This document shows, piece after piece, positions 1-64,000 of a stretch of DNA of 64,000 nucleotides. This DNA comes from Mucilaginibacter sp. L196. GTDB taxonomy: Bacteria; Bacteroidota; Bacteroidia; Sphingobacteriales; Sphingobacteriaceae. Position 1 is the first letter of the stretch. Each line of letters opens with the position of its first letter. The notes below the pieces were generated by a model, which was given only the letters and a program-made list of their open reading frames with translations, did not search any database and was not told the DNA's origin. Both the position numbers and the translations under genes were made by a program. The stretch is taken from contig NZ_LMUO01000019.1 in the NCBI RefSeq assembly GCF_009765905.1, positions 1,388,405 through 1,452,404 of the forward strand, in the 5' to 3' direction.

Positions 1-3000
1 TGTTAATACAGGCGTGGTGAAGCTATTGCCTGTGGCTAATGCTGTACCACCTGTGGCAGCAGCATACCAGGTTATGGTCGCGCTTGGGTCAGCACTTGTT
101 GCGCTTATTGTGGTGACGTTATTATTACAAATTAATGTACCGCCCGTACCCGCAATTGGTGCAGTCGGCAATGGTGATACTGTTACGGTTACCGCTGTAC
201 GGGTTGCTGATGGACAACTGTTGCTGTTATCGGCTTCAGCATAGTAGGTGGTAGTAGCGGTTAATACAGGCGTGATGAAGCTATTCCCTGTGGCTAACGC
301 TGTACCTCCTGCTGCATCGGCAAACCAGCTTATGGTCGCGCTTGGGTCAGCACTTGTAGCGGTTATAGTGGTGGCATTACCTGTACATATACTTGTGCCA
401 GTTGTGCCCGCTGTTGGCGCTGCCGGTGGTATAGATATAGTTATAGTTACCGCGGTACGGCTTGCTGAAACACAACCACCGCTATTTGTAGCGTCGGCAT
501 AATAGGTGGTAGTAGCGGTTAATACAGGCGTTGTAAAGCTAGTACCTGTAGCCACTGATGCACCGCCGGTTGCTGCTGTATAAAAGTTATACGTGTAGCC
601 GGTTTGCGGGTTAGCAATGCTTAAGGTAACCACTGTGCCTGTACAGGCTGTTACTGTTCCAGTATTGGTTAAGGCGGGCGCAGCAGGTGCAGGTGCTACC
701 GTTATCTGTGCAATAGCCATATTACTGCTGGTACAGCCTGAGGCATTTACTCCCGATACATAAAAATTAGTTGTATTGGTGATAGGCCCGGTTATATAAG
801 TGGTACCGGTGAACAACAGGTTTGTTGCTGCCGGAGAATCATACCAGTTATAGCTAACCCCTGCTTGTGGCGAACTGATTGCCAATGTAGCAGTGTTGCC
901 CAAACATACCGATACCGCGTTATTAACCAAAACAGGATCAGTTGGTAAGGCATTAATGGTGATGGTTACCGCTGTAGGGGCGGATGGGTTACAATTACCA
1001 GCGGTAGCTGCTTCAACATAATAGGTTGTAGCGCTTGTTAAGGCTGGGGTAACGTACTCTGTGCCGGTGAACAGTAGTGTTCCACCGGATGCTGCATTGT
1101 ACCAGTTGTAAACGTTGCCAACTACAGGACTAACAATAACTAACGTGGCCGATGAACCTGAACAAACCGATGTACCTCCAGCTGAGGTTTGAACCAGCGG
1201 CGGGGTTGGTATCGGTGTTACATTTATATCTGTTTCGGTACGGGTTGGGCTTAAACAGCCTATGCTGCTTACAGCCTCTACATAGTACTTCGCATCGACA
1301 GTAACATTATTCGCGGTGAATGTGGTACCGGTGAATACTAAGTTTCCTGCTGTTGCAGCATCGTACCAATTATAGGTTAAGCCTGCAACCGGGCTGGTTA
1401 CACTTATTGATACACTACCGCCGCTACAAACCTGGGTTTGCGTAGCGCTTAGCGTTGGCGCAGCAACCGGGCTGGTTACGTTAATATTCACAACAGTTCT
1501 GCCTCCATTATTGATACAGCCTGTTGTAGTATTTGCAGCCTCAACATAATAAATTGTATTCGCGGTGATGGCCGGTGTGGCATAGGTAACACCGCTGCCT
1601 AAAATAGTACCGCCTGTTGCTGCCGCGTAATAGTTGTAGGTTACGCCAGTTTGAGGACTGGTTATAGTAATAGTTGCCGGGCTGCCTGAACATACTGTTA
1701 TGTTGTTTGACTGCACACCCGGTTGCAATGGCAATGGGTTAACAGTAACGGTAGCCACTGCACGCGATGGGCTGGTACAAGTACCGTTGGTAAGCTCGGC
1801 ATAGTAACTGGTGGTTGTTACCGGGGATACCTGGAAGGTTGCACCTGTGTACAATAGGTTGCCAGCTGTTGCAGCATCGTACCAATTGATGGTGAAACCT
1901 GTACCATTGGTTACTGATAGCGTAACGTTACTGCCTGAGCATATTTGTACAGCACTTTGGGCCAGTACCGGAGTAACCGGTGATGGCGTTACGTTTACTG
2001 TAGCCGCTACTTTATTAGGGTTAGCACAACCTGTTGCGGTACGGCTGCTTTGCACATAATATGTAGTAGTAGCTGATAACGCACCAGTGGTATAGCTTGT
2101 ACCGGTATGTACTACCGTACCCCCGCTATCGTACCATGTATAGGTTAAACCTGTACGGGCATTATTTACGGTGAAGGTAGCCGTAGTGCCAGAGCAAATA
2201 TTTACGGTAGATGCAGCAAGTTGTGGTTTTTCGACTTGCTTGGTAGCATAAAATACATCCAATGTATTAAGTGCACCAAGCACATTAGCAACCAAGGTTA
2301 TCTGCACAGCATTGTAAGCCGCGCCGGGAACAAATTTCACCAACACATCCTGGCTACCTGATAGCAACTGAATTTTTATCGCAGCACTATTTAACGTTAC
2401 CGCGTCGTTATTAGCAGTGGCACCGTTATATGATTGTATCTGGATGTTGCCTAATACCGCTGCAGAAAGAAGGGTGGCAGGTATTCTTAACCTCAGAGCA
2501 ACAGTATCGCCCACTATACCCGGATCACTAAACATTAAGGTTTGTGATACATAGGCATTCAGTAAAGCCACTGTTAAATTTAACTGAGAATATGTTGTGG
2601 TGTCGGCATCAACAGCGTTATTAGGATTAATAACTCCACATCCTACGCAAAGTACGCCGCTCGTGGTATTACTTTGTGATGATGCAAAATCGCACGTAGT
2701 GTTAAAAATAGTATTAACAGTTATGGTAACCGCGGTACGTTGCGGGCTCACGCAGCCTGTTGTGCTGTTTGCAGCCTCAACATAATAGGTTGTATTTGAA
2801 AATAAAGCAGGTGTAACAAAGGTTGCCCCTGTAAAAACTGGCGTACCACCTGTGGCTGTGGTGTACCAATTAAACGTTACACCTGCAGTAGCTGATGTTG
2901 CGGCAAGTGTAGCTGTTTGGCCGGATGTTACTTGCCCGTTTGCAGGGGTCGTGGTGACAACCGGATTTGCAGGGGTAGGGTTTACAATAACATCGGCTTC

Positions 3001-6000
3001 GGCCCTTGTAGCGCTAACGCAAGTGCCTGATGCTGCCTCAACATAATAACTTGTATTTGCGGTAAGCGCCGGAGTGGTATATTGGGCGCCGGTAAAAATT
3101 GGAGTACCGCCGGTTGCTGTTGTGTACCAGTTAAAGGTTACACCTGATTGTGCCGATGTAGCCGTTAAAACAGCCGTTGAGCCTGAACAGGTTTGTACCG
3201 GAGTTGATGATACTATTGGCACTGATGGCGTAGTAGTAACATTTGCAGTAACCAATGTACGGGCTGGGCTGGCGCATGATCCAGCGTTATCAGCCTCAAC
3301 ATAATAGGTTGTTGATGTGGTTAAAGCAGGAGTGGTAAATGAATTACCTGTGAATAATAGCGTACCACCTGTTGCAGCGCTATACCAGTTAAAAGTAACA
3401 CCCGCTACCGCCTGAGCCGCAAAGGTAGCTGTAGAGCCGGAACATATATTTTGTGTTGCCGCGGTTACTACCGGAGCTATAGGCGATGCCACCACGTTAA
3501 CCGTTGCAGGGGTACGTACCGCCTGGGTACATCCGTCAGCTGTGCGGCTTGCTTCGGCATAGTAGGTTGTAGTGGTTGTTAGCGCAGGGGTATTAAATAC
3601 ATTGCCTGTATATAATGGTGTACCGCCTGTTGCTGTACTATACCAGCGCACTGTCGCGTCTGCAGTTGCAGTAGCGGTAAGCGTGGCTTGCGTTCCCTGG
3701 CAGGCAGTAACTGATGACGTACTTACAACCGGTGCCGCAACTTCTTCATAAGCATCATAAATATTTAGTGCGTTTAAAACACTCACAGCTGAGTTCAGCC
3801 TGATCTCTACTCTATCGAAAGGAGCGGTAGTAACAAAAGCATATCTGAAACGAGTACTTCCGTTAAGTACTGTAACACTTAACAATGATGCATTAATAGC
3901 GAACCTATCATTATTATAAGTAGTACCGTTATAAGTAGCCAGGCTTATGCCGGATAGCACACCTACACTGGCCAGCGTTCCAGGTACACCCAATTCCACA
4001 ACAACGGTATCTCCCGCGATGCCTGTGTTGGCGAAACGAAGTGTTTGCTCCGCGTAAGCGTTAAGTAAACCTACCGGTACTTCTAACTGAGAGAATGTAT
4101 TCCGGTCGCCATCTACCGCGGCTGCTTCATTATTTACCGCGCAACCCACGCAAAGTAATCCGCTAGTGGCGGTTGTTTCCGCAATGGCGGCATCGCATGG
4201 TGTTGGATTTACTGTTGATGAAGTTAAAGTGATAACCCCAGCTGCACGGGTGGCAGATACTGCTCCGCTAGCGGTTACAGTAGCTTGCGCATAATATGTT
4301 GTGCCTGCAAATAATGGCGGAGAGGTAAATGTTGCGCCGGTATAAATGCTGGTACCGCCTGTTGGGGTAGTAAACCAGTTAAATACAGTACCAGGCGTGG
4401 TAGATGATGCGGTTAAAGTAGCCGTAGTACCCGGATTTATGGTCTGTGTTGGCGGGGTTACGGTTACATCTGGCACTACAATAGGCTGTACTGTTACTGT
4501 AGCTGGCGTACGTGTTGTTGATACACAACTGCCTGATGAAGCTTCGGCGTAATATGTGGTATTAGCAGTTAAAGCGGGTGTTGTAAAGGTTGTACCTGTA
4601 TAAACCGGGGTACCACCGCTTGTTGCTGTATACCAGTTAACGGTTACATTATTTGGAACAGTTGCCGTAAAGGTTGCTGTTTGTCCGCTGTAAATACTCG
4701 TGGTTGATGGGTTAACAACCGGGGCAGCAGGCGGGCTATCAACCAAAATTTGTACCGGGTAGCGATTAGGGCTTGTGCATGTACCACGGGTATAGGCTAT
4801 ATAATAAGTAGTATTAGCAGTTAAAGCAGGTGTTGTAAAACTAGTACCTGTGCCCGCCAATGTCCCGCCGGTTGGTGCGGTATAAAATTGGAAAGTACCA
4901 TTTGTTGGTGATGTAATATTGATTGTGGCTGTACTCCCCATACAAATTTCAGGACTGGCAGGGGTGAACACCGGTTTTGGATATTCCTGCACGGCGTAAT
5001 AAACATTTAAGGAGTTTATTAAACCCGCGATGCCGGAGTTTAGCGTTACCTGTACCCTGTCATAAGCCCCCGTTGCTGGTACATAAACCGCATAACGACT
5101 ACTACCCGATAAGAGGCTTACTGTAATCAAAGAACTGTTTAAAGCATAGTTTGCAACCAGCGTGGTGCCGTTATATAGCGCCACTTGCACATTAGCTGCT
5201 ACCCCTACGCTTAGTAGATTTGCAGGTGAGCCCAACTCTAATTTCACCGTATCGCCGGCGAAGCCCGGTTGCTGGAATATGAGTTGTTGCGATGCTGAAC
5301 CACCTATTAAACCAGCCAAAACACTGATGGTTGAGGCTGTGGTTGTATCAGCATCTACCGAGAGCGCGTTATTGGTAATGCTGCATCCAATACAAAGACC
5401 ATTTACGCTACTTGCCTGGTTATTAGCAAATGCACAAGGTGTATTTGTATTGATGGTGACAGTTATGGTAATAGCAACTCTATCAGCCGACTGGCAACCT
5501 GTGGTATTTACCGCAGCTACATAATAAGTAGTATTACTGTAAAGCGCCGGGGTGGTAAACGAGGTGCCGGTAAAAATAGATGATGATGCCGTAGCCGAAG
5601 TATACCAATTATAGGTAATACCTGTTTGTGCATTGGTTACATTTATAGTAGCTGTTTGCCCGGCACTGATAGTTTGGTTATTCGCAGCCAAGACCGGGTC
5701 GGCAGGGGCGGGACTAACGGTTGCTGTAGCCTGGGTACGGGTTGCGCTTGGGCAGCCTGTTATATTTTCGGCTTCGGCATAATAACTTGTGGTGGCGGTT
5801 AATGCCGGGGTGGTAAAGTTAGTACCTGTATATAATGATGTACCACTTGTAGCGGTGCTATACCAATTATAGGTAACGCCTGTTACAGGCGTGGTAATTG
5901 AAAATACCGCGACATTATTTGGGCAGATGGTTACGTTTGGTGTGGTTATGCCCGGTGCGGCAGGTAGCGTGCTAACCGTTGCCGTAACCAAGGTCCGGCC

Positions 6001-7527
6001 AGGGCTTACGCAAGTGCCTCCGGATTGCGCCTCGGCATAATAACTTGTAGTTGCTGTTAACGCAGGGGTAGTAAAACTGTTGCCGGTAGCAATTGGCGTA
6101 CCGCCGGTAGCGGCAGCATACCAGTTTACGGTTACACCCGTAACTGCCTGCGCCGTAAAGGTGGCCGGTTGGCCGGGGCAAACGGTTACCGCCGCGTTGG
6201 TCACAGTAACATTTCCCGGTACGGCATTTACACTTACTGCAATGGTTGTTCGCGCGGATTGATCCGTACAGCCCGAGCGCATGGCGGCAACATAATAAGT
6301 TGTATTGGCGGTTAATGCAGGAGTTGTAAAACTACTACCTGTGTAAACAGGTGAGCCGCCTGTGGCAGTTGCATACCATAAAAATGTAGTATTAGGCTGC
6401 GCAACAGCAGTTAGGGTAGCCGAGGTGCCACTACATATAGCCGCGTTATTTGTAACTACATTGCTAAATTGTATAACCGGTCGAGGTATCAGCTTTTGCG
6501 CCTCGTACAGGTTTAAGGTTGACAGCACGTTGGCTATACCTCCACCCAAGGTAACCTGTACCCGGTCAAATATATTTTTCGGGGCATAGGTGACCGTGAA
6601 ATTTTGGGTCCCGCCTATTAGCCCGAGTAATTGCAGGTTTAATAAGGATGAGTTTATGGTATAAGTTTCGGCAGTACCGTTGGCACCGTTATAGTCATCA
6701 TATGTAGAGACTGAAATATTTGATAATACACCCGCGGAAAGCAGCGATTGCGGTACGGACATTGTCAATCTGATGGAATCACCTACTACAGATGGCGCTT
6801 CGTAGATGATGGTTTGCTGCGCGTAGGCGCCAACCAAACCAACACCCGCATTAAGGGTTGAATATGTGGTTAAATTACCATCATCGGCATTTTGCGGGTT
6901 TTGCACCCCACCAACCGCCAGGCCCAGGTTGAGTAAGCCTGATGAAATACCATACAGTTCGTCGACGGGCGAGTTACACGCGCCGGCGGCGGTACCATTA
7001 TAAAAACCTTCATATAAATATAAAGTGCTTAACGCACCTAGTAAGCCACCGTTGAGTGTTACTCTTATACGATCATAAGCTGCAGTAGGGGTTATGCTTG
7101 CTTCTATCTGGTCGTTATTAGCTAATATGCTTACCAGGGTTGATACAGAAACTGGCTGGCCAATTGCCGTTGTGCCATTATAGGCTTGTAACGAAATCCC
7201 CCCAAGTACAGTAGCACTCAGCAGGTTATTACCTGTACCCAACTTAACAGTTACGGGTGTATTAGCCGCAACTGGGGTGGTACCAAATATAAGCTCCTGG
7301 TAGGTTGTAGCCGCTAAACCAACAGTAACATTGAGGGTTGAATATGTTTCCACATTGCCATCCGCAGCGTTTGCCTGGTTGGTTACATTACAACCAAGGC
7401 ACAACAGGCCAGTTGAGCCAACGTCCTGACTGGAGGCATAGATACGCTGAGCGCTGGAAGTTAAAGAGTAAATAAGTAGCAGGCACAATATCAGAACGTA
7501 CCTGGCCACACAGGTAAAGGTTTTCAT
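1..7527 (-). CDS. giant secreted Ig-repeat adhesin, 5' part (3' end outside window)
   Basis: An open frame runs from the ATG at 7527 to the left edge without a stop, giving at least 2509 codons. Residues 1-26 form a signal peptide (basic start, hydrophobic core, cleavage at SSA-Q). Two module types alternate. Type A (about 150 aa) begins with CxGC and an ADGNxxTYSTLN-like stretch and ends with a DRVxVTLN-type strand; five copies lie near residues 27-180, 181-346, 697-848, 1110-1262 and 1611-1763. Type B is an Ig_7/CHU_C-associated Ig-like repeat of about 86 aa with WYAAATGGTPI, SFTTPALT and YYAEA signatures and a Cys before SPRT. I count 4, 3, 4 and 8 type B copies between or after the A modules, plus one cut by the edge. 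Frame was checked at 243, 1020, 2784 and 5523. Proteins of this style are usually surface adhesins exported by type IX secretion; the C-terminal sorting domain would lie outside the window, so the route is inferred. Confidence 0.9.
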   Translation of the reverse strand, partial: MKTFTCVARYVLILCLLLIYSLTSSAQRIYASSQDVGSTGLLCLGCNVTNQANAADGNVETYSTLNVTVGLAATTYQELIFGTTPVAANTPVTVKLGTGNNLLSATVLGGISLQAYNGTTAIGQPVSVSTLVSILANNDQIEASITPTAAYDRIRVTLNGGLLGALSTLYLYEGFYNGTAAGACNSPVDELYGISSGLLNLGLAVGGVQNPQNADDGNLTTYSTLNAGVGLVGAYAQQTIIYEAPSVVGDSIRLTMSVPQSLLSAGVLSNISVSTYDDYNGANGTAETYTINSSLLNLQLLGLIGGTQNFTVTYAPKNIFDRVQVTLGGGIANVLSTLNLYEAQKLIPRPVIQFSNVVTNNAAICSGTSATLTAVAQPNTTFLWYATATGGSPVYTGSSFTTPALTANTTYYVAAMRSGCTDQSARTTIAVSVNAVPGNVTVTNAAVTVCPGQPATFTAQAVTGVTVNWYAAATGGTPIATGNSFTTPALTATTSYYAEAQSGGTCVSPGRTLVTATVSTLPAAPGITTPNVTICPNNVAVFSITTPVTGVTYNWYSTATSGTSLYTGTNFTTPALTATTSYYAEAENITGCPSATRTQATATVSPAPADPVLAANNQTISAGQTATINVTNAQTGITYNWYTSATASSSIFTGTSFTTPALYSNTTYYVAAVNTTGCQSADRVAITITVTINTNTPCAFANNQASSVNGLCIGCSITNNALSVDADTTTASTISVLAGLIGGSASQQLIFQQPGFAGDTVKLELGSPANLLSVGVAANVQVALYNGTTLVANYALNSSLITVSLLSGSSRYAVYVPATGAYDRVQVTLNSGIAGLINSLNVYYAVQEYPKPVFTPASPEICMGSTATINITSPTNGTFQFYTAPTGGTLAGTGTSFTTPALTANTTYYIAYTRGTCTSPNRYPVQILVDSPPAAPVVNPSTTSIYSGQTATFTATVPNNVTVNWYTATSGGTPVYTGTTFTTPALTANTTYYAEASSGSCVSTTRTPATVTVQPIVVPDVTVTPPTQTINPGTTATLTASSTTPGTVFNWFTTPTGGTSIYTGATFTSPPLFAGTTYYAQATVTASGAVSATRAAGVITLTSSTVNPTPCDAAIAETTATSGLLCVGCAVNNEAAAVDGDRNTFSQLEVPVGLLNAYAEQTLRFANTGIAGDTVVVELGVPGTLASVGVLSGISLATYNGTTYNNDRFAINASLLSVTVLNGSTRFRYAFVTTAPFDRVEIRLNSAVSVLNALNIYDAYEEVAAPVVSTSSVTACQGTQATLTATATADATVRWYSTATGGTPLYTGNVFNTPALTTTTTYYAEASRTADGCTQAVRTPATVNVVASPIAPVVTAATQNICSGSTATFAAQAVAGVTFNWYSAATGGTLLFTGNSFTTPALTTSTTYYVEADNAGSCASPARTLVTANVTTTPSVPIVSSTPVQTCSGSTAVLTATSAQSGVTFNWYTTATGGTPIFTGAQYTTPALTANTSYYVEAASGTCVSATRAEADVIVNPTPANPVVTTTPANGQVTSGQTATLAATSATAGVTFNWYTTATGGTPVFTGATFVTPALFSNTTYYVEAANSTTGCVSPQRTAVTITVNTIFNTTCDFASSQSNTTSGVLCVGCGVINPNNAVDADTTTYSQLNLTVALLNAYVSQTLMFSDPGIVGDTVALRLRIPATLLSAAVLGNIQIQSYNGATANNDAVTLNSAAIKIQLLSGSQDVLVKFVPGAAYNAVQITLVANVLGALNTLDVFYATKQVEKPQLAASTVNICSGTTATFTVNNARTGLTYTWYDSGGTVVHTGTSYTTGALSATTTYYVQSSRTATGCANPNKVAATVNVTPSPVTPVLAQSAVQICSGSNVTLSVTNGTGFTINWYDAATAGNLLYTGATFQVSPVTTTSYYAELTNGTCTSPSRAVATVTVNPLPLQPGVQSNNITVCSGSPATITITSPQTGVTYNYYAAATGGTILGSGVTYATPAITANTIYYVEAANTTTGCINNGGRTVVNINVTSPVAAPTLSATQTQVCSGGSVSISVTSPVAGLTYNWYDAATAGNLVFTGTTFTANNVTVDAKYYVEAVSSIGCLSPTRTETDINVTPIPTPPLVQTSAGGTSVCSGSSATLVIVSPVVGNVYNWYNAASGGTLLFTGTEYVTPALTSATTYYVEAATAGNCNPSAPTAVTITINALPTDPVLVNNAVSVCLGNTATLAISSPQAGVSYNWYDSPAATNLLFTGTTYITGPITNTTNFYVSGVNASGCTSSNMAIAQITVAPAPAAPALTNTGTVTACTGTVVTLSIANPQTGYTYNFYTAATGGASVATGTSFTTPVLTATTTYYADATNSGGCVSASRTAVTITISIPPAAPTAGTTGTSICTGNATTITATSADPSATISWFADAAGGTALATGNSFITPVLTATTTYYAEADNSNSCPSATRTAVTVTVSPLPTAPIAGTGGTLICNNNVTTISATSADPSATITWYAAATGGTALATGNSFTTPVLT
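72..357. repeat. near-identical tandem repeat units in adhesin gene
   Basis: The last two Ig-repeat units before the edge are much more alike at DNA level than the others. A block at 72-99 recurs unchanged at 330-357, exactly 258 bp (86 codons) apart, and flanking blocks are also closely matched. This suggests recent duplication or gene conversion and a site where copy number could change. Confidence 0.75.
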
Positions 7528-7606
7528 GATTGAGTTGTTTAAGTTTTAGATGAACTATTTCAGTCGTCTAAAATTAAACAGCTCTTTCAGCATATCCCCA
7601 AAGCAC

Positions 7607-7691
7607 TTTGTTCAGTTATTATTGCCCGCGAGCACTTTGTTCAGTCCAGTCAGGGCACAATATTTTGTTCACAAAACTTATATTTTGTTCA
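7607..7691 (+). promoter_or_regulatory. four TTTGTTCA direct repeats
   Basis: TTTGTTCA occurs at 7607-7614, 7636-7643, 7664-7671 and 7684-7691, with start-to-start spacing of 29, 28 and 20 bp. The first two copies share the longer GCACTTTGTTCAG. They sit 80-165 bp upstream of the adhesin start and in the divergent region shared with the gene at 7813. Two more copies lie upstream of the NTPase gene at 11113. Repeated short sites like this suggest binding by a regulator; the LuxR-type regulator encoded at 9697 is the obvious candidate but that link is inference. Confidence 0.45.
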
Positions 7692-7812
7692 GTTTATTCA
7701 TTGCCTTTAAAAAGAATTTGATATAAATTAGGAGCGAGGTATAAAACCTAAAACGTTATTAAACCCGTTTTAGCATAATAATAAAATAAATTAACCGTCA
7801 TCACAATTTAAC

Positions 7813-8208
7813 ATGAGCACAAACAATCTAAATGAAGATCCGGAAGGAACTATCCCTGTTAACCAGGCTGTACAATTAGCGGCAAACTGGCGCGTTTATC
7901 TTGCCACATCGGGGCAAGCTTTTGTAGCGCAATCTTTTTTAATCCCAATCATCAATTTTCAAAACATCCTGCAATATAACCCTGATGCTGATAGCGTGCG
8001 GGCATATATTGGGCTTGAAGACCCAACCGACCCAACTACCGCGCAGCTATTGCTGGCACCGGTAAGTGGAGGGCAGGATATTGTTTCTTTGCCACAAGGT
8101 AATGGTGGCGGAGATGGTGGTGTTGGCAACCCACCAAGTAATATTTATGATTACACTTCGGTTTGTCCGCCAACGTGCGCAGCCACAGGAAGCCCATTAT
8201 CTGAATAA
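7813..8208 (+). CDS. small conserved-looking protein with Gly-rich linker and CPPTC tail
   Basis: 131 aa, no signal peptide or membrane segment. The first 90 residues look like a compact alpha/beta domain; then comes a Gly-rich linker (GNGGGDGGVGN) and a tail NIYDYTSVCPPTCAATGSPL with two closely spaced Cys. I recall similar short Bacteroidota proteins of unknown function ending in a Cys-Pro-Pro-x-Cys tail, but assign no activity. It starts the cluster that continues with the 7-TM protein and two-component system, from which it is separated by a very stable hairpin, so a role in the same signalling unit is possible. The ATG at 7813 follows an AT-rich stretch without a Shine-Dalgarno sequence. 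Confidence 0.75.
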   Translation: MSTNNLNEDPEGTIPVNQAVQLAANWRVYLATSGQAFVAQSFLIPIINFQNILQYNPDADSVRAYIGLEDPTDPTTAQLLLAPVSGGQDIVSLPQGNGGGDGGVGNPPSNIYDYTSVCPPTCAATGSPLSE

Positions 8209-8225
8209 TAATTATTGGGATTTAT

Positions 8226-8271
8226 TATGTTTATTCTGCTTAAATAGCAATATTTAGGCAGAATAAACATA
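8226..8271 (+). other. 21-bp hairpin with GCAA loop overlapping the initiation region
   Basis: Arms 8226-8246 and 8251-8271 pair completely (one T-G wobble at 8240/8257) around the tetraloop GCAA, a GNRA loop. The 3' arm ends 4 bases before the ATG at 8276, so in RNA it would bury the ribosome-entry region of the 7-TM gene. No T-run follows, so it is not a standard intrinsic terminator. It may act as a processing site, attenuator or translation switch. Confidence 0.7.
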
Positions 8272-8275
8272 TCTG

Positions 8276-8914
8276 ATGGCTTTTCTACGTTACTACATGC
8301 TTTACCTAAGCCCAGCTTCTATTGTAATACCTATTATTGTAGCGTTATTAAGATACAAGTTACTTAACCCTCCGTTTAAAGTGCTTTTGGGGTTCCTGGT
8401 ATTTTCAGCCATTGCAAATGCAGTTAATATTACACTTAGCTTGCATCATATACCCACCACAATAATGTTTCACATTTATACCCCTATTGAATTTGCCTGT
8501 ATATCCTTGTTTTATAACTATTTGTTTAAGGGAACATGGCAGAAAATTATGGTGGCGTTAGTGATTGTTCTCAGCATATTTTGCCTGGTAGATTTCCTTT
8601 TTATTCAGCCTGGTATTCAGGTAGATACTTATCCCGATACGGTTGAGGCTATTATAATTATAGCATACAGTGTTTTGTACCTTAACCAGCAAAGCAACAT
8701 TGAAACAAACGATAGCTGGGGGCAGAGCGGATTAAATTGGGTTAACATAGCACTTTTAATATACTACGGCTGCGGGTTATTCATGTTTATCTCCATTAAT
8801 TACCTTTTACATGCCAGTGTAAGCGTAAATGCTATCGTTTGGTCGGTTTTTGATACTATTTTAGTGGTCGAATCTCTTTTATTTGCAACCGGATTTTACA
8901 AATGCAAAACGTAG
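8276..8914 (+). CDS. seven-transmembrane protein upstream of sensor kinase
   Basis: 212 aa with about seven hydrophobic helices, near residues 10-26, 35-58, 65-83, 88-108, 121-136, 155-178 and 183-206, joined by short loops. No enzymatic motif is seen. It overlaps the histidine kinase gene by 13 bp, so the two are translationally coupled. The kinase has only a single membrane anchor and almost no extracytoplasmic part, so this protein may supply the sensing module, as in split 7TM receptor/kinase pairs; that is inference. An alternative in-frame ATG lies at 8297. The start is preceded directly by the 8226-8271 hairpin. Confidence 0.8.
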   Translation: MAFLRYYMLYLSPASIVIPIIVALLRYKLLNPPFKVLLGFLVFSAIANAVNITLSLHHIPTTIMFHIYTPIEFACISLFYNYLFKGTWQKIMVALVIVLSIFCLVDFLFIQPGIQVDTYPDTVEAIIIIAYSVLYLNQQSNIETNDSWGQSGLNWVNIALLIYYGCGLFMFISINYLLHASVSVNAIVWSVFDTILVVESLLFATGFYKCKT

Positions 8915-9693
8915 ATAATATATATATACTGATAATACTAGCCATGGTGGGCTCATTTTTAATGGTGGGCTCATTCATATTACTATATGTCAGAAACCAG
9001 AACAAAATTTTAAAGCAGCGCCAGCAGCTTCAGTTTAAGGAGATCGAGCATCAGAAAGAATTGTTGCAGGCGATCATCGAGTCGCAGGAGACAGAACGCA
9101 AGCGTATAGGGCAGGACCTGCATGATGATGTTGGCACCGCGCTATCAAGCCTGAGGCTAACCATTGAAATGTTTAAACCCGCGAGCGAAGAGGACAATAA
9201 TAACAAGCATGTAAAGCTAAGTAAGGAAATTATTGATAAGGTGATACGGGATGTACGTTACATATCGCATAATTTATCGCCTCCGGCTTTGAGCTATTAC
9301 GGTTTGGCTGCCGCTATTGAAGAGAAAGCGTCATTCATCAATAATTCAGGGCAGTTAACCATAACCTTAATTAATGATGCTGAAGAAGTGCTTAAAGATA
9401 TATTATTACCGGCATCGGTTGCTTTGTACCGGGTTTTAGAGGAGTTAATTAATAATACTATAAAACATGCCGGGGCTACACAATCCATTATAAAAATAGC
9501 GCCAGCCAACAATGCCTTATTAATTACCTATAGTGATAACGGTAAGGGAATGGATGCATCAGCAATAATTGTTGGGATGGGCATGCAAAACATTGAGAGC
9601 AGGTTAACCGTAATAAACGCTGACTATGTAATTGACACCGCCGCCGGGCAAGGTTTCAGGGTGAATATCAATTACCCGCTACCGGCTAACTAA
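8902..9693 (+). CDS. sensor histidine kinase, HisKA_3/NarX type
   Basis: 263 aa. One transmembrane helix at about residues 7-30, a short coiled-coil segment (33-66), then the HisKA_3 dimerisation box ERKRIGQDLHDDVGTALS with phospho-acceptor His74. The HATPase_c domain has the N-box ELINNTIKHAGA, the G1 box DNGKGMD and the G2 part GMGMQNIESR. It should autophosphorylate and pass phosphate to the regulator encoded 3 bp downstream. It lacks an extracellular sensor, which fits a partnership with the overlapping 7-TM protein. Confidence 0.93.
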   Translation: MQNVDNIYILIILAMVGSFLMVGSFILLYVRNQNKILKQRQQLQFKEIEHQKELLQAIIESQETERKRIGQDLHDDVGTALSSLRLTIEMFKPASEEDNNNKHVKLSKEIIDKVIRDVRYISHNLSPPALSYYGLAAAIEEKASFINNSGQLTITLINDAEEVLKDILLPASVALYRVLEELINNTIKHAGATQSIIKIAPANNALLITYSDNGKGMDASAIIVGMGMQNIESRLTVINADYVIDTAAGQGFRVNINYPLPAN

Positions 9694-9696
9694 AAT

Positions 9697-10368
9697 ATGA
9701 ACGAAATAAAAATCGCCATTGTTGATGATCAAAACCTGTTTAGGCAAAGTCTGGGTTTGCTGATTGATTCGGTAGAACAATTTAGGCTGATCTCGGAATC
9801 GGAGGAAGGGAATTCATTTTTAGAAAAACTGAATACAAAAGGAGCGGTACTACCAGACATAGCCATTATAGATATGGATATGCCCGGCATGAACGGCATT
9901 GAGCTGAATACCATTTTACACCAGCAATACACCCATATTAAAGTAATAGTACTATCGGTACACGTACAGCCAATGCTTATTACGCAAATGATAAATGCCG
10001 GAGCTGCTGCCTATCTAGCAAAAAATTGCGATAAAAATGAATTAATAACCGCTATTGAAACGGTTTACAAAACCGGCTTTTATTTTAACGCGGGTGCATT
10101 AGTGGCGCTTAGGGAAAGCGCTAATTACCGGGCGCAAACACAAAAAAACATCAGTAATATACCGGTAAAATTAACAGCGCGCGAAAAACAGATATTAGAA
10201 TTAATTTGTAAAGAATATAATAATGCTGAAATTGGTGAGCAGCTTTTTTTAAGCACACGCACCATTGAAGGGCACAGAAATAACCTTATAAATAAAGCCG
10301 GCTGTCGAAATACAGCGGGGCTTGTGCTATTTGCTATAAAGTATTCGCTGTTTCAATTACCGGTTTAA
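9697..10368 (+). CDS. response regulator, NarL/FixJ (LuxR HTH) family
   Basis: 223 aa. The receiver domain (1-125) has the acidic pair D10-D11, phospho-acceptor D59 in IIDMDMPGMNG, and the conserved switch residues S and K (K106-type, in YLAKN). A LuxR-type helix-turn-helix at about 155-215 carries LTAREKQILELI and STRTIEGHRNNLINKAG. It is the cognate partner of the kinase 3 bp upstream. Likely targets are the neighbouring genes that share TTTGTTCA repeats, but this is inferred from position only. Confidence 0.93.
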   Translation: MNEIKIAIVDDQNLFRQSLGLLIDSVEQFRLISESEEGNSFLEKLNTKGAVLPDIAIIDMDMPGMNGIELNTILHQQYTHIKVIVLSVHVQPMLITQMINAGAAAYLAKNCDKNELITAIETVYKTGFYFNAGALVALRESANYRAQTQKNISNIPVKLTAREKQILELICKEYNNAEIGEQLFLSTRTIEGHRNNLINKAGCRNTAGLVLFAIKYSLFQLPV

Positions 10369-10384
10369 GCCTTTTTTTGCATAC

Positions 10385-10420
10385 GTATTTATACCTGAAT
10401 CTTAAATAACGTATAAATAC
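10385..10420 (+). other. inverted repeat after the response regulator
   Basis: GTATTTATAC at 10385-10394 and its exact reverse complement GTATAAATAC at 10411-10420 are separated by 16 bases, and each is followed by CTGAWTC. The hairpin is AT-rich and has no T-run after it. It could be a weak transcript end or an operator. Confidence 0.45.
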
Positions 10421-10550
10421 CTGATTCGGCTTAGGCCTTGTATTAGTTATTGATATTGTTAACTATTGAACAAATTTATTTAGTCGATTGCCAATATATT
10501 TCATTGCAGGAAACAGAAACCTTTCTTAATACTATATTTTTTTTAATCTT

Positions 10551-10583
10551 TTGCGACATTATAAAACATAGGTTTAATATTTG
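10551..10583 (+). promoter_or_regulatory. possible promoter for the 10630 gene
   Basis: TTG at 10551-10553 is followed 21 bp later by TAATATTTG (10575-10583), close to the Bacteroidota arrangement TTG-N17-23-TAnnTTTG but with one extra base in the -7 box. The gene start is about 47 bp further on. Confidence 0.3.
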
Positions 10584-10629
10584 CGTATAAAGTACTTAAT
10601 TTACCTAAACTATTAAATACGTATGTGTG

Positions 10630-10890
10630 ATGGAGAAGATATTTATCAGTAATCAGATTAAACTGGAGATATTAAGAATATGTGGCCAGCCAACCCATAA
10701 AGCCTATAATTTGCCGGGTAACTTAACCCTTGACCTTTTTAGTTACGCCCAAAACGAGGGGCTTTGCCGTTTATTAGAACAAAAACTACAGGAAATAGCC
10801 TCTCAATACCAAACAGGGAAAATCATACTGCCCGGCGATGTATCTAAACATCATACCGTTAGCGAGTGTATAAAAATGGTTTTCGCATAG
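10630..10890 (+). CDS. small hypothetical protein
   Basis: 86 aa from the ATG at 10630; a GTG one codon upstream is an alternative start. The protein is soluble and mixed charge, with a predicted helical N-terminal half (KIFISNQIKLEILRICG) and no motif I recognise. It lies alone between the response regulator and the NTPase gene, on the same strand, with its own likely promoter. Base composition matches the neighbours. It is judged a real gene from its length, spacing and context only. Confidence 0.55.
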   Translation: MEKIFISNQIKLEILRICGQPTHKAYNLPGNLTLDLFSYAQNEGLCRLLEQKLQEIASQYQTGKIILPGDVSKHHTVSECIKMVFA

Positions 10891-10965
10891 TTTCATTTTT
10901 TAAACTTTTTAATATATTTATTAACTAACCCGTACAATGTCCGCGGAGCTGTAAACACACTAAAT

Positions 10966-10982
10966 TTTGTTCATTTTGTTCA
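10966..10982 (+). promoter_or_regulatory. two TTTGTTCA repeats upstream of the NTPase
   Basis: TTTGTTCA at 10966-10973 and again at 10975-10982, about 130-147 bp before the NTPase start. This is the same octamer repeated four times upstream of the adhesin gene. Both regions also contain AAAACTTATA nearby (10998 and 7673 areas). Confidence 0.4.
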
Positions 10983-11112
10983 TTGCCCCGTCTAACAAAA
11001 CTTATAGCTCTACAATTTCGGTATATATGCTAATATTAAAAAAACAATAATAACAGCACTATGTGATAGCAATAATTATTAACGTACTATAGTCAACCTA
11101 ATCTTAGCCGCC

Positions 11113-13671
11113 ATGACATCATTTTTAATTCAGCACTTCGAAAAGCTAAAGAAGCTCGTACTTTCTATCGCGGAATTCAAAAATATTTCACCATCCGATT
11201 GTAAAACACTTTCCGTATTAATTTTCCGAAAAACCAATCAGCAGGTAAGTGAAACCACTTTAAAACGCGTATATGGCTTTGCCTACAGCAAATTTAAACC
11301 TTCGTTATTTACAATGGATGCGATGGCCAGGTATTGCGGATCCGAAGGCTGGGCCCAATACTGCGATAGTAACAGCACTAAAGCCAGTAATGCCGCCGGT
11401 GCCGATATAGGTTGGAATAGTATTAAACAAAGTGCCGATAAAATAACCAACTTTACCTTACAGGCATTAAAAAACCGATCAGGCATCCCCTATCAACAAA
11501 CCATAAAAAGAAAATTTATTGGCGACCACTTTGATGCTTTTTTAAAAGATGGTTATGCCGCTACTATTATCACCGCGCCGGCAGGGTATGGTAAAACCAT
11601 TGCGCTTTGCCACTGGGTTGAGGAAAAGATGGCCATAAATACCGCCGGTAAGAGCAATGACATTATTCTGTTTTTTAGCAGTAACGCGCTTATAAATGCT
11701 TTTATAAGCGGTAAAGATATTAACGATTGGTTATTATCATTACTGGGCTATGGTAGTTGGGATGATTTGTCGGCCCTGCTTGACGTCAGGGAAAACGATA
11801 ACGGCAATTTTTACCTGATAATAGACGGGCTTGATGAACACATGTTTAAAAGCGACCAGTTTCAGTTTTTATTGAACCAGGTTATGGATATTTTTTCATT
11901 TTATGAGCAGCATGAAAGTTTTAAAATGATATTAACAATGCGGGCAGCCACCTGGCTAAATAACAGGGCTGAACTTGAAGACTTTAATAGAAAATGTTTC
12001 TTAGGTTTCCCTACCCGCGAAGACCTCCTGACTAACGTGCCTTTATTTAGCAACCAGGAAATAAATGAGCTTAGTTACAATATAAACCCTGACTCAAAAA
12101 CCAATTCTGATTTTGAGATATTGAAAAACTTTAGCTATCCACTCTATTTTCAATATTATTATAAACAAAACAAGCTCGATTTTTCGCTTCAAAAGGCCGA
12201 CCAACTAAGTATATATGGCCTTGTTTCAACCTTTATATTAAACAAAATTTACCTGGGGGCATACGCCGTTGAAAAATCGCTTTTTGTGAAAATGATGTTG
12301 GAAAACATGGATCTTGCAAATAATAAATTTGTGGTTGATAAATTCAAGATAAACGATTTGATTAAACAATATCACCATGCGTATATTGAACTTTTGGGCA
12401 TAGGGTTTATATATGAGCTTAATAAAAGCGGTGACATGCAATACAATACCGTTATTGAGTTTGGCAACCATAACTTTCTTAATTACACCATTGCCCGCCA
12501 CTTGCTGTACCATAACAACAATACCATTAACTCAAGCCTGGTATCAAGCCTGAACAGCCTGTTTAAAAATGATCGTAAGGTATCTATATTAAAATGGCTT
12601 ATCATTTACGCGGCTAAAAATGGGCAAACCAACGTTTGCGAGTATTTGACCGAAATGGGCTTATCCTCTAAAGAAAAATCAGAAATTATTATTTTTCTGG
12701 GTGAGGTTATTGCCAAGGAATATTCATCATTAACCCGGGCAGAGGCATTAACTGAATACTTTCAGGGGGATTGCACCGATAGTTTATTTAATTACTTTTT
12801 TGGACTTGAATTTATAAATACCGATTATAAAAAAGCGCTTCAAGTATTGCTATCATTTAATTTATCTACCAAAAAGAGAATAATGGTTTATAGTGGCCTG
12901 GCCGTAATTGCGGTTATGCAGCTTGATATAAATAAGCTTGAAGAATATTTATTAAGACTAAAAAGCTTTCCGCAGGAAGAATTACAGCAATTAGCGATTA
13001 ACCCGCTAAGCTGCCTCGAAACCATATACTACTATTTTAAATACGGAATAATTAAAAAAGAAGCTTTTGCCGAACTAACCACATTTTATTTTAATCCGCC
13101 AAAAACTGGCGATAAACTGGCAGGAAATACCGAAAATGATGTTTTATACCTGTTAGCTGTATACACACTTTCTATTTGCAAAAGCCCGGTTAAGCTGCTG
13201 CGGTTTACCAACGTACTTAACAAAGTATATAAAAGAGAGGGTGGTGATGCTGATGCCTATAATTTTATTTTAAAAATGATGATAACCGGCGCTAATATGC
13301 AATCGGGTAATATGGAGCTTGCAACAACCATTTATAATGATGTTGTGAAATTATATGCTAAAGAGAGCCATACTTATACACCGTTTATGCTGGCCTCCTT
13401 TTATTTGCTTAAAGTTAACATGAATTTATATGCCAATAACAAGGCTTGCGTTCATGAATTAATAAAACCCTTGGTTCGTTTAACCGATGAGGCAGATTTT
13501 AAATTAATTAAAATAGAAGCATTGGTTTCTATTTTAAAAAGCAAATTTTTGTATGCCAACGATAGTGATTTTTACAAACGCTCCTACTTTGATTTTGTAA
13601 AAGTTGTGCGCGAGAGTGGTTTTAGAGAAGATAGCTTTATTAATAACGATTTAATAATGGCTATTAAATAG
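11113..13671 (+). CDS. STAND/NACHT-like NTPase with Bacteroidota-type N-terminal domain
   Basis: 852 aa. Residues 1-85 form a domain I associate with Bacteroidota regulators (ISPSDCKTLSVLIFRKT, then VSETTLKRVYGFA and a TMDAMARYCG stretch); it looks like a helical, possibly DNA- or protein-binding adaptor. Residues about 130-330 are a P-loop NTPase: Walker A APAGYGKT at 155-162, Walker B FYLIIDGLDEH at 233-243, and a sensor-like LTMRAATW at 274-281. The rest is helical and repeat-like (alpha-solenoid), usual for ligand-sensing arms of STAND proteins. No nuclease, TIR, protease or other effector domain is evident. It may be a signal-integrating regulator or an Avs-like defence protein without a known effector; the first seems more likely given the two-component neighbours. 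A terminator follows. Confidence 0.75.
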   Translation: MTSFLIQHFEKLKKLVLSIAEFKNISPSDCKTLSVLIFRKTNQQVSETTLKRVYGFAYSKFKPSLFTMDAMARYCGSEGWAQYCDSNSTKASNAAGADIGWNSIKQSADKITNFTLQALKNRSGIPYQQTIKRKFIGDHFDAFLKDGYAATIITAPAGYGKTIALCHWVEEKMAINTAGKSNDIILFFSSNALINAFISGKDINDWLLSLLGYGSWDDLSALLDVRENDNGNFYLIIDGLDEHMFKSDQFQFLLNQVMDIFSFYEQHESFKMILTMRAATWLNNRAELEDFNRKCFLGFPTREDLLTNVPLFSNQEINELSYNINPDSKTNSDFEILKNFSYPLYFQYYYKQNKLDFSLQKADQLSIYGLVSTFILNKIYLGAYAVEKSLFVKMMLENMDLANNKFVVDKFKINDLIKQYHHAYIELLGIGFIYELNKSGDMQYNTVIEFGNHNFLNYTIARHLLYHNNNTINSSLVSSLNSLFKNDRKVSILKWLIIYAAKNGQTNVCEYLTEMGLSSKEKSEIIIFLGEVIAKEYSSLTRAEALTEYFQGDCTDSLFNYFFGLEFINTDYKKALQVLLSFNLSTKKRIMVYSGLAVIAVMQLDINKLEEYLLRLKSFPQEELQQLAINPLSCLETIYYYFKYGIIKKEAFAELTTFYFNPPKTGDKLAGNTENDVLYLLAVYTLSICKSPVKLLRFTNVLNKVYKREGGDADAYNFILKMMITGANMQSGNMELATTIYNDVVKLYAKESHTYTPFMLASFYLLKVNMNLYANNKACVHELIKPLVRLTDEADFKLIKIEALVSILKSKFLYANDSDFYKRSYFDFVKVVRESGFREDSFINNDLIMAIK

Positions 13672-13695
13672 CCGGTTTTAGGTTTGGCAGTTTAT

Positions 13696-13727
13696 GCCGG
13701 TTGCTGTTATGGCAGCCGGCTTTTTTT
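13696..13727 (+). terminator. intrinsic terminator of the NTPase gene
   Basis: A 9-bp stem (13696-13704 with 13712-13720, one T-G wobble, GCCGG core), a 7-base loop and T7 at 13721-13727. It sits between convergent genes; its T-run overlaps the stop of the pnuC-like gene. Confidence 0.85.
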
Positions 13728-14355
13728 ATGCTGATATTGGTTGCTTTTTATAGTCTTTTCGCCAATCAATGTAACCTAACAGGGCTATGGGTACATATAT
13801 AGCGTACATGAAAGCGGTAGCATCAAGGCCTTTAAAAATGTAAACACCTACGTAAATAATATCTACAAAAATCCAGATCAACCAATTCTCTAAAATTTTC
13901 CGGGTTAAAAAAACCTGCGCTACCAGGCTGCAAGCCGTGCAAAAGCTATCCAGATATGGGTACGATGCCGGTTGATAGTGAAGTATAGGAGATAGTTTTA
14001 TCAGCAAAAAACCCAGCGAAGGCGTTGCTACCGCGATAATTAATACAGAAATTATAGTTTGCTTACCCGTGATAAGCTTTACGGGTATTTTTATTTCGGT
14101 AACGGTATTCCTGCTCCAAAAGTACCAGCCGTAAATATTGGTGACCAGGAAATAGATCTGTAGGCCCATATCGGCATACAGGCGTGATTGCATAAATATA
14201 AAGATGTAAATACCTACACTGATGATGGCTATAGGCCAGTTCCATATATTATTCAGGGCCGCTAAAATAACACATAACAGGCCGGTAATTACACCTACAA
14301 TTTCTAACAAGCTTTGATTTGCCCACCACTGCTGTAGGGCATGAATAATTTGCAT
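13726..14355 (-). CDS. pnuC: PnuC-family nicotinamide riboside transporter
   Basis: 209 aa integral membrane protein. The family signature region is clear: LEIVGVITGLLCVILAALNN, then WPIAIISVGIYIF, the segment MQSRLYADMGLQIYF and NIYGWYFWSR. About seven membrane helices span the length, as in PnuC. The protein imports nicotinamide riboside for NAD synthesis; a NadR-like ribosylnicotinamide kinase at 49846 could phosphorylate the substrate. It is a single gene convergent with the NTPase gene, with 370 bp or more of unexplained sequence upstream. Confidence 0.9.
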   Translation of the reverse strand: MQIIHALQQWWANQSLLEIVGVITGLLCVILAALNNIWNWPIAIISVGIYIFIFMQSRLYADMGLQIYFLVTNIYGWYFWSRNTVTEIKIPVKLITGKQTIISVLIIAVATPSLGFLLIKLSPILHYQPASYPYLDSFCTACSLVAQVFLTRKILENWLIWIFVDIIYVGVYIFKGLDATAFMYAIYVPIALLGYIDWRKDYKKQPISA

Positions 14356-14884
14356 GGCTAAAGGTAATAATTAGGTATTACAGATGACGATAATATAGGA
14401 TGCATCAAATAAAAATTGCAACCTCCTTAAAAAACACACTTGTATAAAATTTAATACATCGCCTGTATGGAAAAACAGAATTGATGTTTTTTGGGGACAG
14501 AAGTCAGGCTCAACAAGTCATCTTATGAATGTAATGAATAAGTTATACTTAAGGCTAATCATCTATAATTCACACAACTTATAGTTGTTAACCTTTAATT
14601 TATTAATTATTGGGTTAGTTTTTTTGCTACCGTTAAAACAATGGCAACATGTTTGTACATACTGTATAGATCCTACACTTACCTGTAGAATAAAAACAAC
14701 ATCTACCTATTAAAAATGAATTCTCAGACACCCAAGCTGAAAATTTTTGTTCTTTGTTTTGGGTTTAATCAATAGTTTAAATTAATTAGGGGAAAGGGAG
14801 CTTCAAAAGAGCTCTCTTTTTTTTACTATAATTTTTTACTATGCATGCATAATATTATTTTTACAACAAGCTAATTAACCAAAC
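14356..14884. other. 529-bp intergenic region with orphan terminator and mini-ORF
   Basis: No ordinary gene is seen. The part 14356-14700 is AT-rich with nothing I can name. At 14716-14775 there is a 19-codon ORF (MNSQTPKLKIFVLCFGFNQ), followed by an intrinsic terminator at 14793-14824. This suggests a short transcript of its own, either a small RNA or a micro-protein, before the acyl-CoA dehydrogenase gene. Confidence 0.5.
14793..14824 (+). terminator. intrinsic terminator with no annotated upstream gene
   Basis: Arms 14793-14802 and 14810-14819 form 10 bp (AAAGGGAGCT with AGCTCTCTTT, one G-T wobble), with a 7-base loop and a T-run to 14824. It lies 60 bp before the acyl-CoA dehydrogenase start, so it ends a short upstream transcript or acts as an attenuator. 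Confidence 0.75.
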
Positions 14885-16024
14885 ATGAATTTTGAATTTA
14901 CCGAAGAACAACTAATGGTGCGCCAGGCCGCGCGTGACTTTGCCCAAAATGAATTAAAGCCAGGTGTTATTGATAGGGATGAACACCAAAAATTCCCGGC
15001 TGAGCAGATAAAAAAATTAGGCGAACTGGGTTTTATGGGACTGATGACATCGGAACAATATGGCGGCAGCGGCATGGATGCTATATCCTATGTATTGGTA
15101 ATGGAAGAATTATCAAAGGTTGATGCTTCAGCTTCGGTAGTTATATCGGTAAATAATTCATTGGTATGTTATGGGCTGGAGAGGTTCGGTACTGAGGAAC
15201 AAAAACAAAAATATTTAATCCCCCTGGCCAGAGGTGAAAAGATAGGCGCTTTTTGCTTATCAGAACCCGAAGCGGGATCAGATGCTACATCACAACAAAC
15301 TACTGCCATTGATATGGGCGACTATTATTTGCTGAATGGTACAAAAAACTGGATCACCAACGGTAATTCGGCATCGACCTATCTTGTTATTGCTCAAACG
15401 GATGCGAGTAAAAAACACCATGGCATTAATGCATTAATTGTAGAGCGCGGCATGGAAGGCTTTACCATCGGCCCAAAAGAAAACAAAATGGGCATACGCG
15501 GGTCGGATACGCACTCACTGATGTTTACTGATGTTAAAGTACCCAAGGAAAACCGCATAGGCGAAGAAGGCTTCGGCTTTAAATTCGCGATGACTACTTT
15601 GGAAGGCGGGCGTATTGGGATTGCATCGCAGGCCCTGGGGATTGCATCAGGTGCTTATGAATTGGCGGTACAATATGCCAAGGAACGCAAGGCCTTTGGT
15701 AAAACCATAGCCAACCTGCAATCCATACAGTTTAAGCTGGCCGATATGGCTACCGAAATTGAAGCTGCACGTTTAATGTGTTTAAAAGCTGCCTGGTTAA
15801 AAGATCATCACCTGCCTTACGGGCAAGCGAGCGCTATGGCTAAGTTATTCGCATCAAAAGTAGCGATGGACACCACCATTGAAGCGGTGCAGATACACGG
15901 TGGCTATGGCTTTGTAAAGGAGTTTCATGTAGAGCGGTTGATGCGCGACGCCAAGATCACGCAGATATACGAGGGCACATCAGAAATTCAGAAGATTGTC
16001 ATATCGCGCGAGGTGTTAAAATAA
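14885..16024 (+). CDS. acyl-CoA dehydrogenase
   Basis: 379 aa, the usual length for short/medium-chain acyl-CoA dehydrogenases. The N-terminal helical domain, the FAD-binding segment AFCLSEPEAGSDA, the WITNG strand, and the C-terminal signature QIYEGTSEIQ with the catalytic-base Glu are all present, together with MGIRGSDTH and LQSIQFKLADM. It oxidises acyl-CoA to enoyl-CoA and passes electrons to ETF. The sequence most resembles butyryl/short-chain types, but chain-length preference cannot be read. It is a single gene; a REP-like element follows at 16074. Confidence 0.93.
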   Translation: MNFEFTEEQLMVRQAARDFAQNELKPGVIDRDEHQKFPAEQIKKLGELGFMGLMTSEQYGGSGMDAISYVLVMEELSKVDASASVVISVNNSLVCYGLERFGTEEQKQKYLIPLARGEKIGAFCLSEPEAGSDATSQQTTAIDMGDYYLLNGTKNWITNGNSASTYLVIAQTDASKKHHGINALIVERGMEGFTIGPKENKMGIRGSDTHSLMFTDVKVPKENRIGEEGFGFKFAMTTLEGGRIGIASQALGIASGAYELAVQYAKERKAFGKTIANLQSIQFKLADMATEIEAARLMCLKAAWLKDHHLPYGQASAMAKLFASKVAMDTTIEAVQIHGGYGFVKEFHVERLMRDAKITQIYEGTSEIQKIVISREVLK

Positions 16025-16073
16025 TCCACTAAGTTTATATACATTTGGGTTTGTATCAGCGGGCATGGCGTTT

Positions 16074-16134
16074 CGACTCATCCCGACGTCGCTGCGCTGG
16101 GCGACCCTCTCTTCCGCTGCGCGGAAAAGAGGGT
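16074..16134 (+). repeat. dispersed GC-rich palindromic element, copy 1
   Basis: Starts CGACTCATCCCGAC and ends in a hairpin ACCCTCT...AGAGGGT (16104-16110 with 16128-16134) with inner arms TTCCGC and GCGGAA. Related copies lie at 45274, 62236 and, inverted, at 62357. It lies between acyl-CoA dehydrogenase and the TlpA-like gene. Confidence 0.75.
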
Positions 16135-16165
16135 AAAAATAACATGTATATAACTGACCTGTAAA

Positions 16166-17395
16166 ATGAAAAATAAAGCACTGCTAATAGCTCTCTTCTG
16201 CTTAATAATTAATGTGGCATTCGCCCAAAGTAAACTGCCTACTGGTGTTTGGCGCGGGGTGATCACCAATACTTCCGGGCACGATCTTCCTTTTAATTTT
16301 GAGGTTAGCGATATAGCCGGGCATCAGCAAATAGCTATTATAAATGGTGGTGAGCGTTTAAAGGTAACTGACGTAAAGCTTGTTGGCGATTCGGTATTTA
16401 TACACATGCCTTTGTTTGATTCGGAATTTAAATTAAAGCTGGTTAGCGACAACTTGCAGGGGAACTGGATAAAACACTCTGCTGATAAGCAATATCTTTT
16501 ACCGTTTAAAGCTACTGCTAATACTACCTACCGCTTTTTTGCGCCGGGACAGCCGTCAAACCTGAACGTAGCAGGCAGATGGACCGCTATTTTTGGTGAT
16601 GGCGCCAGCAGGGACACCACAGTAGGTGAATTTAAACAAAACGGCGAAGATGTTACCGGTACCTTTTTAACTACTACCGGCGATTACCGCTTTTTAGAAG
16701 GTACAGTTAAAGATGACAGCTTATACTTATCATGCTTTGATGGCGGGCATGCTTTTATATTCATTGCCAAAGTAAATACTGATAACACGTTGACCGATGG
16801 TAAGATGTATGCTGGATACTCCGGTTTAGACCATTGGACCGCTTACAGGAACGAAAATGCGAAATTGCCCGATGCTTACTCCTTAACGTTTTTAAAACCA
16901 GGATATAAAACTATCGCTTTTACTTTTAAGGATACGGAAGGAAACACGGTATCATTAAGCGATGCTCGTTATAAAAACAAAGTGGTTATTGTACAAATAT
17001 TAGGCTCGTGGTGCCCTAATTGTATGGATGAAACAGCCTTTATCAACGGTGGTTACTATCAAAAATATCATCCTAAAGGGGTTGAGGTTATTGGTTTGGC
17101 TTATGAGCGCACACCTGATTTCGCGCAATCAAAAAAGGCTTTGCAGCAGTTAAAAACACATTTTAATATTCAGTACCCGATACTGATAACCGGTTATACT
17201 CCAAGCCATGGCGATCCGCAAAAAAGCTTGCCCATGCTGGCTGATTTTAAAGGCTTCCCAACTACCATTATTATCGACAAACAGGGTAACGTGCGTAAGA
17301 TACATACCGGCTTCAGCGGCCCAGGCACAGGTGATTATTACACCCAGTTTGTTGATGAGTTTGATAAGTTGACAGATAAATTGCTGGCCGAGTAA
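16166..17395 (+). CDS. exported TlpA-like thioredoxin-domain protein
   Basis: 409 aa. A signal peptide covers residues 1-20 (cleavage FA-Q). Residues 21-235 are beta-rich, with repeated GxW and lipocalin-like strands, and match no family I can name. A TlpA/AhpC-TSA thioredoxin fold follows (about 245-405), with the redox motif WCPNC (Cys283 and Cys286) and the cis-Pro region KGFPTTIIIDKQG. It probably acts in the periplasm as a thiol-disulphide reductase. This domain order is common among Bacteroidota TlpA-like proteins. It is a single gene. Confidence 0.85.
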   Translation: MKNKALLIALFCLIINVAFAQSKLPTGVWRGVITNTSGHDLPFNFEVSDIAGHQQIAIINGGERLKVTDVKLVGDSVFIHMPLFDSEFKLKLVSDNLQGNWIKHSADKQYLLPFKATANTTYRFFAPGQPSNLNVAGRWTAIFGDGASRDTTVGEFKQNGEDVTGTFLTTTGDYRFLEGTVKDDSLYLSCFDGGHAFIFIAKVNTDNTLTDGKMYAGYSGLDHWTAYRNENAKLPDAYSLTFLKPGYKTIAFTFKDTEGNTVSLSDARYKNKVVIVQILGSWCPNCMDETAFINGGYYQKYHPKGVEVIGLAYERTPDFAQSKKALQQLKTHFNIQYPILITGYTPSHGDPQKSLPMLADFKGFPTTIIIDKQGNVRKIHTGFSGPGTGDYYTQFVDEFDKLTDKLLAE

Positions 17396-17417
17396 GTTGG
17401 ATTATACTTTTTAAGTA

Positions 17418-19232
17418 TTACAACCCCTTCTGTATCGCCTGGTAAACTGCATCCTGTATCCGTGGTCTGATATTCAGGCTGGATAACTTGCTGCCTACAG
17501 TCGGGTTTACACGATTTGATAGAAATACATATACCAGGTTATACTTTGGATCAACCCAAACACAGGTACCTGTATAACCTGTATGCCCGTAAGTTTGTGG
17601 CGAAGCCAGTTTTGACGGATAATGATGATCTTCCAATGGATCCCAACGATCAAAACCTAAGCCACGGCGACTAACTGCCGACTGCTTTGCCGTAAACAGA
17701 TCAACAGTTTGAGGTTTGATATATTGAACGCCACCATAAGTTCCACGGTTTAAAAGCATCTGGTATAATATACCCAAATCATTCGCGCTGGCAAATATGC
17801 CCGCATTGCCCGATACATTGCCCATTAATGCCGCGGTTTGGTCTTCGGTATAACCATCCAGTAAAGTATGGCGAAAAATCGCATCCTGTTCAGTAGGTAC
17901 TATCTGCGACACCGGGAAACGGTAAAGCGGTAAAAAGCCAGCAGTTTTCATGCCCAGTGGCAGGTAAAACTGCTGCAATACATAATCATTTAATGGGATT
18001 GAGGTAATGGTTTCGACAATTTCCTTCATCAGTACCATACTTACATCGCTGTAAACATATTGTCCGCGGGTGCGTAGCGGCGATTTTAATATGTCCTGCC
18101 ACATTACGTCTTTAAAATAATTCTTCCTCAAAAAATAATTGTCGGAAACCTTTGTGGGGTATGCGGCGGATGAATCAATGCTGTGATCGCTTGGTTTTAA
18201 CTTTTCGTAGGTTGGGATATCAGGCACTAATCCTGCCTGGTGTTCCATCAATTCGCGAACGGTGATATCGCTTTTATTCGAGTTACGCACACCCGGTATA
18301 TAATCGCCGATAGTTGAATCCAGACCGATCCTTCCTTCATCATAAAGCTTCATTACCTCCATTGTGGTAGCAGTAACTTTGGTTAAGGAGGCAATATCGA
18401 ATATGTCGGTTATTTTGTCAGGCAGTTGATTGTCATAGGTATGGTAGCCGTATGATTTATTAAATATTACTTTACCATCCTTGGCAACCAATACTACACA
18501 ACCGGGAGTAGCGTGTGCTGCAACAGCCTCTCGAGCAATATCGTCAATAGCAATCAGGTTGATGGAATTTACCCCCGCATCTTCCGGAACAGTATATTGC
18601 AGGCGTGTTTTTGCCGTAAGGAAACCCATATTAGCCGCATAGCGAGGCGTAAATGTACCGGTAAGCTTTTGGGTGATAGCCACGCCGCCAAATATGGCTT
18701 GCGCACTAAAATAGGCTGATACCGGTGTTACCCGTTGCGACCAAATGATAGGCGCGGTAATCCCATTCAGTTTATTAAATGAATCGCCGCTGCCGAATAG
18801 GGCAACAATAACCGTTTTTAGTTTTTGTGTTTGAGTGATAAAATCGATGATCTGCGGGTTGTTTGCATCGGTGCTGTTTAGTTGCACGATGATGATATTA
18901 TACCATTTCAGATCAGCAGAAAGATCATTAATGTTTTTGGGGCCGTTATATAAGTTTCCATTTACAGCGTCAACTTTAGTGTATTTATTTAACAAACTAT
19001 CAAAGCCGGTGGCATATTGATTGGAGAAGTGTACGCTGGCAATTTTAGCGGTATTCAGGTTTTGCAGCGGGATGGTAAAATCAGCATTGTTTAATAAAAC
19101 TGTGGCGTTTTGTACTAAGGCCTCTTCCTGTACATATGCCACGCCCGTCGGTGGGTTTTGCGCGCAGGCAGAGTTAAACAATACAAACGCCGACAAAAAC
19201 ACTATAACACCATTAACCCTATTTTTTTTCAT
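17418..19232 (-). CDS. secreted serine hydrolase (class C beta-lactamase fold) with GH3-C-like N-terminus
   Basis: 604 aa from the ATG at 19232, preferred because it opens a good signal peptide (KKNRVNG then a hydrophobic core, ending SACAQ); an earlier ATG at 19253 is possible. The C-terminal 400 residues are a beta-lactamase/transpeptidase-like hydrolase: nucleophile motif SLTK near residue 282, the YSD box (Y-x-N equivalent) and GHTGYTG as the third motif. Residues about 30-200 (NATVLLNNADFTIPLQNL onward) resemble the C-terminal domain of family 3 glycosidases, without a TIM barrel. Longer Bacteroidota proteins fuse complete GH3 to this hydrolase, so this may be a shortened version. It overlaps the upstream amidohydrolase gene by 14 bp, so the two form an operon, perhaps for wall peptide or muropeptide turnover. 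Confidence 0.85.
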   Translation of the reverse strand: MKKNRVNGVIVFLSAFVLFNSACAQNPPTGVAYVQEEALVQNATVLLNNADFTIPLQNLNTAKIASVHFSNQYATGFDSLLNKYTKVDAVNGNLYNGPKNINDLSADLKWYNIIIVQLNSTDANNPQIIDFITQTQKLKTVIVALFGSGDSFNKLNGITAPIIWSQRVTPVSAYFSAQAIFGGVAITQKLTGTFTPRYAANMGFLTAKTRLQYTVPEDAGVNSINLIAIDDIAREAVAAHATPGCVVLVAKDGKVIFNKSYGYHTYDNQLPDKITDIFDIASLTKVTATTMEVMKLYDEGRIGLDSTIGDYIPGVRNSNKSDITVRELMEHQAGLVPDIPTYEKLKPSDHSIDSSAAYPTKVSDNYFLRKNYFKDVMWQDILKSPLRTRGQYVYSDVSMVLMKEIVETITSIPLNDYVLQQFYLPLGMKTAGFLPLYRFPVSQIVPTEQDAIFRHTLLDGYTEDQTAALMGNVSGNAGIFASANDLGILYQMLLNRGTYGGVQYIKPQTVDLFTAKQSAVSRRGLGFDRWDPLEDHHYPSKLASPQTYGHTGYTGTCVWVDPKYNLVYVFLSNRVNPTVGSKLSSLNIRPRIQDAVYQAIQKGL

Positions 19233-20853
19233 ATACCTTTTCACCATTAACATACGTTTTTAACACTTTAACCTTTGGCAAGTCGGCGCCTTTTATTTTC
19301 ATAATATCATTATCCAGTATCACAAAGTCGGCATACTTGCCAACCTCTATGCTACCTTTTTCTTTTTCCTCGAAATTTGCTTTGGCGGCCCATACGGTTA
19401 TTCCACGTAAGGCTTCCATCCGGCTTAAAGCATTCTCAGGTTGAAAGCCATTTGCCGGGAACCCTTTCAAATCCTTACGCACAACAGCAGCATAAAAAGT
19501 GTAAATGGGGTTAATATTTTCAACCGGAAAATCGGTACCTAATGGCAACCATCCATTTTGATCCAGCAATTGTTTATAGGCATAAGCTGTTTTTAAACGC
19601 TGTTTACCTAAACGGCTAGCAGCCCAATACATATCAGATGTTGCATGGGTAGGTTGTACCGATGGGATAATATTGTATTGCCCGAACATGTCAATATCCG
19701 ATGGCGCCAATACCTGCGCATGCTCTATCCGCCAGCGGCGATCATTCTGGCCTTTTAGCACACTCGCATATATCTTCAGCATCATTCTGTTTGCCGAGTC
19801 GCCAATGGCGTGGGTAGCTAATTGAAAATTACTTTTGATGATCTTTTCCGCTATCTGCTGAAAATGCTTGGGATCGCTCAACAAAAAGCCTCTCCAGTTT
19901 TTCTGGTCGGAATAAGGTTGTAATAAACAAGCCCCACGAGAACCTAAAGCTCCATCGGCAAACATTTTAAATCCACGCACATCCAAACGTGGTGTTTTAA
20001 TAATTCCGCGTTTAAATAAAAAGTCGTAATTCTCTGGCTTGTCCAGTAGCAAAACATACATGCGTATTTTTAAGTCGCCTTTATGTTGCATGTCGGCTAT
20101 GGTATTCACCATGGTATACGGCAGGCCGCAATCGTCAAGAGTGGTTAATCCATCGGCAAAACAATTACGCTGAGCGGCTAATAAGCCGTTTTGCACTACG
20201 CTATCATCGGGTGGCGGTATTTTTCGTCTGATGATACCTATCGCGTTATCCAGTAACATTCCGGTGAGTTTACCTTTTATGGTTTCAATTTCGCCGCCAG
20301 TAATGGTTTGCCCGGGTTTAATTCCGGCAATGTTCAATGCTGCCTGGTTGGCAATAGCGGCATGTTCATCAACACGGGTTAGCAACACCGGCCTAACCGG
20401 GAATAAGGAGTCGAGTTTTGCTTTTGTTGGAAAGGTTTTGTTTTTCCAAAGATTTTGATCCCATCCATTACCAATTATCCATCCATCAGGATTATGGCGG
20501 GCATAGGTGTTTATGGTGTCGACAATTTCTTCCCAACTGTGAGTATTGGTTAAATCGGCTTGTTGCAGGCCCATGCCATATTCATAAAAATGGGTGTGTG
20601 CATCAATAAAGCCGGGATAAACAGGATGCCCGCCTGCATCAATCACTTCACGGGCCGAATATTTTTTATCAAGCGTAGCACTATCGCCAACGGCAATAAT
20701 TTTGCCTGCGCTCACTACAAAAGCCTGCGCAGTACTAAAACTGCTATCTACAGTATAAATTAGCGCGTTTTTAACTAAAAGATCTGCATTATATTCCTTT
20801 TTTTGTTGGCATGATAGAACAAGAAGGAAGAGGGCGGGCCATAATTTTTTCAT
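19219..20853 (-). CDS. lipoprotein amidohydrolase, YtcJ-like (amidohydrolase_3)
   Basis: 544 aa from the ATG at 20853, chosen because it starts a lipoprotein signal peptide (KKLWPALFLLVLSC, lipobox LVLSC); an ATG six codons upstream is less likely. Family marks are the metal-binding IDAHTHF, the ATHAIGDSANR segment, RIEHAQVL and LGTDFPVE near the C-terminus. Members are zinc-dependent hydrolases of amides or related bonds with varied substrates. It heads a two-gene operon with the serine hydrolase. Confidence 0.88.
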   Translation of the reverse strand: MKKLWPALFLLVLSCQQKKEYNADLLVKNALIYTVDSSFSTAQAFVVSAGKIIAVGDSATLDKKYSAREVIDAGGHPVYPGFIDAHTHFYEYGMGLQQADLTNTHSWEEIVDTINTYARHNPDGWIIGNGWDQNLWKNKTFPTKAKLDSLFPVRPVLLTRVDEHAAIANQAALNIAGIKPGQTITGGEIETIKGKLTGMLLDNAIGIIRRKIPPPDDSVVQNGLLAAQRNCFADGLTTLDDCGLPYTMVNTIADMQHKGDLKIRMYVLLLDKPENYDFLFKRGIIKTPRLDVRGFKMFADGALGSRGACLLQPYSDQKNWRGFLLSDPKHFQQIAEKIIKSNFQLATHAIGDSANRMMLKIYASVLKGQNDRRWRIEHAQVLAPSDIDMFGQYNIIPSVQPTHATSDMYWAASRLGKQRLKTAYAYKQLLDQNGWLPLGTDFPVENINPIYTFYAAVVRKDLKGFPANGFQPENALSRMEALRGITVWAAKANFEEKEKGSIEVGKYADFVILDNDIMKIKGADLPKVKVLKTYVNGEKVYEKK

Positions 20854-21003
20854 AAATGTAGAGCGGTACAAGTTTAAATAAAACTATAAACTATATACAA
20901 CTGACAAATGATAAAAAAGTTATATTTAATTTAGCATCCAAATACAATTCGTGCATCCATGTATCGTTTTCATGAGAGCCGGATAAGGGAGAACTAATTT
21001 TAA

Positions 21004-22863
21004 ATGTCAGATATAATACAACTTTTACCGGATGCCGTTGCCAACCAGATTGCCGCGGGCGAAGTAGTGCAGCGACCTGCATCGGCAGTAAAAGAATTGG
21101 TGGAGAACGCTATAGACGCGGGTGCGGATAAGATACAGCTTATATTAAAAGATGCAGGCAAAGCACTGATACAGGTGATCGACAACGGTTGCGGCATGAG
21201 CCTTACCGATGCGCGCATGAGCTTTGAGCGCCATGCTACATCCAAAATAAAAAAAGCCGAGGACTTGTTTGCCATTCGTACCATGGGTTTCCGTGGCGAA
21301 GCTATGGCATCTATCGCCGCTATTGCGCAAGTGGAGCTAAAAACCCGCAGGCATGAGGATGAATTAGGCACCTGTATTTTAATTGAAGGATCGGAAGTAA
21401 TAAGCCAGGAAGCATGTTCGGCTAATACCGGTACATCTATCTCGGTAAAAAACCTGTTTTACAATACTCCTGCCCGGCGCAACTTTTTAAAGAGCAACCC
21501 GGTGGAGATGCGTCATATCATTGATGAATTTCAACGGGTATCGCTGGCAAACCCGCAAATATTTTTCTCGCTTCACCACGATGGGCAGGAAGTTTATCAT
21601 TTGCCGGCATCGCTGTTAAAGCAGCGTATAGTTCATCTGTTTGGCAACAACTATAACCAGCGTTTGGTTCCGGTTGAAGAGGATACCAGCATCATTAAAC
21701 TGCATGGCTTTGTTGGTAAACCCGAGTTTGCCCGTAAAACCCGTGGCGAGCAATTCTTTTTTGTGAATAATCGCTTTATCAAGGATGCATACCTTAACCA
21801 CGCGGTGTCTACTGCCTATCAGGAATTATTGCCCGATGAGTGCTACCCGATGTATGTTTTATTTATCGAGATAGATCCATCAAAAATTGACATCAACGTT
21901 CATCCCACCAAAACAGAGATTAAATATCAGGATGAAAAGTCGATCTACGCTATCATCCGCTCGGCGGTAAAACGTTCTTTAGGTAGATATAACATCACCC
22001 CAAGTTTGGATTTCGACCAAGAGAACAGCATTGAGCATTTGATAACGCCAAAGCCGTTTGAAGAGATTGTTGCACCAACCATCGCCTTCAACCCGGATTT
22101 TAATCCTTTCGCTGCGGAGAAAAAAGTTAATCGTGAACTACCGCCTGCTTTCAGGAGCAGCGGCGAATATCGTAACACACCCATCCCGCAAAACTGGGAC
22201 ACGCTTTACGAGATCAGCAAGCGGGATTCGCCGGTTCAGCAAACGCTGCATGAAGAGGCCAATATTGAAGTAGATGAGCAGGAGATCACCAAGTCAAGCG
22301 AACGCCAACTTTTTCAGATCCATAACCGCTTTATACTATCGCAAATAAAATCAGGTTTTATGCTGATAAGTCAGCAAGCGGCACACGAGCGGGTATTGTA
22401 CGAGCGTTTTTTACAGCAGTTGCAAAGCCACTCAGGTGTTAGTCAGCAAAGCCTGTTTCCACAATCGGTCACACTAAACAGTAGCGATTTTGAGTTATTA
22501 AAAGAGCTATTACCCGATGTGCGTGCTTTAGGATTCGATATACGCGAGTTTGGTAAGAACACAGTAGTGGTTGAAGGCATACCTGCCGATTTGAATAATG
22601 TTGGCGAAGAACAGTTGTTAGAACAATTGCTGGAAGGCTTTAAAAATAACCTTGCCATATTGAAACTGGATAAGCGCGATAACCTGGCAAGATCGCTGGC
22701 GCGCAACGCGGCGATTAAATCAGGCACTAAAATGTCATTAGAAGAAATGAATTTACTAATAGACCAACTTTTTGCCTGCCAAATGCCTAATCTTGCATTA
22801 AATGGAAAGCCTGTAATTAGTACCTTTACATTAACTGAGTTAATTGAACGATTTGAAAAATAG
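21004..22863 (+). CDS. mutL: DNA mismatch repair protein MutL
   Basis: 619 aa, normal length. The N-terminal GHKL ATPase is complete: ELVENAIDAG (catalytic Glu34), DNGCGM (60-65), GFRGEA (95-100) and GTSISVKNLFYNTPARR. A variable linker spans about 340-435. The C-terminal dimerisation/endonuclease domain follows. Its metal motif, normally DQHA(x)2E(x)4E, reads SQQAAHERVLYE here, with Ser456 in place of Asp. MutL couples MutS mismatch recognition to strand incision. It starts a same-strand run with the two rhomboid genes (32-bp gap). Confidence 0.95.
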   Translation: MSDIIQLLPDAVANQIAAGEVVQRPASAVKELVENAIDAGADKIQLILKDAGKALIQVIDNGCGMSLTDARMSFERHATSKIKKAEDLFAIRTMGFRGEAMASIAAIAQVELKTRRHEDELGTCILIEGSEVISQEACSANTGTSISVKNLFYNTPARRNFLKSNPVEMRHIIDEFQRVSLANPQIFFSLHHDGQEVYHLPASLLKQRIVHLFGNNYNQRLVPVEEDTSIIKLHGFVGKPEFARKTRGEQFFFVNNRFIKDAYLNHAVSTAYQELLPDECYPMYVLFIEIDPSKIDINVHPTKTEIKYQDEKSIYAIIRSAVKRSLGRYNITPSLDFDQENSIEHLITPKPFEEIVAPTIAFNPDFNPFAAEKKVNRELPPAFRSSGEYRNTPIPQNWDTLYEISKRDSPVQQTLHEEANIEVDEQEITKSSERQLFQIHNRFILSQIKSGFMLISQQAAHERVLYERFLQQLQSHSGVSQQSLFPQSVTLNSSDFELLKELLPDVRALGFDIREFGKNTVVVEGIPADLNNVGEEQLLEQLLEGFKNNLAILKLDKRDNLARSLARNAAIKSGTKMSLEEMNLLIDQLFACQMPNLALNGKPVISTFTLTELIERFEK

Positions 22864-22895
22864 CCTTTGGCTACATATAATATTTAAAAACTGAC

Positions 22896-23624
22896 ATGCA
22901 ATCGCCTTTTACAAATTTGCCTCCCGTTGTAAAAAACTTGTTGATCATCAACATACTTTGTTTTTTACCTTCTGTATACCTAAGCCATAATTTCTCCATC
23001 CCGGGTTTCGACCCGATGGGTACCTGGTTTGGTGTATATTACTTTAATTCTGCCAATTTTAGGGTGTGGCAGGTGCTTACTTATATGTTTATTCATGGTG
23101 GTTGGTGGCATATTTTTTTTAATATGTTCGTGTTGTTTCAGTTTGGGCCTATTGTGGAGTATGCGCTTGGATCAAAGCGCTTTTTTAACATGTATTTTAT
23201 ATGCGGGTTGGGCGCCATTGCTTTACAAATGTTTATACAGGGTATAGAAGTTCATGCCATAACGGGTGCTTTTACTATTCCCAATCCTACTACCGATGTT
23301 AGCTATTTTTACCAATTCGGCGTACATGGGCAAAAGATGTATGACATCTATACCGGAGGGATGGTTGGCGCATCAGGCGCTATATTCGGCATTATGATTG
23401 CCTTTGCAACGTTATACCCCAATATGGAGTTGATGATTATGTTTATACCGGTGCCGATAAAAGCGAAGTACATCATGATTGGCTATGTGGCATTGGAGCT
23501 TTATTTAACCCTAAATCAAAGCCAGGGCGATAATGTAGCGCATTTGGCACATTTAGGCGGAGCTTTATTTGGCTTCCTTTTAATAAAGCTTTGGGGGATT
23601 AAAAAGCCAAACAGTTTCTATTGA
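22896..23624 (+). CDS. rhomboid-family intramembrane serine protease (first of two)
   Basis: 242 aa with about six membrane helices. The catalytic Ser160 sits in GASG and His219 in AHLGGALFG; the loop WHIFFNMFVLFQFGP corresponds to the conserved H-x-x-x-N region. It cleaves membrane-spanning substrates within the bilayer. It lies between mutL and a second rhomboid gene 26 bp downstream. Confidence 0.92.
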   Translation: MQSPFTNLPPVVKNLLIINILCFLPSVYLSHNFSIPGFDPMGTWFGVYYFNSANFRVWQVLTYMFIHGGWWHIFFNMFVLFQFGPIVEYALGSKRFFNMYFICGLGAIALQMFIQGIEVHAITGAFTIPNPTTDVSYFYQFGVHGQKMYDIYTGGMVGASGAIFGIMIAFATLYPNMELMIMFIPVPIKAKYIMIGYVALELYLTLNQSQGDNVAHLAHLGGALFGFLLIKLWGIKKPNSFY

Positions 23625-23650
23625 TCTACGTTTAGTATTAATATAATAAC

Positions 23651-24526
23651 ATGAGTAATAGCTGGCAAAATATACAATCAAAAGTACTTAAGTCGGATAG
23701 TAAGCTTAACCTGCTTATTGCCATTAATGTTGCTGTTTTTTTGCTGATAGGCATCCCGTCTGTTTTTGAATGGCTGTTTACCGGTAGTTCGCAAATCATC
23801 ACATACTATTCTAACGAATACCTGGCTATACCGGCATATCTACCCAAGCTCGCGGTACGCTTTTGGACGCCGCTTACCTACATGTTTATGCATGCTGGTA
23901 TCTTCCACATCCTGTTTAACATGTTGTGGTTGTACTGGCTGGGGCAAATATTCGAGGAGTACCTAGGTAAACACCGTATTGTTGGAGTATACCTTTTAGG
24001 CGGGTTGGCTGGCGCGCTTTTTTACATACTCAGCTATAACTTTTTCCCGGTATTTGCAGCCGTATTACCAATTAGCACGGCTGTTGGTGCATCGGCTAGT
24101 GTGATGGCTATTATTGTGGCTACCGCCACTTTGATGCCCGATTATTCTATACCTCTGATGATCATTGGTCCGGTTAAACTTAAATGGCTGGCTATTTTTT
24201 ATGTAATCCTTGACTTTCTGAGCATTGCAGGGCCAAATGCTGGTGGCGAGATCGCCCACATTGGCGGCGCAGTACTTGGTTTCATTTATATTAAACGCCT
24301 GCAAAAAGGCAGCGATTGGGTAGGCAACATCGCCAATCTTTTCAAATCAGGCCCTAAACTGTCCAAACTGAAAGTAGTTGCCCGCAACGGCAATAAAAGA
24401 ACCAACTCCCGCCCAAGGCAGGATGAGGTTGATGTTATCCTTGATAAAATATCCAAGGTGGGTTATGAACACTTAAGCAACGAAGAAAAAGAAATATTAT
24501 TCCGCGCCAGTAAAGATGACAATTAG
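23651..24526 (+). CDS. rhomboid-family intramembrane serine protease (second of two)
   Basis: 291 aa. Membrane region of about 220 residues with FHILFNMLWLYWLG, Ser148 in GASAS (the usual GxSG is GASA here) and His203 in IAHIGGA. The catalytic pair is therefore present, though the second Gly of the box is changed. A soluble tail of about 70 residues follows, ending with a helical VDVILDKISKVGYEHLSNEEK segment common in Bacteroidota rhomboids. It overlaps the next gene by 11 bp, so the two rhomboids and the EEP-fold gene probably form one operon. Confidence 0.9.
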   Translation: MSNSWQNIQSKVLKSDSKLNLLIAINVAVFLLIGIPSVFEWLFTGSSQIITYYSNEYLAIPAYLPKLAVRFWTPLTYMFMHAGIFHILFNMLWLYWLGQIFEEYLGKHRIVGVYLLGGLAGALFYILSYNFFPVFAAVLPISTAVGASASVMAIIVATATLMPDYSIPLMIIGPVKLKWLAIFYVILDFLSIAGPNAGGEIAHIGGAVLGFIYIKRLQKGSDWVGNIANLFKSGPKLSKLKVVARNGNKRTNSRPRQDEVDVILDKISKVGYEHLSNEEKEILFRASKDDN

Positions 24527-25628
24527 AAAAAGCGGGCTTAATTTTTTTGATAAGCTTGTATTGTGGCTAAACATTTTGTGTTGTGCCGCATTGCTGCTTA
24601 GTTACCTCGCCCCTATAACAAGCCCTTCAAATTACTGGATCATCGCCTTCTTTGGCCTGGCTTATCCTATTTTATTGGTACTTGTTTTACTATTCGCTTT
24701 TTACTGGCTTCTGCGCAAAAGTATATGGGGTTTATTACCGCTACTAGTTATTGGTATAGGCTATCGCGTGCTAAATAAAAACTTTGGCTTGCGCTTAGCA
24801 ACCAAACCCGGAATAACCAAAGATTCAGGCGCTATACGCATCATGACTTACAATGTGCATGATTTTAAACGTTATGGCGCGAATAATGACACCTCAACCC
24901 GAAATGATATATTGGCTATCATAAAACAGGAAAATCCTGATTTGTTAGGATTTCAAGAGTTTTATACCCGTAATTACGGGCCATATCACATGGTTAATGC
25001 TTTAAAAAAGCTTTTAAAAACAAACAGCTATTATTTTGTAAGTTTTGAATCAAACTCGACCGATTCAATAGGCATGGCCATATTTTCCAAATATCCAATT
25101 GTAGCCCACGGTTTAATTATGGTGTCTGCTGATAGAACGGATGAAAACCAGTGCCTTTACATCGATGTTAAAAGATCAAACAAGATTATCCGCTTTTACA
25201 GCGTTCACCTGGAATCCGTGCACTTCCAATCGGAGGATTACAGCTATCTAAAAGGTGTATCGCAAGGGAAACCTAATGTACACGCCACTAAAAGGCTAGC
25301 GGTTAAATTAAAAGCAGCTTTTATTAAACGTGCTAATCAGGTTTTTAAAATTAAGGAGAGTGCCGCAGCCTGCCCTTATCCCTATATCATATCCGGCGAT
25401 TTTAATGATACGCCAAGCTCTTTTGCCGTAAACCAAATGAGCAAGGGTATGACAAACGCTTTCTGCGAAAAAGGCTCGGGTTTTGGTAAAACTTATAACG
25501 GTGATTTTCCCAATTTTCAGATAGATTATATTATGGCGGGGCCTGGTTTCAACGTGCTGAATTACGATATTGTAGAAAAGCGCTTATCCGACCACTACCC
25601 GGTAATCAGTGATCTGCAACTAAAATAG
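24516..25628 (+). CDS. membrane-anchored endonuclease/exonuclease/phosphatase-fold hydrolase
   Basis: 370 aa. Three membrane helices in the first 95 residues, then an EEP (DNase I-like) domain: IRIMTYNVHDF, LLGFQEFY with the metal-binding Glu, HLESVH, SGDFNDTP and SDHYPVISDL with the terminal catalytic His. Metal-dependent phosphoesterase; the substrate (nucleic acid or a lipid/inositol-type phosphate) cannot be told. The catalytic part is expected outside the cytoplasm if the third helix exits there. Translationally coupled to the upstream rhomboid. A heptad-repeat array starts at its stop codon. Confidence 0.88.
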   Translation: MTIRKSGLNFFDKLVLWLNILCCAALLLSYLAPITSPSNYWIIAFFGLAYPILLVLVLLFAFYWLLRKSIWGLLPLLVIGIGYRVLNKNFGLRLATKPGITKDSGAIRIMTYNVHDFKRYGANNDTSTRNDILAIIKQENPDLLGFQEFYTRNYGPYHMVNALKKLLKTNSYYFVSFESNSTDSIGMAIFSKYPIVAHGLIMVSADRTDENQCLYIDVKRSNKIIRFYSVHLESVHFQSEDYSYLKGVSQGKPNVHATKRLAVKLKAAFIKRANQVFKIKESAAACPYPYIISGDFNDTPSSFAVNQMSKGMTNAFCEKGSGFGKTYNGDFPNFQIDYIMAGPGFNVLNYDIVEKRLSDHYPVISDLQLK

Positions 25629-25718
25629 AATCAAGAGTTAAGAATCAAGATTCAAGACAATGAAAAATTTACGCTGTTATTACTTTTGTCCTGAATCTTG
25701 ATTCTTAACTCTTGATTC
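25628..25718. repeat. inverted pair of GAnTCAA heptad arrays
   Basis: Five 7-bp units (GAATCAA, GAGTTAA, GAATCAA, GATTCAA, GACAATG) at 25628-25662 begin on the G of the upstream TAG stop. The reverse complement array occupies 25691-25718. The two arms can pair over about 33 bp and might serve as a transcript end between the EEP-fold gene and cysS. Confidence 0.8.
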
Positions 25719-25746
25719 TAAACAACAACCAAAGCCGAAAAAATTG

Positions 25747-25754
25747 TAAGTTTG
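25747..25754 (+). promoter_or_regulatory. -7 element TAAGTTTG for cysS
   Basis: A perfect TAnnTTTG box ends 5 bp before the cysS ATG at 25760. Transcription would start at or next to the start codon, giving a leaderless or nearly leaderless mRNA. No clear -33 TTG is at the usual distance. Confidence 0.5.
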
Positions 25755-25759
25755 CCACC

Positions 25760-27220
25760 ATGAAGCAGGATTTGTTTGTTTACAATACTTTAACACGCAA
25801 AAAAGAGAAATTTAAAGCAATAAATGCGCCGCATGTAGGCATGTACGTTTGCGGCCCCACCGTATACAGTGATGCACACTTGGGCAATTGCCGTACCTAT
25901 ATTTCGTTTGATATTATTTTCAGGTATCTAAACCATTTGGGTTATAAGGTAAGGTATGTACGCAATATTACTGATGCCGGTCACCTTGAAGGCGATGCGG
26001 ACGAGGGCGAGGATAAAATATCAAAGAAAGCGAAATTGGCTAAATTGGAGCCAATGGAGATCGCACAAAAGTATACCGTAGGATTTCATGATGTGATGCA
26101 GATACTGAATATCCTGCCGCCAAGTATTGAACCACTAGCTACCGGCCACGTTATTGAGCAGATAGAACTGGTTAAAACCATATTGGAAAAAGGCTACGCC
26201 TATGAGGTAGATGGCTCTGTTTATTTTGATGTAGAGAAATACAACAGCACCAATGATTACGGCGTTTTAAGCGGCCGTAACCTGGATGACCTGTTGACGA
26301 ATACACGTTCATTAGGCGGGCAACAGGAAAAGCGGGGCAAACTAGACTTCGCGCTTTGGATAAAAGCCAAACCAGAAACTTTAATGAAATGGCCTTCGCC
26401 GTGGAGTGTTGGCTTGCCGGGCTGGCATCTCGAGTGTTCTGCCATGAGCGAGAAATACCTTGGCGAACATTTTGATATACACGGCGGCGGTATCGATTTG
26501 ATCCCGACGCATCATACTAACGAGATCGCTCAAAACATGGCAGCTTGCGGTAAAACACCTGCCAATTACTGGGTGCATACCAATATGCTGACGGTTAACG
26601 GGCAAAAAATGTCGAAATCATTAGGCAATAGCTTTTTACCGCATGAGTTATTCAGCGGAGAAAACTCCATCCTGAATAAAGGCTACAGCCCGATGACGGT
26701 ACGCTTTTTTATGCTACAGGCGCATTACCGCAGTACGCTTGATTTTAGTAATGATGCCATGGAAGCATCAGAAAAAGGATTTAAACGCCTGATGAATTCA
26801 TTCGGTTTACTAAAAGATTTAAAAACATCTTCTACTACTGAGGTTGAAATAAAATCACTTTCTGATCGTTGTTATGAGGCTATGAATGATGATTTTAACA
26901 GCCCTGTGCTTATCGCAGAGTTGTTCGAGGCATCCCGGATTATCAATTCAGTTTATGACGGTAAACTAAAAATTGATGCCGAAAATCTGGAATTGTTAAA
27001 ACAATTGATGAATAGTTTTGTACTTGATGTCTTGGGTTTGAAAGATGAACAGGCAGCAGGCGATGATTTGCCACAGGTATTAAGCTTTATTGTTAACCTG
27101 CGCAACGAAGCAAAAAGCAGTCAGGACTATGCAACGTCAGACAAGATAAGGAATGGCTTGCAACAGATAGGCTTTCAGCTAAAAGACACCAAAGAAGGAA
27201 CAAACTGGACTAAAATTTAA
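25760..27220 (+). CDS. cysS: cysteinyl-tRNA synthetase
   Basis: 486 aa from the ATG at 25760; the frame stays open upstream to a TTG at 25712 inside the heptad repeat, which is unlikely to be used. Class I synthetase with HLGN (40-43, HIGH equivalent), zinc-site Cys31, GWHLECSAMS with the second zinc Cys, HHTNEIAQ and KMSKS (283-287). The C-terminal DALR-type and anticodon-binding parts are present. It charges tRNA-Cys with cysteine. Confidence 0.96.
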   Translation: MKQDLFVYNTLTRKKEKFKAINAPHVGMYVCGPTVYSDAHLGNCRTYISFDIIFRYLNHLGYKVRYVRNITDAGHLEGDADEGEDKISKKAKLAKLEPMEIAQKYTVGFHDVMQILNILPPSIEPLATGHVIEQIELVKTILEKGYAYEVDGSVYFDVEKYNSTNDYGVLSGRNLDDLLTNTRSLGGQQEKRGKLDFALWIKAKPETLMKWPSPWSVGLPGWHLECSAMSEKYLGEHFDIHGGGIDLIPTHHTNEIAQNMAACGKTPANYWVHTNMLTVNGQKMSKSLGNSFLPHELFSGENSILNKGYSPMTVRFFMLQAHYRSTLDFSNDAMEASEKGFKRLMNSFGLLKDLKTSSTTEVEIKSLSDRCYEAMNDDFNSPVLIAELFEASRIINSVYDGKLKIDAENLELLKQLMNSFVLDVLGLKDEQAAGDDLPQVLSFIVNLRNEAKSSQDYATSDKIRNGLQQIGFQLKDTKEGTNWTKI

Positions 27221-27291
27221 AAAAATTACAAATCGATACAGGATTAATTCCCATGTTATCACTAAATTTCCCCCTCACAATTCATTATCAT

Positions 27292-28164
27292 ATGAGAAAA
27301 ATATTTTCAGCCGCTGTTATATTAACTTGCTTTGCAAATTTAGCCATGGCCCAAAAGCCCGATCTGGCACATGTAGATAAAGTTATCAAAGCAGAGGATA
27401 ACTTTAACAAGTTACTTGCCCGTAAAGGAATTAAAGATGCTTTTTTAGAAGTTGCAGACATAGAAGGAATAGTTTTTAAACCGAACCCGGTTAAAATAAC
27501 CGATTTTTATACCAACATTGATAAGCAACCGGGCACTTTAACCTGGGAGCCTAAATTTGCGCGTATATCAGCCAATGGCGATTTGGCTTTTACAGCAGGC
27601 CCGTACGTTTACCAAAATGGTAAAACTGATGACGATAAAGTATACGGCGATTATGTATCCATATGGCGCGTAGATGAGAACAACAAATTAAAATTGCTGA
27701 TGGATTTGGGTATCCAACACCCGGAACCTGAGCAGGATGCTATTACCGACTTTCAAGAGCCTGATTCATCAAAGCTGGTTGCGCCAAGTAAAGATCCATT
27801 TAACGGCAAAAGCGTAATATTGGCTACCGATAAAATATTTAATCATTCATTATCCATATCAACTTTAGCAAGCTATAAAGAGTTTTTAAGCCCCGAAGGC
27901 CGTTATTATTTCCCGGGCTTTGAACCAATGGTTGGCCAGGACAGGATTATGAAATTTATTGATAACGAAGCCATCTCTATCACAGCTGAAACTACAGATG
28001 CAGGCCGCTCAACCAGTAATGACCTTGCTTATAGCTACGGAACTGCTCGTATAACCAAAGGACAGGTTGTTAGCAACTACAACTATGTTCGTATTTGGGA
28101 AATTGACAAGAATCACAAATGGGATATTTTGCTGGAAGTATTTTCAGCAGTTGAAAACGATTAA
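27292..28164 (+). CDS. secreted protein with two NTF2-like (DUF4440/SnoaL-type) domains
   Basis: 290 aa from the ATG at 27292, which begins a clear signal peptide (RKIFSAAVILTCFANLAMAQ); the ATG at 27253 would add 13 residues in front of it. Two NTF2-like units are seen: about 22-155 (AEDNFNKLLARKG, SANGDLAFTAGPYVY, DYVSIWRVD) and about 175-290 (FEPMVGQDRIMKFI, SNDLAYSYGTARI, NYVRIWEIDKNHKWDILLEV). The fold is used by small enzymes and binding proteins; no catalytic residues can be assigned. Followed by a strong terminator. Confidence 0.75.
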   Translation: MRKIFSAAVILTCFANLAMAQKPDLAHVDKVIKAEDNFNKLLARKGIKDAFLEVADIEGIVFKPNPVKITDFYTNIDKQPGTLTWEPKFARISANGDLAFTAGPYVYQNGKTDDDKVYGDYVSIWRVDENNKLKLLMDLGIQHPEPEQDAITDFQEPDSSKLVAPSKDPFNGKSVILATDKIFNHSLSISTLASYKEFLSPEGRYYFPGFEPMVGQDRIMKFIDNEAISITAETTDAGRSTSNDLAYSYGTARITKGQVVSNYNYVRIWEIDKNHKWDILLEVFSAVEND

Positions 28165-28177
28165 CAACTGTAGAATT

Positions 28178-28223
28178 AAAAAAGAAGAGGGATGATTCTT
28201 GCGAATCATCCCTCTTCTTTTTT
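28178..28223 (+). terminator. intrinsic terminator, 21-bp perfect stem
   Basis: Arms 28178-28198 and 28203-28223 pair perfectly around a 4-base loop; the stem begins with A6 and ends with T6, so it can work in both directions. It ends the NTF2-like gene. Confidence 0.9.
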
Positions 28224-28250
28224 AGGGGCGAAATTTTGCCGTATTGAACC

Positions 28251-28344
28251 TTTGTCATTCTGAGCGCAGCGAAGAATCTTCTAAATCATGCATAGCTCGC
28301 CTTGCAGATCGAAGAAGATTCTTCGCTGCGCTCAGAATGACAAA
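28251..28344. repeat. REP-like palindrome with 32-bp arms, copy 1
   Basis: Arm 28251-28282 (TTTGTCATTCTGAGCGCAGC...) is the exact reverse complement of 28313-28344; the loop is 30 bases. A second copy with equal arm length is at 50407-50485. It sits between the NTF2-like gene and the moxR-like gene, which converge on it. Confidence 0.9.
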
Positions 28345-28359
28345 TAGGAAATATATTTT

Positions 28360-29322
28360 CTAGAACAACCCCTCTATAATATCATCAGTTGATAAGCCAT
28401 CCGCCTCGGCATGATAACTGCGCACAATACGGTGGCGAAGGATGGGTTTGGCAATAGCCCGCACATCTTCAATGTCCGGCGAATATTTACCGTTAAGCAC
28501 AGCGTGGCATTTAGCGCCCAGGATTAAATATTGTGATGCGCGCGGGCCAGCGCCCCAGTTTAGCAAACGTTTTACCTGAGGGGCTGCAAATTCGCCATTG
28601 GGGCGGGTTTTAGCTACCAGCTTAACAGCATACTCCAATACGTTATCCGTAACGGGGATATTTCGCACCAATTGCTGAAAATAAGTGATCTGCTCGGCGT
28701 TTAAGATATGATTAACCTTTGCTTGATTTGAGCTGGTTGTATTTTTAACTACTTGTAGTTCTTCTGCAAATGATGGGTAATCTAACGACACATTAAACAT
28801 AAACCTGTCTAATTGGGCTTCCGGCAAAGGATATGTACCTTCCTGCTCTATTGGGTTTTGGGTTGCCAGTACAAAAAACGGTTTCGAAAGTTGGTGAGTT
28901 ACACCGGCTGCGGTAACGGCCTTTTCCTGCATGGCTTCTAATAAAGCTGCTTGTGTTTTTGGTGGTGTACGGTTAATCTCATCAGCCAGTATAATATTGG
29001 AAAAAACCGGACCGGGTATAAATTTAAAATTCCTGTCCTCTCCCAAAATCTCTGAGCCAATAATATCTGATGGCATCAAATCCGGTGTGAACTGTATTCT
29101 TTTAAAATCCAGATCGAGTACTTGAGCAACGGTTTGTACCAGCAAGGTTTTAGCCAAACCGGGTACACCAACCAATAAGCAATGCCCATTACTGAAGATG
29201 GAAATCAGGACGAATTTAACCACTTCGTCCTGGCCGATAATAACTTTACCTATCTCGGCGCGCAATTGCTTGTAGGCCTTGTTTAAAGCGTCGGCGGCTT
29301 CAACATCCGATGGGTATTGCAT
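28360..29322 (-). CDS. MoxR-family AAA+ ATPase
   Basis: 320 aa. Walker A GVPGLAKT, Walker B with the MoxR signature ILADEINRTPPKTQAALLEAMQE, sensor-1 Asn in VLATQNPIEQEGTYPLPEAQLDRF, and the C-terminal AAA lid. MoxR proteins act as chaperones that help assemble or activate partner proteins, often with von Willebrand A domain proteins, but none is encoded here. It starts 5 bp after the SurA-like gene and probably shares its transcript, which hints at a link to envelope protein maturation. Confidence 0.93.
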   Translation of the reverse strand: MQYPSDVEAADALNKAYKQLRAEIGKVIIGQDEVVKFVLISIFSNGHCLLVGVPGLAKTLLVQTVAQVLDLDFKRIQFTPDLMPSDIIGSEILGEDRNFKFIPGPVFSNIILADEINRTPPKTQAALLEAMQEKAVTAAGVTHQLSKPFFVLATQNPIEQEGTYPLPEAQLDRFMFNVSLDYPSFAEELQVVKNTTSSNQAKVNHILNAEQITYFQQLVRNIPVTDNVLEYAVKLVAKTRPNGEFAAPQVKRLLNWGAGPRASQYLILGAKCHAVLNGKYSPDIEDVRAIAKPILRHRIVRSYHAEADGLSTDDIIEGLF

Positions 29323-29327
29323 AGATA

Positions 29328-30743
29328 TTATTTAGTGGCGTTAGCTTGTACCGGTGCTGGTGGAGTAGCCCAACCTTTTAAATCAGAGCAAGTATTAAAT
29401 TCCGGATCGATCTTGATATAAGTTTCTTTCCTTCTTTTTTCAAACCACTGGCTTACCGTGCGATTGGTTTTATCATTTAAGGCAGCCGCCTGTAGCTTAG
29501 GATAATCCTGGCCTAAATTAGCCTTATGCGCATCGGTAACTGATTTTAGATATAAAATTTTGTAGGTTTTCTTGCCTGCGTTATCTGTAAACAATTGTGG
29601 TTTTGAATAACCACCAACTTTCATAGTATCAATAACCAATGCGATTTGTGGGTCGAGTTTATCACTTGGAATAATGGTACTTCTGTTTTGTACATCCTCA
29701 GCATTCAGCAACATACCACCATTAAATTTGGTTTCCTTGTCATCCGAATAAAAGGCAGCAGCACTTGAAAAGTTTATTTTATTGTTTGTCATTAAATCAT
29801 TGTAAACACTATCGGCTTTGGCCTTTGCCCGGTTTAGGCTGGCTTGTGTAATGGCCGGGATAATTAAGATATGCCTAACATGTACTTGCTCTCCGCGGCG
29901 TTCAATAACTTGTAAAAAGTGAAAACCGAAGTCAGTTTCAAATACTGGCGAAATCTCACCCGCTTTTAGTTTAAACGCCCATCCGGCAAAGTCCTTAACG
30001 TACGAGTTACGATCAGCAAAACCTAAATCACCACCATCGGGCGCTGAACCCGGATCCTGCGAATATAAACGCGCCAGCGTGCCAAAATCTTCACCAGCTT
30101 TTACACGTGTGCGTAAGTCCTCGGCCTTTTGTCGGTAAAAAGATTTTTCATCTTTGTTCAATTTTGGCTGAAAAACGATTACGCCAACTTCAACCTCTTT
30201 ATTGTATGTAGGCAAACTGTCTGTGGGTATTTTTTTGTAATAGTTTTCAACGTCCTGAGGGGTAACGTTTAACTTTTCAGTTATTTTGGCCCTCATTTTA
30301 TCGGCAACCAATGCTTCTTTAATATCCGGGCGAATCTCATCCTTATATTGGATAACTGAACGGCCCAGGAATTGCTCAAGCCTGTCCTGGCCACCGGCTC
30401 TTTGGGTCATGGTACGCATACGGCGGTCAACTTCATTATCAACCTCATCATCCTTAACCTCAATACTATCAATTATGGCTTGTTGCGCTAATATTTTTTG
30501 TGCTAATAGTCCGTGTAATATCTGGCATTTGATATCCTGATTAGGGGCACCGCCCTGCGCCAGGTAATTGGCGTATGATAATTCAATATCAGATTGTAAA
30601 ATAATATTATTGCCTACAACCGCGGCTATTTTATCAAGTGTGTGCTTTGGAGCACTTGCCATTGCCAGGCTGTCTTTATTTTGTGCGCTGGCTATTGATA
30701 CTGATAAACATATCCCCAGAATGGCTAACCCAATTTTTCTCAT
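29328..30743 (-). CDS. periplasmic SurA-like peptidyl-prolyl isomerase
   Basis: 471 aa. Signal peptide at 1-20 (cleavage ASA-Q), a SurA-type N-terminal helical chaperone region (LDKIAAVVGNNIILQSDIELSY), then two parvulin domains: the first with FGTLARLYSQDPGSAPDGGDLGF and FGFHFLQV, the second with VRHILII and FNGGML. It likely folds outer-membrane proteins in the periplasm. The second domain is more diverged and may be non-catalytic. First gene of a pair with moxR. Confidence 0.9.
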   Translation of the reverse strand: MRKIGLAILGICLSVSIASAQNKDSLAMASAPKHTLDKIAAVVGNNIILQSDIELSYANYLAQGGAPNQDIKCQILHGLLAQKILAQQAIIDSIEVKDDEVDNEVDRRMRTMTQRAGGQDRLEQFLGRSVIQYKDEIRPDIKEALVADKMRAKITEKLNVTPQDVENYYKKIPTDSLPTYNKEVEVGVIVFQPKLNKDEKSFYRQKAEDLRTRVKAGEDFGTLARLYSQDPGSAPDGGDLGFADRNSYVKDFAGWAFKLKAGEISPVFETDFGFHFLQVIERRGEQVHVRHILIIPAITQASLNRAKAKADSVYNDLMTNNKINFSSAAAFYSDDKETKFNGGMLLNAEDVQNRSTIIPSDKLDPQIALVIDTMKVGGYSKPQLFTDNAGKKTYKILYLKSVTDAHKANLGQDYPKLQAAALNDKTNRTVSQWFEKRRKETYIKIDPEFNTCSDLKGWATPPAPVQANATK

Positions 30744-30885
30744 GTATATTTCTGATGCTAAATAGTATGCGGACAGTATCCGCTTAAAAAATCAAATTTC
30801 GGTAAAATTTATTAAAAATAGTGGGTTTAAATTTTAGCCAGCTATAATTATGCGAATATGCTGATAAAGCTTGAAACTGTTTAAC

Positions 30886-30893
30886 TACTTTTG
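30886..30893 (+). promoter_or_regulatory. -7 element TACTTTTG
   Basis: A perfect TAnnTTTG box. Transcription would begin near 30900, downstream of the TTG at 30871 but just before the GTG at 30910, which supports the GTG as the start of the next gene. No good -33 element at standard spacing. Confidence 0.35.
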
Positions 30894-30909
30894 GTTAAAA
30901 TTTGTTAAA

Positions 30910-31443
30910 GTGAAAACCGAAAATCCAGCAGCGCTGCATTTTATATTGCAGGATGATATTTTTTTATTAAACCAGGACCGGGAAGCGTATAGCCACACGG
31001 CTTTACCCACGGAACAACCTGTACCACAGGCTGCCCCATTAGTTGCTGTAGAAACGAAACAAGTTGAGTTTAATTATTTAGGCGGCAACAAAAAAAACTT
31101 CCTGATTACGGTTCACTATCCCGGTATTGATTTTATGGCTGATGCGCATTTAACGGCCCTGCAAAACACTCTAAAACGTCTGGGTTTTGAGCTCGATGAT
31201 GTAGCGATCTTAAATATAGCAAATCACATCGAAGTGGATCATGACACTATATCAAGCTTTTTCAACCCTAAAAAAATGCTCTTGATGGGTAAAAGCGCAT
31301 GGCCGAAAAATGTTTCTTCCCTTAAATTGAACGAACAGCAAACACAAGGTAACTGCGCAATGTTATTCAGTTTTAGCTTTGATGAGATGATGGACCGCAA
31401 CGATTATAAAAAAGCTTTTTGGGAGCAAATGAAATTGCTGTAA
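30910..31443 (+). CDS. conserved-looking hypothetical protein
   Basis: 177 aa from the GTG at 30910; a TTG at 30871 would add 13 residues, and no ATG is available early. Soluble, no signal or membrane segment. N-terminal part NPAALHFILQDDIFLLNQDRE, then a Pro/Ala-rich linker of about 25 residues, then an alpha/beta domain (NFLITVHYPGIDFMADAHLTALQNTLKRLGFEL). I recognise no enzyme motif. It lies 43 bp upstream of the rdgB-type gene with a heptad-repeat array between. Confidence 0.65.
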   Translation: MKTENPAALHFILQDDIFLLNQDREAYSHTALPTEQPVPQAAPLVAVETKQVEFNYLGGNKKNFLITVHYPGIDFMADAHLTALQNTLKRLGFELDDVAILNIANHIEVDHDTISSFFNPKKMLLMGKSAWPKNVSSLKLNEQQTQGNCAMLFSFSFDEMMDRNDYKKAFWEQMKLL

Positions 31444-31455
31444 TCGGAGCTTATC

Positions 31456-31483
31456 TTTATTCTTGAATCTTATATCTTGACTC
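31456..31483. repeat. heptad array (reverse orientation)
   Basis: Four 7-bp units, TTTATTC, TTGAATC, TTATATC, TTGACTC, lie between the stop of the hypothetical gene and the start of the rdgB-type gene. They are the complement of the GAnTCAA heptads seen at 25628, 53104 and 63973. Confidence 0.65.
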
Positions 31484-31486
31484 GAT

Positions 31487-32065
31487 ATGCAACAGTTAGT
31501 TTTTGCAACCAATAATACCCACAAGCAGGAAGAAGTAGCCGCCAAAATTGAAGGCAAAATAAAATTATTAACCCTGACCGATATTGGCTGTATTGAAGAT
31601 ATTGACGAAACCGGCAACACATTTCGCGAGAACGCCTCACTAAAGAGCCGGTTTATTTACGATAAATACCACATCAATTGCTTTGGCGATGACAGCGGCC
31701 TTGAAATTGAAGCGCTGAACGGCGAACCGGGCGTATTCTCTGCCCGTTATGCAGGCGAGCATGGCAATCATGCTGCAAATATTGATAAAACACTTGCCGC
31801 TCTAAAAAACATTACTAACCGTAAGGCAAACTTTCGCACGGTTATATCGCTGATATGGAATGGCGACGAGTATTTTTTTGAAGGTGTAGTAAACGGCACC
31901 ATTCGAAACGAGCGCGTCGGAACTGCGGGTTTTGGTTATGATCCCATTTTTCAGCCGGATGGTTATACCAAGACATTTGCAGAGATGAGTTTAGCAGAGA
32001 AAAACAAAATCAGCCACCGCGCTATTGCCATGGCTGATTTACTTGATTTTTTAAAGAAGGTTTAA
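31487..32065 (+). CDS. rdgB: dITP/XTP pyrophosphatase (RdgB/HAM1 family)
   Basis: 192 aa, usual length. Family marks: N-terminal LVFATNNTHKQEEV, GNTFRENASLKS, DDSGLEIEALNGEPGVFSAR, GFGYDPIFQP and the C-terminal SHRAIAM. It hydrolyses deaminated purine triphosphates to monophosphates and keeps them out of DNA. Its stop codon overlaps that of the convergent porin gene (32062-32065). Confidence 0.95.
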   Translation: MQQLVFATNNTHKQEEVAAKIEGKIKLLTLTDIGCIEDIDETGNTFRENASLKSRFIYDKYHINCFGDDSGLEIEALNGEPGVFSARYAGEHGNHAANIDKTLAALKNITNRKANFRTVISLIWNGDEYFFEGVVNGTIRNERVGTAGFGYDPIFQPDGYTKTFAEMSLAEKNKISHRAIAMADLLDFLKKV

Positions 32066-33372
32066 AACTCCACGTGCATCCTTAAGGAAAACACATTTAC
32101 CGGGCCCCTGCTTGCATTATAAGCCGGGTTTAGGATAAACTGGTAATCAGGTGTTATCCACAATTTCTTTTGGTAAGCGTTGATCTTGTAATAAATTTCG
32201 GCTACCATTTCGGGTGCATAATTTAGTTTTCCATCACCAATAATAAATCCATAGCCGCCGTCAGCTAAATAATTGCGGTGTTCTGACGATAAGCCATCAC
32301 CTATAAAAGCTAATCCTATTTCATCATCCGGGCGTTTCCATGATGTGCCTTTTAACTCAGCACCAAAGCTTATTGAGCGGTCGATCTCGGTAAAAAACCA
32401 GGTTTCAGTATGGCCGTCATTCCAGCTTGCCCTGGCAAATACACCAAAATCACTGGTTAGGTACTGATCGGCACTAATACCAAACCCAACTTTGTGCCTG
32501 CCATAAGCCTCGGTTGAATCTACATTTGGTGCTTTCGGATTTTGGGCGATGGCCTGGTCGTAGTTGCCAAATTTTCCATTATTTAAATAACCCAATAACC
32601 GCACGGTACCTTTTTGTCCGCCGATAGTATAACGCCTTTCATACTCAATATTCTGCGTATTTGCGTGCAAAACTTTAGCATCCCAAACCGAACCGTTTGC
32701 CTGTGTTACCACCATTGTAAACGAAAAACGCAGGGTCCAGTCTGGCTGACCTAATTCGGTATATAGTCCTAATACATAACCACGGGTGTTAGCGGCATAG
32801 TCCCAGGCACCGTTATCCATCAATGCCCAGTTCATAAATTGCATGCGTGGGTCGTGACTGAATTGATTGTTATCAAAAAAATCTGCCAAAGCATACTTAC
32901 CGGCGGCTATAGAAAAGTAACGCTTGCTTTTTAAACCGGCTATCTGGTTTTGGTCATCGGTAATGGTGTCTTTTTCTTTCCCCCACTCAAATGTTTGGCG
33001 CAGGTAAAGCCGCGCTATATAAATGGCTGGTTGTGTACTACCAACCCTATAAACTTCGCCGTTTGGAAAAGCCGCGATACCGGTAGTTTTACTTAAGCCG
33101 CTGCCACCGGATATTTCCGGGTTAAAAACAATGTCGGCACCTTTCCATAATCTAGCATCCCCAAATAAGGTGCTGGTTATGGATGTTTGTGTTTCGCCTA
33201 GGGTTGATAAACTATTCAGCCCTGAATAAGAAGCGCTGAATGGTGGTTTGTCCTGCGTAATAGTAGTTTCCTGGAAGTGAAGGCTGTAACGCTGTTGTTT
33301 AACAGTGTCCTGTGCAAGCGCATAGTGTCCTGATAATAATGAGATTATTATAAAGGTTAAATATTTTTTCAT
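32062..33372 (-). CDS. outer-membrane carbohydrate-selective porin (OprB-like)
   Basis: 436 aa. Signal peptide at 1-21 (YALA-Q). The rest is beta-barrel-like, with alternating strands, aromatic residues at strand ends and a C-terminal Phe (MHVEF). Features of the OprB family are seen: HFQETTITQDKP at the start, YIARLYLRQTF, the GKYALADFFDNNQFSHDPR segment and YYKINAYQKKLWITPDYQFILNPAYN. It probably lets sugars or other small solutes diffuse through the outer membrane. It is a single gene with a 177-bp AT-rich upstream stretch. Confidence 0.85.
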   Translation of the reverse strand: MKKYLTFIIISLLSGHYALAQDTVKQQRYSLHFQETTITQDKPPFSASYSGLNSLSTLGETQTSITSTLFGDARLWKGADIVFNPEISGGSGLSKTTGIAAFPNGEVYRVGSTQPAIYIARLYLRQTFEWGKEKDTITDDQNQIAGLKSKRYFSIAAGKYALADFFDNNQFSHDPRMQFMNWALMDNGAWDYAANTRGYVLGLYTELGQPDWTLRFSFTMVVTQANGSVWDAKVLHANTQNIEYERRYTIGGQKGTVRLLGYLNNGKFGNYDQAIAQNPKAPNVDSTEAYGRHKVGFGISADQYLTSDFGVFARASWNDGHTETWFFTEIDRSISFGAELKGTSWKRPDDEIGLAFIGDGLSSEHRNYLADGGYGFIIGDGKLNYAPEMVAEIYYKINAYQKKLWITPDYQFILNPAYNASRGPVNVFSLRMHVEF

Positions 33373-33549
33373 AATGAGTGTTTAAAAGAATAATTAATTT
33401 AAACAAAGCTAACAATTTTTTTAGGCTTGTCTAAATTTATTATTTTTCATAAAAAACTGTGTAAATAAATTTCTTGTTTGTTCTATAATTACAGCCTTAC
33501 AAAAAACAAGCTAAATATTAAGGTTAAAATATTGTGTATGATTTTTAGC

Positions 33550-36255
33550 TTATAGCCACTGGCTGAATTTATTAATGAACCAATTTTTTATCACTTGCGT
33601 TAGCAGGCAATAGCAAAATAAGATACCTATTAACCATGGGAAAAAGCTTAAAGGCAACGCCACCAGCTTAAAGGCCGATGCGATAGGTGAAAATGGCAGC
33701 GCAATACCTATCAGCATAATCAGCGATGTAAGTGCTACTACCGGGGTAGCCGCCCAGCTTTGTATAAATGGTATTTTACGGGTACGTATCATGTGCACAA
33801 TCAGCGTTTGCGATAGTAAGCTCTCCACAAACCAACCGGTTTGAAAGAAATCTGCATGCGCTGTAGAGTTTGCCTTAAATACATACCACAATACCGCAAA
33901 GGTGGCATAATCAAATATGGAACTGATAGGGCCAATATAAATCATGAACTTACTGATACCGCTGGCATCCCATTTACGGGGTTTAATAATATAGTCATCG
34001 TCCATTTTATCCCATGGGATAGAGATCTGCGAAATATCGTACAGTAAATTATTGATCAAAATTTGGATAGGCAGCATCGGTAAAAATGGCAACAGCGCAC
34101 TGGCACCCAGCATACTGAACATATTGCCAAAGTTGCTGCTGGCCGTCATTTTAATGTATTTGATGATGTTACCAAACGTGCGGCGGCCATAAATAACACC
34201 TTTACGCAATACCATCAGGTCTTTCTCCAACAAAATAATATCGGCACTCTCTTTAGCAATATCTACCGCGGTATCAACAGAGATACCTACGTCGGCATCC
34301 CTCAAGGCTGCGGCATCATTAATACCATCGCCCATAAAACCAACGGTATGGCCTTTGGCCTGTAATACTTTTACTACCCTTGATTTTTGTAGCGGACTTA
34401 ACTTAGCCAATATACTGATGTCGTCGATACGGGCGGTAAGCTCCTCATCGCTCATGTTTTCCAGGTCTTTACCCAGCAAAATATTAACAACCGGGATACC
34501 TACATCTTTACAGATTTTTTTAGTAACCACCTCGTTATCGCCGGTTAACACTTTTATGGTAATACCCAACTTGTGCAATGCTTCGATAGACGGTTTTGCA
34601 GATGGTTTTGCCGGGTCAAGGAACCCCACAAAGCCGGTTAATATCATGTTGCTTTCGTCGGCAACGGTGTAGGTAAGCGGCCTTTCATCATATTGCTTAA
34701 TGGCAACCAATAATACCCTTAAACCTTCCTCATTTAATTTACGGGATGTTTTAAGGATGGCGTCCCTAGTTTTTTCATCCATTGGGATGATAGCATCGCT
34801 TTTTATTTGTAGTTGGTTGTCTTCACCCGGATCAAAGGCATGGGTACACAAATCAAGCACTTCTTCAACCGCGCCTTTACAGATCAGCAGGTGCTTATGG
34901 TTTTTTTCTTCGAGGATAACCGACATCCGCCTGCGCTGAAAATCAAACGGGATCTCATCTACTTTTTCAAAAGCTTCGCCTTCTTTAAGGCAGTCATGCA
35001 GTTCCACATGCTCCAGTACCGCCAAATCAAGCAAGTTTTTTAATCCTGTTTGATGATAGCTATTCAGGTAGGCCCATTTCATTACCTCGTTATCTTCGTG
35101 GCCGAAAACATTTAAATGGCGCTCCAGAACAATCTTGTCCATGGTTAATGTACCTGTTTTATCAGTACATAAAATATCCATGGCGCCAATGTTTTGTATA
35201 GCGTTAAGGCGTTTTACCACCACCTTGCGTTTCGACATGTTTACCGCGCCTTTAGCCAGGTTGGCGGTAACAATCATCGGCAACATTTCAGGGGTTAAGC
35301 CAACCGCTATGGATATGCCGAAAAGCAATGCCTGCAACCAATCGTGTTTGGTAAATCCGTTAATTAAAAACACCAACGGAACCATCACCAGCATAAACCT
35401 GATCAGTAACCAGCTTACACTGTTTACACCTTTGTCAAAACTGGTTTCGGCACGTTTACCCACTAATGATTTTGATAGTGAGCCGAAATAAGTTTCGCTG
35501 CCGGTATTTACCACGATGGCATGGGCAGTACCACTTACAACGTTGGTCCCCATAAAGCAAACATTATCCAGATCAAGCGGCGAAATTTTGTCGGCCTTTT
35601 TATTAGCAGCGTCTGTTTTTTCAACAGGCAATGCCTCGCCGGTTAATATAGCCTGGCTCACAAACAAATCCTTCGACTGCATAATACGCACATCCGCAGG
35701 GATCATATCCCCCGCTGAAAGCAAAATAATATCGCCGGGAACCAGTTGTTTAATATCAATTTCTTCTCTGCCGGTTTGCTCGCGTAAAACAGTAGCAGTG
35801 GTTTTAACCATCGACTTTAGCTTTTCAGCCGCCTGGTTACTGCGGAACTCCTGTACAAAACGCAGCATGGCGCTTAGCATCACCATAATAGATATTACAG
35901 CAACCGTGGTATAATCCCTATCGGCAGGCGCCTGTATAATTACGTCGGTAATCAGGGAGATGATAGACAACACTATTAATACACCAATGAAAGGGTTTAA
36001 AAAAGCCTCAAAAAACTGCACATACCATTTGGGTGCTTTTTCATGCGCAACCTCGTTTAAGCCATAAGTGTGAAAACGATCTTTTACCTCCGACGACGAA
36101 AGGCCAAGCTCGTGACTTTTTAGGGTATATAAGAATGTCGCTTTGTCCTGTGCAGCAACTTCTTTAATTTTTAATGCTGATGCGGTGCTGAACTCTGTAG
36201 ATTGATGACCGTTGTTTTTACCTAAAGCGGCTTTTAATTTTTCTCTCTTAAGCAT
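33550..36255 (-). CDS. mgtA: magnesium-importing P-type ATPase
   Basis: 901 aa, family P3B length. Cation-ATPase N-domain (ELGLSSSEVKDRFHTYGLNEVA), actuator with TGEALPVEK (205-213), membrane segment GLTPEMLPMI (320-328), phosphorylation site CTDKTGTLT (Asp365), hinge GDGINDAAALRDADVGISV, and about ten helices. It imports magnesium into the cytoplasm using ATP. Upstream on the same strand is a Fur-family gene, and a 15-bp palindrome overlaps the likely promoter, so metal-responsive repression is plausible. Confidence 0.95.
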   Translation of the reverse strand: MLKREKLKAALGKNNGHQSTEFSTASALKIKEVAAQDKATFLYTLKSHELGLSSSEVKDRFHTYGLNEVAHEKAPKWYVQFFEAFLNPFIGVLIVLSIISLITDVIIQAPADRDYTTVAVISIMVMLSAMLRFVQEFRSNQAAEKLKSMVKTTATVLREQTGREEIDIKQLVPGDIILLSAGDMIPADVRIMQSKDLFVSQAILTGEALPVEKTDAANKKADKISPLDLDNVCFMGTNVVSGTAHAIVVNTGSETYFGSLSKSLVGKRAETSFDKGVNSVSWLLIRFMLVMVPLVFLINGFTKHDWLQALLFGISIAVGLTPEMLPMIVTANLAKGAVNMSKRKVVVKRLNAIQNIGAMDILCTDKTGTLTMDKIVLERHLNVFGHEDNEVMKWAYLNSYHQTGLKNLLDLAVLEHVELHDCLKEGEAFEKVDEIPFDFQRRRMSVILEEKNHKHLLICKGAVEEVLDLCTHAFDPGEDNQLQIKSDAIIPMDEKTRDAILKTSRKLNEEGLRVLLVAIKQYDERPLTYTVADESNMILTGFVGFLDPAKPSAKPSIEALHKLGITIKVLTGDNEVVTKKICKDVGIPVVNILLGKDLENMSDEELTARIDDISILAKLSPLQKSRVVKVLQAKGHTVGFMGDGINDAAALRDADVGISVDTAVDIAKESADIILLEKDLMVLRKGVIYGRRTFGNIIKYIKMTASSNFGNMFSMLGASALLPFLPMLPIQILINNLLYDISQISIPWDKMDDDYIIKPRKWDASGISKFMIYIGPISSIFDYATFAVLWYVFKANSTAHADFFQTGWFVESLLSQTLIVHMIRTRKIPFIQSWAATPVVALTSLIMLIGIALPFSPIASAFKLVALPLSFFPWLIGILFCYCLLTQVIKNWFINKFSQWL

Positions 36256-36381
36256 AGTAATAATAATTACCCGTGGCCGGGCAGCTTAAAAGAGCAGACC
36301 TGGTTAGCGGGAGTTTTGTAATAGATGATATGAGCTTCGACTCGGACCAGTATCCATTTTGTTTGTTTTTTAATATTTCTG

Positions 36382-36417
36382 CGAAGATACGCTTTTTAAT
36401 TGTGCAATGGGATTGCA
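36382..36417 (-). promoter_or_regulatory. operator-like palindrome and promoter of mgtA
   Basis: TGCAATnnnATTGCA occupies 36403-36417, directly after the fur-like stop codon. On the minus strand it overlaps a TTG that lies 15 bp upstream of TATCTTCG (complement of 36382-36389), one mismatch from TAnnTTTG. The 6-3-6 symmetry suits a dimeric regulator such as the adjacent Fur-family protein. Confidence 0.45.
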
Positions 36418-36852
36418 TTATTTTTTACATTGTTTGCAAATGCCTTTTACCACTAAATTCATTTCTATTGATGTAAAATCATCGGGTAATAATACTTCCG
36501 GGATTTTACTGTTTGGAAGGCAAAAAGTTTCTTTACAAACGATGCAATTGAAATGCACATGCAAATCATGGTGCTGCCCTTCATCACAGCCGGGGGCGCA
36601 TATGGCATATTTAGGCGAACCTGTGCCATCATCTATTACATGTATTAATCCCTTTTCAACAAAAGTTTTTAATGTGCGGTATATGGTAATTCTATCGGCA
36701 GGTTGCAGGCTTTTTTCAATATCAGTTAAACTGGCGGCAGCTTTTTGTTTCAATAGCGATTCCAGTACCAAAATGCGCATTGCAGTTGGATTGATTTTTT
36801 TATCTGTCAGCTTTAGTTCGGTGCTTACATTCATAATTAAATCAATTAGCAT
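36418..36852 (-). CDS. Fur-family metal-responsive repressor
   Basis: 144 aa; an internal ATG at 36834 is an alternative start. N-terminal winged helix (NPTAMRILVLESLLKQKAAASLTDIEKSL, ADRITIYRTLKTFVEKGLIHVI), then the metal-binding dimerisation domain with HHDLHVHFNCIVC and a second Cys pair CKQC at the end, giving a four-Cys structural zinc site. Which metal it senses (Fe, Zn, Mn) cannot be read. It lies upstream of mgtA on the same strand. Confidence 0.92.
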   Translation of the reverse strand: MLIDLIMNVSTELKLTDKKINPTAMRILVLESLLKQKAAASLTDIEKSLQPADRITIYRTLKTFVEKGLIHVIDDGTGSPKYAICAPGCDEGQHHDLHVHFNCIVCKETFCLPNSKIPEVLLPDDFTSIEMNLVVKGICKQCKK

Positions 36853-36862
36853 TATTAATTGG

Positions 36863-36870
36863 CAAATTTA
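36863..36870 (-). promoter_or_regulatory. -7 element TAAATTTG for the Fur-family gene
   Basis: Perfect TAnnTTTG on the minus strand, ending 11 bp before the ATG at 36852. The start of transcription would be within a few bases of that ATG. Confidence 0.45.
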
Positions 36871-36904
36871 AGTTTTACAATTTAAACACAGTGTAAAGTT
36901 TTGT

Positions 36905-37561
36905 TTAACTCATGCTGCCACATTCCATAAAAAACTGTTGCAAATAAGTTTCCATAAACGCGTGGCGTTGTTCGGCAAGTTTTTTACCGGTAGCGGTGTT
37001 CATCTTATCTTTCAGCAAAAGCAATTTTTCATAAAAATGGTTGATGCTGGGTGCGGTAGTATTTTTATATTCCTCCTTGCTCATATTAAGGTTAGGCTTT
37101 ATTTCAGGGTTATATATTTCACGACCCTTAAAACCACCGTAGTTAAATACGCGGGCAACGCCAATTGCACCAATGGCATCAAGTCGGTCGGCATCCTGTA
37201 CAATACTGAGTTCGGGTGATTGAAAGCTTAATTTATCAAAACCTGATTTGAAGGAGATGTGGCGTATGATTTGTTGAACATGAACAATGATATGCTCATC
37301 TACATTGATACTATAAAGAAAGTTTCCGGCAGTAATGGGGCCAATTTCCTCATCTCCATTGTGAAATTTACTATCGGCAATATCATGCAAAAGGGCAGCG
37401 AGTTCAACCGTAAGCAGATCGCAATCTTCAGTATCGGCAATTAGTTTCGCATTGGCATGTACGCGGTGTATGTGCCACCAATCGTGGCCGCCTTCAGCAT
37501 TTTGGAGAGTTGTACGTACAAACTGAACGGTTTTATTAATTATTTCAGGTTTATTCATCAT
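36905..37561 (-). CDS. HD-domain phosphohydrolase
   Basis: 218 aa. HD-superfamily metal residues are present: first His in GGHDWWHIHRVHANA, the HD pair in AALLHDIADSKF, and a later Asp in VQDADRLDAIGAIGVARVF. The layout matches the YedJ/YpgQ-like group of small soluble HD hydrolases, some of which act on nucleotides. The substrate is not known. It is followed by the Fur-family gene 52 bp downstream, and an XRE regulator gene lies 27 bp upstream. Confidence 0.88.
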   Translation of the reverse strand: MMNKPEIINKTVQFVRTTLQNAEGGHDWWHIHRVHANAKLIADTEDCDLLTVELAALLHDIADSKFHNGDEEIGPITAGNFLYSINVDEHIIVHVQQIIRHISFKSGFDKLSFQSPELSIVQDADRLDAIGAIGVARVFNYGGFKGREIYNPEIKPNLNMSKEEYKNTTAPSINHFYEKLLLLKDKMNTATGKKLAEQRHAFMETYLQQFFMECGSMS

Positions 37562-37588
37562 TCAATAATATCTGCAAAGATATTATTG

Positions 37589-37846
37589 TTAGCTTACTTT
37601 AGCCATATGAGGCGCACCTTGGGGCTTGGTATCAATCAAGTCGGCTACTTCGAAACCTAAAACTTCCGCTATCTGAAAAAGTCGCTCAACGGTTATTTTA
37701 GTATAACCAAGTTCAATTTTACTGTATGCATTTTGCGAGATAGCCAGCTTTGCGGCCAAATACTCTTGTGTGTAATTACGGTATTCTCTTTTGTTCCGGA
37801 TATTAGCTGCAATAGCTTTTATCTTGAGATTTAATCCCTCGTTCAT
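37589..37846 (-). CDS. XRE-family HTH transcriptional regulator
   Basis: 85 aa. A single Cro/C1-type helix-turn-helix fills residues about 10-66 (YTQEYLAAKLAISQNAYSKIELGYTKITVERLFQIAEVLG). Short tail, no effector domain. Similar stand-alone regulators are common in Bacteroidota. It may regulate the HD hydrolase gene 27 bp downstream. Confidence 0.88.
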   Translation of the reverse strand: MNEGLNLKIKAIAANIRNKREYRNYTQEYLAAKLAISQNAYSKIELGYTKITVERLFQIAEVLGFEVADLIDTKPQGAPHMAKVS

Positions 37847-37921
37847 AAATACTACAATTGTTATTGTGTGTACTTACGAGATGATTACTTACACGGTTTT
37901 TGAATTAGGATAATTTAATGC

Positions 37922-38404
37922 TTAGGGGCGGTTTTTCATTTCAGCAAGTATGGCTCTTAAAAATTCATTAGGCTGTTGTGAGCCAATAATATATACCAAA
38001 CCATCCCGGTCTGTTAAGTGTATAGCCTCTTTGCCGCCAGTGTAAAAACGGATGGTTCCTTTACTATGCAAGTTATAAACCGGATTGTTAAACAGGTAGC
38101 GGCTATACTCGCCTTTTTCTGCTTTAACAATGCTGTTTAAATCAATTTTTACCAGGCGGGTAGTCCACAAACCGTCAAGCAAAATACTTTTATTAATAAC
38201 GCGTGTGCGGAAATGCAGCAGAAAGCCCATAATGATAGAAATAACCAAAATGGCAAAACCTACCACCACCAATAAAGCATTAGACCGCTGATCGGTAAAA
38301 AAGTAGGCAGCAAAACAGAACATTGACATTACCAGGCGTATGGTAATGGGAATAAACTCCCTGCCCAGGTATTGTTTTTCAATAAAATCGGGTTTATCGC
38401 TCAT
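37922..38404 (-). CDS. small membrane protein with two TM helices
   Basis: 160 aa. Two adjacent hydrophobic helices (about 19-38 and 43-64), then a soluble beta-rich C-terminal part (SKGTIRFYTGGKEAIHLTDRDGLVYIIGSQQPNEFLRAIL) that looks like a PH-type/YcxB-like domain. Its ATG overlaps the tilS stop (ATGA), so it is translationally coupled to tilS. Function unknown. Confidence 0.75.
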   Translation of the reverse strand: MSDKPDFIEKQYLGREFIPITIRLVMSMFCFAAYFFTDQRSNALLVVVGFAILVISIIMGFLLHFRTRVINKSILLDGLWTTRLVKIDLNSIVKAEKGEYSRYLFNNPVYNLHSKGTIRFYTGGKEAIHLTDRDGLVYIIGSQQPNEFLRAILAEMKNRP

Positions 38405-39732
38405 GTTTTAATTAATTTGAATATAGTAACTTTTTTAGTGTTTTTGCTCACTTTGTAATGTTCGCTGCTTCGGTAACCGGCAAGCCAAATGATGTCGCCA
38501 TTACCGTTTACCAATAATGGCACCTGTGTTTTTTGATGCACGGGTATTTTCTGGTCGATGAAATAATCACTCAGTTTCTTCCTGGTTTTCATCCCCAACG
38601 GGTAAAAATAATCACTTTGCTGCCAGGCACGCATAGTTAATGGATAAACCAGCAAATCAGCATCAATACTTACGGCTAAGGGATTGTCTTTTACAATCAG
38701 CGGGCTCTCATCATGTAGCAAGGTTATTTTGTAGTTGTTATAATTAACCATATGCTCATTGGGGTTGATGGTTATTTCAGTAGGATGATCCTTTTTTAGG
38801 GTGATGATGATGTTCTCCCTGTCGAGTATCAGCCTGTAACCTAAACTTTCAAAAATCCTGCCCGAATGTTTATCCAGCGAAGCGATCAGATCATCAACGG
38901 CCGTTTCATTAAAACCATAAGGTTGCAGCAGGTTAAATAGTAGCAGCCGTTTGGGTTCTAACTTTCTTACCGCTTCCAATGGCACATGAATTTCATCGTC
39001 CTGTTGGATAAGCAGCTCTTTCTTTAATTCTGACAACTTTAATTCCAGCAGCGTTTCCATATCCCTGAAATGCTGCAAATTGTTTTCGAATGTTTTTTCC
39101 AAACTGGGGTTTAGTTCCTTAAGCTTGGGAATAACTTCGTGGCGTATTTTGTTACGGGCATATTTTACGGATAAATTGGAGCTGTCTTCCACATATTGCA
39201 GGCTGTTTTGCTTAATCAACAGCTTAATATCCTCACGGTTCAAAAATAACAATGGCCTCACCAGGTCACCATTTTTAGTCAAGATGCCATGTAAACCCGC
39301 TATCCCCGTGCCACGTGTAAGATTTAACAATATAGTTTCAATCGTATCGTTTTGATGATGCGCGAGTGCAATAGCATCATAACCATGCTGTTGTTTAAGT
39401 TGTTGAAACCACTGATAGCGTAAATCGCGGGCTGCCATCTGGATGGAGATCTTGTGGTTGGCGGCATAGTCGGTGGTATCAAAGTTGATGGTGTAAAATG
39501 GTACGCCGAATTGTTGAGCAAGGTTTTTGCAAAATTCCTGATCAGCAATGGCATCATCGCCGCGCAACTGAAAGTTACAATGAGCAATGCTAAAATTATA
39601 CCCGGCCGCTTTTAACAGGTGCGCCATTAAAACAGAATCCATGCCACCGCTAACCGCGGCAAGCACTTTGCCGGCAGGTTTGAACAGTTTGTTTTGTTCA
39701 ATAAAATCAGTAAATTGTTTAACCGGCAGCAT
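38401..39732 (-). CDS. tilS: tRNA(Ile)-lysidine synthetase
   Basis: 443 aa, the long form. PP-loop ATP pyrophosphatase motif SGGMDS (28-33), HCNFQLRGDDA, ALAHHQNDTIETILLNLTRGTG, the RNKIRHEVIP segment and a C-terminal TilS substrate-binding domain (KLSDYFIDQKIPVHQKTQVPLL). It converts C34 of the minor tRNA-Ile to lysidine so that AUA is read. Divergent from the OstA-like gene, 51 bp apart. Confidence 0.95.
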   Translation of the reverse strand: MLPVKQFTDFIEQNKLFKPAGKVLAAVSGGMDSVLMAHLLKAAGYNFSIAHCNFQLRGDDAIADQEFCKNLAQQFGVPFYTINFDTTDYAANHKISIQMAARDLRYQWFQQLKQQHGYDAIALAHHQNDTIETILLNLTRGTGIAGLHGILTKNGDLVRPLLFLNREDIKLLIKQNSLQYVEDSSNLSVKYARNKIRHEVIPKLKELNPSLEKTFENNLQHFRDMETLLELKLSELKKELLIQQDDEIHVPLEAVRKLEPKRLLLFNLLQPYGFNETAVDDLIASLDKHSGRIFESLGYRLILDRENIIITLKKDHPTEITINPNEHMVNYNNYKITLLHDESPLIVKDNPLAVSIDADLLVYPLTMRAWQQSDYFYPLGMKTRKKLSDYFIDQKIPVHQKTQVPLLVNGNGDIIWLAGYRSSEHYKVSKNTKKVTIFKLIKT

Positions 39733-39770
39733 TCATCAAAATTATTAATTTAATAACCCCAACAAAAAAC

Positions 39771-39778
39771 TAATTTTG
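39771..39778 (+). promoter_or_regulatory. -7 element TAATTTTG for the OstA-like gene
   Basis: A perfect TAnnTTTG box ends 5 bp before the GTG start at 39784, predicting an almost leaderless mRNA, the same arrangement as cysS. Confidence 0.45.
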
Positions 39779-39783
39779 CCATT

Positions 39784-42264
39784 GTGAGTAAATACCTTAT
39801 AATTTTTTTATTACTGCTGACGGCGGGTAATGTTATCGCCCAAAAAAAAGCGTCAAAAGTAAATTTAATTTCATCTAGTAAAAGCCAGGGTGTTAAGATC
39901 AATGGCCTGGATGTAATTAAGGTATATAATGGTATCTGGAGCCAGGACCGCACCCGCATGAGTTCGGATAGCGCCTACTTTTACCAAAGCGCCAACGCTT
40001 TTGATGCCTTTGGCCATGTAGCCATAAACCAGGGAGATACACTAAATATTTACTCAGATAAACTGAATTACAACGGTAATACCAAAGTTGCCATATTAAC
40101 CGATAATGTAAAAATGGTTGATAAAGAAGCGACCCTAACCACCAACTTTTTTAATTATAACACCGCTACCCGCATTGGTACTTATACAAACGGTGGTAAG
40201 CTGGTGAGTAAAACCAATACACTGGTAAGCCAGAACGGTTATTATTTTGCAGGTACACACGATGCCTATTTCAGGTATAATGTGGTTTGTACTACAAATG
40301 ACGCGATGATTTATACCGATACTATGCGCTATAACTCGCAAACACGTATAAATTATTTTTATGGACCAACACGTATTTATGGCACCAAGGATAAGGATAC
40401 GCTTTTAACAGATAACGGCACTTACAATACCATAGTTGAACAGGCGCTGTTCACCAAAAATAACTTATATAAACAGGGTACCAAGTCATTAACCGGCGAT
40501 ACCTTGTTTTATGATAGGTTGAAGGGCTACGGGCGATCTGTTAAACACGTAATCTTTAATGATGATGAGCAAAAAATAACCATTAGGGGCGGTTTGGGAA
40601 CATATTTTAAGAAGAACGACCTGGCGATAGTTACCCGCGACCCATACGTGATTTTGGTTACTGAAAACTCAGATTCGACTAAAAAGGATACTTCAAAAGT
40701 ACATCCTTTGTCAATTCCCACAAAAAAAGAACTTAAAAAAGCATTAGCGAATAACAAGACTAAGATAGATAGCAAGAAACTGACTGGCGGCCAACAGCAA
40801 TTAATTGATTCAGTAAGCAGGAAGTTGACTATGCCGGTTATCGATTCATTCCGTAAAAAGATTCCGAACAAAATGAGTGCGGACTCAGCCGGGAAAATAC
40901 TATCGGCACAAAGCAAAAAAATAAGTATGCCTGATCTGGGTAAAATAAAATCGGGCATAAAGAAATTGCAAAAAAACAAGCTTGATACTAACGAAATTGT
41001 AACGAGTAAGCCACTGATTATACCCAAAGATACAAGCAAAGTTAAAAAGGATTCGGTCTATATGTCGGCTGATACAATTGAGACGCGAATACTGACATAT
41101 AAAGAACTTATTGTACTACAGGAGCAGGAACGATTATCGCATATTAGAGACACTACGATTAAAAAAACACCATCTATTATTTATAAGGTTGCCCCTAAGT
41201 TTTTGAGCATAGAAGCACCAAAGTTTGCAAGGGATACCAGCTATCATCACCGGGATTATTTTGGGCACCCAAAACCTAAACCCGTACACGTAAAGCCTAA
41301 GAAGGACCAGATCATAGCTAAGAGTAAAAAGGTTGTTAAAATTGATTCCACATTTTTAGACCGGAAAATAGTGTTGAAGGATACCGCAAGGATAAGGATA
41401 TTGTATGCTTTCCATAGCGCGAAAATATTTAAATCGGACTTGCAGGCTAAGGCAGATTCGATGTTTTATAGTAATAGCGACTCCACCATACGATGTTATA
41501 CCAAGCCAATGATATGGACGCAGGGCTCGCAATTATCCGGCGATACTATTAACCTCATCATGAAAAACAAAAAGCTGGATAAGATGGATATGTATCCCAA
41601 TGCTTTTATTGTAAATATAGAGAAAAATGATTCTACGCATTTTAACCAGGTTGGCGGCAAGAAAATGCGGGGCTTTTTTAAAGATAATAAATTAGGCCGT
41701 GTGTTTTTTGATGGGAATGTGGAGTGTATATACTTTGTACACGACAGTACAACCCATTTAGTTACAGATATGCAGCGGTCATTTGCGAGCAGGATGCGGT
41801 TAAACTTAAAGAATAACGAGGTAACCGACCTTGCATTTTTAACCAAACCAGACCATCGTTATATACCTATTGACAAGGTTAAGGAGGATGAAAAGATATT
41901 AAAAGGCTTTTTATGGAAACCGAAGGACAGGCCAATATCCAAAGAGTCGGTGCTGCCATCATACAATAAGTTGCGCGATACCACTACCAAACATGCTGCC
42001 GGGGCTCCCCGCCCTAAGAAGATGTATTCAGGTAAAGACGGCAAGGCTTTGCCGGGTGTAAAGGCCGCGGCAGATAGTGTATTGAATAAGCAACCCGGAG
42101 GCTTACCAAGTAGTTCACCAGGAGCCAATAGTAAAACTGATAGCACCACTAAAAAAACACCGGTTATTAAGCCTGCTGTAATAAATACCAGGAAGGACTC
42201 AACCAGCGTTAAACCAATTAGTTTGGGACCGCCGGTTAATGCGAAAAAGGATACGATAAATTAG
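39784..42264 (+). CDS. OstA/LptA-like protein, probable LPS transport
   Basis: 826 aa with a GTG start that opens a signal peptide (SKYLIIFLLLLTAGNVIAQ). Residues about 25-295 hold OstA/LptA-type beta-jellyroll repeats (GIWSQDRTRMSSDSAYFYQ, AFGHVAINQGDTLNIYSDKLNY, AILTDNVKMVDKEATLTTN). A long Lys/Ser/Thr-rich stretch (about 297-540) separates these from a second OstA-like part (AKIFKSDLQAKADSMFYSNSDSTI, VFFDGNVECIYFV). The tail is low-complexity. It would bridge the periplasm for LPS export. The long insertion makes it larger than LptA; whether it acts as LptA alone is uncertain. Confidence 0.8.
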   Translation: MSKYLIIFLLLLTAGNVIAQKKASKVNLISSSKSQGVKINGLDVIKVYNGIWSQDRTRMSSDSAYFYQSANAFDAFGHVAINQGDTLNIYSDKLNYNGNTKVAILTDNVKMVDKEATLTTNFFNYNTATRIGTYTNGGKLVSKTNTLVSQNGYYFAGTHDAYFRYNVVCTTNDAMIYTDTMRYNSQTRINYFYGPTRIYGTKDKDTLLTDNGTYNTIVEQALFTKNNLYKQGTKSLTGDTLFYDRLKGYGRSVKHVIFNDDEQKITIRGGLGTYFKKNDLAIVTRDPYVILVTENSDSTKKDTSKVHPLSIPTKKELKKALANNKTKIDSKKLTGGQQQLIDSVSRKLTMPVIDSFRKKIPNKMSADSAGKILSAQSKKISMPDLGKIKSGIKKLQKNKLDTNEIVTSKPLIIPKDTSKVKKDSVYMSADTIETRILTYKELIVLQEQERLSHIRDTTIKKTPSIIYKVAPKFLSIEAPKFARDTSYHHRDYFGHPKPKPVHVKPKKDQIIAKSKKVVKIDSTFLDRKIVLKDTARIRILYAFHSAKIFKSDLQAKADSMFYSNSDSTIRCYTKPMIWTQGSQLSGDTINLIMKNKKLDKMDMYPNAFIVNIEKNDSTHFNQVGGKKMRGFFKDNKLGRVFFDGNVECIYFVHDSTTHLVTDMQRSFASRMRLNLKNNEVTDLAFLTKPDHRYIPIDKVKEDEKILKGFLWKPKDRPISKESVLPSYNKLRDTTTKHAAGAPRPKKMYSGKDGKALPGVKAAADSVLNKQPGGLPSSSPGANSKTDSTTKKTPVIKPAVINTRKDSTSVKPISLGPPVNAKKDTIN

Positions 42265-42416
42265 ATTTTGGCCTCGAAACACACCAGGTAAAGGTGTTTT
42301 GTACTGTTAAAAAAACTTTCACAAAACACTTGGAAATTAGCGACTTTGTACTTAACTTAGTGTAACCAATTTGCAAACCCCAATTGCAATAAAAAGATAA
42401 ACCAGGAGAAATCGCT

Positions 42417-42593
42417 ATGAAAAAGAAATCTACTGTAGTTAATCAGCCGGATAAGACTGAAGCTATCAAGCCAGAAGTGTTAATGCCTCAAAACCACATT
42501 CAAATTAACCATTCAACGCACTCACTATGCGATCATTCGCATGGCCGGTCTAAATTTGCGTTTGGCAGCGACCGAGGGCCCGCTTTTTTTTAA
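42417..42593 (+). CDS. 58-codon small ORF with a strong ribosome-binding site
   Basis: ATG at 42417, TAA at 42591-42593. It begins MKKKSTVVNQPDKTEAIKPE and has a His/Asn-rich middle and a C-terminal SKFAFGSDRGPAFF. AGGAG at 42403-42407 is a near-perfect Shine-Dalgarno, unusual in this genome. No family is recognised. It lies alone between the OstA-like gene and the convergent cdd. The basic N-terminus and short length could suit a peptide precursor or small regulator, but I assign no function. The remaining gap sequence (42265-42416) shows nothing else. Confidence 0.5.
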   Translation: MKKKSTVVNQPDKTEAIKPEVLMPQNHIQINHSTHSLCDHSHGRSKFAFGSDRGPAFF

Positions 42594-42601
42594 CCGGGCG
42601 T

Positions 42602-43093
42602 TTACTGCGTAATCAACCTGTCTTCAAAAAATAAAAAAGGCAGCTGGTTTTGTATGCCCTTTATTTTCCAGATGGGGCCTTGCTGGCAATAAAGGATAAT
42701 ATTGATCTGCTGATCCTGCTTTTTTTCGTATTCGGCTAAAACTTGCAGGCATGAGCCGCATGAGGTAATTGGCTTAGTGATCGTAAACTCATCAGAATGT
42801 GCTGTAATAGCCATCGTAACGATAGGATCATCGGGGTGATTAGCTCCCCAGTAAAATAGCGCTACACGCTCCGCACATAGGCCTGATGGATATGCTACGT
42901 TTTCCTGGTTACTGGCATGTATTATTTTACCGCTTTGTAATTCCATAGCCACACCCACCCTGAATTTTGAATATGGTGAATGTGAGTTTTTTAGCGATTT
43001 AACGCTTTCAAGACACAGGTGTTTGTCGGATGTATTAAGTTCGTGTAAGTTATCGTACTCCTGAAAAGCTATTTTTATTTCGTGATTTACCAT
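42602..43093 (-). CDS. cdd: cytidine deaminase
   Basis: 163 aa from the ATG at 43093 (VNHEIKIAF); an earlier in-frame start at 43126 adds 11 residues of repeat-like sequence. Zinc site: CAE (Cys73, Glu75) in YPSGLCAERVALFY and the Cys pair SCGSC (112, 115); the usual first residue is Pro (PCGxC), here Ser. It deaminates cytidine and deoxycytidine for pyrimidine salvage. Slightly longer than the 130-aa tetrameric form, as in many Bacteroidota. Confidence 0.92.
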   Translation of the reverse strand: MVNHEIKIAFQEYDNLHELNTSDKHLCLESVKSLKNSHSPYSKFRVGVAMELQSGKIIHASNQENVAYPSGLCAERVALFYWGANHPDDPIVTMAITAHSDEFTITKPITSCGSCLQVLAEYEKKQDQQINIILYCQQGPIWKIKGIQNQLPFLFFEDRLITQ

Positions 43094-43212
43094 TATGTAT
43101 CCCCGTAAAATTGTGGGGGGATACAAGATAGATAAAAATTTAATTAAGAAACTAACTGGAGTATTTATTTATTGTCAAATCTATCTTTTCATAGATAAAC
43201 TATGGGCTGGCG

Positions 43213-43310
43213 CCTCCTCTCTTGAGAGAGGAGTGGAGAGTGCCTTAATACATAGCGACGAACCCACCCCTGCCAGTTCACGTACCCACTTCACCCCCTC
43301 CAAGGAGGGG
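43213..43310. repeat. intergenic pair of short palindromes
   Basis: CTCCTCTCT/AGAGAGGAG (43214-43233) and CCCCTCC-AA-GGAGGGG (43295-43310) flank about 60 bases containing ACCCACCCCTGCC. The whole looks like a degenerate repeat unit of the REP type. A related CCTAAATTTAGG palindrome beside CCTCC/GGAGG lies at 62548-62559. Confidence 0.5.
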
Positions 43311-43335
43311 AACTTAAAGCAGATACCTGAAAATA

Positions 43336-45228
43336 TTACACCGCTACATCCAGCGTAACACTTTCCAAATCCTCAGCTACTAATGGGTTAATGCTTTCAT
43401 CATCCTTTTCAACGCGCAGGTTGTTTACAATGTGTTGCTGGCGGGTTGGGGTATTTTTGCCCATGAAGTACTCCAGTAAGCCTTTGATGTTGGCATCTTT
43501 CAGTATAACCGGGTCGAGGCGGATGTCTTTACCGATGAATAAACCGAATTCTTCAGGCGAGATTTCTCCCAAACCTTTAAATCGGGTTATTTCGGGCTTG
43601 GTGCCTAGCTTGGCTATGGCATTGCGGCGCTCTTCGTCGCTGTAACAATAAATGGTTTCCTTTTTATTACGCACACGGAATAATGGCGTTTGCAGGATAA
43701 ATACGTGTCCTGCTTTTACCAAATCCGGGAAAAATTGCAGGAAGAAGGTCATTAACAGCAAGCGTATGTGCATGCCATCAACATCGGCATCGGTAGCTAT
43801 TACAATATTGTTGTAGCGTAATCCATCCAAACCATCCTCAATATTTAAAGCGTGTTGCAGCAGGTTAAATTCCTCGTTTTCATAAACCACTTTTTTGGTT
43901 AGCCCATAGCAGTTTAGCGGTTTTCCTTTTAGACTGAATACCGCCTGAGTTTGTACATCACGTGATTTGGTGATTGATCCGCTGGCCGAGTCACCTTCGG
44001 TGATGAATAGGGTGGTATCTTGCTTGCGTTCGTGGGTGTCTTCAAAATGCAATTTGCAGTCGCGGAGTTTACGGTTGTGCAATGATGCTTTTTTGGCGCG
44101 CTCGTTAGCCAGTTTTTTAATGCCGGCAATATCCTTGCGCTCCCGCTCTGATTGCATAATGCGTTTAAGCAAAGCATCGGCGACAGCAGGGTTTTTATGC
44201 AGATAGTTGTCAAGTTCTTTCTTAAGAAAGTCATTGATAAACCCACGGACAGATGGCCCGTCTGGTCCAACGTTTTGCGAGCCTAATTTGGTTTTGGTCT
44301 GCGACTCAAATACCGGTTCCTGAACTTTGATGGCTATGGCGGCAACAATAGACGCACGTACATCCGAAGCATCAAACTCTTTTTTATAAAACTCACGGAT
44401 GGTTTTTACCACCGCTTCGCGGAAAGCCGCCTGGTGTGTACCGCCCTGAGTAGTGTGCTGCCCGTTAACGAATGAATAATATTCTTCGCCGTATTGCTGG
44501 CCGTGGGTCATGGCTATCTCAATATCCTCACCTTTTAGGTGGATAATTGGGTAGCGGATGTTTTCCACATCGGTGTTTTTATTCAGGAGGTCATAGAGGC
44601 CACGTTCCGATAAATACTTCTGACCATTAAAGTTGATGGTTAGCCCGGCGTTCAGAAATACGTAGTTCCAGATCATGTTTTCTACAAACTCCGGTATAAA
44701 GCGGTAATGCCTGAAGATGGTATCATCCGGTAAAAAGTTAATGGCGGTACCATTGCGTTGGGACGTTTCTTTTTCGGCTTCTTCGCGAATCAGCTCACCT
44801 TTAGCAAATTCAGCAATTTTGGTACGCCCATCACGATAAGATTGTACGGTAAAGCTATTGGATAAAGCGTTTACCGCTTTGGTACCTACGCCATTTAGTC
44901 CTACCGATTTTTGGAAAGCTTTGCTATCGTATTTACCACCGGTATTTATTTTAGATACGCAATCAATCACTTTTCCCAGAGGGATGCCACGGCCATAATC
45001 GCGCACAGCCACTTTATGATCGCTCATGCTGATCTCGATAGAACGGCCCGCGCCCATCACAAACTCATCAATAGAGTTATCTACAATTTCTTTCAGCAAA
45101 ACGTAAACGCCGTCATCATAAGCCGATCCATCGCCCAGCTTGCCAATATACATGCCGGGGCGTAAACGGATATGCTCTTTCCAGTCTAACGACCGTATAC
45201 TATCATCATCGTAATTTACTTCTGCCAT
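43336..45228 (-). CDS. parE: DNA topoisomerase IV subunit B
   Basis: 630 aa from the ATG at 45228 ([28 protein letters not shown]); an ATG four codons upstream is possible. GHKL ATPase motifs [19 protein letters not shown] and [21 protein letters not shown] with [11 protein letters not shown] and the Asp pair [13 protein letters not shown]. Length and the lack of a gyrase-specific insert fit ParE rather than GyrB in Bacteroidota. With ParC (not in this window) it separates linked daughter chromosomes. Confidence 0.93.
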
Positions 45229-45273
45229 TTTTATTATCAAGTATTTAGTATCAGATTGCCTGCAAAGTCGTTG

Positions 45274-45337
45274 AGTTGACTCACCCCGACTGCGCTGCGC
45301 TGGTCGACCCTCTCTTCGCCTGCGGCGGAAAGAGGGT
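45274..45337 (+). repeat. dispersed GC-rich palindromic element, copy 2
   Basis: TTGACTCACCCCGAC, a CGCTGCGC stretch, TCGACCCTCTCTTCGCC and the hairpin closing GGCGGAAAGAGGGT. Close match to copies at 16074 and 62236. It lies upstream of parE, between divergent or unrelated genes. Confidence 0.75.
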
Positions 45338-45432
45338 GAAACACATTTTCGGCAATGTGTTCTTACAAAAATAAAATATTGGGGCTGAAATGCGAATGCA
45401 ATTATGTTAACTTATTAACAAAATCGGGGGTT

Positions 45433-46062
45433 TCAGGGGGTGAATTTAAAAGAATGGCTAACACTGTTTACATCGCGGTAAAAATCAGGGTCTTTATAAT
45501 TGGTAAAAAAGATGGCGACCAGTGTTCCGGTATGATTTTTTTGCAGGGAAACAATCAGCGCATATTTGTAATGATGAATTACCGGCATATCGCGCAGGTT
45601 TAATAAATATGATTTACCCGCATCCGCGTTATACTCAGCGAGTACATCCGCGGGTATATTACGAACCATATAGTTGTTGTTGCCGGTTAACCCTATCGCA
45701 TAGGCTTTGCCAATATCCACATACATAGAATCGGGATTAGCAAGTTCCGCTTTTTTGTTATTCCGGGCGTTTTCATAGCTCAACCAATTTTGCTTTTGTG
45801 ATCGAACCATTACCCAGATTTCGCAATTATGTTGAGGTTCTTCCAGTGCGAAATCAAAAGAGAAGTAGTCGTTGTTTATTGCTTTAACTTCATTAAATCC
45901 TGTTGGGAAGGCAAACTGAAGATCAGCTTCTTTTAATAAAAGATAAAAATCTTTGCGTTGGCTATTTGCCCGCAGAGGTTTAGTTTGGGCAAAAGTATAT
46001 GAACTGCAATAAAAAAATATTGCAAAGGATACTATAAATAATAGAGGTTTAGACTGTTTCAC
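45433..46062 (-). CDS. exported hypothetical protein
   Basis: 209 aa. Signal peptide at 1-25 (SSYTFA-Q). The mature part is alpha/beta, with FYLLLKEADLQFAFPTGFNEV, CEIWVMVRSQKQNWLSYENARNN and HHYKYALIVSLQKNHTGTLVAIFF. No known domain or catalytic motif is recognised. Probably periplasmic. It is a single gene, divergent from the ABC substrate-binding lipoprotein. Confidence 0.72.
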   Translation of the reverse strand: MKQSKPLLFIVSFAIFFYCSSYTFAQTKPLRANSQRKDFYLLLKEADLQFAFPTGFNEVKAINNDYFSFDFALEEPQHNCEIWVMVRSQKQNWLSYENARNNKKAELANPDSMYVDIGKAYAIGLTGNNNYMVRNIPADVLAEYNADAGKSYLLNLRDMPVIHHYKYALIVSLQKNHTGTLVAIFFTNYKDPDFYRDVNSVSHSFKFTP

Positions 46063-46252
46063 AATAGTTTTTATTTCTTAGGGAAAACAAAAAACTTAAT
46101 AATCTAAGTTATGCGAATTTTTTTTAACTATAGAATATTTATTAATAAATATTAAACAATATGATTTTAATAAACCACTTATTGTAAAATAATAAATAGA
46201 GCGTGTTACTAAGTTAAGATGAACAACCACATTTTAACGATATTAGCAGTAT

Positions 46253-47884
46253 ATGAACAAAATGGTTAATTGGTTTTTGGCTATTTCGTTGCTATTAGTT
46301 GCCGCCTGTGGTACTAATAGTAGCGATTATCATAAAACTATTTTCAATATTAACCTTGATGATGACCTTACCTCGCTCGATCCTGCTTTTGCGCGGAACC
46401 AAAATGCCATTTGGATGGATAACCAGCTTTATAATGGATTAGTACAGTTGGATGATAACCTAAAGGTGAAGCCCTGTATTGCCAAAAGCTGGGAAATAAA
46501 CGCAGATGGGCTACAATATACTTTTCATTTAAGGAATGATGTGTTTTTTCAGGATGATGACCGATTTAAAAATGGATTGGGGCGAAAGGTTACCGCAGCC
46601 GATTTTGTTTACAGCTTTGGGCGATTAATAGATGCCAAGGTCGGTTCATCCGGATCATGGATATTTAGTGATAAGGTTGCGGGGATGCACAACTTCGTGG
46701 CGCTGAACGACAGCACTTTTAGCATACAATTAAAACAACCATTCCCTCCTTTACTAAGTTTGTTGAGTTCGGCATATTGCTCGGTAGTGCCGTATGAAGT
46801 AGTCGATTTTTATGGTAAGGATTTCAGAAGCCATCCAGTGGGTACAGGTCCGTTTAAATTTAAGTACTGGAAAGAGGGTGAGGTTTTGGTGTTTTTAAAG
46901 AATGAAAGATATTGGGAAAGGGATAGTATAGGTAACAAATTGCCTTACTTAGATGCGGTGCGGGCCAGCTTTATCCCTGATAAGCAAACGGCTTTTATGG
47001 CTTTCATTAAAAAAGACCTGGATTTTTTTAACGGGATAAATGGTAGCTACCGCGATGATATTCTGACAAAAAGCGGCCATATCACACAAAAATATAAAGG
47101 CAAGTTTATTATTGTTACCCACCCTTATTTAAACACGGAATATTTAGGGATAATAGTAGATACTAATCTTTCGATATTAAAGCATTCTCCATTAAGGTTT
47201 TTGAAGATACGGCAGGCCATTAATTATGCTATCGACAGGCAAAGCATGATAAAATATTTGCGCAACAGCATGTGTACGCCGGGTAATGCAGGGTTTATAC
47301 CTAAGGGCATGCCTGGCTTTGATGACAAAAAGGTTACGGGCTATAATTATGATCCTGAAAAAGCAAGGAGGTTACTTGCAGAGGCTGGTTTCCCGAATGG
47401 CAACGGTTTGCCCGAAATTACATTGACCACTGTAAGCAGTTACCGCGACCTGATAGAATATATACAAGGCGAACTTAACCAAATAGGAATTAAAACCCGT
47501 GTGGAAGTGATGGAAGGTGCAAGCCTGCGAGAACTGATCGCCAAAAACGGGGTGAACTTTTTTCGGGCATCGTGGAATGCGGATTACCCTGATGGCGAGA
47601 ATTATTTGTCGGTTTTTTACTCGAAGAATAGAGCGCCTATCGGCCCAAATTATACCGTGTTTAGTAGTAAACGATTTGATGCGCTGTATAACCAAAGCTA
47701 TCTCGAAAAAAATGATAGCGCCCGTTATGCGCTTTATCAGCAAATGGACAATTTAATGATGCAGCAATCGCCGGTGGTGGTTTTGTATTATGACAATTTG
47801 GTAAACCTTTATCAGAATAATATTAGTGGCTACTGTGTTAACGGGATGAATTTGCTGACGTTGAAATATGTTAGAAAAAGGTGA
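46253..47884 (+). CDS. oligopeptide ABC transporter substrate-binding lipoprotein (SBP_bac_5)
   Basis: 543 aa. Lipoprotein signal with lipobox VAAC near Cys19. SBP_bac_5 (DppA/OppA) features: LDPAFARNQNAIWMDNQLYNGLVQLD at the N-terminus, ITAKSW-type segment IAKSWEINADGLQYTFHLRNDVFFQD, HPVGTGPFKF and VPKGMPGFDD-like IPKGMPGFDD. It binds short peptides outside the inner membrane. No permease or ATPase genes are adjacent, so it must work with components encoded elsewhere or act alone. Confidence 0.9.
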   Translation: MNKMVNWFLAISLLLVAACGTNSSDYHKTIFNINLDDDLTSLDPAFARNQNAIWMDNQLYNGLVQLDDNLKVKPCIAKSWEINADGLQYTFHLRNDVFFQDDDRFKNGLGRKVTAADFVYSFGRLIDAKVGSSGSWIFSDKVAGMHNFVALNDSTFSIQLKQPFPPLLSLLSSAYCSVVPYEVVDFYGKDFRSHPVGTGPFKFKYWKEGEVLVFLKNERYWERDSIGNKLPYLDAVRASFIPDKQTAFMAFIKKDLDFFNGINGSYRDDILTKSGHITQKYKGKFIIVTHPYLNTEYLGIIVDTNLSILKHSPLRFLKIRQAINYAIDRQSMIKYLRNSMCTPGNAGFIPKGMPGFDDKKVTGYNYDPEKARRLLAEAGFPNGNGLPEITLTTVSSYRDLIEYIQGELNQIGIKTRVEVMEGASLRELIAKNGVNFFRASWNADYPDGENYLSVFYSKNRAPIGPNYTVFSSKRFDALYNQSYLEKNDSARYALYQQMDNLMMQQSPVVVLYYDNLVNLYQNNISGYCVNGMNLLTLKYVRKR

Positions 47885-47977
47885 TTGGGCTGATTGTTGA
47901 TTGAATCCAATCTGTAATGAAATTGATAGCTTCCGTTTAGTGATTTTATATTAATTTCAGCTTTATTTTAACTGAAT

Positions 47978-49846
47978 ATGAAAAAGCTGTTTTTAATACT
48001 CGTTGCAACGGCATTTGCCATTGGTGCTTTTGCTCAAACTGCCCTAAAACCAATATTTTATTCCATATCATTCCCTAATGCGGCCCACCACGAGGCTGAA
48101 ATTGTAATGACCCTGCCGCAAACTACTGATGGCCCTATAAAATTCAGAATGAGCCGCTCATCCGCCGGGCGATATGCAACTCACGAATTTGGGAAAAACA
48201 TCTATAATGTTAAGGCTACGGATGTTGATGGCAATGTGCTTGATCTGATACAACTTGAAGGCGATTTATATGAATTAAAGGTACATCCCGAAATAGTAAA
48301 AGTAAGCTATACCCTTTTTGCTGATTGGACAGACGGCACTTATGCCTGCATCGACCCAAGTCACGCCCACCTAAATTTTCCTGCTGTTTTTCTGTGGACC
48401 GTAGGTCAGGATGCCCGCCCGATAAAAGTTGAATTTAATGATCTGGATACTTATGGATGGAAAGTAGCTACGCAATTACCGCATGTTGGCGATAATATTT
48501 ACTCGGCGCCAAACCTGCAATATTTGTTTGATAGCCCTACCGAGCTTTCCAACTTTAAAGAAACCAGCTGGCCTGTTGTAAATACTGACGGCAAAACAGA
48601 AAAAATAAACTTGGTAGCTCACTCCGACGATAGCCAGGAAACGATAGACAACTTTGGTAAAATGGTACAAAAAGTTGTACTGGAAGAAAAGGCTGTTTAT
48701 GGCGAGCTACCTTCATATGACTATGGCGAATACACCTTTTTAGATGACGTTTATCCGTCAAATTCCGGCGATGGCATGGAGCACCGTAACTCCACCTGTA
48801 TTGTGGAAACGGACAAGCAAATTGCCGGTAACGAAATTGACGAACTAAGCACATTCGCGCACGAGTATTTCCATTGCTGGAATGTGAAACGCATCCGCCC
48901 AAAATCATTAGAACCGTTTGACTTTTCACATGCCAACATGAGCAGCGAACTTTGGTTTGCCGAAGGGTTTACCCAATACTATGGCGAAATGCTATTAGTG
49001 CGTGCAGGCTTTCATAGTGTGGATGATTATACGCAAACATTGTCGGGCTTAATCAATTCTGTATTAAACTCACCGGCGGCGGCTAAATATCCGCAAACAC
49101 AAATGAGCCGTTACGCGGTGTATGCCGATAACGGGGTATCTATAGATCCGGTTAACAGCAACAATACTTATCTGTCTTATTATTACTACGGAGGCGCTAC
49201 CGCCGTAGCGCTTGACCTGCGTTTACGCAGCGAGTTTAACCTGACACTTGACGATTATATGAAAGCTGTTTGGCTTGCTGTAGGCAAGGTACAAAGGCCT
49301 TATACCATCCCCGATCTGCAAAAAATACTGGGCAAGCTTACCAATCCTAAATTCGCTGATGACTTTTTTACCCGTTACATCTACGGAGTAGAAAAAAACA
49401 ACTATGAAGCATTGCTGGCTAAAGCGGGTTTAATATTACAAAAAGCCGCTCCGGGTAAAGCCTGGGCTGGTCCACTGGGTTATGGCTATGGACGGAGAAG
49501 AGCTGGTTCAGCAAATGTAACGGCTACCGAAGGGCTTGCATTGCAGTCGACAACCTTGGCTGGCTCACCTATTTATAAAGCAGGTTTAGATGCAGGTGAT
49601 ATTATTTTAAAGGCAGATGGTAAAGTGATTACCGATGCAAAATCATTTAATGATGTTGTTGCTTCAAAAAACATTGGCGATAAAATAGTGGTTGATTATA
49701 AAAACCGTACCGGCGCGCATACTGCTACGGTAACTTTAGAAGAAAACCCATACTTTGAAGTGGTTACTTTTGAAAAAGCGGGCAAAACATTAACTAAGGA
49801 ACAACAGGATTTCCGCAATAGCTGGTTATCCTCAAAAGTTAAATAA
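47978..49846 (+). CDS. M61 family glycyl aminopeptidase with PDZ domain
   Basis: 622 aa. Signal peptide at 1-19 (AFA-Q). N-terminal beta domain (to about 170), then the gluzincin core with HEYFH (His295 to His299) and the third ligand in LWFAEGFTQYYGE. A PDZ domain lies at about 515-600 (GSPIYKAGLDAGDIILKADGKVI). M61 enzymes remove N-terminal Gly or Ala from peptides; this one is likely periplasmic. Its TAA shares a base with the ATG of the NadR-like gene, so the two are cotranscribed. Confidence 0.93.
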   Translation: MKKLFLILVATAFAIGAFAQTALKPIFYSISFPNAAHHEAEIVMTLPQTTDGPIKFRMSRSSAGRYATHEFGKNIYNVKATDVDGNVLDLIQLEGDLYELKVHPEIVKVSYTLFADWTDGTYACIDPSHAHLNFPAVFLWTVGQDARPIKVEFNDLDTYGWKVATQLPHVGDNIYSAPNLQYLFDSPTELSNFKETSWPVVNTDGKTEKINLVAHSDDSQETIDNFGKMVQKVVLEEKAVYGELPSYDYGEYTFLDDVYPSNSGDGMEHRNSTCIVETDKQIAGNEIDELSTFAHEYFHCWNVKRIRPKSLEPFDFSHANMSSELWFAEGFTQYYGEMLLVRAGFHSVDDYTQTLSGLINSVLNSPAAAKYPQTQMSRYAVYADNGVSIDPVNSNNTYLSYYYYGGATAVALDLRLRSEFNLTLDDYMKAVWLAVGKVQRPYTIPDLQKILGKLTNPKFADDFFTRYIYGVEKNNYEALLAKAGLILQKAAPGKAWAGPLGYGYGRRRAGSANVTATEGLALQSTTLAGSPIYKAGLDAGDIILKADGKVITDAKSFNDVVASKNIGDKIVVDYKNRTGAHTATVTLEENPYFEVVTFEKAGKTLTKEQQDFRNSWLSSKVK

Positions 49847-50364
49847 TGGCTATACCAAAAATTGCTATTGTAGGGCCGGAGTCGACGGGTAAATCAACCA
49901 TGTCGGCTTATTTGGCGAAGTATTATAATACCATTTGGGTACCTGAATACGCCCGCGATTATTGCGCAAAGCTAACCGAGCCCTGCACATGGCAGGATGA
50001 ACGCAATATGTTTTATGGCCAGCTGGATTTGGAAGCCGCTATGCTACCGCTGGCCAATGGGTTGCTTATTTGCGATACCACGTTTATTACGGTAAAAATA
50101 TGGAGCGATTATACCTTTGGTCGTACGCCACAGGAGGTTTTGGACGAATTGCCCAAGCACCCTTATGACCTTTACCTGTTATTAGATATTGACTTACCCT
50201 GGGAGGAAGACCCGTTACGCGATTTCCCGCATATGCGTGAGCATTTTATGGGCATTTGGTTGAAAGAGCTGCAGGCTTTGGATGCCCGTTATGTGCTTAT
50301 TTCCGGAACAGGCGATGACCGTTATGATAACGCGATTAAAGCTATTGATGAGTTTATTGGGTAG
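49846..50364 (+). CDS. NadR-like ATPase, probable ribosylnicotinamide kinase
   Basis: 172 aa. P-loop GPESTGKST (10-18) followed by EYARDYC, LICDTTFITVKIWSDYTFG and DYxL-type LLLDIDLPWEEDPLRDFPHMR, the pattern of the NadR C-terminal kinase domain. It would phosphorylate nicotinamide riboside to NMN, using substrate imported by the PnuC-like protein at 13726. It lacks the NMN adenylyltransferase and HTH domains of full NadR. Start overlaps the M61 gene stop by one base. Confidence 0.88.
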   Translation: MAIPKIAIVGPESTGKSTMSAYLAKYYNTIWVPEYARDYCAKLTEPCTWQDERNMFYGQLDLEAAMLPLANGLLICDTTFITVKIWSDYTFGRTPQEVLDELPKHPYDLYLLLDIDLPWEEDPLRDFPHMREHFMGIWLKELQALDARYVLISGTGDDRYDNAIKAIDEFIG

Positions 50365-50406
50365 GTATCTGCCTCGATGTGAAAGAATATGTTGAAAGTA
50401 TTAAAC

Positions 50407-50485
50407 TTTGTCATTCTGTGCATAGCGAAGAATCTGTAAAGTAGTTTACATCGTACAGATTCTTCGCTATGCACAGAATGACAAA
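50407..50485. repeat. REP-like palindrome with 32-bp arms, copy 2
   Basis: Arm 50407-50438 (TTTGTCATTCTGTGCATAGC...) is the exact reverse complement of 50454-50485; the loop is 15 bases. The arm differs from copy 1 (28251) only by changes made on both arms, which is compensatory variation. Confidence 0.9.
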
Positions 50486-50498
50486 TCTGTAGAGCTAT

Positions 50499-50607
50499 CG
50501 GGAGGTGCTCCTCACGTTAAGGATAGTAGCGGATACCGGCCCATAGTTAAGGCCTATGTAGTATGAGCGAATAGCCTGCCCGCTTCTATCAGCGGGAACG
50601 CCCAAAT
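50499..50607 (+). ncRNA. possible structured RNA/repeat element, copy 1
   Basis: Stems: GAGG/CCTC near 50502-50513, CATAG/CTATG (50542-50546 with 50554-50558), and CCCGCT/AGCGGG (50579-50584 with 50591-50596). Blocks CGTTAAGGAT (50515-50524), AGCCTGCCCGC and AACGCCCAAA (50597-50606) recur in the same order at 62424-62512. No ORF. It could be a small RNA family or a mobile repeat; I cannot decide. Confidence 0.4.
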
Positions 50608-50711
50608 CCACTTCTCTTGTTAAACACTCCTCCTCCATCAAAATAAAATAATCTTATCTTCATGCAACGTTCTAAAAAACGCTGTGTCTTGTTATATGAA
50701 AGCTGCAAAAT

Positions 50712-51272
50712 TTGGAATCTGTATACATTGATAAGCATTACAACCTGGTGGTTGAGTGTAAGCAGGGTAGTAAAAAAGCCTGCTACGAGCTGTACAAGTT
50801 ATATTCTAAAGCGATGTTAAACGTCGCCTTTAGGATAGTGGGCAATATTGCCGAGGCTGAAGATGTATTACAGGAATCGTTTTTAGATGCTTTTAATAAA
50901 CTGAAAGATTTTAGGCAGGAAACCACATTTGGCCTTTGGCTTAAACAAATTGTGGTAAACCGTTCCATCAATCTTTTACGGAAGCGTAAAATGGACCTGG
51001 TTGATATTGACGGCGAACAACTGGACAATATACCGGATGAAGAGTTTGAAAGTGACGAAGAAACGTTATTTAAAGTAGCACAGGTTAAGGATGCTATGAA
51101 AGAGTTGCCGGATGGTTACCGGGTGGTATTATCCTTGTATTTATTAGAGGGTTACGACCATGAAGAAATAGGGCAGGTTTTAAACATTACAGAAAACACC
51201 TCGAGAACACAGTTTTTAAGGGCAAAAAGAAAATTAGCAGAGATATTAAAAAGGAAAGGGATAACACAATGA
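50712..51272 (+). CDS. ECF-subfamily RNA polymerase sigma factor
   Basis: 186 aa from a TTG start; no in-frame ATG is near, and the frame is closed upstream. Sigma-70 region 2 (YKLYSKAMLNVAFRIVGNIAEAEDVLQESFLDAFNKL) and region 4 (LPDGYRVVLSLYLLEGYDHEEIGQVLNITENTSRTQFLRAKRKL) are clear. It directs RNA polymerase to a stress or envelope regulon, held in check by the next gene's product. Overlaps the anti-sigma gene by 4 bp (ATGA). Confidence 0.93.
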   Translation: MESVYIDKHYNLVVECKQGSKKACYELYKLYSKAMLNVAFRIVGNIAEAEDVLQESFLDAFNKLKDFRQETTFGLWLKQIVVNRSINLLRKRKMDLVDIDGEQLDNIPDEEFESDEETLFKVAQVKDAMKELPDGYRVVLSLYLLEGYDHEEIGQVLNITENTSRTQFLRAKRKLAEILKRKGITQ

Positions 51273-51823
51273 GCAAGCGATTAGAAGATTTTATCAGGGC
51301 GAACCGAGAGGAATTTGATGACCTTGAACCAAGAGCGGGCTTATGGGCGGAGATTGAAAAACAATTACCCGAAGAGCCAAAAAAGCGTGAAGCCAAAACA
51401 TTCACCATAGGCTTTGTGCTGCGTGTGGCGGCTACCGTAATATTGGTAATGGGGATAAGCTTTATAGTATTTTTAAAGAGTATAGAAAAGAGAGGTGTTG
51501 ACCTAGCGGATATTAACCCGGAATATGCCAAACAACAAATGCACTATGCATCGCTTGTGGAAACTAAGCGTACTGAGCTTAAACAAATTGCTAAAAGCGA
51601 CCCGGCTTTGTACCAGGAGTTTAGTAAGGAAATAGCGCAAATGGATTCGACTTATAAAAAACTGAATAGCGATTTAGCCAACAGCCCCAACCAGGAGCTT
51701 GTTTTGCGGGCGATGATACAGAATTTACAGATACAAACAGAGGTGCTTAACCAGCAATTGAATGCGATTGAGCAATACAACCATGATAAAAAAGATCAAA
51801 AAAATGAAACCAAAGATATTTAA
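51269..51823 (+). CDS. probable anti-sigma factor, single-pass membrane protein
   Basis: 184 aa. Cytoplasmic N-terminal 48 residues (RLEDFIRANREEFDDLEPRAGLWAEIEKQL), one membrane helix at about 49-68, and a helical, coiled-coil-rich periplasmic part. This layout and the 4-bp overlap with the sigma gene mark it as the anti-sigma factor. It has no classic zinc ZAS motif (H-x3-C-x2-C). Its 3' end overlaps the next gene. Confidence 0.82.
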   Translation: MSKRLEDFIRANREEFDDLEPRAGLWAEIEKQLPEEPKKREAKTFTIGFVLRVAATVILVMGISFIVFLKSIEKRGVDLADINPEYAKQQMHYASLVETKRTELKQIAKSDPALYQEFSKEIAQMDSTYKKLNSDLANSPNQELVLRAMIQNLQIQTEVLNQQLNAIEQYNHDKKDQKNETKDI

Positions 51824-53102
51824 TTCCGCAATTATAATAGTTGCCGCTTGCTTCGCCATAAGCTTAACAAGCCTTGCCCAAACTCCGGTTAAGGCAATCG
51901 CGCCAACAGATTCAGTAGTAGAGCCTGTTGCTCCAGCGGATATTAATGTGGAACCGGTAATTGTATCAACCAATACATCAACCACTATAAATACAAGAGT
52001 TATTAAAGTAAAGCTGCATAAGTTAAATGCACAGCTAAAAAAATTAAGCGTACAAGCCAATGCACAGGTAATGGCTGCAGTAAAAAACATCAATGTAGAT
52101 GCTGATATAGATGATATTGCCCCGCAGGTAAATGTTATTGTTAGCAATGCAGGTGTTAATACTATCACAACAACTACTACCAATGATGATGACGACAGGG
52201 TTAAAAATTATAGCAAAACCTATCCTGCTGACGCAAATGATATAATATCGATAGAAAATAAATATGGTAATGTTACAGTTAACACCTGGAACAGGAATGA
52301 GGTTAAAGTAGATGTTCAAATAAAGGTTTCGGCCGGAAGTGACGATGCCACACAGAAACTACTGGATAATGTTAACATAAGCGATGCTAAAAATGGATCG
52401 TTAATCAGCTTCAGAACGATTATAGGCGAAGTAAAAAGTTCATGGTATTCGGTATTTCAGGGTGGCTCAAGCAGGAAAATGGAGATTAACTACATTGTTT
52501 ATATGCCTGCAAAAAACGAACTGGTAATTGATAATCGTTACGGCGGCATTTATTTACCGGATCTGGACGGGAAAGTTACTATAAATAGCTCTTACGGCAG
52601 TCTTAAGGCCAGGTCATTAACCAATGAAAGCACGCTAAGAGTAAAATATGGCAATGCCAACATAGACAATTTAAACAATTCCACTATCCAGCTTTCTTAC
52701 GGTGATCTTACTGTTGGATCGGTAAATGCGCTTACGGCAGATGTAAGTTATAGCCCGGTTAAAATAGGCAAATTGCATACTTCGGCAACTATAAACTTAA
52801 GATATGGCGGTGGTTTACAAATTGGCGATCTGGATAGAACAGTAAAGAGTTTAGACATATCTTCATCCTACTCCAATATAGACATTGGTCTTAGCGGCGA
52901 CGAAAATGCCGACTTTGCGATAGTAACCCGCTACGGTGATTTTAATTACGGCGAGCATGCATTTACCGTAACCGCTAAAACACCCGATGATGGTGAAAAA
53001 GGCTTCCACTCAACCAAAAGCTATAAAGGGTATATAGGCAGAGCCAATAGTGGTAAAACGATTGCCATTAATTCGAACTATGGTAATGTGAAGTTTAATT
53101 AG
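51783..53102 (+). CDS. secreted DUF4097-like beta-repeat protein of the ECF operon
   Basis: 439 aa from the ATG at 51783; ATGs at 51762 and 51804 are also in frame, the latter giving the tightest signal peptide (PKIFNSAIIIVAACFAISLTSLAQ). After a Pro/Val-rich N-terminal part, residues from about 150 on are parallel beta repeats (ISIENKYGNVTVNTW, LVIDNRYGGIYLPDLDGKVTINSSYGSLKA, TVGSVNALTADVSYSPVKIGKL), typical of DUF4097/putative adhesin beta-helices. These often follow ECF sigma/anti-sigma pairs in Bacteroidota. Start overlaps the anti-sigma gene by 41 bp. Confidence 0.8.
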   Translation: MIKKIKKMKPKIFNSAIIIVAACFAISLTSLAQTPVKAIAPTDSVVEPVAPADINVEPVIVSTNTSTTINTRVIKVKLHKLNAQLKKLSVQANAQVMAAVKNINVDADIDDIAPQVNVIVSNAGVNTITTTTTNDDDDRVKNYSKTYPADANDIISIENKYGNVTVNTWNRNEVKVDVQIKVSAGSDDATQKLLDNVNISDAKNGSLISFRTIIGEVKSSWYSVFQGGSSRKMEINYIVYMPAKNELVIDNRYGGIYLPDLDGKVTINSSYGSLKARSLTNESTLRVKYGNANIDNLNNSTIQLSYGDLTVGSVNALTADVSYSPVKIGKLHTSATINLRYGGGLQIGDLDRTVKSLDISSSYSNIDIGLSGDENADFAIVTRYGDFNYGEHAFTVTAKTPDDGEKGFHSTKSYKGYIGRANSGKTIAINSNYGNVKFN

Positions 53103-53103
53103 A

Positions 53104-53124
53104 GAGTCAAGAATCAAGACAAAA
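53104..53124 (+). repeat. heptad array after the DUF4097-like gene
   Basis: GAGTCAA, GAATCAA, GACAAAA start two bases after the TAG stop at 53100-53102. The same heptad on the other strand (GAATCAA at 53187-53181) directly follows the TAA of the convergent rlmI-like gene. Confidence 0.65.
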
Positions 53125-53157
53125 AAGAGCCGGTAACTAATTTACCGGCTCTTTTTT
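53121..53157 (+). terminator. bidirectional intrinsic terminator
   Basis: A 16-bp perfect stem (53121-53136 with 53142-53157) with a 5-base loop, A6 on one side and T6 on the other. It serves the ECF operon and, in reverse, the rlmI-like gene. Confidence 0.9.
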
Positions 53158-53187
53158 ATAATATCTTTTTCGCAGCTATCTTGATTC

Positions 53188-54375
53188 TTACCAGACCCGG
53201 CACAATAGTCCCTTCAAATATTCTCCTTCTGGGAATGATGCCCTTACAGGATGATCTTCGGGTTGGCAAAATTGATAGATAAATTGTACCTGCTTTCCTG
53301 CATCCAGTGCAGCCCAGGCTAGTACTTGCTTAAAGGTTTCCATGTTCATGGCACCTGAGCAGGAGTAGGTGGCTAATAAGCCGCCATTGTTAAGCAATAG
53401 CATCGCTAATCTATTCAGATCTTTATAAGCACGGGATGCCCTATCTAACGCCGAGCGCGATGGGGCGTATTTAGGTGGATCAAGCACAATGATGTCAAAC
53501 TTTTCTTCCTGTTCCCTGAAAGCCCTTAATTGTTTGTTAACGTCGGATTGTATGGCGATGTGTTTTGCTGCATCGAGGTTGTTTAGCTTGATGTTTTCGC
53601 GCAGCGTCTCAATAGCTAAGGCTGAACTGTCCACACTGGTAACTGATGATGCGCCGTTGTGTAAACTGTTTAAAGTGAAACCACCGGTATAGCTAAAGCA
53701 ATCCAATACCTTTTTGCCTTTGGCGTGGCTTGCCACTATTTTACGATTATCGCGCTGATCACAGTAAAAACCTGATTTTTGGCCTTCGGCGATGTTGATG
53801 TTGTAAACGATGCCGTTTTCCTTAACTTCCACATTTTCCGGCGGACTGTTTAAAGTAAGCGCCACGTTTGAGGTTTGTAAACCTTCGTGCTCGCGCGATG
53901 AAGCGTCGCTTTTATCGAAAATGCTTTCGGGTTTTAATAGATTATTCAGTTCATCAATAATAACGGGCATTACCTTTTCAATACCCGAGGTAAGGATCTG
54001 TACAGCCAAATGGTTATTGTATTTATCTACGATTAATCCCGGCAAATAATCCGATTCGCTGAAAATCAAGCGACAGGTGTTTGTAGTACCATCTGCCAAA
54101 ATATTGGCACGGCTTTTTACAGCAACACCTACTTTCTCGCGGAACCAAGTATCATCTACCACAGTGTTCTCGTCCCATTCCAGCAAGCGTAAGGCCACGC
54201 GCGATTGATCGTTATAAAAACCATAAGCCATAAAATCGCCTTTGGCATTTAATAATTTTACAATATCACCATTTTCCGGGCTGCCCTTTACACGCTCAAT
54301 AGCGCCGGAAAACACCCATGGATGGCGCTGTAGTACCGCTTTTTCCTTACCTTTTTTAAGAATTACTTCGAACAT
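53188..54375 (-). CDS. rlmI: class I SAM-dependent 23S rRNA methyltransferase (RlmI-like)
   Basis: 395 aa. N-terminal PUA domain (KGKEKAVLQRHPWVFSGAIERV), a middle EEHEAD-like RNA-binding region, then a Rossmann methyltransferase with VLDCFSYTGGFTLNSL (SAM site), FDIIVLDPPKYAPSRSAL (DPPK catalytic motif) and LLATYSCSGAM. It probably makes 5-methylcytosine on 23S rRNA. The DPPK rather than PC motif and the PUA domain support RlmI; exact target base is inferred. It converges with the ECF operon. Confidence 0.9.
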   Translation of the reverse strand: MFEVILKKGKEKAVLQRHPWVFSGAIERVKGSPENGDIVKLLNAKGDFMAYGFYNDQSRVALRLLEWDENTVVDDTWFREKVGVAVKSRANILADGTTNTCRLIFSESDYLPGLIVDKYNNHLAVQILTSGIEKVMPVIIDELNNLLKPESIFDKSDASSREHEGLQTSNVALTLNSPPENVEVKENGIVYNINIAEGQKSGFYCDQRDNRKIVASHAKGKKVLDCFSYTGGFTLNSLHNGASSVTSVDSSALAIETLRENIKLNNLDAAKHIAIQSDVNKQLRAFREQEEKFDIIVLDPPKYAPSRSALDRASRAYKDLNRLAMLLLNNGGLLATYSCSGAMNMETFKQVLAWAALDAGKQVQFIYQFCQPEDHPVRASFPEGEYLKGLLCRVW

Positions 54376-54505
54376 TGTGCAAAGGTAAGAAAGTTTGTAA
54401 CTATCATTTCACTGGTTTATCGTCTCGTGTAACTCCAATTTTACTCAACTAAAAATCAATAAATTATATCTTTTTGTAGATTTATACTAACCAATTTCTA
54501 TCCGC

Positions 54506-55219
54506 ATGAAGAAGATAGTTTTGCTGCTTTTTTTATTAACAGCAGCGGGAGGATCATTTGCACAGCTTGCCGCTAACGACTCTATTAAAAACGTTTTTGT
54601 TCTATCACTCGGAGCGCATCAAACATTTATGAACAACCCCGGCTTTAACAACTGGACATTAACAAACTATCACAGAAAAATAAATAACCCCATAAATATC
54701 GAAGGCGACCTTACTTTCTTTATAAAAACCTATGATGTGGGGCTTCAGTATAGTGCAAATTCATTTGCGTTTACCACAGCGCACCTGGGCCTGCAATTAA
54801 CGACGGCACAAAGCAGGCTGTCATCATGGGTAGATTTTGATTTTGGCCAGTTATACATTAAACGGACAGATATGGCACCAATCGATTATACGCCAACACC
54901 CGACCAACAAGGTAAAAAGTTAAAGCTGGAATATAGTTCGTATTATATTGGCTTAACCAGTAAAAACTATCTTAACAATTTGCATTTTCATTTCGGCAAG
55001 CATAAAAAAACATCGTTTAACGCTGGGTTCTATTTAAGCGCAGGTTATGATCCGTTTAACGACCGGCAATGGACTTATGGATACAATGATAATGCGCATA
55101 CTACCATTAATAGCGATGGCACTACAACCGTTCCATATAAAAGTGTAACTATTAATAGCATCCCGCCGCTGAACCGCTTTTTTATGGAAGCCGGTATATT
55201 TGCAGGAATAGGGAATTAG
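54506..55219 (+). CDS. exported hypothetical protein, probable outer-membrane beta barrel
   Basis: 237 aa. Signal peptide at 1-19 (GGSFA-Q). The mature part has regularly alternating strands with many Tyr, Phe and Trp residues (YDVGLQYSANSFAFTTAHLGLQLTT, SSWVDFDFGQLYIKRT), typical of small barrels such as Bacteroidota outer-membrane proteins. No named family is recognised. It is a single gene divergent from the rlmI-like gene and convergent with nrdJ. Confidence 0.72.
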   Translation: MKKIVLLLFLLTAAGGSFAQLAANDSIKNVFVLSLGAHQTFMNNPGFNNWTLTNYHRKINNPINIEGDLTFFIKTYDVGLQYSANSFAFTTAHLGLQLTTAQSRLSSWVDFDFGQLYIKRTDMAPIDYTPTPDQQGKKLKLEYSSYYIGLTSKNYLNNLHFHFGKHKKTSFNAGFYLSAGYDPFNDRQWTYGYNDNAHTTINSDGTTTVPYKSVTINSIPPLNRFFMEAGIFAGIGN

Positions 55220-55230
55220 ATCATCTTCAC

Positions 55231-55266
55231 AAAAAAGCCCTGCTCCGATGGCAACCGGGCAGGGCT
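55231..55266 (-). terminator. intrinsic terminator of nrdJ
   Basis: AGCCCTGC/GCAGGGCT arms (55236-55243 with 55259-55266), followed on the minus strand by T6 (complement of 55231-55236). It fits termination of the minus-strand nrdJ transcript. Confidence 0.8.
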
Positions 55267-55341
55267 CAAATAATTAACATATAAACTGAACACTATATCC
55301 AGGTGGTTGAGAACCTGAATATTAGTTGTATAAATTCGTGA

Positions 55342-58300
55342 TTAACTGCAACCCATAGAGTTACCGCAGTTTAAACATTTGTAGCAGGTACCCGATCTTA
55401 TCGTAGTATGTCCGCAAACATTACAACTCGGCGCATCGCTTTGTACACCCATGCTTAGATCCACTGTCATGGCTTGTTTTTTGGTTACGCCACTATCGTT
55501 TTTTACCGGGGCATAAACGTTGGTTTCATCAGGGTTAACATCGCTATCCTGCATTTGAGGATTACCGGTTACCGCGTTTTGCTCGGTAATTATATGTACC
55601 AGATCGGTGCGGTTTTGGTATTCGTAGCCTAATAGTCTGAATATAAAGTCGATGATTGATGTTGAGCTTTTAATATTCGGGTGCCCCATCACCATACCTG
55701 CCGGTTCAAAGCGAGTAAAGGTGAATTTTTCCACATATTCTTCTAAAGGAACACCGTATTGCAGACCTACTGATACCGCGATAGCGAAGCAGTTCATCAA
55801 CGAGCGGAAGGTCGCGCCCTCTTTGTGCATATCCACAAATATTTCGCCTAAAGTTCCGTCCTCATATTCACCTGTGCGAACAAACACCGTTTGGCCGTCA
55901 ATAGTTGCTTTTTGGGTAAATCCACGGCGTTTGTATGGCAGGCTCTTCTTTTGTACCACGCGAGATAGCTGGCGCATAAAGCTGGTGTCTTTTGAGCGCT
56001 CCATAATGGCCATGGCGGCTTCTAATACTTGCTCGGGCGTTAAGTCGCTTAGTTTTACATTAGCAGCTTCTCCTAAAACTTCTTCAACGGTATCCAGCTT
56101 TTCTTCGGCTTCTTCTTTAGCGTCGGATTTGGTAGATAATGGCTGTGATAATTTACAACCATCACGGTAAAGTGCATTGGCCTTTAAGCCTAATTGCCAT
56201 GATAATTCGTAACAATCTTTTATCTCATCAACCTTAGCCTCATTTGGCAAATTGATTGTTTTTGAGATAGCGCCTGACAAAAACGGCTGTGCAGCTGCCA
56301 TCATTTTAATGTGGCCATGTGCGTGGATATAACGCTCGCCTTTTGCACCGCATTTATTGGCGCAATCGAATATCGGATAATGTTCTTCTTTTAAATATGG
56401 GGCGCCTTCAAGCGTCATCGTGCCGCAGATATACTCATTGGCTTCGTTGATCTGTTTGCGGCTAAAGCCTAAAGTACGCAGTACGTTAAAGTCAGGTGCA
56501 TTGTATTGCTCGGCAGTGATACCTAAGCGTTTTAAGCATTCTTCGCCGAGGCTCCAGATGTTGAACGCGAAGCTAATCTCGAATGCGGAAACTAATCCTT
56601 TATCTAATTTCTCTAACTCATCTTGGGTAAAGCCTTTTGCTTTTAGGGTATCTACGTTAATGTGCGGAGCTCCTGCTAAGGTAGCTGCTCCTTTGGCGTA
56701 ATTTACAATAGCCTTAACTTCATGATCCTGGTAGCCCAGGTTGCTTAAGGCCTCAGGAACTGCCTGGTTAATAATCTTGAAGTAACCACCACCTGATAGC
56801 TTTTTAAATTTCACTAAAGCAAAGTCAGGCTCGATACCGGTAGTATCGCAATCCATTACCAAACCAATGGTGCCGGTTGGCGCAATAACGGTGGTTTGGG
56901 CATTGCGGTAACCATACTGTTCGCCCATTTCAACTGCTTTGTCCCACGCATTGCAAGCGGCAGAAAGCAGGTAATCCGGACATTGTTTTTGATCGATTCC
57001 CGGAGGGAAAATTTCTAAGCCTTCGTAGTTTCCGGTAGAGTTATATGCAGCGTAACGGTGATTGCGCATTACACGCAGCATATGTTGCTTATTATTTTTG
57101 TATTCGCTAAATGCGCCTAACTCACGTGCCATCTCGGCGGATGCTGCATAGGCAGTACCAGTCATGATCGCGGTGATAGCGCCGCCAATTGCGCGGGCTT
57201 TATCGCTATCGTATGGGATACCGTTCACCATTAAGGCAGAACCTAAGTTGGCGTAGCCTAAACCAAGGGTGCGGTAATCGTAGGACAGCTGAGCAACTTC
57301 TTTTGAAGGGAATTGTGCCATCAAAACAGATATTTCCAGAACGATGGTCCAGATACGGCAAGTGTGTTCAAAACCCTTTACATCAAACGCACGTGTTTTT
57401 GGATCGAAGTAATGTGCCAGGTTGATGGATGCTAAATTACAAGCCGTATTATCCAGGAACATATATTCTGAGCAAGGATTTGAGGCATTGATTCGGCCGC
57501 CTTCGGGGCAGGTATGCCACTCGTTGATGGTGCTATCATATTGCACACCCGGATCGGCGCAAGCCCATGCCGCGAAAGCGATATCATCCCATAATTTTTG
57601 TGAAGAGATAGATTTGATAGGTTTGCCAGTCATTCGGCTGGTCAACTCCCAATTTTTGCCTTCTTTCAAGGCATTGAAGAAACTGTTGGGTATACGAACC
57701 GAGTTGTTTGAGTTTTGACCGGATACGGTGCGATAAGCCTCGCCTTCATAATCCGAAGAATAGCCTGCTGCTATTAATGCGGCTACTTTTTTCTCTTCTT
57801 CAACCTTCCAATTTACAAAACCTTCAATTTCCGGGTGATCAAGATCAAGACAAACCATTTTGGCTGCGCGACGGGTAGTTCCGCCTGATTTGATTGCTCC
57901 GGCTGCCCTGTCGCCTATTTTAAGGAACGACATTAAGCCTGATGAGTAACCACCACCTGAAAGTTTTTCGCTCTCGCCACGGATTTTGGAGAAGTTGGTG
58001 CCAACCCCTGAACCATATTTAAAGATGCGCGCTTCACGAACCCAAAGATCCATAATGCCGCCTTCGTTCACTAAATCATCATCCACTGATAAAATAAAAC
58101 AAGCATGTGGCTGCGGGCGTTCGTAGGCTGAAGTCGATTTGCTTAACTTTTCGGTAATTGGATCAACATAATAGTGGCCCTGTGGTTTGCCGGTGATGCC
58201 ATAAGAGCTATGTAAGCCTGTATTGAACCATTGCGGTGAGTTTGGTGCTGCCAGCTGACCGGTTATAGTATATACTATTTCGTCATAAAATATATCAGCA

Positions 58301-58659
58301 TCTTTTTGCGATGCGAAGTAACCGTAGCGTGAGCCCCAGTCCTTCCAGCAATTAGCCATGCGGTGGGCCACCTGCTTAATGCTATTTTCTGACCCGGTTG
58401 TACCATCGGCTTGCGGCACCATAGCTTTGCGAAAATATTTTTGAGCAAGGATATCGGTAGCTACCTGCGACCATGCGGCGGGCACCTCAACATTATTCAT
58501 TTCGAACACCGCATCACCGGAAGGGTTGCGGATTACCGACGAGCGTTTCTCATATTTGAACAGGTCAAACACGTTTACTCCATCTTTGGTGAAGTATCTA
58601 TCAACCTTTAATCCTTTTCCGCCAGTGCCTGGTGTTTTCTTTGATATTTTGCTGCCCAT
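55342..58659 (-). CDS. nrdJ: vitamin B12-dependent (class II) ribonucleotide reductase
   Basis: 1105 aa. Class II RNR catalytic core with Cys187 (PHACFIL), GSGVGTNFSKIRGE, the thiyl-radical site NPCSE (394-398) and APTGTIGLVMDCDTTGIEPD. The C-terminal extension has MSCNVCGH-type zinc Cys clusters (CNVCGHTTIRSGTCYKCLNCG) and ends CS. It makes deoxyribonucleotides using adenosylcobalamin and needs no oxygen. No B12 riboswitch is visible upstream; instead DnaA-box-like sequences are found. It is a single gene. Confidence 0.95.
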   Translation of the reverse strand: MGSKISKKTPGTGGKGLKVDRYFTKDGVNVFDLFKYEKRSSVIRNPSGDAVFEMNNVEVPAAWSQVATDILAQKYFRKAMVPQADGTTGSENSIKQVAHRMANCWKDWGSRYGYFASQKDADIFYDEIVYTITGQLAAPNSPQWFNTGLHSSYGITGKPQGHYYVDPITEKLSKSTSAYERPQPHACFILSVDDDLVNEGGIMDLWVREARIFKYGSGVGTNFSKIRGESEKLSGGGYSSGLMSFLKIGDRAAGAIKSGGTTRRAAKMVCLDLDHPEIEGFVNWKVEEEKKVAALIAAGYSSDYEGEAYRTVSGQNSNNSVRIPNSFFNALKEGKNWELTSRMTGKPIKSISSQKLWDDIAFAAWACADPGVQYDSTINEWHTCPEGGRINASNPCSEYMFLDNTACNLASINLAHYFDPKTRAFDVKGFEHTCRIWTIVLEISVLMAQFPSKEVAQLSYDYRTLGLGYANLGSALMVNGIPYDSDKARAIGGAITAIMTGTAYAASAEMARELGAFSEYKNNKQHMLRVMRNHRYAAYNSTGNYEGLEIFPPGIDQKQCPDYLLSAACNAWDKAVEMGEQYGYRNAQTTVIAPTGTIGLVMDCDTTGIEPDFALVKFKKLSGGGYFKIINQAVPEALSNLGYQDHEVKAIVNYAKGAATLAGAPHINVDTLKAKGFTQDELEKLDKGLVSAFEISFAFNIWSLGEECLKRLGITAEQYNAPDFNVLRTLGFSRKQINEANEYICGTMTLEGAPYLKEEHYPIFDCANKCGAKGERYIHAHGHIKMMAAAQPFLSGAISKTINLPNEAKVDEIKDCYELSWQLGLKANALYRDGCKLSQPLSTKSDAKEEAEEKLDTVEEVLGEAANVKLSDLTPEQVLEAAMAIMERSKDTSFMRQLSRVVQKKSLPYKRRGFTQKATIDGQTVFVRTGEYEDGTLGEIFVDMHKEGATFRSLMNCFAIAVSVGLQYGVPLEEYVEKFTFTRFEPAGMVMGHPNIKSSTSIIDFIFRLLGYEYQNRTDLVHIITEQNAVTGNPQMQDSDVNPDETNVYAPVKNDSGVTKKQAMTVDLSMGVQSDAPSCNVCGHTTIRSGTCYKCLNCGNSMGCS

Positions 58660-59134
58660 TTTCGTATTGAATTATAGTGAGTTGGCCGGCTAAAAGATTT
58701 TAGAGGCCGTTACTCAAATCTATTATTCTCAAAAGCAGAATTCTATTTTGAGTTTTCAACACCCTGTGGGTAAAGTACCTTGATTTCGTATTCAGTTTTG
58801 CAGAATGCTTGTTTACAGGAATTTAACGCTGTTGATAACTTAAATTAACGCGTTTTTGGGGTGCTTTTTTGGGCCTTGTCTGTGCGGAGGCACATGTTTT
58901 TTTCTCTGGTATAGCTGCGCTAAGCATTAGATTAAATGTAACGAAGCCTCGCGAGTTTTTGTGATTACACTTATGAATGTTATTGCCTTAATCTTATCTT
59001 CTATTTCAGGAATTTATAAGAATATTTTGATCTCATATCGGATAATATATTAAAAAGACCGGGCAATATTGTATAAATTAATAGTTAAATATGGCTTTAT
59101 CTTTAGGCTAATTATAAACCATAATCTCAATAAT
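58660..59134. other. 475-bp intergenic region upstream of nrdJ
   Basis: No gene is supported. It holds three DnaA-box-like sequences (58753-58838) near the nrdJ promoter side and a small hairpin TGTGC/GCACA followed by T7 near 58880-58905 that resembles a weak terminator with nothing upstream. The rest is AT-rich leader for the gene at 59135. Confidence 0.5.
58753..58838. promoter_or_regulatory. three DnaA-box-like sequences upstream of nrdJ
   Basis: TTTTCAACA at 58753-58761, TGTGGGTAA at 58765-58773 (complement TTACCCACA, one change from TTATCCACA), and TGTTGATAA at 58830-58838 (complement TTATCAACA, one change). The first two are inverted around CCC. They lie 94-180 bp upstream of the nrdJ start. 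Confidence 0.35.
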
Positions 59135-59725
59135 ATGAAAACCTTTAAACCCGTTTTGCCATTGGCAATGTTGTTGTGTATTTTTACTTTTAACACATCA
59201 AAAGCAATTGACCCAGGCAATAAGCAGCCGCTTGCCAAACAAAACCAAACGCTCTTTTCGGCAATGAAATACTTTCCGCTAAAACATTTACATCATTTAT
59301 CAACGGGGAAATTAACAGTTGTAAAAGCTCTCAACCCAAAATTGCAGTCAAACAAAAGTAATGCGGTAAACTATGTCCGGGTTTACCTTCAGGAGCCCTC
59401 TTACCAGTCTGAGGAGTATTCGGTTAGCATATCTAACGGATCCAACAATTACACATTCGACACGGCTGAATTTCAAAGAGGTCCAGATGGCAATTATGAT
59501 TTCGGTTATATAGCGCCGGGTGTTTACACCATTGACATTTCTGTTGAAGGAGACGAATGGTGGTTTGGTGCAGATATTAATTTTAATGATTCAAATAACA
59601 ATACCGTAGATGAGACTGTAGACGAAGTTTCCATGCCTGCCAATGATATTGTTTACTATAACCAGGATATTGGTGATGTGGTAGGCAATTTTTTAACCAT
59701 ATCTATGTGGAAAGATGAAGAATAA
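59135..59725 (+). CDS. secreted hypothetical protein
   Basis: 196 aa from the ATG at 59135, which opens a signal peptide (KTFKPVLPLAMLLCIFTFNTSKA); an upstream TTG-initiated extension to 59069 is rejected. After a linker, residues about 70-170 form a small beta domain (VNYVRVYLQEPSYQSEEYSVSI, YDFGYIAPGVYTIDISVEG) of SpaA/CarboxypepD-like type, with an acidic, Asn-rich tail. Function unknown. A terminator follows. Confidence 0.7.
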   Translation: MKTFKPVLPLAMLLCIFTFNTSKAIDPGNKQPLAKQNQTLFSAMKYFPLKHLHHLSTGKLTVVKALNPKLQSNKSNAVNYVRVYLQEPSYQSEEYSVSISNGSNNYTFDTAEFQRGPDGNYDFGYIAPGVYTIDISVEGDEWWFGADINFNDSNNNTVDETVDEVSMPANDIVYYNQDIGDVVGNFLTISMWKDEE

Positions 59726-59771
59726 AACGTATTACAATTAAAAAACATGCTGGCAACAAACCGGTCAGGGT

Positions 59772-59797
59772 CCGAAGATTATTCTTCCGGCTTTTTT
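59772..59797 (+). terminator. intrinsic terminator
   Basis: CCGAAGA (59772-59778) pairs with TCTTCCGG (59783-59790) with one bulged base, followed by CT6. It ends the 59135 gene. Confidence 0.7.
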
Positions 59798-59815
59798 GTT
59801 TCAATTTTAGCGTAC

Positions 59816-59849
59816 AAAAAAGCCTGCATGTTTTACATGCAGGCTTTTT
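59816..59849. terminator. bidirectional intrinsic terminator
   Basis: Arms 59816-59831 and 59835-59849 (AAGCCTGCATG type) form a 15-bp stem with a 3-base loop, flanked by A-run and T-run. It sits between convergent genes and would also end the bacilliredoxin transcript. Confidence 0.88.
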
Positions 59850-59868
59850 GATATTTCTTTTAAAATAC

Positions 59869-60279
59869 TTAGCAATATTGCTCAAACGCGCCAATCAGGT
59901 TATCAGCGATCATTTGTGCCGGGCGGCCTTCAATCTGGTGGCGCTCGATGATGTGTACTAATTTACCATCTTTAAACAAAGCAATAGCCGGTGATGACGG
60001 AGGGTAAGGCAACATGTAGTTACGTGCAGCGTTTACGGCTTCGGTTTCCATACCTGCGAATACAGTAACGAATTTATCAGGATGTTTTTCGCTTTGGGTA
60101 GCCATGCGTGCAGCAGGGCGGGCATTAGCTGCCGCACATCCACAAACAGAATTCACCATAACTAATACGGTTCCTTCGCTTTCAATAGCTTTTTTTACTG
60201 ACGCTGAATCCTTTAACTCCTCAAAACCTACAGTGGTTAATTCGGCCCGCATGGGGGCAACTAAATATTCTGGGTACAT
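59869..60279 (-). CDS. BrxA/BrxB-family bacilliredoxin (YphP/YqiW-like)
   Basis: 136 aa, usual length. Thioredoxin-like fold with the family CGC motif: NSVCGCAAANARPAARMA (Cys46, Cys48). C-terminal HIIERHQIEGRPAQMIADNLIGAFEQYC. Members remove bacillithiol from proteins or act as thiol-disulphide switches; many Bacteroidota make bacillithiol. Single gene. Confidence 0.92.
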   Translation of the reverse strand: MYPEYLVAPMRAELTTVGFEELKDSASVKKAIESEGTVLVMVNSVCGCAAANARPAARMATQSEKHPDKFVTVFAGMETEAVNAARNYMLPYPPSSPAIALFKDGKLVHIIERHQIEGRPAQMIADNLIGAFEQYC

Positions 60280-60497
60280 TTTTATCTAATTAAATTGATT
60301 ACAAAAATAATAAATGATTAGCAGTTAACACCCAAAAAACCGAATATTAACACTTTACTGACGCAATAAAGACTTGTTACGACAGTTATTATGTCACGTT
60401 TAAACAAACATTACGTCTTTTACGTACAAGCCGGTGCATTACAACGGGTTGGTTTATTTAAGCTGATTATTTATATTGCAATCCCTAATTAATAAAA

Positions 60498-61373
60498 ATG
60501 AAATTTAAACCCTCCGGTATAAGTACGGTAATAATTGTGGATAAAACCAAAGGGGCGTCCAAAACATTACAGGTAAAAACCAAACATATTAGCCGTTTAA
60601 AGCATTATGTGGCAAGCGTACTGGGCTTAATAGTGATACTTTCGGGCACTATTTTTTACTTAAACAGACAAAACAAACAGCAAGAAATAGAAAAGGCACA
60701 ATTGCAGGCCCAGATAATAAAACTTAAAAATGCAATTCCTCCACCAGCCCCGGCTGTGAATGCTCCAAGCCAAAACAAAGCACAAACTTATATACAGGAA
60801 ATTGAGGGCAAGCTGCAAACTATAAACTCTTATTTAAAGAAACGTGGTCTGCGTGGTTTTTCGACCAAAGCGGTTGGTGGCAATGGCGGCGAAGAAGATG
60901 CCAGCAAACTTACTGATGAAGAAAAATACTCGTTATATGATGATTATTTGAGTCGTTTTTTAACTGCTGTGGCTTTTACACCGATGGGTTATCCGCGCAT
61001 TAGTTCATTAACATCATACTTTGGCTACCGGAGCGATCCATTTGATGGCGGCCATGCAGAGTTTCATCCCGGGATTGATTTTAAAGGTGAACGCGGCGAC
61101 GCGGCTAAATGCACCGCTAATGGCAGGGTTGTTTTTGCCGGATGGTTTGGCGGTTATGGCAATTGCGTACGCATTCAGCATAAAAACAACTTCGAAACTT
61201 TATATGGCCACCTTTCGCGCATTACCGTAAAAGTTGGGCAGGAAGTTACCGCGGGTGAAAAAATTGGCGAAATTGGCTCAACCGGGCGGTCAACAGGCAA
61301 TCACCTGCATTACGAGGTACGCAAAAATGGCAAGCCTGTAAATCCTATCAGTTACTTATCATTAAACAACTAA
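60498..61373 (+). CDS. membrane-anchored M23 peptidoglycan endopeptidase
   Basis: 291 aa. Cytoplasmic N-terminus, one membrane helix at about 38-56, a coiled coil (57-76), a linker, and a LytM/M23 domain from about 180: ligands His190 and Asp194 in HPGIDFKG, and HLHYE with His269 and His271. All zinc-binding and catalytic positions are present. It cuts cross-bridge peptides in the wall. The bactofilin gene starts 14 bp downstream; M23/bactofilin pairs shape cells in other bacteria. Confidence 0.93.
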   Translation: MKFKPSGISTVIIVDKTKGASKTLQVKTKHISRLKHYVASVLGLIVILSGTIFYLNRQNKQQEIEKAQLQAQIIKLKNAIPPPAPAVNAPSQNKAQTYIQEIEGKLQTINSYLKKRGLRGFSTKAVGGNGGEEDASKLTDEEKYSLYDDYLSRFLTAVAFTPMGYPRISSLTSYFGYRSDPFDGGHAEFHPGIDFKGERGDAAKCTANGRVVFAGWFGGYGNCVRIQHKNNFETLYGHLSRITVKVGQEVTAGEKIGEIGSTGRSTGNHLHYEVRKNGKPVNPISYLSLNN

Positions 61374-61386
61374 CAAACAATATACC

Positions 61387-61803
61387 ATGTCACTTTTTAA
61401 AAAAGATAAAGTTGCCCTTGATATGCAATCCATTTCGACACTGATTAGCGAAGGCTGTATTTTGGATGGTAATTTAAAAGCACCCGATTTTGCACGCATC
61501 GACGGCCAGATAACAGGCGATGTGATGGTTGATGAAGGCTTGATATTGGGTGAAAAAGGATCGATATTGGGCAATGTAGTTACCAAGGAATTGGTAGTTT
61601 ACGGTACGATAACCGGTAACTTGCAAGTTACTTCGTTAGAAATAAGGGCAACCGGAAAAGTAACCGGCGAAATACGCACCCAAACATTACAAGTTGAAAA
61701 TGGCGCCGTGTATAACGGAAGTTTATCGATGACGCAAAATGCTAAACTGGCGCAAAGTAACCAAACGGCAAGTAAAGCAAAACCCAAATTGATAGAGGTT
61801 TAG
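61387..61803 (+). CDS. bactofilin (polymer-forming cytoskeletal protein)
   Basis: 138 aa. The central domain (about 20-115) is a right-handed beta-helix of short repeats (ISEGCILDGNLKAPDFARIDGQITGD, LGEKGSILGNVVTKELVVYG, TGNLQVTSLEIRATGKVTGEIRTQTLQVENG). Flanking tails are unstructured, as usual. It should polymerise without nucleotides and may position the M23 enzyme encoded 14 bp upstream. Its TAG overlaps the stop codon of the convergent membrane-protein gene. Confidence 0.93.
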   Translation: MSLFKKDKVALDMQSISTLISEGCILDGNLKAPDFARIDGQITGDVMVDEGLILGEKGSILGNVVTKELVVYGTITGNLQVTSLEIRATGKVTGEIRTQTLQVENGAVYNGSLSMTQNAKLAQSNQTASKAKPKLIEV

Positions 61804-62120
61804 TTGTCGCTATTACGCTCCTCTACTTTGGCACTTAGGCAAACACCATCTTTAATATCAATCAATAATACCGATATTACATTCATACCGGCTGCTGTAC
61901 CGATGGTCAGCAGCCAATCTACAAATGAAAGCCTGAAGAACAACAGGTACATGATGGTACCGTAATAGGGCGTCATGCAGATGGGGCAGCCGTATATTGG
62001 CTTGTAGAGATGCCCCTCGGGTTTTATCAGCTTTTTTATCCCTTCAAATATCATCCCCTGCCAACTGCATGCATGGATGAATAATACGATCATGGCTATG
62101 ATGAATGCGTGCTCTATCAT
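61800..62120 (-). CDS. small membrane protein with a CPICM motif
   Basis: 106 aa. Two or three hydrophobic helices (about 3-20, 54-76 and 75-92) flank YGCPICMTPYYG with two Cys. This Cys-pair motif between helices is known from DUF1360-like proteins of unknown role; I would not assign more. Convergent with the bactofilin gene and overlapping it by 4 bp. Confidence 0.7.
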   Translation of the reverse strand: MIEHAFIIAMIVLFIHACSWQGMIFEGIKKLIKPEGHLYKPIYGCPICMTPYYGTIMYLLFFRLSFVDWLLTIGTAAGMNVISVLLIDIKDGVCLSAKVEERNSDN

Positions 62121-62235
62121 GGGGTGTCGCTTGTTATGTATTGTTGTTCAATAGGACAATGATTTTTGGGGGAAAAGGTTTGAACGCACCTTGACTTTTA
62201 GGATTTATGAGATTTTTAGGATGATTTTGAATGCA

Positions 62236-62300
62236 GAGTTGACTCACCCGGTCATTGCTTCGCTCGACCACCCTCTCTTCGCCTGCGGCGGAAAGAGGGT
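62236..62300 (+). repeat. dispersed GC-rich palindromic element, copy 3
   Basis: GAGTTGACTCACCCGGTC, then CCACCCTCTCTTCGCC and a closing GGCGGAAAGAGGGT hairpin. Same family as 16074 and 45274; forms a large inverted pair with copy 4 at 62357-62420. Confidence 0.78.
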
Positions 62301-62356
62301 AGGTACAATTATTAAAAGCAAATAGTATCAGTCAACATCAGTCTTCAATTTTCTTT

Positions 62357-62420
62357 CGCCCTCTTTCCGCCGTAGGCGAAGAGAGGGCCGACAAGCGGCC
62401 GAGCGATGTCGGGGTGAGTT
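62357..62420 (-). repeat. dispersed GC-rich palindromic element, copy 4 (inverted)
   Basis: Reverse complement of the family: TCGCCCTCTTTCCGCC, GGCGAAGAGAGGG, then GATGTCGGGGTGAGTT. It faces copy 3 with 56 bases between. Confidence 0.78.
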
Positions 62421-62423
62421 TCG

Positions 62424-62512
62424 CGTTAAGGATTGGAAGGGTTGAGCCAGACGGAGGAGGGGCCAGAGCTAAGCGCAGCCCTGAAAAGCCTGGGCCGCAG
62501 GCAACGCCCAAA
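62424..62512 (+). ncRNA. possible structured RNA/repeat element, copy 2
   Basis: Begins CGTTAAGGAT, has AGCCTGGGCCGC (62487-62498) and ends AACGCCCAAA (62503-62512), matching the order and spacing of the blocks at 50515-50606. GCC-rich segments can form stems. Directly follows the palindromic element copy 4. Confidence 0.4.
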
Positions 62513-62626
62513 AGTTTACCCCCTCCGCCCCCTTTGTCGACACCTCCCCTAAATTTAGGAGGAGGCCGGGTAGAGGTTATAAGGCCGAGTGAGGTTAAAC
62601 AAGTTTTAATTCACATTTATATTACT

Positions 62627-62634
62627 TAATTTTG
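62627..62634 (+). promoter_or_regulatory. -7 element TAATTTTG for ahcY
   Basis: A perfect TAnnTTTG box 22 bp before the ahcY ATG, leaving a leader of roughly 15 bases. No clear -33 TTG. Confidence 0.5.
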
Positions 62635-62656
62635 CAATCAAATAATCAGAAACAAT

Positions 62657-63973
62657 ATGTCATCAGTAGAGACAGCATACACCAAGTACAAGGTAAAAGA
62701 CCTTTCATTAGCTGAATGGGGCCGCAAGGAGATTGAATTAGCCGAAGCAGAAATGCCGGGTTTAATGGCTTTACGTAAAGAGTACGGACCATCAAAAGCA
62801 TTAAAAGGCGCGCGCATTGCAGGTTGCCTGCATATGACTATTCAAACTGCAGTTTTGATAGAAACTTTGATTGAACTGGGTGCAGAAGTTACCTGGTCGT
62901 CATGTAATATATTTTCAACTCAGGACCATGCTGCCGCGGCTATTGCAGCTGCCGGAACTTCTGTTTATGCCTGGAAAGGTTTAAATGAGCAGGAATTTGA
63001 CTGGTGTATTGAGCAAACTTTATTTTTTGGTGAAGACCGCAAGCCATTAAACATGATTTTGGATGATGGCGGCGATTTAACCAATATGGTATTAGATAGA
63101 TACCCTGAGTTGATCAGCGGCATTAAAGGTTTATCAGAAGAAACCACTACCGGTGTTCACCGTTTATATGAGCGTGTTAAAGCAGGTACATTACCAATGC
63201 CAGCTATTAACGTGAATGATTCGGTTACCAAATCGAAATTTGATAATAAATACGGTTGCCGTGAATCGTTGGTTGACGCGATCCGTCGTGCTACTGATGT
63301 GATGATGGCCGGTAAAGTGGCTGTTGTTTGCGGTTATGGCGATGTGGGCAAAGGCTCGGCAGATTCATTACGCAACGCGGGTGTACGTGTTATTGTTACT
63401 GAAATTGACCCGATCTGCGCTTTACAGGCAGCTATGGAAGGTTTCGAAGTGAAGAAATTAGATACGGCAATTAGCGAGGCTGATATTATTGTTACCGCTA
63501 CCGGAAACATGAACATTGTACGCGAGAAACACTTCCGCGCGTTGAAAGACAAAGCGATTGTTTGTAACATCGGTCACTTTGATAACGAGATTGACATGGC
63601 CTGGTTAAACGGTGCTTATGGCAATACCAAAATTGAAATTAAACCACAGGTTGATAAATACACCATCGACGGTAGCGACGTTATCGTGCTTGCTGAAGGT
63701 CGTTTAGTAAACTTAGGTTGCGCAACTGGCCACCCAAGTTTTGTGATGAGTAACTCGTTTACCAACCAAACTTTAGCTCAATTAGAGCTTTGGAACAATG
63801 GCGATAAATACGAAAACAAAGTATACACCCTACCTAAACACCTTGACGAAAAGGTTGCCCGTTTGCACCTTGCCAAAATTGGTGTTGAACTGGAAGTATT
63901 AGATCAAAACCAAGCTGAGTATATCGGCGTTACGGTTGAAGGTCCGTTTAAACCGGAGTACTACAGGTACTAG
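62657..63973 (+). CDS. ahcY: adenosylhomocysteinase
   Basis: 438 aa, usual length. Substrate domain with [15 protein letters not shown] and the [10 protein letters not shown] segment; NAD-binding [14 protein letters not shown] with EIDP; C-terminal signature [38 protein letters not shown] and end PEYYRY. It splits S-adenosylhomocysteine to adenosine and homocysteine, renewing the methyl cycle. Preceded by a TAnnTTTG box and followed at its stop codon by a heptad array that runs to the window edge. Confidence 0.96.
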
Positions 63974-64000
63974 ATTCAAGAAGTAAGATTCAAGAGGGCA
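63973..64000 (+). repeat. heptad array at the ahcY stop codon (runs to edge)
   Basis: GATTCAA, GAAGTAA, GATTCAA, GAGGGCA begin on the G of the TAG stop and continue to the end of the window. Same arrangement as at 25628. Confidence 0.7.

Follow-up and report, generated by a model that had tools for sequence, protein, structure and literature searches.

Two intergenic stretches in a Mucilaginibacter genome are copies of one dispersed element, which forms a divergent lineage within the Flavo-1 superfamily. Both lie on the + strand of the window, the whole 64,000-nt (64-kb) stretch of DNA that was analysed. The explanation we favor, at a probability of roughly 0.55, is that the element is REP-like, non-autonomous and dispersed, that it folds on its + strand, and that its mobility is putative.

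Two copies of one dispersed element

The word CGTTAAGGAT occurs at 50515-50524 and 62424-62433 and the word AACGCCCAAA at 50597-50606 and 62503-62512, in the same order at both sites and with no further exact occurrence of either in the window; AGCCTG...CCGC sits between them each time. The copies thus share an outer frame around unlike middles, GGATACCGGCC..GTATGAG in copy 1 and AGGGTTGAGCC..CAGCCCT in copy 2. The claim of the earlier note that two copies with a conserved block order are present is therefore borne out. It had placed them at 50515-50606 and 62424-62512, where the locations are right and the ends are better set by model alignment (50514-50603 and 62423-62509; Table 1). It was also correct that neither copy holds a sensible reading frame, as no ORF of at least 80 aa, the length from which ORFs were listed, overlaps either one, and that a palindromic repeat stands directly before each. 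Genes next to the two copies include an AAA_28 gene, a sigma factor gene and ahcY. Copy 1 as a query against plasmids gave no match.

Table 1. Element copies, their parts and neighbouring repeats, in window positions
Feature	Position	Strand	Basis
Copy 1, 90 nt, AAA directly after	50514..50603	+	R1 83.3 bits, R2 58.7 bits (both models include copy 1); R3 41.0 bits, E 1.7e-7
Copy 1 P1, 5' strand ACGTT; outermost pair A.C	50514..50518	+	alignment; P1 covariation
Copy 1 P2, 5' strand AGGATA; partner TAGCCT at 50572-50577; one A.G mismatch	50520..50525	+	alignment, covariation counts
Copy 1 P3, 5' strand GCGGATAC; partner GTATGAGC at 50561-50568; GG/GA internal loop	50529..50536	+	alignment, covariation counts
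Copy 1 P5, side hairpin CCCGC(TTCTATCA)GCGGG, between P2 and P1	50579..50596	+	sequence reading; two P5 model pairs in the 98-copy count
Copy 1 P1, 3' strand AACGC	50597..50601	+	alignment
Copy 2, 87 nt, frame as in copy 1, apex unlike	62423..62509	+	R1 50.5 bits, R2 53.5 bits (both models include copy 2); R3 34.0 bits, E 7.7e-6
Copy 2 P1, 5' strand GCGTT; partner AACGC at 62503-62507	62423..62427	+	folding, alignment
Neighbour of copy 1: perfect 32-bp inverted repeat, itself dispersed; outside element	50407..50485	.	inverted-repeat search; repeat comparison
Neighbour of copy 2: imperfect palindrome (87%); outside element	62261..62397	.	inverted-repeat search

We searched with three covariance models. 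Since R1 and R2 include the window copies, the only independent test is R3, which was trained on 31 copies from other families without any sequence of the window's own family. In the window, R3 recovered both copies and no other site at E<=1. Over the whole genome it marked at least 9 places at E<=0.01 among the 150 of 1,273 candidates that were scored; copy 2 is not among these places, though its window score would qualify. R1 gave 15 matches in this genome.

Chance likeness of two intergenic stretches, or low-complexity sequence, could be argued from single-sequence folding, in which the window copies do no better than their own shuffles (z -0.33 for copy 1 and 0.75 for copy 2). However, the R3 E-values, obtained from the copies of other families, count as refuting it, and together with the 15 R1 matches they leave this explanation a negligible probability. 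Given that folding alone does not pick out the window copies (of six copies folded singly, one, L028, passed z -2), the evidence for the element is comparative.

A predicted three-way junction

On model alignment, the + strand is predicted to form a three-way junction with a closing stem P1 (GCGTT/AACGC), a long arm P2-P3, an apex P4 and a side hairpin P5. The P2-P3 arm has conserved G.A-rich internal loops, and the P4 apex is exchangeable. In an alignment of 98 copies, 18 of the 22 pairs changed on both sides, a result that none of 500 shuffles matched. Covariation among these sequences supports stems P1 to P3 of the predicted fold, and P5 is supported mostly through conserved pairing. The suspicion that this might be a repeat family with real stems, to be checked by building a covariance model and looking for compensatory changes, thus proved sound: more copies exist, and they covary. 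On the + strand there were 56 G.U pairs against 12 A.C pairs without the outermost pair, and 56 against 22 with it.

These numbers should be read with the samples in mind. R2, a model that includes P1, picked the training copies of R3, and this biases R3 towards P1. Alignment A1 holds 30 copies and omits partial or odd-ended ones (L003, L015, L022, L033, L038 and L041) as well as L005 and L012; A2 and A3 were drawn from high-scoring or pattern-matched copies, and odd copies are under-sampled in them. Alignment A6 was built from 16 of 27 RF01705 loci, those with a closing stem, chosen by eye (11 of the 16 from the genus), plus three copies from the genus, among them the two of the window; it omits the 11 other RF01705 loci, 7 of them of the CTAAACC type. 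Its number of two-sided pairs was equalled in 14 of 500 shuffles and its number of pair types in 126 of 500. One listing of stretches covers 80 of 119.

Relation to Flavo-1

The Flavo-1 RNA motif (Rfam RF01705) was described in Bacteroidota by Weinberg et al. 2010 (PMC2864571). PMC9029176 counts it with the bacterial sRNA families of highest abundance, and PMC9723704 describes it as having no fixed associated gene. At its gathering cut-off of 42 bits, RF01705 had no match in the window. For a canonical copy from the genus it was nevertheless the best Rfam match, at a sub-threshold 22.5 bits and with the same helix pattern, which is how the comparison with Rfam proposed in the earlier note turned out. 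The helix order of the RF01705 consensus was found in the cmscan alignment of L028, in the pair counts and in the alignment of copy 1, and the two share the inner-arm plan (3 bp, 1x1, 2 bp, 3x3 loop, 2 bp, apex), the core GAUNGNAG..GCGGANAGC, a Bacteroidota host and many copies in some genomes. The consensus apical sequence, in contrast, is absent from the window type, which has GGATACCGGCC..GTATGAG in copy 1 where Flavo-1 has GGAAAUC..GAUUG; the apex varies among other-family copies as well. The second internal loop is 2x2 here and 3x3 in Flavo-1. The many Rfam matches to miRNA families at relaxed E-values were taken as chance hits on long palindromes.

Few copies of the genus are recognised by RF01705: when 20 loci were scanned at E<=10, only 2 gave Flavo-1 matches. 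In another genome (G011), R1 hit the same site in the same orientation for 30 of the 33 RF01705 matches listed. Among the R3 training loci, 7 of the 15 scanned passed RF01705 at the same place, as did L058 and L060, making at least 9, so that R3, with the window's family excluded, joins both window copies by homology to accepted Flavo-1 members. Because the window type falls below the RF01705 cut-off and has another apex, we file it as a divergent branch. The description of the element as undescribed consequently holds in that the Rfam cut-off misses it and fails in that its inner hairpin has the Flavo-1 architecture. What is new is the outer stem P1 and the side hairpin P5, which the RF01705 model lacks and which were also seen in Flavo-1 copies from other families. 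A literature search for similar repeats between genes of Bacteroidetes found nothing relevant; a table in the RepRanger paper (PMC12306157) names Flavobacterium genomes.

Placement, retention and putative mobility

Copy number ranged from 0 to 75 per genome across 25 genomes of the genus, and neighbours were diverse, with 121 Pfam families over the 72 of 89 downstream genes surveyed and the commonest family found in 4. In tandem gaps of Mucilaginibacter and Pedobacter, 67 copies were sense and 27 antisense, a bias that hints at strand-specific use in the genus. The sense copies lay a median of 120 nt past the stop codon and 249 nt ahead of the next start. We took TAnnTTTG to be a promoter-like box. 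It was enriched between these 67 copies and the next gene (34 against 9.2 in shuffled sequence) and unenriched upstream of them (7 against 6.5), and around tandem antisense copies it was enriched on neither side. For 13 tandem sense copies from other families there was likewise no enrichment, with 2 boxes in 1,530 nt downstream and 1 in 1,491 nt upstream.

This arrangement is what would be expected of a cis-acting RNA located between cistrons or at the 3' ends of mRNAs, in which a read-through transcript would carry the junction and the junction would block 3' exonucleases or insulate the next unit. The sense bias, the spacing, the downstream boxes, the fold kept by orthologs (see below) and the excess of G.U over A.C pairs on the sense strand all point that way, and we regard it as a tentative possibility. 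Against it stand the 27 antisense tandem copies, 28 copies in divergent gaps of Mucilaginibacter and Pedobacter, where there is no 3' end, and the loss of the bias outside the genus, where orientation is random (28:24). Moreover, a terminator-like site precedes 12 of the 67 tandem sense copies, and PMC9723704 reports Flavo-1 matches in F. psychrophilum as alike in sense and antisense, with many beyond transcribed regions. An intrinsic terminator was rejected, as a T-rich tract followed only 3 of the 67.

Rfam files RF01705 as 'Gene; sRNA', and the strongly conserved fold would suit a family of trans-acting small RNAs. However, the lack of promoter-like boxes upstream argues against an autonomous form of the small RNA that the earlier note had considered, as do unconserved upstream flanks, the tens of copies of diverse sequence and relatives that have no element or a remnant at the copy-1 site; we judge it improbable. 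Still less credible is a 5' leader or riboswitch of the downstream gene. In 4 genomes a related type-B Flavo-1 does closely precede a release-factor gene in the sense orientation, and each time TAnnTTTG stands 35-36 nt ahead of the element, but the window type has its boxes on the wrong side, between element and gene, and its downstream genes have no function in common.

Orthologous copies keep their fold while their flanks turn over. In 24 ortholog pairs, identity was 0.879 in the element, 0.636 and 0.555 in the adjacent 80-nt flanks and 0.506 at random; random pairs of elements gave 0.769. Across 549 pair comparisons in 25 ortholog pairs, 14 changes were compensatory, 15 half and 17 broken, where several pairs share loci and decayed copies are under-sampled since pairs were located via the element. 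This retention and compensation in place exceed what is expected of a purely parasitic repeat. Of 22 loci in which the two genes flanking the copy-1 gap are adjacent, 6 have the element, and in the others it is absent or a remnant; all six copies have one orientation, which could reflect one old insertion followed by losses rather than repeated gains.

The idea of a mobile repeat fits the variable copy numbers and the presence and absence among species, but the analysis turned up neither a clean empty site nor a target duplication nor a transposase. The 72 placements without the element were repeat-to-repeat or had flanks of ~69-95% identity with no usable exact junction. Among 155 copies, no target duplication appeared at k=5-10 (k=3, 4 against 1.5 shuffled; k=4, 3 against 1.2). 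Counts of Y1 transposases, the class compared, did not follow copy number in 41 genomes (Spearman 0.04, p 0.82), and two genomes (G033 and G039) have 25 and 6 R1 matches with no PF01797 match at 1e-5, so REP/RAYT as a simple model was rejected.

The element resembles REP/BIME with RAYT in being dispersed, intergenic, folded, non-coding, often near other palindromic repeats and sometimes in inverted pairs, here ~200 bp apart. REPs are palindromes of 20-40 nt, whereas this is an 80-110 nt three-way junction with no link to Y1 counts. REPs also have a conserved tetranucleotide beside the stem; in the flanks of the element, the only enriched features were pyrimidines at -2,-1 and A/T at +1..+3. 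Like MITEs it is short, ORF-less and variable in copy number; MITE terminal inverted repeats have a fixed sequence, whereas the 5 bp of P1 vary freely in sequence, with compensation, and no target duplication was found. Integron attC sites are also short imperfect palindromes recognised as folded single strands, but their arms run RYYYAAC..GTTRRRY and those of the element GTT..AAC, the opposite order, which led us to reject identity with attC.

In one genome (G021), three identical copies lie at distant places. High-scoring copies were on the leading strand in 38 of 52 cases in two genomes, an analysis begun after a strand pattern was noticed in G010, and tandem copies split 19:0 where transcription and replication agree and 6:4 where they conflict. 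No such bias was seen among weak R1 matches, of which 13 of 29 were on the leading strand, and the count for G021 by itself fell short of significance (21 of 32, p 0.11). Both strand patterns would be explained if Flavo-1 were a new single-strand mobile element, with the + strand folding where it is exposed on the lagging-strand template and, during transcription, as the non-template strand, and a non-Y1 enzyme moving the folded strand, a proposal that we consider doubtful.

Under the REP-like reading, an element without gene or promoter would be copied and spread by a trans-acting factor that recognises the folded single + strand. It would land in intergenic gaps by unrelated genes and be gained and lost between species, and while it is resident, selection at the site would maintain the fold. 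In Mucilaginibacter tandem gaps, where most copies are sense, past a stop codon and ahead of the next promoter-like box, such a folded stretch might in addition serve to mark the mRNA 3' end or protect it.

In the copies read, then, the unit would be a closed three-way junction that is kept in place with compensation and yet is dispersed and promoter-less. The extra outer stem gives a concrete shape for testing Flavo-1 function, and R3 offers a model for copies that escape Rfam's, such as those of Mucilaginibacter. The label of an orphan RNA may thereby become a testable question, that of a DNA-level repeat versus an RNA-level 3' element.

A dispersed, covarying fold on the + strand

The conserved sequence blocks of both copies lie at exactly the positions that the earlier note gave them. 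Used as a blastn query, copy 1 matched 11 places in its own genome (5.33 Mb, 20 contigs) and had matches in 10 of 21 genomes, its own counted; the consensus common to the loci is GCGTTA-RGGATNGNAGCGGATACCGGCC..GGCC..GTATGAGCGGANAGCCY..(hairpin)..AACGCCC.

We drew up the structure of the element from 30 copies (alignment A1). It runs from a closing stem, P1 (GCGTT/AACGC), through P2 (RGG-A-UN with N'A-G-CCY), a 3x3 loop and P3 to the apex, with a side hairpin, P5, placed between P2 and P1. In A1, 95.4% of cells pair, and two-sided changes occur in 11 pairs versus 4.7 in shuffled alignments (0 of 500 shuffles). When 98 copies from 95 loci were fitted to the model, 97.0% of cells were paired, 18 of 22 pairs had two-sided changes, and 139 cells had changed on both sides versus 28.9 in shuffles. 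P1 was variable among these copies, with compensation, and the N-N' pair of P2 was AU in 44, UA in 37, GC in 11 and CG in 2. These results demonstrate one covarying element family, and it is dispersed: matches to R1, a covariance model that contains the window copies, occurred in 24 of 25 Mucilaginibacter genomes (0 to 75 each) and in 7 of 16 other genomes of the class. Loci with the element's pattern in public genomes were titled Mucilaginibacter, Pedobacter, Sphingobacteriaceae or 'Bacteroidetes bacterium' among the 80 of 119 stretches listed.

Among imperfect pairs, G.U outnumbered A.C by 56 to 12 without the outermost pair and by 56 to 22 including it, in a count that somewhat favors G.U because the model was built on the + strand. 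The folded strand is therefore the + strand, as the earlier note had read it.

Other repeats adjoin the element. Sequence similar to the inverted repeat near copy 1 occurs on four contigs of its own genome (C2, C5, C19 and C20) and in G009, G350 and G384, and sequence similar to the palindrome near copy 2 adjoins several further copies. Immediately next to the element there is often yet another palindromic repeat, also dispersed, whose arms are GTTCAGACAA / TTGTCTGAAC (L180 and other loci). Several copies of the element are paired in inverted orientation at a distance of about 200 bp, and a number of these pairs consist of one canonical copy and one weaker, longer copy.

Coordinates of the element copies and associated features
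Feature	Location	Detail
Copy 1	window 50514-50603 (+)	
Copy 2	window 62423-62509 (+)	
Inverted repeat	window 50407-50485	perfect, 32 bp, 15-nt loop
Palindrome	window 62261-62397	imperfect, CACCCTCTCTTCGCC..GGCGAAGAGAGGG
Inverted pair	L293:3001-3301	
Inverted pair	L274:3001-3294	
Inverted pair	G021:C1:1770151-1770485	in L410
Type-B Flavo-1	L059:1501-1632 (+); L064, L070, L071, upstream of gene	genomes G002, G029, G010, G006

Relation to Flavo-1

An Rfam search of the window at gathering cut-offs gave no matches. A canonical Mucilaginibacter copy scored 22.5 bits against Flavo-1 (RF01705; cut-off 42), with an E value of 0.005 on 116 nt, and its chain of helices and loops matches that of Flavo-1; at E<=10, Flavo-1 was found in only 2 of 20 loci scanned. 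Over 41 genomes, 31 had RF01705 matches at E<=1 and 9 had matches above the cut-off, compared with 3 and 0 of 14 control genomes. In one genome (G011), 30 of the 33 RF01705 matches listed coincide with R1 matches in place and strand.

By eye, 16 of the 27 RF01705 loci whose flanks we read had the same outer frame beyond the Rfam model, namely P1 and, before its 3' strand, P5. We aligned these 16 loci (11 from the genus) with three genus copies as A6, in which four of the five P1 pairs had two-sided changes and 85.3% of P1 cells were paired, with three CTGTC/GACAG copies one column out of register. R2, the covariance model built from A6, matched in at least 47 of 296 genomes across the phylum, spread over 12 families, the window's own family accounting for 7 of them; no more than 14 candidates were scored per genome, and these counts are floors. 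A second alignment, A7, held 31 copies, all from families other than the window's. It showed 98.6% pairing, its inner P1 pair was UA in 14, GC in 13 and AU in 2, and 7 of 15 A7 loci were above the RF01705 cut-off at the same spot. Built from A7 alone, model R3 found copy 1 (41.0 bits, E 1.7e-7) and copy 2 (34.0 bits, E 7.7e-6) in the 64-kb window and nothing else; its scan of the genome returned 9 places, with copy 1 included and copy 2 missing. Given that a model from other families' copies finds the window copies, we conclude that the element is homologous to Flavo-1, outside its curated cut-off, as a separate branch with its own apex.

The outer stem and side hairpin are absent from the Rfam consensus, and also from the passages on Flavo-1 consulted in PMC2864571 (with a table), PMC9723704 and PMC9029176, none of which gives a function. 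Apexes vary among copies with the common frame, and the apex therefore looks exchangeable. Some copies have a CGTCAGCTGACG hairpin in place of P5, and others have it in the apex (L123, L167, L180, L196 and L416), as if hairpins were exchanged as whole units.

Orientation and neighboring signals

We surveyed the neighbors of 164 distinct copies, which include orthologs and are thus incompletely independent. Tandem gaps held 67 sense and 27 antisense copies; another 28 copies were in divergent and 22 in convergent gaps, 12 lay at the end of a locus beside a single neighbor, and 8 overlapped a called ORF. Tandem sense copies lay a median of 120 nt past the stop and 249 nt ahead of the next start, and the genes downstream were diverse (121 Pfam families over 72 genes, the commonest in 4). 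Of 34 sense cases in other families, 12 had the end of the preceding gene <=40 nt away, as did 15 of 30 antisense cases. These families contributed 70 distinct copies, which gave a 28:24 split of sense to antisense in tandem gaps, with 8 divergent and 6 convergent. This split agrees with the Flavo-1 passage of PMC9723704, which describes hits as indistinctly sense or antisense and many as outside transcribed regions.

GC skew at 20 sampled places gave two arcs each in G010 and G021; G011 was left out, its skew being too uneven. Leading-strand orientation was found for 38 of 52 high-scoring copies (G010, 17/20; G021, 21/32) and 13 of 29 weak ones. Where tandem genes were co-directional with replication, high-scoring copies ran 19:0 along both; where genes ran against it, 6 copies went with replication and 4 with the genes. 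The split with versus against replication was 9:3 in divergent and 4:5 in convergent gaps.

The motif TAnnTTTG, the Bacteroidetes -7 box, was enriched 3' of tandem sense copies (34 versus 9.2 shuffled; 0 of 200 shuffles). It was enriched on that side of divergent copies too (18 versus 4.7). Upstream, it was not enriched (tandem sense, 7 versus 6.5; divergent, 3 versus 4.2), and promoter enrichment of the element's own is absent. Terminator-like sites preceded the element in 12 of the 67 tandem sense copies and followed it in 6. Separately, four genomes have a type-B Flavo-1 (TAAACC..GATTG..AGCGGG) in sense directly 5' of a gene for a peptide chain release factor with PCRF and RF-1 domains. In all four, this Flavo-1 is preceded at 35-36 nt by a TAnnTTTG box; it is a candidate mRNA leader.

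Persistence and mobility

Among 240 distinct copies, the flanking regions on both sides were orthologous in 24 pairs with matching orientation and in 3 pairs with opposite orientation. Mean identity in ortholog pairs was 0.879 for the element and 0.636 and 0.555 for the adjacent 80 nt; random 80-mers gave 0.506 and random element pairs 0.769 (Mann-Whitney p 2e-10, with pairs that overlap in loci). The 24 pairs, together with copy 1 and its ortholog, gave 549 paired positions, of which 499 were unchanged, 14 compensatory, 15 one-sided yet pairing, 17 broken and 4 unpaired in both.

We read the copy-1 site in 30 loci, out of 78 genomes with a match. Both genes were adjacent in 22, of which 6 (own genome counted) carried the element, in identical orientation, and 16 had none by the genus profile. 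Copy 1 occupies the same site in G009, with different repeats alongside and an extra hairpin of 20 nt. Only a 3' remnant was seen by eye in the close relative G384, whose first gene is not the immediate neighbor. Copies are therefore kept for a time, yet over longer periods they are dispensable.

Y1 transposase counts did not correlate with copy number (rho 0.04, p 0.82), and we found neither target duplication around copies nor a clean empty site. Three distant copies in G021 are identical with flanks partly alike, and a unit longer than the element can therefore be amplified.

Our results demonstrate that the element is retained with compensation and is present in some species and absent from others. 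It may spread in a REP-like manner, with putative mobility conferred by a hypothetical factor, perhaps a partner protein, that acts in trans on the folded + strand. Within the genus, if transcribed, it would possibly be used as a folded 3' spacer.
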